A DNA stretch of 26,382 bases from a virus, in the IMG/VR virus record IMGVR_UViG_3300030202_000883, positions 1,189-27,570 of that record; one strand, 5' to 3'. The position numbers and the translations under genes are program-made. A model generated the notes under the pieces. It saw only the letters and a program-made list of their open reading frames with translations. It made no database searches and was not told the DNA's origin. Shown piece by piece: positions 1 to 26,382 of the stretch; the first letter of the stretch is position 1; every line of letters starts with the position of its first letter.

Positions 1-2
1 CT

Positions 3-3000
3 TATGCTCCTACTCCTACTCCTACTCCTACTCCTACTCCTACTCCTACTCCTACTCCCAGAGCCCCCAGCAGTTTTGATCTTGATAGGGCATTAAGCAC
101 TCCTTTTAATATAGACGATAATATTTATATAGATGAAACTACACAAAGTAGGCAAAACGCTGCTTTCCGTGACAATCAAAGAAGAGTAGGATCCCCTGCC
201 GCAAATGCTTCAGAAGAAGAAATAGCGACTCGGTTTATGTCTCAACCAATATCCGATTTACGTTTAAACGGTGTTGATAGTGTTTTAGGCCCTGATTATC
301 CTCCTGCGACTCAAGCGGCTTTATTTGGAAATAACCCCGGATTTGCAGGTCAAGGTAATTTACCCGCTTATACGACTAGTTTTGATGACCAATCTGCTGC
401 GTTGAGTTTAGGTGATCGTCAGCAGCAGCGTGATTTAGCTGGTGGTCCTACTGTGTTTGACGGTGCTGGTGCTAGTTCTTATGACTCGGCGGGTATTGGT
501 GACGTTGGTTTTGGAAAGTACATAAACGACACTCTTGGGACTAACTTTTTTCAAGACCAAGTATTTGAGGATGCTCCCTTGGTTCCTGCAAATACGGTTG
601 CGGGTGGTGGGGTTGATCCTCTTGCTGAGACTTATGTTGCTCCCCCTCTTCCTCCTTCTGGTTTGTTTGAGGCGTTACAGCAAGAGTATGACAATGAGGC
701 GTTATTGTCTCCGTTTGGCGGCAGTGGTCGATACATACCTCCTGCTTCTTCTGTGGTTCCCTTTACGGAGCAATTTCCTTCGGTAGAAACGGGAGTTCCT
801 CTTGACATCCGCACGGACATTGAGCGGTATGATGAAAGCGGACAATTAAAGCCGGGGTTTTCCACGGCGTTGCAGGCTCGGATAGATGACCCTACTCAGG
901 ATCTTATAGAGGCTGGTCGGGAGAGATCTAGGGATGACGCTTTACGTTCGTTACGCACGGTAAATCCTCAAGCTCCCGAGGATCAGGGTTTTGGTGGCGC
1001 GGGTCTTGCGAGATTGATGGATCAGGCTACTGCGGCATCTCCTGTACGCGCCCCTGAGACACAGGCGATTTTAGACAGGAACGAGGCGCGTTTTTTAAAG
1101 CAGTTTGAAAAAGACAAGGGTTATGACACTGTTGCTCTTGGCGGTGTTATGAAGGGTTTGGGTTTGACTGCTAAGGGCTTGGCGGATCAGACTGAGTTCT
1201 TTGTTCCCCGTGAGACTACCATGGATCCTATTGCGGAGCGTCTTTATGGCGGTTCTGCTAGGGGTGATTTACCTTCTGTTGTTGGTGACCAGAATGTTGT
1301 TGCTGGTGCTTTAGATCGGTTTGGGGATACTACGGATCGTTTATACGAGCGTATGATGGGTAGTGTTCCTCAGTCTACACGGGATGCGTTAGAGGCTGAG
1401 ATATTCAAGGACCAAAGTTTAAAGGGTGTAAACACTGAGGCATTGAAGGCGCAGGCAGTTCAGCAGCTTGGCACGATGGTTCCTATGTTTGCGTCTATGA
1501 TTAATCCTGTTACTGCTGTCACCACTGGTGCCGGCATGACGGCTGGCGATGTTAACGACCAGACCCGTGAGTATGTTCGGAAACGTTATGAGGAGTCTAA
1601 GAAGGCTGGTGGGGAGTTGGGTCAGATTACTCCGGGCCAGCTTGAGTATTTAATTACTTCTGCTCAACGGAAAGCCACGCCTTTTGCTAGTGCTATTGGC
1701 GGTGTAACTGGCGGATTAGCTAAGGCTGGTTTACCGTTGCCCACCATTCTTGGCGAGGTTCTTAGCGAGGTAGGTTTGGAGCCCTCGATTGCTGAGGTAG
1801 CGACGGCAACTACTGTTGGCGATGGTATTCAACCTCAAAATTTGTATGCGCCTAGGTTTTTGGACGCTGGGTTATTGGCGGCTGGTTCTGGTCTTGCGAT
1901 ATCTGGCCCTGCATCACTTGCCACGAACCGTGCTAATATTCCTACTAAGGCGCAAGATTATAGTCAGACTATTGATGCCATAGGAACTCCTGCCACTGAA
2001 ACCGCTGCGGCGGATGTTATTACTGGTCCTAAGCCAGAGGTTTTGATAAAAGATCCTGTTCAGCCTAAAGTGGGAATTGAGACTGTTCTTCCTCAAGATA
2101 ATCTTTTTAACATACCGGGCGTTGTTTCAGAATCCGTAGTTCCTCCTCGCCCAGCACCTCCTCAATCGGACGCTCCAGTGGATCGCGGACCCATTCCTGG
2201 GGACCAATCATATGATCCCGAAACTGCAGCGGCCAAAACAATGGCAGAGACTGTTAAAAAGACGGGTGAGGCAAAACCCGCTGATATTACTCCCGAGGCT
2301 CAAGCAGAGTTTGATTTACTTGTTCCTGGTGGCAAACCAAAGTCTGTTGGCGCCGCGGCTGGTAGAAGCGGTGTGGTTGATGCAATACTGAGGAAAAAAC
2401 CTGATTACTTGCCTTTTGGTTTTGATTTTAATCTTGGGACTGATCTTGATACTAGACTTCAGGACATAGCGTTTCAGCAAGCCGAGGCTAACCGTGCTGC
2501 CGGCAAGCCTGAGTTAGGCGCCACTCCTCCAGACACTATTGGCCGTGTACCCAAACGAGAAACTCAAAGTGAGCTACTCTTGGGTGATATGGGCAGTACA
2601 AGACAGTATTCTATCTACGATTCCGATGGGAATATTAGGGACGGTATTGTTCCGTCAAGATTTGCTCCAACGGCTAAGGGTCAGTACACCGGAGAGCAAA
2701 TAGCGGCACAAATGAATAGGGAACGTCTTGCTCGACAGGAACGTGGTGAAACGGAAGCGGCGGGAAAAGCCGCAGGAGTTGAGGCTATTGAAGCCTCGGA
2801 TGCGGCTCTTTTAAGCGGTTTGCCTGTAGATCCTGCTGGCATTGGATCATTAAGAAACTTCCCGTCTAACATTCCGTTGGTAGATTCACCGGCCGCGCAG
2901 CGTGACCGGCAAATTGCTAATGCTCAAAGGGAGAAGGCTCGTTTAGAGGCAGAGGCGATGCGGCCTTTGGAGACTGCTGAGAATGCAATACTTAGAAGTC

Positions 3001-4385
3001 AGAGTAATGTTTCGGCTGCGGAAAACGAGGTTGCGGTAGCTAATGAATTAGCCACTCAAATGGAGCAGCTTCAGGCAGTTAATGAAGTTATAGCAGCGGG
3101 AAATACTACTGTTCCTAAACGTCAAGGTCCACCAGCCCCAGAGTTTCCTACTGCTGAAACACAAGCGCAGTTGGCGGCGATTGCTACTCCCGTAGAGCCG
3201 GCCATAATGGATCCGCTTGGAGCATCAAAGACCCCAAGGATAATTCGTGGTGAAAAGGCTCTAGGGGCGATGGACGCCGCAGTACCGGTGACTGATCCAG
3301 AGATATCCTTTGAGGAAGCGGTGGCTAAAGTGCCAAGGCCAAAGGTCCGTTCAACTATATCTGCCTTAAAATCTTCAGCAGGAACTCCGCCAATACCGGG
3401 GTTGGCTGGTGGGGTTGCTTCGTTATACGCACCTTCTTTGGAGCAACAGTATATTAAAAGCATCATTGATTCTGCACCAACGGATGTTGATGCCACTCAA
3501 GATGCTTTAGAGGGAGCCCAACAGGCATCGTTAGATCTACCTCCTGTTTCTGATCCTTCTACTGAGGCAATTATGAAAGGCGTTGTGTCTTTAATAAATC
3601 GAACAGATGCTCGTTCTAAAAAACCAGATCCAAGTGTAATTACTCCAGACGTAACTTTGTCTGATCCTTCTGCTACTCTAGAACCATTGGTGTTGACGGA
3701 TCAAAAAATTAAAAGTGATTTGGGCCAAGATCCCTTTAGTCTTGAAAACCGTTTGGCGCGTCAACGTGCGCGGTTCGCGGAGGGACTAACTTCCGCTCAA
3801 AATATAAAAGGACAGTTTTTCAAAGGCATTGGTGATGCTGACATGCCAGCTTCTACTGTAGAAACCAAAGATAAAAAACCTATAGGTATTCCTGCGGCAC
3901 TGAAGAAAACGTTGGTTCCTACCTCTGTCACTGTTCCGGATATTGGTGAACTTAGAGATGTTGAAGACGTTACTTCGACTACATCTCCCTCTGACAACCG
4001 TGAGCCCAGAACCATGTACGATGATACTTCTGACGGCACGGGCGGCGAAGGTACTGGCGAAGGTACTGGCACTCAACGGGAAAGCGCCCCGAAGTATGTT
4101 CCTGTAGATATGAACAACGAGAACAACGACGATCTGGGTTGTCCTTCTGGTTATGCTCGGGTGTTTGATCCTGCCACGGGCCAACCGATATGCGGACGGA
4201 TTGATGAGCCTTCGGCTCCCGGTCCTGCGGCTCCTGCCGAAGAGGCAGAGGAGGAGGAGGAGGATGGTGTTGTGATTGACATACCGATAACGGAGCGTCC
4301 GAAGATCAGTCCGTACTATGTACCGGAAATGGTTGAGAGTAATTACACACCATACGTTCCTGGGCGTAGAGCAAGAACACAGTGA
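3..4385 (+). CDS. Giant disordered phage protein, 5' end outside window; probable internal/virion protein
   Basis: The frame is open from the first bases of the window, so the ATG at 237 is internal and the gene starts upstream. About 1460 residues are visible. Counting from the first full codon, residues 3-18 are eight Pro-Thr repeats. Long Pro/Ala/Asp/Gln-rich, probably disordered tracts follow, with moderately hydrophobic Gly/Ala-rich stretches near 490-520 and 620-640. A Glu/Ala-rich helical region lies near 960-1030. The tail carries Gly-Thr-Glu repeats, a two-cysteine motif (C1380 to C1397, GYARVFDPATG between), an acidic run and a Tyr-Pro-rich C-terminus. These are the only cysteines I see, and I see no tryptophan. 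The stop overlaps the terminase start. Size, composition and position fit an internal/ejection or accessory virion protein, but I recognise no enzymatic domain. The function is inferred only. Confidence 0.8.
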   Translation, partial: YAPTPTPTPTPTPTPTPTPRAPSSFDLDRALSTPFNIDDNIYIDETTQSRQNAAFRDNQRRVGSPAANASEEEIATRFMSQPISDLRLNGVDSVLGPDYPPATQAALFGNNPGFAGQGNLPAYTTSFDDQSAALSLGDRQQQRDLAGGPTVFDGAGASSYDSAGIGDVGFGKYINDTLGTNFFQDQVFEDAPLVPANTVAGGGVDPLAETYVAPPLPPSGLFEALQQEYDNEALLSPFGGSGRYIPPASSVVPFTEQFPSVETGVPLDIRTDIERYDESGQLKPGFSTALQARIDDPTQDLIEAGRERSRDDALRSLRTVNPQAPEDQGFGGAGLARLMDQATAASPVRAPETQAILDRNEARFLKQFEKDKGYDTVALGGVMKGLGLTAKGLADQTEFFVPRETTMDPIAERLYGGSARGDLPSVVGDQNVVAGALDRFGDTTDRLYERMMGSVPQSTRDALEAEIFKDQSLKGVNTEALKAQAVQQLGTMVPMFASMINPVTAVTTGAGMTAGDVNDQTREYVRKRYEESKKAGGELGQITPGQLEYLITSAQRKATPFASAIGGVTGGLAKAGLPLPTILGEVLSEVGLEPSIAEVATATTVGDGIQPQNLYAPRFLDAGLLAAGSGLAISGPASLATNRANIPTKAQDYSQTIDAIGTPATETAAADVITGPKPEVLIKDPVQPKVGIETVLPQDNLFNIPGVVSESVVPPRPAPPQSDAPVDRGPIPGDQSYDPETAAAKTMAETVKKTGEAKPADITPEAQAEFDLLVPGGKPKSVGAAAGRSGVVDAILRKKPDYLPFGFDFNLGTDLDTRLQDIAFQQAEANRAAGKPELGATPPDTIGRVPKRETQSELLLGDMGSTRQYSIYDSDGNIRDGIVPSRFAPTAKGQYTGEQIAAQMNRERLARQERGETEAAGKAAGVEAIEASDAALLSGLPVDPAGIGSLRNFPSNIPLVDSPAAQRDRQIANAQREKARLEAEAMRPLETAENAILRSQSNVSAAENEVAVANELATQMEQLQAVNEVIAAGNTTVPKRQGPPAPEFPTAETQAQLAAIATPVEPAIMDPLGASKTPRIIRGEKALGAMDAAVPVTDPEISFEEAVAKVPRPKVRSTISALKSSAGTPPIPGLAGGVASLYAPSLEQQYIKSIIDSAPTDVDATQDALEGAQQASLDLPPVSDPSTEAIMKGVVSLINRTDARSKKPDPSVITPDVTLSDPSATLEPLVLTDQKIKSDLGQDPFSLENRLARQRARFAEGLTSAQNIKGQFFKGIGDADMPASTVETKDKKPIGIPAALKKTLVPTSVTVPDIGELRDVEDVTSTTSPSDNREPRTMYDDTSDGTGGEGTGEGTGTQRESAPKYVPVDMNNENNDDLGCPSGYARVFDPATGQPICGRIDEPSAPGPAAPAEEAEEEEEDGVVIDIPITERPKISPYYVPEMVESNYTPYVPGRRARTQ
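9..56 (+). repeat. Hexanucleotide (CCTACT) microsatellite encoding (Pro-Thr)8
   Basis: Eight perfect in-frame copies of cctact lie inside the giant protein gene. Each copy adds one Pro-Thr pair, so slippage would change linker length without breaking the frame. This is a probable flexible PT linker in the protein. Confidence 0.95.
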
Positions 4386-5848
4386 ATTTACAAGCACTAC
4401 CAGAGGACGCGCTGAAAGAGATTTTGGCGCTAACTGAGGCCAAACGGAAGTTAGACATACGCGAACAGGCGGAGAATTACTTCATGCCGTTTGCTCATCA
4501 TGTGTATGATAACTTCATCGAGGGCCGTCATCACCGGATTATTGCGGAGAAGCTGGAGCGTGTGGCTCGGGGCGAGTTAAAGCGTTTGATTATTAACATG
4601 CCGCCTCGTCATTCCAAGTCTGAGTTTGCCAGTTATTTAATGCCTGCTTGGTTTTTGGGTAGGAACCCGAAGCTCAAGATTATTCAGGCTACGCACAACA
4701 CGGAGTTGGCCGTTCGGTTTGGCCGTAAAGTAAGGGATTTGATTGATGACCCAGCCTATAAAGAGATATTCCCTGAAACTAACCTCAAGGAAGACAACAA
4801 GGGCGCGGGTAAGTGGGGCACTGACAAGGGCGCGGAGTACTTTGCGGCGGGTGTTGGGGCTGCGATTACTGGCCGCGGCGCGGACTTGCTTGTCATTGAC
4901 GACCCTCATTCGGAACAGGACGCATTAAGCGAGACTGCGTTTGATCATGCGTATGAGTGGTACACTTCCGGGCCTCGCCAGCGTTTGCAACCGGGCGGAA
5001 CTATCATTGTTGTTATGACCCGCTGGGGTAAAAAGGATTTGACGGGCCGTTTGTTGGCGGAACAGGGCAAGGATATACTGGCAGATCAATGGGAGGTTGT
5101 AGAATTTCCTGCAATACTACCCAGTGATAACCCATTATGGCCCCAGTTCTGGGATAAGGACGCTTTGCTTTCGATTAAGGCGTCTTTGCCCATTCAAAAG
5201 TGGAACGCTCAGTGGCAACAGAACCCAACTGCGTCCGAATCGGCCATAATTAAGCGTGAATGGTGGCGCGAGTGGGAAAAAAAGAAGATTCCCACGATTA
5301 AATACATAATTCAGGCGTATGACACGGCGTTTTCCAAGAAAGAGACTGCGGATTACAGCGCAATTACGACTTGGGGGATTTTTGACCCCGAGGATGGGAC
5401 CGGAGACAACATAATTTTGATGGATGCGCGGCGTGATCGCTGGAATTTCCCAGAGTTAAAGGAAATTGCGTTTGAGGAACACGAATACTGGGAGCCAGAC
5501 ATGGTTCTGGTTGAGGCAAAAGCCACAGGACAACCCTTGATTGATGAATTACGGTTGCACGGCATTCCTGCTTTGGGTTTTTCGCCCGGTAAGGGTCAGG
5601 ACAAGATCACTCGGATGCATATGATTGCTCCGTTGTTTGAGGCTGGCAAGGTTTGGGCTCCGACTACTAAGAAATTCAGTGAAGAGGTCATTGAGGAGGT
5701 TGTTTCATTTCCTAATGGTGACAACGATGACTTTTGTGATAGTATGACCTTAGCATTAATGCGTTTTCGCAAGGGTGGGTTTGTTTCCTTGGAGGGAGAT
5801 GACACCTTTGAGGACGAATATAGACCGCGTAATCGGGAGTATTACTGA
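4382..5848 (+). CDS. terL: Terminase large subunit
   Basis: ATPase-nuclease motor that packages DNA through the portal into the procapsid. The 488-residue length is typical. The ATPase half has a Walker A-like MPPRHSKS at residues 73-80, a Walker B LLVIDDP at 169-175, and a motif III-like VVMTRW at 210-215. The RNase H-like nuclease half has acidic residues at D313 (QAYDTAF), E378 (VLVEAKATG) and D453 (DDFCDSM), the expected three-part metal site. The start is GTG, sharing four bases with the upstream stop; the next ATG would remove 34 residues. No strong ribosome binding site is visible, so translational coupling is likely. No small terminase gene is recognisable in the window, and it presumably lies upstream. 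The portal gene follows with a one-base overlap. Confidence 0.96.
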   Translation: MNLQALPEDALKEILALTEAKRKLDIREQAENYFMPFAHHVYDNFIEGRHHRIIAEKLERVARGELKRLIINMPPRHSKSEFASYLMPAWFLGRNPKLKIIQATHNTELAVRFGRKVRDLIDDPAYKEIFPETNLKEDNKGAGKWGTDKGAEYFAAGVGAAITGRGADLLVIDDPHSEQDALSETAFDHAYEWYTSGPRQRLQPGGTIIVVMTRWGKKDLTGRLLAEQGKDILADQWEVVEFPAILPSDNPLWPQFWDKDALLSIKASLPIQKWNAQWQQNPTASESAIIKREWWREWEKKKIPTIKYIIQAYDTAFSKKETADYSAITTWGIFDPEDGTGDNIILMDARRDRWNFPELKEIAFEEHEYWEPDMVLVEAKATGQPLIDELRLHGIPALGFSPGKGQDKITRMHMIAPLFEAGKVWAPTTKKFSEEVIEEVVSFPNGDNDDFCDSMTLALMRFRKGGFVSLEGDDTFEDEYRPRNREYY

Positions 5849-8328
5849 TGGCCCTGCCACCTCGACCCATGGGATCTCTTGTTGATCCATCTTTGATGCC
5901 TCTTGATGTAACTGGGGAGCAAACGGAAGTTGATGTTCCGGAGCCAATGGATTTTGCCATGGGTGCGGAGATTATTCCTAACGAGGATGGCAGTGTTACC
6001 ATTGAGGAGCTTCTGGAAGAGGTTTTGGGGGACGAGATACCCGAGGACATTCCACATGACGCTAACTTAGCGGAATACTTGGATGATGGGTACTTGGGCG
6101 AGTTATCAAGTGAGCTTCGTGCTTCTTACGAGGATGATTTGGAGTCTCGATCTGATTGGGAAGAGACATATACCAAGGGTTTAGACCAGTTAGGTATTAA
6201 GCAAGAGGATCGCACCCAACCCTTTGAGGGTGCCTCGGGCGTTACGCATCCTTTGATTGTGGAGTCTGTAACTCAGTTTCAAGCGCAAGCATACAAAGAG
6301 TTGCTGCCGGCGGGTGGCCCTGTTCAAACGCAGATTTTGGGCAAGCAGGACGCGAATGTAGAGGCGCAGGCTAATCGCGTTAAGGATTATTTGAATTACC
6401 AGATTACGGAAGTGATGGAAGAATACGATCCTGAGATGGATCAGTTGTTGTTTTATCTTCCTATGTCCGGATCTACGTTCAAGAAAGTTTACTTTGACGA
6501 GTCCAAGCAAAGGGCTGTTTCGACCTTTGTGCCGGCTCAGGACTTAGTTGTTCCTTACGCTGCGGCTGATTTACAGTCGGCATCTAGGGTTACTCATGTT
6601 TTGCGTATGGATTACAACCAAGTTCGCAAGATGCAGATTGCTGGGTTCTTCAAGGACATCGAGTTACAGGCGTCTGACGCAGAGCCTGACGAGGTTCGGC
6701 AGAAGGTTGATGAGATACAGGGTACATCCCGCACTTATCAGGACGAAATCTACACGTTGTTGGAGATGCATGTCGATCTGGATGTTGAGGGCTTTGAGGA
6801 CATGTCTCCTGATGGGGAGCCAACGGGTATTCATCTGCCTTACATTGTTACTTTGGACGAGGCTTCTGGTAAGGTTCTAGCGATACGCAGGAACTTTGAG
6901 GCTGAAACAGACTTCGCTAAGAAGCGTCAGTTCTTTGTTCACTACCGGTTTATGCCCGGTCTTGGGTTCTATGGCTTTGGTTTGATCCACATGATTGGTG
7001 GTTTGGGCCGCGCTGCGACCAGTATTCTGCGTCAGTTGATTGATGCGGGTACTTTGGCAAACCTGCCGGCTGGATTTAAGGCTCGGGGTGTGCGGTTACG
7101 CAACGATGATGAGCCATTACAGCCCGGAGAGTGGCGTGATATAGACGCCCCTGGGGGCAACATTAGGGACTCTATTATACCATTGCCGTACAAGGAGCCT
7201 AGTGCCACTCTAGCACAGCTTCTAGGCGCTTTGGTGGAGGGCGGACGCCGCTTTGTATCACTGGCTGATCAACAGACCAGTAATATGAACCAAGAGACAC
7301 CTGTTGGTACGACTGTTGCTATGCTTGAGCGTGGCATGAAGGTGATGTCAGCCATTCACAAGCGGCTGCATTATGCTCAGAAGAATGAGTTCCGTATTCT
7401 GGCTCGTATCTGTGCAGAGAATATGGATCAGGAATATCCGTATGATGTAGCTGGTGGCGAGAGAAGCATTAAGGCGCAGGACTTTGACGGTCGGGTAGAT
7501 GTTATACCGGTGTCGGATCCTAACATCTTCTCGATGGCGCAGCGGGTTACTTTGGCTCAAACGCAGTTGCAGTTGGCGCAATCTAATCCTCAGATGCATA
7601 ACTTACACGCGGCATACCGGCGTATGTATCAGGCGTTGGAAGTACAGAACATTGATGAGATACTACCGCCGGCACCAAAGCCCAAGCCGTTGGACCCTGC
7701 TATTGAGAACGCCCGTGGTTTGATGGGTGAAATACTGGTGGCCTTTGAAGAACAGGACCACGATACTCACATAGCTATTCACGTTATGTTTATGAGAACG
7801 CCTTTAATTATGACTTCTCCACAAGTTATGGGTACGTTCTACGCACACCTTCAGGAGCATATCTCAATGAAGGCGAGGGCGAGTATCGTTCAAGAGATCC
7901 AAGAGTTGGTTCAAAAGGTACAGCAGCAAGTACAACAAGGTTTGATCGATCCTATGGCGGCGCAGATGCAAATCCAAGAAGTACAGCAGCAAATGCAGGA
8001 TCCTGCTGAAATGGAGAAGGCTGTTGCGGCGCAAGAGCTAGAGATTATGAAAGCCACTCTGGATGAGATTACGCCTCCGGGTCAAGATCCTATGTCGGAT
8101 CCATTGGTACAGATCCGCATGAAAGAGGTGGAGATCAAGGACAAGGAGCTTCAGCGTAAGGCACAAGAGGACGAGGCCCAGATTATGCTTGAGTCTGCTA
8201 AGATGGAGCAACGCGCTGTTACTGATGCCGCTCGGATTGAAAGCACTGAAGAGATCGCTCAAAACAGGAACGATGTTAATCGGGAGCGTATAGACGTTCA
8301 ACGTCAAGCTATGGCTCGTAGGGGGTAA
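5848..8328 (+). CDS. Portal protein (P22-like)
   Basis: Forms the ring at the capsid vertex through which DNA enters and leaves, and docks terminase and then the tail adaptors. It has 826 residues, longer than siphovirus portals and in the range of the large P22-type portals. It has an acidic N-terminus, a core with phrases such as YKELLPAGGPVQTQILG and FRPG-like loops, and a Gln-rich helical C-terminal region from about residue 680 to the end. That region resembles the long helical barrel of P22-type portals. The start overlaps the terminase stop (TGATG), and terminase-portal adjacency supports the call. The family was assigned by sequence feel and gene order, not by a profile search. Confidence 0.9.
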   Translation: MALPPRPMGSLVDPSLMPLDVTGEQTEVDVPEPMDFAMGAEIIPNEDGSVTIEELLEEVLGDEIPEDIPHDANLAEYLDDGYLGELSSELRASYEDDLESRSDWEETYTKGLDQLGIKQEDRTQPFEGASGVTHPLIVESVTQFQAQAYKELLPAGGPVQTQILGKQDANVEAQANRVKDYLNYQITEVMEEYDPEMDQLLFYLPMSGSTFKKVYFDESKQRAVSTFVPAQDLVVPYAAADLQSASRVTHVLRMDYNQVRKMQIAGFFKDIELQASDAEPDEVRQKVDEIQGTSRTYQDEIYTLLEMHVDLDVEGFEDMSPDGEPTGIHLPYIVTLDEASGKVLAIRRNFEAETDFAKKRQFFVHYRFMPGLGFYGFGLIHMIGGLGRAATSILRQLIDAGTLANLPAGFKARGVRLRNDDEPLQPGEWRDIDAPGGNIRDSIIPLPYKEPSATLAQLLGALVEGGRRFVSLADQQTSNMNQETPVGTTVAMLERGMKVMSAIHKRLHYAQKNEFRILARICAENMDQEYPYDVAGGERSIKAQDFDGRVDVIPVSDPNIFSMAQRVTLAQTQLQLAQSNPQMHNLHAAYRRMYQALEVQNIDEILPPAPKPKPLDPAIENARGLMGEILVAFEEQDHDTHIAIHVMFMRTPLIMTSPQVMGTFYAHLQEHISMKARASIVQEIQELVQKVQQQVQQGLIDPMAAQMQIQEVQQQMQDPAEMEKAVAAQELEIMKATLDEITPPGQDPMSDPLVQIRMKEVEIKDKELQRKAQEDEAQIMLESAKMEQRAVTDAARIESTEEIAQNRNDVNRERIDVQRQAMARRG

Positions 8329-8349
8329 ATCCCTAGTTAGAGATGTGTT

Positions 8350-8829
8350 ATGATAGATCCTGTCACAGCCTTTGCAGCAGCTAACGCGGCCTTTAAAGGC
8401 GTAAAAATGCTTGTTGGCGCCGGCCGTGAAATGCAGGACGTTAGCAAACAGCTTGGGCAGTGGTACTGTGCTGTTGCAGATATTTCCAAGGCAGAAACAC
8501 AACGTAAAAATCCTACGTGGTTAGATAAAAAGACGCACGGAACTGATAACATAGAGCAAGAAGCTATGGATATCGTGATCCGCAAGAAGACCCTGCTTGA
8601 AAAAGAGAAAGAAATTAAGTTCATGCTGGACTACAGGTTTGGCTTGGGAACTTACGATGAGATGTTGGGTATGCGGCGCAAGATACGCGCAGAACGCGAG
8701 GAAACGGTGTATCGCGCTATGGAAGCCAAACGCCAAATACAGAACAACATGGCTATTGGTGCGTTAAGTCTTGGAATAATTGGTGTTTTAGGTGGTGGTA
8801 TGTATTTAATAATGTTGGTTACGCAATGA
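8350..8829 (+). CDS. Conserved small phage protein with C-terminal membrane anchor, function unknown
   Basis: 159 residues. The N-terminus is Ala-rich (MIDPVTAFAAANAAFKG), followed by a charged helical, probably coiled-coil segment (about residues 65-130) and one hydrophobic segment at about 135-156 that looks like a C-terminal transmembrane anchor. I associate this N-terminus with a recurrent unknown protein of marine phages near lysis genes. It lies 21 bases after the portal and shares four bases (ATGA) with the next gene, which begins a run of membrane and lysis genes. A role in lysis timing or membrane interaction is possible, but nothing in the sequence proves it. No clear Shine-Dalgarno is present. 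Confidence 0.8.
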   Translation: MIDPVTAFAAANAAFKGVKMLVGAGREMQDVSKQLGQWYCAVADISKAETQRKNPTWLDKKTHGTDNIEQEAMDIVIRKKTLLEKEKEIKFMLDYRFGLGTYDEMLGMRRKIRAEREETVYRAMEAKRQIQNNMAIGALSLGIIGVLGGGMYLIMLVTQ

Positions 8830-9092
8830 TAAAAGTTTTAATGTTGTCTGTAACTCTTGCGGGGGTAGCTAATCCTGAACACGTACCGTGTCATCTGTGG
8901 AAACGACTTACGGGCGAAAACGGTCAAAAGGTTTGTGTTTATCGTTTTACAGCGGGTTATGGTGGTTTGGGGTATCACTACCCTACGAAGAGTTTTTCAG
9001 AGTGTCCGAAGGTTTTTAGTTGTCTTTATGAGAAGAAGGATAAACGCCCTAGTTTATCGGAGATATTAGATGGCCTGAAAGGAGGTTTCTAA
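8826..9092 (+). CDS. Small probable exported protein with four cysteines, unknown
   Basis: 88 residues. The first ~16 residues are hydrophobic after a single Lys (MIKVLMLSVTLAGVANPEH), resembling a short signal peptide. The mature part has Cys at 22, 37, 60 and 66, which could form two disulfides in the periplasm. The region between the Cys pairs is aromatic and Gly-rich (YGGLGYHYP). It is coupled to its neighbours by ATGA upstream and TAATG downstream. It sits among lysis genes, so a periplasmic accessory role in lysis is plausible, but it lacks the lipobox and coiled coil expected of a spanin. I do not recognise the family. Confidence 0.75.
   Translation: MIKVLMLSVTLAGVANPEHVPCHLWKRLTGENGQKVCVYRFTAGYGGLGYHYPTKSFSECPKVFSCLYEKKDKRPSLSEILDGLKGGF
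9078..9086 (+). promoter_or_regulatory. Full-consensus ribosome binding site for the 66-aa membrane protein
   Basis: AAAGGAGGT lies five bases before the ATG at 9092. It is the most complete anti-16S match I noticed in the window and predicts strong translation of the small membrane protein despite its overlap with the upstream stop. Confidence 0.8.
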
Positions 9093-9292
9093 TGACTATG
9101 GAGAAGTTTTTGGCGTGGAAGGTTATGCCTCGGCTTATGATGTTGGTGATGACTGTTATGTATATTCGTGTGATTGAGTGGTTTATGTCGTTGCCGCAGG
9201 ATGTTGTCAGTACGCAAGCCACTGCGCTGACTGCAACCGTAACGGGAGCTATGACAGGCGCATTCGCCGTATGGTTAGGATCAGAAAAATGA
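9092..9292 (+). CDS. Small two-TM membrane protein, holin candidate
   Basis: 66 residues with two hydrophobic segments, at about 12-32 (Met-rich) and 42-62, separated by a short polar turn (SLPQDVVSTQA). The last segment ends in GAMTGAFAVWLG, a motif I connect with small phage membrane proteins beside endolysins. Size and topology suit a class II-like holin that permeabilises the inner membrane. It is directly followed, with ATGA overlap, by a second holin-like gene and then the endolysin, so one of the two may be an antiholin or partner. The start is supported by a full-consensus ribosome binding site. Confidence 0.78.
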   Translation: MTMEKFLAWKVMPRLMMLVMTVMYIRVIEWFMSLPQDVVSTQATALTATVTGAMTGAFAVWLGSEK

Positions 9293-9690
9293 TGGCATTA
9301 CTGGGAAGTTTACTAGGCTTTGGGAGTTCATTTCTCCCCGAGGTGCTTAGTTATTTTAAAGCTAACCAACAACAAAAGCATCGTATGGAGATGATGCAAC
9401 TAGAGACAGAGCTTGCTCAGAAACGTTCTGAGATGAAGCTAGTTGAGTTAGATAAGCAGGCGGATATCGCGGAAACGAAGGGATTGTATGAGCATGACCG
9501 ATCTATCGACGCTGGCGGATTTATCAACGGTCTTCGGGGTAGTGTTCGTCCTATTGTTACTTATGCCTTTTTCGGATTGTTCGTAGCCACGAAGGTTGTG
9601 ATTATGGTTAAGGTTACGCAGGCTGGTGGTGATTGGATGCAGGCCTTTTGGTTTGGAAATAGAGCAATCTCTAAATATGCGGGGAAATAA
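9289..9690 (+). CDS. Holin-like protein, GTA_holin_3TM type
   Basis: 133 residues from the ATG at 9289. AGGA at 9277-9280 with an eight-base spacer and the ATGA overlap decide this start; the reading frame is open further upstream, but that sequence only reads the preceding gene out of frame. The N-terminus is hydrophobic (residues 2-22, LLGSLLGFGSSFLPEVL), followed by an amphipathic charged helix (25-65) and a conserved-looking block ETKGLYEHDRSIDAGGF. A membrane segment lies at about 87-107 after NGLRGSVRP, and the C-terminus is FWFGNRAISK. This pattern matches the holin family named for release of gene transfer agents. The stretch usually found between the second membrane segment and FWFG appears shortened. 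The likely role is inner-membrane pore formation for endolysin release. Confidence 0.8.
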   Translation: MMALLGSLLGFGSSFLPEVLSYFKANQQQKHRMEMMQLETELAQKRSEMKLVELDKQADIAETKGLYEHDRSIDAGGFINGLRGSVRPIVTYAFFGLFVATKVVIMVKVTQAGGDWMQAFWFGNRAISKYAGK

Positions 9691-9692
9691 TT

Positions 9693-10148
9693 ATGGGATA
9701 CAAGTTAGGAAAGCGAAGCCTATCAAGGCTAGAAGGTGTCAACGAAGAACTGGTAACGGTCGTGAAGTACGCTATCGGCGTTACGAAGCAGGACTTCAGT
9801 GTGATTTGCGGACTGAGAACGATAGACGAACAGAGGGCGTTGGTCGCAAAAGGGGCCTCGCAAACCATGAAATCAAAACACATTGACGGCAACGCTGTTG
9901 ATCTGATGGCTTACTGCGAGGGCGGTGGCCGGTGGGAGCTAAACTTATACGACGAGATTGCTGATGCCATGAAGGAGGGCGCCGCGGCTGCGGGAGTGAA
10001 ACTACGGTGGGGCGCTGCGTGGACTATTGACGATCTAGGGGATTACCCTGGAACGGCGGAACATGCGATGGTTTCCTACATAGACACCCGGAGATCTCAA
10101 TCTCGTAGGCCCTTTATCGATGCTCCACATTTCGAAATCATGTTCTGA
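9693..10148 (+). CDS. Endolysin, M15-family zinc peptidase
   Basis: 151 residues. Predicted peptidoglycan endopeptidase (L-Ala-D-Glu or D-Ala-D-Ala type) that opens the cell wall at lysis. The zinc ligands of Peptidase_M15_4-like enzymes are visible: H63 and D70 in SKHIDGNAVDL and H146 in FIDAPHFE, with D143 as the likely catalytic acid. The upstream block ICGLRTIDEQRAL is also typical of the fold. It has no signal peptide or membrane segment, so it needs a holin, in line with the two candidates just upstream. It starts two bases after the holin-like gene and overlaps the next gene by one base. Confidence 0.92.
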   Translation: MGYKLGKRSLSRLEGVNEELVTVVKYAIGVTKQDFSVICGLRTIDEQRALVAKGASQTMKSKHIDGNAVDLMAYCEGGGRWELNLYDEIADAMKEGAAAAGVKLRWGAAWTIDDLGDYPGTAEHAMVSYIDTRRSQSRRPFIDAPHFEIMF

Positions 10149-10363
10149 TGCATGTGTTCGTTCTCATGCTGTATCTAGGGTATGGGGACGAGCGTACTTT
10201 AGTTATTGATGACATGTACTTTAAACAGGTAAACTACTGCAACAAGGTAGCGGAGTCATTGGTGAAGAGGTACTCTACTCATGGGATTGGGTTATCAGAT
10301 CGCGCTGTAGCGTACTGTGTGCCCACACGTTTAGAAGATCCAACGAAACATTCTATTTATTAA
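10148..10363 (+). CDS. Short probable exported protein, unknown
   Basis: 71 residues beginning with a short hydrophobic stretch (MHVFVLMLYLGYG) that could be a signal or anchor, then a charged region with two cysteines (in NYCNKV and AYCVP). It starts on the endolysin stop (TGATG), so it is translated with the lysis genes. A periplasmic disulfide-bonded helper in lysis is possible, but it has neither a lipobox nor a coiled coil to call it a spanin. Family not recognised. The tight coupling and clean frame support it being a real gene. Confidence 0.65.
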   Translation: MHVFVLMLYLGYGDERTLVIDDMYFKQVNYCNKVAESLVKRYSTHGIGLSDRAVAYCVPTRLEDPTKHSIY

Positions 10364-10371
10364 GGAGCAAA

Positions 10372-11046
10372 ATGCCATACCTTCAAAGTAATATTCCACA
10401 TTTTAAATGCTGGGTACGGAGAGAGTATACATATAATCATAACGGGTATCACGGGGAGTTCTTACATGCGATGGCGATTGCCGTCACCACCATGCCTAAT
10501 AGGTGCTTGAGTTTTCAGGTTATCTTCACTGGTTGTGAGGCTGACATAGAAGACACACCTAACGTGCACGGTGGCGCAATGTGGGCAAGAATGCCAATCA
10601 CGGCTTTAGTGGCGGATACTCCATACGAGGAGTGGCCTATGCCAATGGCGGTGCATTCGGCCCAACCTTGGGATTGTTCATCGCATACTCATGCGGTTTA
10701 CAAGTTAGACAGGGCAACGCCTTGTCCTTGGATGGCAAAGATAGACAGTGAGTTCTATCCTGCAAAGTATTTGTTTACAGTGGATTACACAGACAGCGAG
10801 ATAGCTGATGATCCTGCCCAGCATAAGCAGAGCCATGTATTGGAGTTGTTGGATGCGGGTGAGTATACAGGTAATATTGTAGCTTTGCCTAACAATCGAG
10901 TACGGGTAACGCACCCTGCTTGGTTTGAAACGGGAGAGGGCGCCCCTGACTTTCGGCCCTCTCAACACATACATTACTCTAAGTCTGACTTAGATTACAC
11001 GCTAGACGTTACTAAAATCTTCGACAATATATACAACGACGATTGA
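10372..11046 (+). CDS. Conserved phage protein of unknown function
   Basis: 224 residues, soluble, with no signal or membrane segment. It is rich in His, Trp and Tyr, with phrases like FHAMAIAV-type helices, GGAMWARMPITALVAD, HTHAVYKLDRATPCPWMA and RVRVTHPAWFETG. It has four cysteines (at CWVRR, RCLSF, TGCEA, WDCSS) plus one in ATPCPW. A good ribosome binding site (AAGGAG overlapping the preceding stop) precedes the ATG. It lies between the endolysin and the head-assembly block. I have the impression that this protein recurs in marine phage contigs, with no known activity. The mixed beta pattern and aromatic content would suit a virion or carbohydrate-binding protein, but that is a guess. Confidence 0.85.
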   Translation: MPYLQSNIPHFKCWVRREYTYNHNGYHGEFLHAMAIAVTTMPNRCLSFQVIFTGCEADIEDTPNVHGGAMWARMPITALVADTPYEEWPMPMAVHSAQPWDCSSHTHAVYKLDRATPCPWMAKIDSEFYPAKYLFTVDYTDSEIADDPAQHKQSHVLELLDAGEYTGNIVALPNNRVRVTHPAWFETGEGAPDFRPSQHIHYSKSDLDYTLDVTKIFDNIYNDD

Positions 11047-11072
11047 CAACGTCATAAGACGGCCATACGGAT

Positions 11073-11291
11073 ATGCTTATGGATGTAGTAGACTTTTCTA
11101 AGTACTTATACAAAGTTCTTCGTGCAAGGGAGAGTGACATTGCATTCGCTATGTCCCAAGGTAGCGTTAAAACTTGGGAAGATTACAAGATGCTTGTCGG
11201 GGAAATTCGGGGCCTTTCCCTAGTGCAAGAAGAAATCAAGACCCTGTTGGAGAGTAATCAAGACGATGTCGAAGACATTATTTCTTCCTGA
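11073..11291 (+). CDS. Small conserved phage protein, unknown
   Basis: 72 residues (or 70 from the second ATG at 11079), acidic and probably all-helical, with no membrane segment. Recognisable phrases are DVVDFSKYLYKVL, MSQGSVKTWEDYKMLVGEI and VQEEIKTLLE. The type recurs just upstream of head genes in marine phages as far as I recall. Function is not known; a small helical partner of the assembly proteins would fit. Its 3' end overlaps the co-chaperonin gene by 26 bases in another frame. Confidence 0.75.
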   Translation: MLMDVVDFSKYLYKVLRARESDIAFAMSQGSVKTWEDYKMLVGEIRGLSLVQEEIKTLLESNQDDVEDIISS

Positions 11292-11733
11292 ACATGTAGC
11301 TAAAAAAGTTAAGGACAATCGATCTAAAGACGTATCCGAAACAGCGTATGTTCCCCCTGAAGCTCGGGTGTTAGACCCTTCCCTTCTGGAAAAGACCTTG
11401 ATGGAAAGACTACCACAACCTACCGGATGGCGGGTTTTGGTCATGCCATATCAAGGAAAATCAAAGACAGCTTCTGGCCTGCATATACCGGACGAGGTTC
11501 GGGAAAGAGAAACTGTTGCTACTGTTGTGGCATATGTTCTCAAGTTGGGCCCTTTGGCATATAAGGATCAAGACAAGTTTGAAGGCACACCTTGGTGTAA
11601 AGAAGGCCAATGGGTTTGCATCGGCAGATACTCCGGATCTCGATTTAAGATCGATGGTGGAGAAGTCCGTATTCTTAATGACGATGAAGTAATCGCAACA
11701 TTGTTGGAGCCAGATGATGTCAGACATGTCTAA
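11266..11733 (+). CDS. Phage GroES-like co-chaperonin (Cpn10)
   Basis: 155 residues. Predicted lid for the host GroEL chamber, as T4 gp31 and other viral Cpn10 proteins are, helping the capsid protein fold. The Cpn10 barrel starts near residue 54 (GWRVLVMPYQGKSKTASG). Residues 64-76 match the GroES mobile loop, with the hydrophobic LHI corresponding to the GroEL-binding tripeptide. GQWVCIGRYSG and FKIDGGEVRILNDDEVIATL align with the end of the fold. About 50 extra residues precede the domain, unlike bacterial GroES (about 97 residues). It overlaps the gene before it by 26 bases and the scaffold gene after it by 20, so it is embedded in the head-assembly operon. Confidence 0.9.
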   Translation: MSKTLFLPEHVAKKVKDNRSKDVSETAYVPPEARVLDPSLLEKTLMERLPQPTGWRVLVMPYQGKSKTASGLHIPDEVRERETVATVVAYVLKLGPLAYKDQDKFEGTPWCKEGQWVCIGRYSGSRFKIDGGEVRILNDDEVIATLLEPDDVRHV

Positions 11734-12607
11734 CGAGGTAGAAGAAGAAATTGAAGTTGAGATTGAGGGTCAAGAAGAGGAGCCTAAAGAAGCGAAGGCC
11801 TCTCCTGAACCAGAGCCCGAAGTTGAAATTGTTCCTGAACCTGTAGCGGAAGATCCGGAGGAACTGGATGAGTATAGTAAGGGTGTGCAGAAACGCATAC
11901 GCCAACTTAACCAGCGGTATCGTGATGAACAGGCTAGCCGAGAAGAAGCGACTAAGGTTGCGGAAAAGCTAGCAGAACAAAACAGGCAGCTTCAGGCAAG
12001 AGTTCAACAACTAGATACTGGGTATCTTAATGAATACGGAAATCGTGTTCAGTCTGAGACATCCGCAGCGGAGAAAGCATACCTTCAAGCCGCGGACGAT
12101 GGCGATACTGAAGCAATGTTGGCCGCGCAAAAGGCTTTAAACAGGGCTCAGTACGATGAAAGCCGCTTTGAAGCCGCCAAACAGCGGGTAGAACAACAGG
12201 CGCAACAACCTGTTCAACAGCCGGCCGCTCCTCAACAACAACAGGCACCACAAGTAGATCCTAAAGCAGATGCTTGGGCTAAGAAAAACACTTGGTTTGG
12301 TGACGATGACGTAATGACGGCGTCTGTGTTTGCTATCCACAATAGGATGGTTACTCAAGAAGGGTTTGACCCAACGTCTGATGACTACTATACAGAGGTA
12401 GATAGGCGAATGCGTTCGGAGTTTCCAAACAAGTTTGCTGTTAAGAAATCGGGAGGGGGTGCCCAGGTCGCTTCTGCTGCATCCTCAGCCTCTCGTAATA
12501 CTAACCAGAAGCGTACTAAGTCGGTCAGGCTGACCCAGAGGCAAGTTGTGATGGCGAAGAAACTTAACGTCCCTCTCGCTGAATACGCAAAATTTGTGAA
12601 GGATTAG
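11714..12607 (+). CDS. Capsid scaffolding protein
   Basis: 297 residues. Predicted internal scaffold that directs capsid protein assembly and then leaves the procapsid. Residues 1-52 are extremely acidic (Glu/Pro-rich), about 55-105 are a charged coiled-coil helix, about 155-185 are Gln/Pro-rich, and the C-terminus (from about 265) is a basic helix pair (VRLTQRQVVMAKKLNVPLAEY) of the kind that binds coat protein. This layout and its place before the capsid genes are the main evidence. The gene starts inside the co-chaperonin gene; GGAG at 11706-11709 is better spaced for the second ATG (11717) than for the first. No protease gene is visible in the window. Confidence 0.88.
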   Translation: MMSDMSNEVEEEIEVEIEGQEEEPKEAKASPEPEPEVEIVPEPVAEDPEELDEYSKGVQKRIRQLNQRYRDEQASREEATKVAEKLAEQNRQLQARVQQLDTGYLNEYGNRVQSETSAAEKAYLQAADDGDTEAMLAAQKALNRAQYDESRFEAAKQRVEQQAQQPVQQPAAPQQQQAPQVDPKADAWAKKNTWFGDDDVMTASVFAIHNRMVTQEGFDPTSDDYYTEVDRRMRSEFPNKFAVKKSGGGAQVASAASSASRNTNQKRTKSVRLTQRQVVMAKKLNVPLAEYAKFVKD

Positions 12608-12610
12608 ACC

Positions 12611-13063
12611 ATGGCTGAAAGAAAAACTCGAGAAAGCTCAACTCGCGAAAATACTGAGCGGCGTAAACCATGGGCTCCGCCCCAACGATTAGATGCTCCG
12701 CCCTGTCCTCCAGGGTATGTACAAAGATGGATTAGGATTTCCATGCGAGGCGAAGAAGACAAAACAAATGTCTATACAAAACTTCGTGAAGGATGGGAAC
12801 CGGTTCGTGCAGATGAGTACCCCGACTATCAGTACCCCACAATTGATGATGGGCAGTATGTTGGGATAATCGGTAACGGTGGACTAATGCTTTGCAGACT
12901 GCCTGAAGAAACAGCGAAAGAACGTGCTGAATATTACGGATTACAGACCCGAGATCAAATGGTCGCTGTAGATTCTGACTTAATGAAGGAGCAACATCCT
13001 TCAATGCCGATTAGTAATAAACGGCAATCCCGTGTAACTTTCGGAGGGAGAGCCTCCGATTAA
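12611..13063 (+). CDS. Conserved head-region protein, unknown
   Basis: 150 residues, soluble, with a basic and disordered N-terminus (residues 1-20), then PPGYVQRWIRISMRGEEDK and TKLREGWEPVRADEYPDY, which look like a small folded domain. The C-terminus SNKRQSRVTFGGRASD resembles the end I recall in equivalent genes between scaffold and capsid proteins of other phages. It follows the scaffold gene by three bases. Its place suggests a capsid assembly or minor head role, but no activity can be assigned. Confidence 0.82.
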   Translation: MAERKTRESSTRENTERRKPWAPPQRLDAPPCPPGYVQRWIRISMRGEEDKTNVYTKLREGWEPVRADEYPDYQYPTIDDGQYVGIIGNGGLMLCRLPEETAKERAEYYGLQTRDQMVAVDSDLMKEQHPSMPISNKRQSRVTFGGRASD

Positions 13064-13079
13064 AATTTGAGGTGCTATC

Positions 13080-13724
13080 ATGGCAAATTCTAATGTCGCT
13101 TTCGGGTTTCGCCCGTATGGTGTTTTAGGTTCGGCCGCTAACACCACCGGTACAACTGAATATCGTATCGCATCAGATAACAGCAACCCGATCTTCCAAG
13201 GCATGGCGGTTATTCCGTTGGCTGCGGGGGTCATTGACGATCTGCAAGCTGCGGCTGGCGGTAACGTTTCTACGGTTGGTGTTTTTAACGGCTGCGAATA
13301 CGTGTCTTCTACTACCGGTGAAAAGATCTTTTCCAACTTTTGGCCCGGATCTGGAGCGGACTCTAACTTTCCTGTAAAGGCTTTCTTGTACGATAACCCT
13401 GCTCAACTGTTTACCATTGCAACGTCTAACGTTGTTGCTGCGGCAAACACTGAAGCAGAAATTCGTGCTGCGGTCTTCGCTAACATTGCGTTAGCTACAG
13501 GTAATAGTGGTTCTACTACCACTGGTATTTCTTCTGCAACTGCGGATTTAAATACCATCGCAACCACCAACACGTTGTTCTGTCGTATTATGGGTGTTCT
13601 TGATGACCCAGAAAATAGCGACTTTACCGCTGCTGGTATCCCGTTAATCGTTCGTTTAAACAACCACTTCAATGCGCCGACAGGCTCCATTGCAGCGGCC
13701 ACTGTTTCAACAACTGGCGTATAA
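13080..13724 (+). CDS. Probable capsid decoration/stabilisation protein
   Basis: 214 residues, Ala/Thr/Asn-rich and beta-like, with no membrane segment. The opening ANSNVAFGFRPYGVLGS and the phrases YRIASDNSNPIFQGMAVIP and VGVFNGCEYVSSTTGEKIFS are characteristic of a protein encoded immediately before the capsid gene in many marine phages. It has a clear ribosome binding site (GAGGTG) and sits 15 bases before the major capsid gene. High expression and an outer-capsid binding role are inferred from position and composition. No direct motif proves decoration. Confidence 0.75.
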   Translation: MANSNVAFGFRPYGVLGSAANTTGTTEYRIASDNSNPIFQGMAVIPLAAGVIDDLQAAAGGNVSTVGVFNGCEYVSSTTGEKIFSNFWPGSGADSNFPVKAFLYDNPAQLFTIATSNVVAAANTEAEIRAAVFANIALATGNSGSTTTGISSATADLNTIATTNTLFCRIMGVLDDPENSDFTAAGIPLIVRLNNHFNAPTGSIAAATVSTTGV

Positions 13725-13739
13725 GGAAGGGTATAGATA

Positions 13740-14645
13740 ATGGCTATTTCTCGCGCACAACTAGCGAAAGAGCTAGAACCCGGCCTCAACGCTCTGTTTG
13801 GAATGGAGTACGACCGGTACGAGGGTCAACACGCAGAAATCTACACAACCGAATCTTCGGACAGAGCGTTCGAGGAAGAGGTGATGCTCAGTGGATTTGG
13901 CGCTGCGCCCACTAAAGCGGAAGGTGCAGCAATTAGTTTTGATGATGCCAACGAAGCGTACACCGCTCGTTATAATCACGAAACTCTTGCATTGGCCTTC
14001 TCGATTACGGAAGAAGCAATCGAGGACAATCTCTATGATCGTCTTGGATCTCGCTATACCAAAGCCCTTGCTCGTTCGATGGCTCACAGTAAACAAGTTA
14101 AGGCCGCTGCGGTTCTTAACAATGCGTTTACTGCGGGTGCTTCAGCAGGTGGTGACGGTAAAGCTCTCTGTGCTTCGGATCACCCACTGACTAACGGTGG
14201 AACTCTTGACAACGTGTCAGCTGCTGATTTGAACGAAACCTCTCTTGAGGACGCTCTTATCAACATCGCTGGTTTTGTTGACGAGCGTGGTCTAAAGGTT
14301 GCTCTTCGTGGTGTGAAGATGATTATCCCGCGCCAGCTACAGTTTGTAGCTCAACGGATACTCAACACTGAACTTCGGGTAGGTACTTCGGACAACGATA
14401 CAAACGCAATTCGGACTATGGGAATGTTGCCCGGTGGTTACGCCGTCAACGATTTCTTGACAGATCCAGATGCGTTCTACGTCTTGACCGATGCTCCTCG
14501 CGGGTTCATCCACTTTGAGCGGACGCCTCTTTCAACCAACATGGAAGCGGACTTCGACACTGGTAACATGCGGTTTAAAGCCCGTGAGCGTTACTCGTTT
14601 GGGTTCTCAGATCCTCGTTGCGTTTTTGGATCTCCTGGCGTATAA
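13740..14645 (+). CDS. Major capsid protein (Mu gpT-like, HK97 fold)
   Basis: 301 residues, close to the length of Mu gpT-type coat proteins. It begins ISRAQLAKELEPGLNALFG, then EYDRYEGQHAEIY and a segment HETLALAFSITEEAIEDNLY typical of the spine region. It also has ALCASDHPLTNGGTLDN, MIIPRQLQFVAQRIL, and a C-terminal MRFKARERYSFGFSDPR that matches the final beta strand of this family. It is not preceded by a visible cleavage domain. A strong ribosome binding site (AAGGAAGG, nine bases upstream) and an intrinsic terminator just downstream fit the most highly expressed virion gene. It probably folds with help from the phage co-chaperonin encoded upstream. Confidence 0.93.
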   Translation: MAISRAQLAKELEPGLNALFGMEYDRYEGQHAEIYTTESSDRAFEEEVMLSGFGAAPTKAEGAAISFDDANEAYTARYNHETLALAFSITEEAIEDNLYDRLGSRYTKALARSMAHSKQVKAAAVLNNAFTAGASAGGDGKALCASDHPLTNGGTLDNVSAADLNETSLEDALINIAGFVDERGLKVALRGVKMIIPRQLQFVAQRILNTELRVGTSDNDTNAIRTMGMLPGGYAVNDFLTDPDAFYVLTDAPRGFIHFERTPLSTNMEADFDTGNMRFKARERYSFGFSDPRCVFGSPGV

Positions 14646-14677
14646 TACTGCGATACAACCTCCCTGTATTGTAAACT

Positions 14678-14709
14678 GGGGCCGTCTTCGGATGGCCCCT
14701 TTCTTTTTG
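14678..14709 (+). terminator. Rho-independent terminator after the capsid gene
   Basis: A perfect six-pair GGGGCC/GGCCCC stem (14678-14683 with 14694-14699) extends by three more pairs, one a G-T wobble, onto a TTCG tetraloop at 14687-14690. It is followed by TTTCTTTTTG. It lies 32 bases past the capsid stop. The C(TTCG)G loop is unusually stable, so this is a confident terminator. Confidence 0.92.
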
Positions 14710-14785
14710 TTTAAACGTATTGTACAATCACGGTATCCCTGACAGGTGCATGAAGCATCTGACTAACCCAAGACAGGAGATACTC

Positions 14786-15334
14786 ATGGGTAATTCTACT
14801 TTTTCGGGCCCAGTTCGTTCTGAAGGCGGCTTTCAAATCATATCTAAAAACGCTACAACGGGTACAGAAACCACTGTAGCAAGCACGGCTTCCACTGGTA
14901 TTGTCACTAACAAGTTTGTAAAACACGTTGGTTTTGCCTCTGGCGTTACTGTGAACACCACAGCAGGAGATAGTCCAACGATTGGTGAGTTCACACAACC
15001 AGCAAACACAATCATTACAGACATTAAGATTTTCTGTGATACCTCGCCAGTAATCGGAACAGGTGATATTGGGTATGAGGTTGGGACATCTAGCTCTGGC
15101 GCACAGATCGTTGCGGCTCAGACTGATGAAATCTTAGATGGCGGTACGACTGTTGTTGAGCATAACGTGACCGTAACCGCGTTGGTTTTGCAAACTCAGG
15201 ACGGCACTACTGCTCCAGCCTCTGTTCAGTACACCTCAGCAGAACGTACAATCTTCTGTAACATCACCAATACGGTTGACGCTACCACTGCGGGTTCGTT
15301 TACGTTCATCATTGAGTATGTGCAAATCGCATAA
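14786..15334 (+). CDS. Thr/Ser-rich probable virion protein
   Basis: 182 residues from the ATG at 14786, chosen because AGGAG at 14775-14779 is six bases upstream. The frame is open farther back, but that part overlaps the non-coding terminator region. The protein starts GNSTFSGPVRSEGGF and is rich in Thr, Ser, Ala and Val with a beta-strand pattern, with no membrane segment and a C-terminus FTFIIEYVQIA. It looks like a capsid-surface or fibre-associated protein of the sort found after capsid genes in marine phages. Function not assigned. Confidence 0.82.
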   Translation: MGNSTFSGPVRSEGGFQIISKNATTGTETTVASTASTGIVTNKFVKHVGFASGVTVNTTAGDSPTIGEFTQPANTIITDIKIFCDTSPVIGTGDIGYEVGTSSSGAQIVAAQTDEILDGGTTVVEHNVTVTALVLQTQDGTTAPASVQYTSAERTIFCNITNTVDATTAGSFTFIIEYVQIA

Positions 15335-15347
15335 ATAGGAGTGTGAG

Positions 15348-15749
15348 ATGGCTGATGCTGTAGCTACACAAACGCTTTTTGATGGCTCAAAAAAGGTCAT
15401 TCAAAAGTTCACTAACATCTCTGATGGTTCAGGCGAGTCTGCGGTAAAGAAGGTTGATGTTTCAGCGTTGGCCTCTAACTCTGACGGCACAGCCTGCACT
15501 GGAGTAGTGATAGAGCGCATCTGGTGGCAGTGTATTGGAATGAAGGTGCAAATCCTATGGGATGCAACTACTAACATTCTGTGTATTGAGCTAGGTGAAA
15601 ACCAAAGCGGCAATCATGACTACACTATCTTTGGGGGTCTGACTAATAACTCGGGTTCTGGAAAGACCGGTGACATTTTGTTTACCACGGTGGGGCATAC
15701 TAGCGCCGACACGTACACTATCATTCTTGAGATGCGTAAAGAGTACTAA
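15348..15749 (+). CDS. Conserved probable virion protein, beta-rich
   Basis: 133 residues. Phrases KFTNISDGSGESAVKKVDVS, IERIWWQCIGMKVQILWDA, LTNNSGSGKTGDILFTTVG and DTYTIILEMRK recur in a family I know only as hypothetical phage structural proteins. The predicted pattern is all beta. Ribosome binding site AGGAG lies 11 bases after the upstream gene. It probably belongs to the outer capsid or connector set by position between capsid and adaptor genes. No enzymatic motif. Confidence 0.8.
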   Translation: MADAVATQTLFDGSKKVIQKFTNISDGSGESAVKKVDVSALASNSDGTACTGVVIERIWWQCIGMKVQILWDATTNILCIELGENQSGNHDYTIFGGLTNNSGSGKTGDILFTTVGHTSADTYTIILEMRKEY

Positions 15750-15754
15750 TCGTC

Positions 15755-16030
15755 ATGGGTGATAAACCGATCAGGCGCACAAAAAAGAATTACCGCTCCA
15801 CTAAGTCTGGGGCGGGGATGACCAAGGCTGGAGTTGCGGCTCATCGAAGAGCCAACCCTGGTTCTAAGTTAAAGACTGCGGTTACCGGCAAGGTTAAGAA
15901 GGGCAGTAAGGACGCGAAGAGGCGCAAGTCTTATTGCGCTCGTTCTGCGGGACAGATGAAGAAGTTTCCGAAGGCTGCAAAGGATCCAAACAGCAGACTT
16001 CGTCAAGCAAGGAAGCGTTGGAAATGTTAG
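15755..16030 (+). CDS. Very basic small phage protein (DUF6321-like)
   Basis: 91 residues with about 31 Lys/Arg and only three acidic residues by my count, so net charge near +28. Phrases SGAGMTKAGVAAHRRANPG, SKLKTAVTGKVKKG, AKRRKSYCARSAGQMKK and DPNSRLRQARKRWKC resemble a small domain of unknown function common in marine phages; the name DUF6321 is from memory. Two cysteines (in SYCARS and at the C-terminus) are conserved-looking. Nucleic acid binding is plausible from charge alone. It opens the cluster of basic small genes and overlaps the next start by seven bases. Confidence 0.82.
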   Translation: MGDKPIRRTKKNYRSTKSGAGMTKAGVAAHRRANPGSKLKTAVTGKVKKGSKDAKRRKSYCARSAGQMKKFPKAAKDPNSRLRQARKRWKC

Positions 16031-16248
16031 GTAAGCAGTTCATAGTTATCGTGGCTACGGCCTTTATTGGCGGGGTTGGCGCGGTTACCTATAGCTGGGC
16101 AAGTTGGACAACTAAAACTTTAATTTCTGTAGATAAAAAAGCAGAGGTTATTGCATCAGAGATATCGTACATAAAGTCGTACATGGAGCGTGACTATGGC
16201 TATGTCCCGAGGGCAGATGAAACAGCAAGTGTCAAAACCACCGAGTAA
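16024..16248 (+). CDS. Small single-TM protein, unknown
   Basis: 74 residues starting at 16024, where AGGAAG lies about ten bases upstream. The frame is open before this but only as an out-of-frame reading of the previous gene. Residues 5-29 (FIVIVATAFIGGVGAVTYSW) form one clear membrane segment, followed by a short charged helix (DKKAEVIASEISYIKSYMER). The topology could suit a membrane-bound accessory of entry or lysis, but there is no recognisable family. Its last 53 bases overlap the next gene, which is reading in another frame. Confidence 0.68.
   Translation: MLGKQFIVIVATAFIGGVGAVTYSWASWTTKTLISVDKKAEVIASEISYIKSYMERDYGYVPRADETASVKTTE
16185..16188 (+). promoter_or_regulatory. GGAG ribosome binding site fixing the start of the 83-aa basic protein
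   Basis: GGAG sits seven bases before the ATG at 16196, but only one base before the GTG at 16190 that could also open the frame. The spacing favours 16196. The site lies inside the coding part of the preceding membrane protein gene. Confidence 0.6.
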
Positions 16249-16447
16249 AGAACCTAAAAATCTTGTATACTACAAGAACGGGGGTAAAGCGTCTGCTAAA
16301 TCAAAAGGCAGTAAGATATGTCCTGCGGGTAAAGCGTGGGCCAAACGCACCTTTGATACATATCCCTCTGCTTATGCGAACATGGCTGCATCTAAGTATT
16401 GCAAAGACCCAAACTATGCGAAGGGTAGTAAGAGGAAGAAGAAATGA
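16196..16447 (+). CDS. Basic small phage protein with conserved Cys motif, unknown
   Basis: 83 residues from ATG 16196 (a GTG at 16190 would add two). The N-terminal part is polar (SRGQMKQQVSKPPSKEPK), followed by YYKNGGKASAKSKGSKICPA and the recognisable block AWAKRTFDTYPSAYANMAAS with KYCKDPNY. It has two cysteines and a Lys/Arg-rich tail. The block occurs in small unknown proteins of marine phages. The role is not known; nucleic acid binding or a structural role inside the virion is conceivable. It overlaps the previous gene by 53 bases and the next by four (ATGA). Confidence 0.8.
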   Translation: MAMSRGQMKQQVSKPPSKEPKNLVYYKNGGKASAKSKGSKICPAGKAWAKRTFDTYPSAYANMAASKYCKDPNYAKGSKRKKK

Positions 16448-16575
16448 CTCTAACTAAGGGCAATAAAAAGAAAGTTAAGAAAGTTATAAAGGGTTTAAAC
16501 AAAGCCTCAAAGCTACATGCTGGGCAAGCCAAGACTTTAAAAAAGGTTGTTAATTCTTCTAGGAAGAAGGCTTAG
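16444..16575 (+). CDS. 43-residue Lys-rich protein, unknown
   Basis: A short ATG-to-TAG frame starting on the previous stop (ATGA) and ending directly before the next ATG with no gap. The product begins MTLTKGNKKKVKKVIKG and continues through KASKLHAGQAKTLKK. It has roughly 16 Lys/Arg and no acidic residues, with a helical, amphipathic pattern. The exact fit between neighbours and the similarity of composition to the flanking genes argue that it is translated. It may bind nucleic acid or the capsid interior. No family recognised with confidence. Confidence 0.72.
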   Translation: MTLTKGNKKKVKKVIKGLNKASKLHAGQAKTLKKVVNSSRKKA

Positions 16576-16959
16576 ATGGGTGAGCTAAAGAAATGGCGTG
16601 ATCAGAATTGGGTTAGGATTGGGACCGATGGTAAAATCAAGGGTAAGTGCGGTACTTCAAAAGACAAGAAGAACCCTGACCGATGTCTTCCAGCGGCTAA
16701 AGCACGTTCTCTTTCTAAAAAAGATAGAGCTGCGACTGCAAAGAAAAAAAAGTCGGCTGGCAGAAAAGGAAAAACTGTTGTCAGCAACACCAAAAAAGCC
16801 AAGGTCAAAGGATATAGTCTCGGTGGAGACATTGAAATCAACGGAGCAAAAAGGCCGTACAAAGGCAAAAGCAAAAAAGGCGAAGCGGTCGCGAAAGGCT
16901 GCGGGGCGATAATGGCCGACAGGCGCAAGACTACCAAAGGCGCAGTGCGTCAGTTTTAA
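16576..16959 (+). CDS. Basic phage protein with a CGT-KNPDRCLP small domain
   Basis: 127 residues. The N-terminal 45 residues carry LKKWRDQNWVRIGTDGKIKG, then CGTSKDKKNPDRCLPAAKA, a compact Cys-containing domain I have seen in many marine phage proteins of unknown role (possibly metal- or DNA-binding; this is a guess). A Lys-rich linker follows. The C-terminal end GCGAIMADRRKTTKGAVRQF is another recurrent phage ending. It begins immediately after the upstream stop. The full protein is strongly basic, like the four other soluble members of this cluster. Confidence 0.82.
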   Translation: MGELKKWRDQNWVRIGTDGKIKGKCGTSKDKKNPDRCLPAAKARSLSKKDRAATAKKKKSAGRKGKTVVSNTKKAKVKGYSLGGDIEINGAKRPYKGKSKKGEAVAKGCGAIMADRRKTTKGAVRQF

Positions 16960-16971
16960 AGGAGTACGGAC

Positions 16972-17424
16972 ATGAAACAACCTACAGAAGATCAAACTGG
17001 TTTGAAAAAACTGCCTAAATCGGTTCGCAACAAAATGGGCTACATGAAAAACGGTGGAAAAGTCAAAGCCAAGGGCATGGCAATGGGCGGTAAAGTAAAG
17101 TCCAAAGGTATGGCAATGGGCGGCAAAGTCAAAGCCAAAGGTATGGCAATGGGCGGTAAGGTAAAGTCCAAGGGCATGGCAATGGGCGGCAAAGTCAAAG
17201 CCAAAGGTATGGCAATGGGCGGTAAGGTAAAGTCCAAGGGCATGGCAATGGGCGGTAAAGTCAAAGCCAAAGGTATGGCAATGGGCGGTAAGGTAAAGTC
17301 CAAGGGCATGGCAATGGGTGGCAAGGTAAAGTCCAAGGGCATGGCAATGGGTGGCAAGGTTATGGGCTACAAAAACGGTGGCGCAGTAATGGTTAAAACC
17401 AACCAGAAACCACATATGAGTTAA
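16972..17424 (+). CDS. Lys/Gly/Met tandem-repeat protein, unknown
   Basis: 150 residues. A short unique N-terminus (LKKLPKSVRNKMGYMKNGG) leads into nine tandem copies of an 11-residue unit, GGKVKxKGMAM, where x alternates Ala and Ser. It then ends VMGYKNGGAVMVKTNQKP. The charge is strongly positive, with only one Glu and one Asp near the start. It is preceded by a good ribosome binding site (AAAGGAG, seven bases). Extended repeated basic proteins of this kind occur in marine phage contigs in my recollection, without known activity. DNA compaction, packaging within the head, or a flexible basic filament are possible roles, all inferred. No membrane segment or cysteine. Confidence 0.85.
   Translation: MKQPTEDQTGLKKLPKSVRNKMGYMKNGGKVKAKGMAMGGKVKSKGMAMGGKVKAKGMAMGGKVKSKGMAMGGKVKAKGMAMGGKVKSKGMAMGGKVKAKGMAMGGKVKSKGMAMGGKVKSKGMAMGGKVMGYKNGGAVMVKTNQKPHMS
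17053..17349 (+). repeat. Nine 33-bp tandem coding repeats arranged as 66-bp pairs
   Basis: Each 33-bp unit encodes GGKVKxKGMAM. Units of the Ala type always use GTC AAA GCC and units of the Ser type GTA AAG TCC in the middle. The order is A,S,A,S,A,S,A,S,S, so the duplicated element is a 66-bp A-S pair plus one extra S unit. Units 3-4 and 5-6 are identical by eye, pointing to recent expansion. Confidence 0.93.
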
Positions 17425-17428
17425 GGCC

Positions 17429-18094
17429 ATGACAGTATCAGGATCCAGGGACTTCAACCTCGATGTCGGTGAGGTCATCGAAGAAGCATACGAACGCTGC
17501 GGGATTGAAGTTCGCACTGGGTATGATGCTCGTACCGCTCGTAGATCGTTAAACCTTATGTTCGCTGATTGGGCGAACAGGGGCATTAACATGTGGACGG
17601 TCAAATCAGAAACGGTAACTTTAACGCAAGGAACTAGCGCAGTAACGTTGGCCGCGGACGTTGTTGATGTCTTAGAGATTGTGTTGCGCCGCGACGGAAC
17701 AGACTTTGAGATTACAAGAATTAGTCGTGGGGAGTACGTCACTCTTCCCGACAAGACTACTCAGGGTCGGCCTAGCCAGTTTTATTTTGATCGTCAGATT
17801 ACGCCTATCTTAAATCTTTGGGCAACACCTGAAAACTCTACCGATCAACTGGTTTATCATTATGTTCGTCGCATTGATGATGCAGATACGCTGGTTAATA
17901 CAACCGATATGCCGTTTAGGTTTTATCCTTGTATGGTAGCTGGCTTGGCGTATTACATTGCAATGAAGAGAACGCCAGATCGTATTCAAATGCTAAAGAC
18001 TGTCTATGAGGAGGAGTTCCAAAGAGCGTCTGATGAGGATGAGGACCGAGTTCCGTTAAAGTTACAGCCTAGCTTCCAATACTTGAGGGTTTAG
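17429..18094 (+). CDS. Head-tail adaptor (P22 gp4 / T7 gp11-like)
   Basis: 221 residues. Predicted ring protein that attaches below the portal and closes the filled head. The N-terminal helices (DVGEVIEEAYERCGIEVRTG, then ARTARRSLNLMFADWANRGI) are the typical opening of these adaptors. A beta region follows (SETVTLTQGTSAVTLAADVVD), then RPSQFYFDRQITPILNLWA, and a helical end (FYPCMVAGLAYYIAMKRTPD). The long gap between portal and adaptor genes, filled by lysis and basic genes, is unusual in order but not in content. Only the short spacer AAGG precedes the ATG. The exact subfamily was not tested. Confidence 0.8.
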   Translation: MTVSGSRDFNLDVGEVIEEAYERCGIEVRTGYDARTARRSLNLMFADWANRGINMWTVKSETVTLTQGTSAVTLAADVVDVLEIVLRRDGTDFEITRISRGEYVTLPDKTTQGRPSQFYFDRQITPILNLWATPENSTDQLVYHYVRRIDDADTLVNTTDMPFRFYPCMVAGLAYYIAMKRTPDRIQMLKTVYEEEFQRASDEDEDRVPLKLQPSFQYLRV

Positions 18095-18095
18095 T

Positions 18096-18428
18096 ATGCC
18101 ATACGCCTCTGACAAAAACGCTTATGGAATATCTGATCGATCCGGATTTCGGTATCGGTTAAAAGACATGCGTGTTGAGTGGACCGGAGCTAAGGTAGGT
18201 AAAGACGAGTTTGAAACAAAGCACCCGCAACTCTTTCCTCCTAGGGTTGGCCCAGATCCGCAAGCCTTGAAGAACCCTCGGCCTGAGTCAGATTTAGACG
18301 CACAAAGAAATATTCAATACGGCTTTAACCCTGTTGGCTTGCGAAGTTTTGGTGGCGGGGATGGAGTTTTAACGCCTAATAATCTTATTGCAGAAGGTTC
18401 TGTTGGAAAGGTCACGGTAACAACATGA
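18096..18428 (+). CDS. Conserved small virion-region protein, unknown
   Basis: 110 residues, soluble, mostly loop-forming by composition. ISDRSGFRYRLKDMRVEWTG, ETKHPQLFPPRVGPDPQALK and NIQYGFNPVGLRSFGGG are phrases I associate with proteins encoded between connector genes of marine phages. The C-terminus GSVGKVTVTT looks like a beta strand. It starts one base after the adaptor stop and ends in an ATGA overlap with the second adaptor, so it likely works in the connector. Role unknown. Confidence 0.8.
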   Translation: MPYASDKNAYGISDRSGFRYRLKDMRVEWTGAKVGKDEFETKHPQLFPPRVGPDPQALKNPRPESDLDAQRNIQYGFNPVGLRSFGGGDGVLTPNNLIAEGSVGKVTVTT

Positions 18429-19279
18429 GCTTCACATACTCCACACTTAAGACAGCAATTCAAGAATATACCGATAACGATGAAGCAGCGTTCATTCGTA
18501 ATCTACCTTTGTTTATAAGAATGACAGAGGAACGCATTTTAAAAAACGTTCAACTTTCAGTGTTTCAACGGAATGCCTCTGGAACGTTAACCTCGGGCAA
18601 CCAGTTCTTAACAACGCCTTCTGATTTTATTGCGCCGTTTTCTCTTAGCACCATCGTTAGCAGCAACAAGGTATTTTTGCTGTTTAAAGATTTAGACTTT
18701 GTGCAGACATACACTCCTGACCCTACTACTACAGGTGTCCCTATTTATTACGCGCAATTTGATGCGGACAACTTTATCGTGGGGCCAACGCCAAACAGTA
18801 GTTATGCTGTAGAACTTGCATATTTTTATAGACCTGCCAGTTTAACGGTGAGTACATTTACATTAACCATGACGAGTGTGTCAGGAACCTTTACAACCTC
18901 TGACACAATTTTGGGTTCAAGCAGCGGCCAATCCTCAGAGGTTATTGCGGTTCCTTCTTCTACGACAATTACGGTAAAAATACCCAGTGGATCTTTTACG
19001 GTTGGTGAGACTTTAACGGGTTCAAGTAGCGGCGCCACTGGCGTTTTATCTGTTATTGGAGAGGATGCCACCACTTCTTGGCTAAGTGACGATGGTCGTA
19101 TGACTTTGTTGTACGGGTGTCTTTCCGAGGCATACACCTTTATGAAGGGGGACGCGAACCTCATGACCTTGTACGAAGGCCGTTTTAGAGAAGGTTTGTC
19201 TAGACTTAAAAACCTGGGCGAAGGCCAAGAAATTGCAGATGAGTATCGTTATGGTCCGATCAGGAAAGCTAGAACATGA
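18425..19279 (+). CDS. Second tail adaptor, SU10-adaptor-like, with an inserted beta module
   Basis: 284 residues. N-terminal helices (YSTLKTAIQEYTDNDEAAFI, then MTEERILKNVQLSVFQRN), a middle LTTPSDFIAPFSLSTIVSS, FVQTYTPDPTTTGVPIYYAQ and ELAYFYRPASLT, and a C-terminal helical block (WLSDDGRMTLLYGCLSEAYT onward, GRFREGLSRLKNLGEG) match an adaptor family known from phage SU10-like short-tailed phages. Between residues about 140 and 213 lies a Thr/Ser/Gly module with two similar halves (SGTFTTSDTILGSSSGQ and SGSFTVGETLTGSSSGA) that looks inserted into the fold. It probably binds the first adaptor and the nozzle. ATGA overlaps on both sides. Confidence 0.8.
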   Translation: MSFTYSTLKTAIQEYTDNDEAAFIRNLPLFIRMTEERILKNVQLSVFQRNASGTLTSGNQFLTTPSDFIAPFSLSTIVSSNKVFLLFKDLDFVQTYTPDPTTTGVPIYYAQFDADNFIVGPTPNSSYAVELAYFYRPASLTVSTFTLTMTSVSGTFTTSDTILGSSSGQSSEVIAVPSSTTITVKIPSGSFTVGETLTGSSSGATGVLSVIGEDATTSWLSDDGRMTLLYGCLSEAYTFMKGDANLMTLYEGRFREGLSRLKNLGEGQEIADEYRYGPIRKART

Positions 19280-19560
19280 ACAATATGTCTTTCGGAGAGT
19301 TTAAGGTTGACGTTCAAACCACTAACAATCGTGGAGCAACTCCTGAAGAAGTGGCGCATCGTTGCGTAGGTAAGATCGTTGCTTTCTCTGAAGACGCGCA
19401 TCCTACGCTGCGAGATCAAGCAATTGCCTATCGAGATAGCATTGAGAAGCTGTTGGTCATCTATATGAAACAGGCTATCCAAAGTGACCGTACTACGGTA
19501 TATAATGCGATTAAAGAAGCGGGGCATCCCACGTTAGCCGAATATATAAGGAAAATGTAA
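19276..19560 (+). CDS. Conserved small phage protein, unknown
   Basis: 94 residues (or 91 from the ATG at 19285). MSFGEFKVDVQTTNNRG, EEVAHRCVGKIVAFSEDAHP, LRDQAIAYRDSIEKLLVIYM and SDRTTVYNAIKEAGHPTLAE are strongly recognisable as a protein that recurs in marine phage tail regions. It is predicted helical and soluble. It overlaps the adaptor by four bases and directly abuts the next gene. Function unknown; a chaperone or small connector is conceivable. Confidence 0.85.
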   Translation: MNNMSFGEFKVDVQTTNNRGATPEEVAHRCVGKIVAFSEDAHPTLRDQAIAYRDSIEKLLVIYMKQAIQSDRTTVYNAIKEAGHPTLAEYIRKM

Positions 19561-19995
19561 ATGGCGTTCTCAGGAAACTTCATGTGTACATCTTTTAAAA
19601 AAGAATTGATGACAGGCACACACAATTTCACCGCAGCAAGCGACCAGTTTAAAATGGCTTTGTACACAAACAGCGCCAGCTTTACCGCAGCAACCACTGC
19701 TTACACCAGTAGCAACGAAGTTACAGGAACAAATTACACTGCGAAGGGTAACTTCCTAACAAGCGTAACGCCAACAACTAGCGGCACAACGGCGCTTACA
19801 GACTTTGCTGACGAGGTGTTTTCCAACGTAACAATCTCTTCTGTAAGAGGTGGGTTGATATACAACGAAGCGGCTAGTGGCGATCCGTCTGTGGTTGTTT
19901 TAGACTTTGGAGCGGATAAGGGCGCAAGCTCTGGTGACTTTACTATTGTTTTTCCTACAGCGGACGCAAGTAACGCAATTATACGGATAGCATAA
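19561..19995 (+). CDS. Conserved beta-rich virion protein of the tail region
   Basis: 144 residues. The opening FMCTSFKKELMTGTHNFT, then FKMALYTNSASFTAATTAYT, NEVTGTNYTAKGN and GLIYNEAASGDPSVVVLDFG define a widespread phage virion protein type that I know only as hypothetical or tail-associated. It is almost entirely beta by pattern. It starts directly after the previous stop and is followed one base later by the first tail fibre gene. A fibre-base or tail-decoration role is likely from position. Confidence 0.82.
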   Translation: MAFSGNFMCTSFKKELMTGTHNFTAASDQFKMALYTNSASFTAATTAYTSSNEVTGTNYTAKGNFLTSVTPTTSGTTALTDFADEVFSNVTISSVRGGLIYNEAASGDPSVVVLDFGADKGASSGDFTIVFPTADASNAIIRIA

Positions 19996-19996
19996 T

Positions 19997-21892
19997 ATGG
20001 CAGTTGTTCTTGGAAATCGTGCAAAAATGTCCACCAGTACCACGGGTACTGGAACGATTACTTTGGGCAGTGCGCTTTCTGGCTACCAATCCTTTGCACA
20101 AGCTGGAATCACCAACGGTCAGACGGTGCGTTATGCCATAGAAGACGGCACTAATTTTGAGATAGGAAGCGGTGTTTTTACCTCTAGCGGAACAACGCTT
20201 ACTCGTTCTGTTACAGAAAGCTCAAACTCTGACAATGCTATTAGTCTTAGCGGTAGTGCCGAGGTGTTTATTACTGCGTCTGCGGCGGACATATTTGTTA
20301 ATGATGGAGCTACTTCACTAACCACGACAGGAACAATTACCGCTGGCGGCAATGTAGCAATTTCAACAGGTGTTATTGACTTAAAGAACGGTGGAGCGCA
20401 GTCTGTTGTTAAATTTTATTGCGAGTCAAGCAACGCGCATTATGCTGAGATAAAAGCTCCCGCTCACGGAGCCTTTAGTGGTAATGTCACGCTTACGTTA
20501 CCCGCGACTACAGATACAATCGCAGGGATTGCTGCAACGCAGACGTTTACTAATAAAACGCTTACTGCGCCCAAGATTGCTGACGGCGGTTTTATTGCGG
20601 ACGCTAATGGCAATGAGTTGGTTGTGTTTCAAACAACAGGTTCTGCGGTTAATCAACTAGAAATTACAAACAACGCTAGTGGCAGCAATCCCATTCTTGC
20701 CGCTACAGGCGGTGACACAAATATCGGCATAGCTCTGACCCCCAAGGGTACAGGCGAGATTGTAATTGCTGCGGGTAATTTAAATTATGCTGGCACTGCG
20801 ATAACGACTACAGGTGCAGAAATAAACTTGATCGACGGTGGTACGTCTAGGGGAACCACAGCGGTAGCAAGCGGTGACGGCATTTTAATTAACGATGCTG
20901 GCACAATGCGTATGACCAACGTAGACACGGTATCTACTTACTTTTCTAGCCACAGCGTAGGTGGAGGAAATATTGTAACTACTGGCGCGTTAAACTCAGG
21001 GTCTATTACATCTGGCTTTGGCGCAATAAATAACGGTTCAAGCAACATTACCACAACAGGCGTTGGAACTTTTGGCTCTTTAGATATTAGCGGTAACATC
21101 GACGTTGATGGAACGACCAACCTTGATGCTGTGGATATTGATGGCGCAGTTCAGCTAGATGCTACTTTAACTGTGGGTGTGGATGATACTGGTTATGACG
21201 TTAAATTTTTTGGAGATACAGCCAGCGCGTTTATGCAGTGGGATGCAAGTGCAGACGATTTAATTCTAGGTGGTGCAGCGGGTCTTGTTGTTCCTGACGG
21301 TAAATTAACTTTAGCATCAACTGCGGTTACATCCACTGCGGCGGAATTAAATCAATTAGATGGAAAAGTAGCTAAGACAGCGGGTTTAGAAACAATTTGG
21401 GTTCCCGCCACCGCTATGTCACCAACTACGTCAAATGGTTGTACTGCTTTAGCTAGTGTTGAAACCACTTCAGGTAGACCCGATATGGTTGTTTTGGCGT
21501 TTCCAGTAGCCGCTGACAGTTTTGCTCAATTCTCAATAGCGTTTCCTAAATCTTGGAACGCTGGAACAGTGACTTATCAAGTTTTTTGGTCTGGGATTGC
21601 TGCAACTACTAATGTTAATTGGACTGTTGATGCAGTTGCTATTTCCAACAATACCACCATTGATGTTGCTTATGGAACAGCCGTTGCAGTTACAGATGCC
21701 GCTCAAGGTGCCGTTGAAGAGTTAAATGTTTCTGCGGTTAGCAGTGCATTAACCATAGGCGGCTCTCCCGGAGATGATGAGTTGTGTTACTTTAGGTTTG
21801 GAAGGGATGTTTCCGAAGGCAACATGAATGGAGATGCTCAATTGCATGGAATTAAAATATTCTTTACAACAGACTTAGCAAACGATGGTTAG
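19997..21892 (+). CDS. Tail fibre protein with shared C-terminal domain
   Basis: 631 residues, Thr/Ser/Gly/Ala-rich. Residues 1-100 are a recurring N-terminal attachment domain (TGTITLGSALSGYQSFAQAG, RYAIEDGTNFEIGSGVF, GSAEVFITASAADIF). Next come fibre motifs such as LTLPATTDTIAGIA and QTFTNKTLTAPKI and two AEL/INxxDG repeats (TTTGAEINLIDG, TSTAAELNQLDG), which mark a trimeric shaft. The final 170 residues begin AGLETIWVPATAMSP and end GIKIFFTTDLANDG, matching the end of a second fibre gene downstream. It probably binds the cell surface. It begins one base past the preceding stop. Confidence 0.88.
   Translation: MAVVLGNRAKMSTSTTGTGTITLGSALSGYQSFAQAGITNGQTVRYAIEDGTNFEIGSGVFTSSGTTLTRSVTESSNSDNAISLSGSAEVFITASAADIFVNDGATSLTTTGTITAGGNVAISTGVIDLKNGGAQSVVKFYCESSNAHYAEIKAPAHGAFSGNVTLTLPATTDTIAGIAATQTFTNKTLTAPKIADGGFIADANGNELVVFQTTGSAVNQLEITNNASGSNPILAATGGDTNIGIALTPKGTGEIVIAAGNLNYAGTAITTTGAEINLIDGGTSRGTTAVASGDGILINDAGTMRMTNVDTVSTYFSSHSVGGGNIVTTGALNSGSITSGFGAINNGSSNITTTGVGTFGSLDISGNIDVDGTTNLDAVDIDGAVQLDATLTVGVDDTGYDVKFFGDTASAFMQWDASADDLILGGAAGLVVPDGKLTLASTAVTSTAAELNQLDGKVAKTAGLETIWVPATAMSPTTSNGCTALASVETTSGRPDMVVLAFPVAADSFAQFSIAFPKSWNAGTVTYQVFWSGIAATTNVNWTVDAVAISNNTTIDVAYGTAVAVTDAAQGAVEELNVSAVSSALTIGGSPGDDELCYFRFGRDVSEGNMNGDAQLHGIKIFFTTDLANDG
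21380..21889 (+). repeat. Shared 170-aa fibre C-terminal domain, copy 1
   Basis: Protein-level repeat with 25180-25689: both copies are 510 bases, run to the stop of their gene, start AGLETIxVPATAM and contain FPKSWNxGTxTxQxFW and GIKxFFTTD. DNA identity is only partial, so the duplication is old or the copies came from different phages. Confidence 0.88.
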
Positions 21893-21901
21893 GAAACTAA
21901 A

Positions 21902-23680
21902 ATGAGTTTTGGCTATCAAGTTCTAGGTTTCGGTGCTTTTGCAAGTAGAGGTGATTCAATAAATGCCTTTGGTGGTATTAAAACTATTAGCGGTGATTAC
22001 ACTATCCACACTTTTACTAGCAGTGGCACTTTTACCGTTACCTCTGGAAGTGCCGAAGTAGAATATTTGGTTATCGCCGGTGGTGGTGGCGGTGGACGTG
22101 GTTATAGCGGTGGGGCTGGTGCTGGTGGTTATCGTTCCTCTGTAACGGGCGAATCATCTGGCGGCGGCGCAAGTGCGGAGAGCGCACTTGCTGTTTCTTC
22201 TGGTGATTACACAGTTACCATTGGCGGCGGAGGAACAATTCCAAGCAACGGGACAATGTCAAAAGGCGGTAATGGCTCTGATTCTGTTTTTGGAAGTATT
22301 ACTTCAGTTGGTGGCGGCGGCAGCGGTGCGTACTACGGCGACATTATCAACTCCACTAATGCTGCCCAATCGGGCGGTTCTGGCGGTGGTGGTGGTGGAA
22401 CCAACACAATAACATCATCCGGAGCATCTGGTACATCTGGTCAAGGGTATGCTGGTGGTACTGGTACTAGTTCCAACAATCCTTGGGGTGGCGCTGGCGG
22501 AGGCGGCGGTGCAAGTCAAGCCGGTGCAAATGGGACAACTTCAAAAGGCGGTGATGGCGGTGACGGTGTTGCCTCTTCTATTACCGGTTCTTCTGTTACT
22601 CGCGCTGGCGGCGGCGGCGGCGGTATTGGTCAAGACGGTGGAGCGAGTATATCTCGCGGCGATGGCGGCGCTGGCGGCGGCGGGTATGGCGCAGTCACTA
22701 CAACAACGGGTATCGCTGGAACAGTTAATACTGGTAGCGGCGGCGGCGGTGCTGGCGGTAACGGAGCAGGAGCAAACTCGAACGGCGGGAATCCCGGAAC
22801 AGGTGGCTCTGGTATAGCTATTCTGCGGTATTTAACTCCACCAGCAGTTGCCTACACAGCCACTTATCTTGTTGTTGCTGGTGGCGGCGCAGGTGCATAT
22901 TTTGGAGGCGGCGGTGGTGGTGCTGGTGGGCTTCTTTCGGGAACAGCTTCTGCCACACTAACCGCAGGTCAACAATATACTATTACTGTAGGTGCTGGTG
23001 GGGGACAGGCTAGTAACGGCAGCAACTCGGTATTTAGTGGGTCAGGAATTACAACTATTACAGCCACGGGTGGTGGACGAGGCGGTGCAGGTTTTTCAAA
23101 TGGGGCTGCTGGCACTGGTCAGGACGGTGGCTCTGGTGGTGGTGGCGGTCAATATCAAAATGCTACGGTTAATGGTCTTAACGGATCAGGCACATCTGGG
23201 CAGGGTAATGATGGTGGCATTGGCCTCACCGATAATTCCACATTCCGATCAGGTGGTGGTGGAGGTGGTGCTGGTTCTGCTGGTACAAACTCATCTGGTT
23301 CTGGAGGTGGCTCAGGCGCGGCAGGTAATGGCGGCTCAGGCACAGCTAATTCAATTACAGGTAGTTCTGTAACTTACGCTGGTGGCGGTGGAGGTGGTTC
23401 TGCTGATAATGGTGGTACTCATACTGGTGGCACAGCTTCTGGGGGTGGAGGTGCTGGTGCAAGCAACAGTGGCAATGGAGCAGCAGGAACTGCTAATACA
23501 GGCGGCGGCGGCGGCGGTGGTGGCGTTGAAACACACGGCAGTATTGGGGGATCAGGTGTAGTTGTCATAACTGTCCCCGCAAACAGATTTACTGGAACTG
23601 TCACTGGTAGCCCAACCATCACTTCAGTTGAAGATACTGTTATAATGAAATTTACTAGCTCAGGGACATATACAGCATGA
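21902..23680 (+). CDS. Glycine-rich tail adhesin with two tandem Gly-rich modules
   Basis: 592 residues, dominated by poly-Gly runs split by Ser, Thr, Ala and Asn. After an N-terminus (GYQVLGFGAFASRGDSINAF) and a strand TIHTFTSSGTFTV, module 1 spans about 54-310 (EYLVIAGGGG to GSGIAILRY). Module 2 spans about 321-558 (TYLVVAGGGAG to GSGVVVITV). Each contains SITGSSVTxAGGGGGG and a Gly-rich stretch with AGTxNTG. The protein ends IMKFTSSGTYTA, echoing its N-terminal strand. Gly-rich phage adhesins of this type form packed polyglycine helices at fibre tips and contact host receptors through exposed loops. Placement among fibre genes agrees. The next gene overlaps by four bases. Confidence 0.87.
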   Translation: MSFGYQVLGFGAFASRGDSINAFGGIKTISGDYTIHTFTSSGTFTVTSGSAEVEYLVIAGGGGGGRGYSGGAGAGGYRSSVTGESSGGGASAESALAVSSGDYTVTIGGGGTIPSNGTMSKGGNGSDSVFGSITSVGGGGSGAYYGDIINSTNAAQSGGSGGGGGGTNTITSSGASGTSGQGYAGGTGTSSNNPWGGAGGGGGASQAGANGTTSKGGDGGDGVASSITGSSVTRAGGGGGGIGQDGGASISRGDGGAGGGGYGAVTTTTGIAGTVNTGSGGGGAGGNGAGANSNGGNPGTGGSGIAILRYLTPPAVAYTATYLVVAGGGAGAYFGGGGGGAGGLLSGTASATLTAGQQYTITVGAGGGQASNGSNSVFSGSGITTITATGGGRGGAGFSNGAAGTGQDGGSGGGGGQYQNATVNGLNGSGTSGQGNDGGIGLTDNSTFRSGGGGGGAGSAGTNSSGSGGGSGAAGNGGSGTANSITGSSVTYAGGGGGGSADNGGTHTGGTASGGGGAGASNSGNGAAGTANTGGGGGGGGVETHGSIGGSGVVVITVPANRFTGTVTGSPTITSVEDTVIMKFTSSGTYTA

Positions 23681-24012
23681 GTCATTTTGCAAAAGTAGAA
23701 AAAGGAATTGTCACGCAAGTCATTGTGGCAGAGCAAGATTTCATTAATACTCAAGCAGGCACTTGGGTTCAAACGTCATACAATACACACGGCGGTCAGC
23801 ATACGCTAGGCGGCACACCACTGCGTAAAAACTATGCTGGGATTGGTTACACGTATGATAGCACAAGGGATGCTTTTTATACACCACAACCGTATGCAAG
23901 TTGGACGTTAAACGAAACGACCTGTCTGTGGGAAGCACCTGTTTCGCGTCCTAGTGATAACAAAAACTACGCTTGGAATGAAGATACAACGAGTTGGGTT
24001 GAAATAACTTAA
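23677..24012 (+). CDS. Conserved tail-fibre-associated protein, unknown
   Basis: 111 residues. SHFAKVEKGIVTQVIVAEQD, GTWVQTSYNTHGGQH, PLRKNYAGIGYTYDSTRDAF and YASWTLNETTCLWEAP are very recognisable; the same protein type accompanies fibre genes in marine phages including cyanophages. It is soluble, beta-rich and Trp/Tyr-rich. ATGA overlap with the adhesin and direct abutment to the next gene suggest co-assembly. Possible roles are fibre assembly chaperone, tip protein or carbohydrate-binding domain. None is proven. Confidence 0.88.
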   Translation: MSHFAKVEKGIVTQVIVAEQDFINTQAGTWVQTSYNTHGGQHTLGGTPLRKNYAGIGYTYDSTRDAFYTPQPYASWTLNETTCLWEAPVSRPSDNKNYAWNEDTTSWVEIT

Positions 24013-24342
24013 ATGTTAGGCTTTGCCCCACTAGCTGACAACTCCATAGCGGGGTTTGGTAATGTTCCTGTAGATACCGCTGTAACGGGCGTGGCAGGAA
24101 CAGGTTCTGTTGGAACTGTTGCAGTTGGCGCGGTAGTTACGGTCACAGGACCATCTGCGGGAACGGCTTCTGTTGGTACAGCCACTTCGGTTGGTGACGC
24201 TAATGCTAATGTGACGGGTCTTTCGGCTACGGGTTCAGTTGGATCAGTTCTTGTTTGGGGTGAAATCACACCCTCGCAAAATTCAAACTTCTCTGCTATA
24301 ACTCCCTCACAAACACCGTCTTGGACGGACATTGCGGCATAG
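24013..24342 (+). CDS. Small Gly/Val/Thr repeat protein, probable fibre component
   Basis: 109 residues. After the start LGFAPLADNSIAGFGNVP, three imperfect repeats of about 20-22 residues follow (cores VTGVAGTGSVGT, VTGPSAGTASVGT, VTGLSATGSVGS). The C-terminus is VLVWGEITPSQNSNFSAI and ends with TPSWTDIAA, an ending I recall from tail proteins of marine phages. The repeated beta pattern suggests a short beta-solenoid or shaft segment. It begins right after the preceding stop. No enzymatic motif; a structural role is inferred. Confidence 0.78.
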   Translation: MLGFAPLADNSIAGFGNVPVDTAVTGVAGTGSVGTVAVGAVVTVTGPSAGTASVGTATSVGDANANVTGLSATGSVGSVLVWGEITPSQNSNFSAITPSQTPSWTDIAA

Positions 24343-24351
24343 GATAATGAC

Positions 24352-25692
24352 ATGGCTAGTACATATGTAAACGATCTAAGGTTAGAAGAGATTGGTACTG
24401 GCGAAGCGTCTGGTACGTGGGGAACTAAAACAAACGTAAATTTAGAACTTATTGGCGAAGCGTTTTCTTACGGCTCCGAGGCCATAGCCGATGCGTCCAC
24501 ACATACAATTACAATAGCTGATGGTGAGTCAGATCAGGCGCGTTCTCTGTATTTAAAATGTACGGGCGGAGGTCAAGCCTGTACGGTTACGCTTGCACCC
24601 AACACCGTGTCTAAGGTTTGGCTGATTGAAAACGCGACAAGTGCAACGCTGACGTTCTCTCAAGGAACAGGGGCCAACGTTGCCGTTGCCGCAGGCGAAG
24701 TAAAAATGATTGCAACGGATGGTCAGGGTTCAGGGGCCGTTGTTTATGATTTGCTAACAGATGTTAACTTGGCGGGAACCACGGCTCTTGCAACTTTAAA
24801 GCTCGGTGGCACAACAGTTACTTCTACGGGTGCTGAATTAAACCTTGTTGACGGATCGTCGGCAGGAACAATTGTTAACAGCAAAGCGGTTATTTATAGC
24901 AGCGGTGGTCAGGTTAACGGCACTACTCTGGCTATTGCGGGTACGGAAATTACTGCAACTGCGGCAGAGCTAAACTATAACGACACAGGCGCGGCTGTTG
25001 GTACGGTTGTAGCAAGTAAAACTGTAACGGCGGACGCTAATAAAGATGTGGCAAGCCTGCGTAATCTTACGCTTACAGGCGAGTTAGATGCGGCTACACT
25101 AGATATATCAGGCAATGCTGACATTGACGGCACGTTAGAAGCAGACGTTTTAACGGTTGATGGTGTTGCTGCTAAAGTGGCAGGTTTAGAAACTATATAT
25201 GTGCCTGCAACAGCAATGTACCCCAACACCACCAGCGGTTGTGCCGATTTAGCTCAAGTTGAATTAAGCAATGGGCCTGAATTAAAGTGCTTGGACTTTG
25301 ATCCAAGTTCTGATGAAAACGCACAGTTTACAGTCTGTTTTCCTAAATCTTGGAATGAGGGAACGATCACGTTTCAAGCCTTTTGGACCGTCACGGGAAC
25401 AGATACAGGCACTGTAGCTTGGGGATTGTCAGGCGTAAGCATAGCAGATGATGCTTCAGTAAATACTGCCTTTGGAACTAATGTGGTAGCCACGGCAAAG
25501 GCTTTCAGTGGAACCTCTAACGATATGACTGTTTCAGCGGCTAGTGGCGCGGTAACAGTGGCTAGTGCCGCAGTGGACACACAAACATACTTTCAAATTA
25601 TGCGGGACGTTTCTGCGGATAGTCAGGCAGGAGATGCTAGACTTTTAGGAATAAAACTTTTCTTTACTACAGATGCAAAGAATGATGCCTAA
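24352..25692 (+). CDS. Second tail fibre protein with shared C-terminal domain
   Basis: 446 residues. The N-terminus (STYVNDLRLEEIGTGEASGT, then TWGTKTNVNLELIGEAF) is a common fibre attachment domain, different from that of the first fibre. A central beta domain has SLYLKCTGGGQACTVTLAP and KVWLIENATSATLTF. The shaft has TSTGAELNLVDG, TATAAELNYNDT and LDISGNADIDGTLEADVLTV. The last 170 residues, from AGLETIYVPATAMYP, match the end of the first fibre. It is likely an alternative or partner fibre carrying the same tip with a different base. Ribosome binding is weak (AGGATAA). TAATG joins it to the next gene. Confidence 0.88.
   Translation: MASTYVNDLRLEEIGTGEASGTWGTKTNVNLELIGEAFSYGSEAIADASTHTITIADGESDQARSLYLKCTGGGQACTVTLAPNTVSKVWLIENATSATLTFSQGTGANVAVAAGEVKMIATDGQGSGAVVYDLLTDVNLAGTTALATLKLGGTTVTSTGAELNLVDGSSAGTIVNSKAVIYSSGGQVNGTTLAIAGTEITATAAELNYNDTGAAVGTVVASKTVTADANKDVASLRNLTLTGELDAATLDISGNADIDGTLEADVLTVDGVAAKVAGLETIYVPATAMYPNTTSGCADLAQVELSNGPELKCLDFDPSSDENAQFTVCFPKSWNEGTITFQAFWTVTGTDTGTVAWGLSGVSIADDASVNTAFGTNVVATAKAFSGTSNDMTVSAASGAVTVASAAVDTQTYFQIMRDVSADSQAGDARLLGIKLFFTTDAKNDA
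25180..25689 (+). repeat. Shared 170-aa fibre C-terminal domain, copy 2
   Basis: Counterpart of the copy at 21380-21889. Same length and placement at the protein end. Variable stretches lie between conserved blocks such as AQFTVCFPKSWNEGT and ARLLGIKLFFTTDAKND. Confidence 0.88.
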
Positions 25693-26382
25693 TGCCCTTA
25701 ACAAAGCTACAGTTTAAGCCTGGAATAAACAGGGAAACCACTTCGTACAGTAACGAAGGTGGTTGGTTTGATGGCGATAAAATACGATTTCGCATGGGGT
25801 TTCCTGAAAAGATAGGCGGTTGGATAAAGAACTCTAACAATGCTTTTTTAGGCACTTGTCGTGCACTTCATGCTTGGGTGGCTTTATCGGGTGAAAAATA
25901 CATAGGTGTTGGAACAACCTTAAAGTATTACATAAGTGAGGGCGGAACATACCACGACATAACCCCTCTTAGAGTTGCATCTTCCTCCGTTACCTTTGCG
26001 GGGGGAGCCGACACGTTAAATGGAGCCATTACAGACTCGGCACAATCTATAACTTTAAACAGTGCTAGTGGGTTTCCTACAGGTGGTGGTCGCATTTTGA
26101 TTGGCTCAGAACAAATAACGTATGGCGGAGTTAGCAGTGCGACTTTGACAGGATGTGAACGCGGGATTAACGGAACGACTGCGGCGGCTCATTCGGATAG
26201 TGCGGCGGTAACGTGTTGCACAATTTCTGTAACAGATGCGGATAATCATGGTGCTTTAGAAAATGATTTTGTAACTTTTACAAATGCAGCAAGTCTTGGT
26301 GGGGTGATAACTGCAAACGTTTTAAATCAAGAGTATCAAGTAACGCATGTTGTAAGTGCTACCGTCTTTCAAATTGAGGCTA
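25692..26382 (+). CDS. Probable tail nozzle/tail protein, 3' end outside window
   Basis: An ATG on the preceding stop (TAATG) opens a frame with no stop to the right edge, 230 full codons. The start PLTKLQFKPGINRETTSYSN, then EGGWFDGDKIRFRMGFPEKI and FLGTCRALHAWVALSGEKYI belong to a protein family widespread in marine short-tailed phages. I would compare it with tail nozzle or needle-base proteins (P22 gp10, T7 gp12 type) on position after adaptors, but this is inference. A segment from about 26011 to 26215 (SITLNSASGFPTGGGRILIG, TLTGCERGINGTTAAAHS) looks like an inserted beta module seen in other phage tail proteins. Confidence 0.78.
   Translation, partial: MPLTKLQFKPGINRETTSYSNEGGWFDGDKIRFRMGFPEKIGGWIKNSNNAFLGTCRALHAWVALSGEKYIGVGTTLKYYISEGGTYHDITPLRVASSSVTFAGGADTLNGAITDSAQSITLNSASGFPTGGGRILIGSEQITYGGVSSATLTGCERGINGTTAAAHSDSAAVTCCTISVTDADNHGALENDFVTFTNAASLGGVITANVLNQEYQVTHVVSATVFQIEA

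Follow-up and report, generated by a model that had tools for sequence, protein, structure and literature searches.

The cluster described here comprises six genes at positions 15755–17424 of a 26,382-nucleotide stretch of DNA (hereafter the window), which makes up most of a 27.6-kb IMG/VR virus record (IMGVR_UViG_3300030202_000883) from a marine virus of bacteria. Judged by its head and tail genes, the source looks like a podovirus-like, short-tailed phage that is not T4-like. The window encodes, in order, a terminase, a portal, a Cpn10-like protein, the capsid protein, two small acidic proteins, the cluster and two SU10-type adaptors. The six cluster genes and the capsid, acidic-protein and adaptor genes that flank them are on the plus strand. 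The cluster thus sits between capsid/decoration genes and a head-tail adaptor gene: its upstream anchor is the major capsid protein (13740–14645; phrog_371, 5.4e-24; PF25209, 4.8e-12), followed by two proteins of unknown function (14783–15334 and 15348–15749; together 14783–15749), acidic by their charges and located in the slot of the “cement protein” of phage DSL-LC04, and its downstream anchor is an SU10-type head-tail adaptor (17429–18094; PF24175, 1.9e-12). The freshwater phage DSL-LC04 has the same gene order as the window, with the adaptor annotated as “Pam1 adaptor protein”. Elsewhere in the window, a Cpn10/GroES-like protein (11266–11733; PF00166, E 2.8e-10) is encoded among the head genes and retained in many relatives, a perfect CTCCTA hexamer repeat (8.7 copies) occupies positions 7–58 at the window start, and a 592-aa protein with 34% Gly and a Gly_rich_2 domain (21902–23680) is likely a tail or fibre protein.

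As originally predicted, six tightly packed ORFs were found in this structural region. They are p1 (15755–16030, 91 aa, net charge +28), p2 (16024–16248, 74 aa), p3 (16196–16447, 83 aa), p4 (16444–16575, 43 aa), p5 (16576–16959, 127 aa) and p6 (16972–17424, 150 aa). Neighbouring ORFs overlap or are separated by gaps of at most 12 nt, with p2 and p3 standing out by a 53-nt overlap. Net charge per residue is +0.31, 0.00, +0.22, +0.35, +0.23 and +0.24 from p1 to p6, which confirms that five of the proteins are extremely basic (+0.22 to +0.35). These five (p1 and p3–p6) contain 25–35% K+R and have pI values of 10.2–11.8. All other listed genes of the window have a net charge per residue of at most +0.05, and the charge of the five basic proteins is therefore far from chance. 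The accompanying claim that they have almost no acidic residues needs correction for p5 (8% D+E), and the recurring Cys blocks attributed to the set occur only in p1, p3 and p5, p4 and p6 having no Cys at all. In relatives, dN/dS is 0.35 for p2, 0.20 for p4, 0.15 for p5 and 0.07 for p6, and for p1 and p3 pN is 0.12–0.14 versus a saturated pS of ~0.8. Judging by this strong bias toward synonymous substitutions, p1–p6 are real genes under purifying selection.

The first protein, p1, carries a C-terminal CAR...RWKC motif and belongs to the Pfam family DUF6321 (PF19846; 44.1 bits against a cut-off of 28.5); it also matches phrog_10346 (2e-24). Its AF2 model, which is of fair confidence (pLDDT 83.7), is a small helical domain that resembles the DUF6321 domains of cyanophage proteins in BFVD (TM 0.6–0.7, rmsd about 2 Å), including that of a virion protein of phage S-SCSM1. 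Neither p1 nor p5 (whose AF2 model is confident only over about residues 1–65) had a structural match in the PDB, and their profiles had no sequence match there. Searches of the accessible literature for DUF6321 returned nothing. In most of the inspected loci that lack p1, its slot is filled by a different basic protein of 81 aa (RFGDANMTIKK...RRKSFRARHGC...YWSCKxW; L229:3548-3793, L261:3310-3555, L268:9098-9343 and others). This protein scored E 0.03–0.17 against the giant-virus family DUF5754, under the cut-off, so that the identification was not adopted and remains a lead. The cultured flavobacterium Nonlabens xiamenensis 1Q3 also has a DUF6321-like match, on one of its contigs (188 kb; locus L456).

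The p3 and p5 proteins match phrog_27331 (1.6e-25) and phrog_23735 (7.8e-26), respectively. Behind an N-terminal leader (MAMSRGQMKQQVSKPPSK), p3 has a C...YPSAYAN...C domain, and p5 combines a W...CGTSK..PDRCLP domain with a KG-rich tail that contains a GCGA motif. In DSL-LC04, the protein in the p3 slot weakly matches positions 1–39 of DUF5872 (PF19197) and the protein in the p5 slot matches positions 53–106, both below the cut-off, and the p5-slot protein of another relative (L236:3486-3770) matches positions 49–111 well above it (4e-15; 56.9 bits versus 27.5). As relatives of p3 and p5 match successive parts of the family, DUF5872 looks like p3 joined to p5. The window proteins themselves did not match the PF19197 model, and direct membership was rejected because the Pfam cut-off was not reached; since the L236 protein passes it, we describe p3 and p5 as related to DUF5872, not as members. 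The accessible literature on DUF5872 yielded a single genome annotation, in Chrysochromulina parva virus, a giant virus that infects a haptophyte alga (PMC12085832). Calling the cluster undescribed was therefore too strong, given that p1 is DUF6321 and p3/p5 correspond to DUF5872, although both families are of unknown function.

The Cys blocks had been suggested to bind zinc. Both Cys of the p3 pair are present in 178 of 237 members, 42 have the pair in a second register and 15 have none. There are one invariant and one nearly invariant Cys in p1 and two invariant Cys in p5, and neither protein has a conserved His. With two conserved Cys per domain, no conserved His and a p3 pair that is sometimes absent, the zinc reading is unsupported, and a simple zinc finger, which needs four conserved Cys/His ligands in each domain, was rejected. 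For the paired Cys of p3, a disulfide or a dispensable structural role would fit better, and zinc could conceivably be shared between two chains.

The p3 leader (window 16196–16249) follows a conserved pattern, M.SRxQMxxQ[VI]SxPP. Among loci chosen by this motif, it is in frame with p3 in 37 and forms a separate ORF that overlaps p3 in another frame at a constant offset in 16 (L229:3971-4171 and 15 others); elsewhere it lies ahead of other basic bodies. Of the three frames in these motif-selected loci, that of the leader shows the strongest conservation, with variation mainly at third positions. The leader may be a targeting peptide or a sign of frameshifting.

The other three genes are less uniform. 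The embedded single-TM protein of the original prediction is p2, which has one 19-residue hydrophobic stretch (residues 6–24, mean Kyte-Doolittle 1.93), a short hydrophilic tail and a conserved TLIxVDKRTEVM motif. Alignment shows that its slot is retained in relatives, and p2 was recognised in 25 of 107 loci. The short p4 protein consists of a module with the consensus VIKGLxKASKxHAxQAKxLK and has 73 homologues; the module was also detected in cyanophage multi-module proteins (E 3.5e-5 versus 3.7 for the best decoy). Finally, p6 is Lys/Gly-rich and contains a tandem repeat (17059–17360) with a 66-bp DNA period and 93% matches, encoding an 11-residue GKVKxKGMAMG unit. The idea that each basic protein has its own domain thus fails for p6, which is essentially this repeat.

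To assess conservation of the cluster, we searched 231 de-duplicated contigs with per-gene HMMs, of which 107 loci span capsid to adaptor. In 63 of these p1, p3 and p5 are all present, always in the order p1-p3-p5 (63/63), and a further 28 have only p3 and p5; most spanning loci were retrieved via matches to the cluster genes themselves, which biases these co-occurrence counts. Among 39 loci retrieved by the capsid protein alone (not de-duplicated), p5 occurs in 31, p3 in 29, p2 in 16, p1 in 14, p6 in 12 and p4 in 4. Loci retrieved by p1 alone from bacterial genome assemblies, namely MAGs and single-cell genomes of SAR11, other Alphaproteobacteria and a Flavobacterium, often have p3 and p5 alongside. 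The p1-p3-p5 order recurs in DSL-LC04, and many phages have an alternative arrangement in which a p3-p5-p1 block lies between the portal and Cpn10 genes. This co-occurrence and block relocation indicate that p1, p3 and p5 tend to travel together and that p2, p4 and p6 are optional. In IMG/VR scans, p1, p3 and p5 each matched at least 600 stretches. Cultured phages in which the modules are separate genes include Pelagibacter phages HTVC023P and HTVC027P of strain HTCC1062. Based on these comparisons, p1-p3-p5 form a unit that is conserved across hundreds of phages from marine and freshwater settings, with p2, p4 and p6 attached more loosely. Conservation as a unit, the check first suggested for the cluster, thus supports the original prediction, and among the members only p2, p4 and p6 scatter independently.

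The same modules occur in fused form in T4-like cyanophages, where DUF6321 frequently forms the C-terminal end of a longer protein whose gene commonly lies between or next to those of the terminase. Across reference and IMG/VR contigs, 40 cyanophage ORFs hold p5-, p3- and p1-type domains, in this order in 39, as counted with HMMs that had been widened with cyanophage sequences. Strict HMMs, built from first-round matches in loci gathered before any cyanophage record and run alongside 8840 shuffled decoys, detected DUF6321 in 12 targets (E ≤ 1e-14), p5 in three targets at ~1e-4 or better and one at 0.0075, and p3 in one target at 7e-5, with one decoy at 0.06. Broader profiles, limited to IMG/VR members but with membership influenced by the widened search, yielded seven targets for p3 (E < 1e-13) and four for p5 (E < 1e-4), and the matches listed include no decoy. 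The cyanophage correspondence of p3 and p5 thus rests partly on widened profiles. One IMG/VR protein of 1076 aa combines p5, p3 and DUF6321 domains with a pair of weak p4-like repeats. In the T7-like phage P-SCSP1d, the DUF6321 gene likewise lies between the capsid and tail-tube genes. Separately, the gene for a protein of 1006 aa that contains p3-type and p4-type modules (L323:3405-6425; P-TIM68 AIR93496) adjoins a cytidylyltransferase gene, and cytidylyltransferase has been reported in virions of several cyanophages.

Some of these fused proteins have been detected in virus particles. Mass spectrometry of purified S-CREM2 virions identified ORF137 by 4 unique peptides at 4.1% coverage and ORF160 by 7 at 13.1% (PMC10665884, Table 3); in our domain scan, ORF137 ends in DUF6321 and ORF160 has p5- and p3-type domains. 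The authors of that study noted that some of the regulatory proteins detected may be contaminants (PMC10665884). S-SCSM1_29, which has all three modules, is tagged “virion protein” in its sequence record. The tags in this record mark structural proteins and not terminases, a pattern that matches the mass spectrometry study PMC9602691 in the portion of that source available to us. The DUF6321 protein SSZBM1_192 was not seen in the accessible part of the S-SZBM1 virion mass spectrometry table, and the P-SCSP1u cryo-EM paper does not mention mass spectrometry, core or internal proteins. The original prediction that the proteins are packaged hence gains from the virion association of homologous modules in S-CREM2 and S-SCSM1, and this association concerns cyanophage homologues only: large proteins from another phage group in which the modules are wholly or partly fused, detected at low coverage.

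T4 internal proteins are basic and abundant, rely on an N-terminal capsid-targeting sequence for packaging and in many cases are ejected (PMC9026906). In the T4 record, IPII and IPIII start with MKTYQEFIAEA and IPI with MKTFKEFT. Capsid-targeting-like starts of this type were found in 7 of 85 cyanophage DUF6321 proteins versus 22 of 3239 other ORFs (p = 5.5e-6, a value that serves only as a guide because some of the sequences had already been seen when the pattern was drawn up and related contigs are non-independent). Of those 22 ORFs, most immediately follow a DUF6321 gene (15 neighbours of this kind). An MKTYQEF-like start, which in T4 is cleaved off by gp21, is absent from all six window proteins; the conserved leader of p3 is of another type. 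A protein of ~105 aa with a T4-IP-like start (MKSFQQFLSESVNI...) often directly follows the cyanophage DUF6321 gene (L312:5362-5682, L336:5242-5571, L328:3576-3890 and others) and is possibly a further packaged protein.

We consider it somewhat better than an even bet that the cluster is a cassette of late genes whose small, basic products become virion proteins packed inside the head with the genome, in the manner of T4 internal proteins. Because their homologues occur as linked modules in other ocean phages, some of them in purified particles, p1 and p3–p5 are probably packed with the DNA. In such a scheme, p1, p3, p4 and p5 would represent four separate small modules, each with its own gene (an “exploded” set), matching the modules that T4-like cyanophages string together in long proteins of the virion. 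The cassette proteins would be produced late and enter the head together with the genome or ahead of it. Their strong positive charge would offset that of the DNA, and some may be released along with it at infection. The membrane protein p2 and the charged repeat protein p6 would be accessory. Particle association of the cassette proteins is supported via their homologues; we infer their presence in the virion of the window phage, an interior position, contact with DNA and ejection.

Several other readings were weighed against this one. The proteins might be carried in the virion chiefly as ejected effectors that act in the host on host nucleases or nucleic acids, as do T4 IPI or Alt. T4 packages and ejects its small, basic internal proteins, one of which, IPI, is an inhibitor of a restriction enzyme (PMC9026906), S-CREM2 virions also contain a SAM hydrolase and a kinase (PMC10665884), and the replacement of p1 by the 81-aa protein in some relatives is as expected in an arms race. 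However, the cores of p1, p3 and p5 show strong conservation even between distant phages, unlike typical arms-race genes, enzymatic residues are not visible, and a known defence or counter-defence family was rejected, with no match in PADLOC (up to E = 1) or NCBIfam; we regard this reading as unlikely. It is quite unlikely that the modules are external or connector accessories on the neck, tail or fibres and not in the head interior: contact with packaged DNA is the easier explanation for the extreme basic charge across unrelated sequences, the cement-like and tail proteins nearby are acidic, and a minority of the cyanophage members have T4-like capsid-targeting starts, even though the S-SCSM1 fused protein is encoded beside tail-fibre genes, the window cluster adjoins an adaptor gene and paired Cys would be in keeping with an exposed domain stabilised by a disulfide.

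The low S-CREM2 peptide counts and the position of the modules beside terminase genes in T4-like cyanophages could also point to late factors that assist assembly or packaging on DNA or proheads and are then lost or kept in traces. Yet module-bearing proteins were present in two virion preparations and the S-SCSM1 terminases are untagged, which makes such a role improbable. Least plausible, and in our judgement barely tenable, is a lysis or antimicrobial cassette with a holin-like p2 and cationic peptides that attack membranes. It would draw on the one TM segment of p2 and on p4, which is short and cationic and matches an antimicrobial model at chance level (E 2.5), whereas in other phages the core proteins occur as domains within fused virion proteins, the M15 peptidase encoded in the window is far away from the cluster, and p2 is confined to a minority of the spanning loci.

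Beyond the reading of the cassette as packaged head proteins, we tentatively suggest, as a doubtful extension, that several kinds of tailed phages and some algal giant viruses draw on a common set of small, basic modules of the virion (DUF6321, both halves of DUF5872, p4 and perhaps a DUF5754-like module), shuffled between separate genes and long fusions, that form nucleoprotein with the packaged genome. Genes of the p1, p3 and p5 types are common unknowns in marine viromes, and the present analysis connects them with one another, with cyanophage fusion proteins of the virion and with a family from an algal giant virus. Several families of unknown function are thereby brought under one testable idea, in which they are small proteins of the virion with a role in handling the packaged DNA. 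Were this so, tailed phages lacking a T4-type core would have internal head proteins of their own.

Compared with known families, p1 is a member of DUF6321 (PF19846; phrog_10346/4689/727) and shares its predicted fold, but is a stand-alone cassette gene, whereas in cyanophages the domain often ends a longer protein. The first and second parts of DUF5872 resemble the p3 and p5 domains, respectively, which are encoded by two separate genes in the window. The cyanophage T4-GC119 proteins between gp16 and gp17 (S-SM1 SSM1_115, S-BM3 SBM3_00185) and S-SCSM1_29 have the same p5-, p3- and p1-type modules, in one long fusion near the terminase genes as opposed to separate genes adjoining the capsid gene. 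The T4 internal proteins differ in that no sequence homology was seen in the mature domains, their net charge is +0.02 to +0.05 per residue versus +0.22 to +0.35 in the window proteins, and the window proteins lack a T4-type leader in a phage that is not T4-like. Nevertheless, IPI, IPII and IPIII are likewise small basic proteins, several per phage, and some cyanophage DUF6321 proteins and the products of the next downstream gene start with MKTFKQ[YF], close to the MKTYQEF/MKTFKEF of T4.
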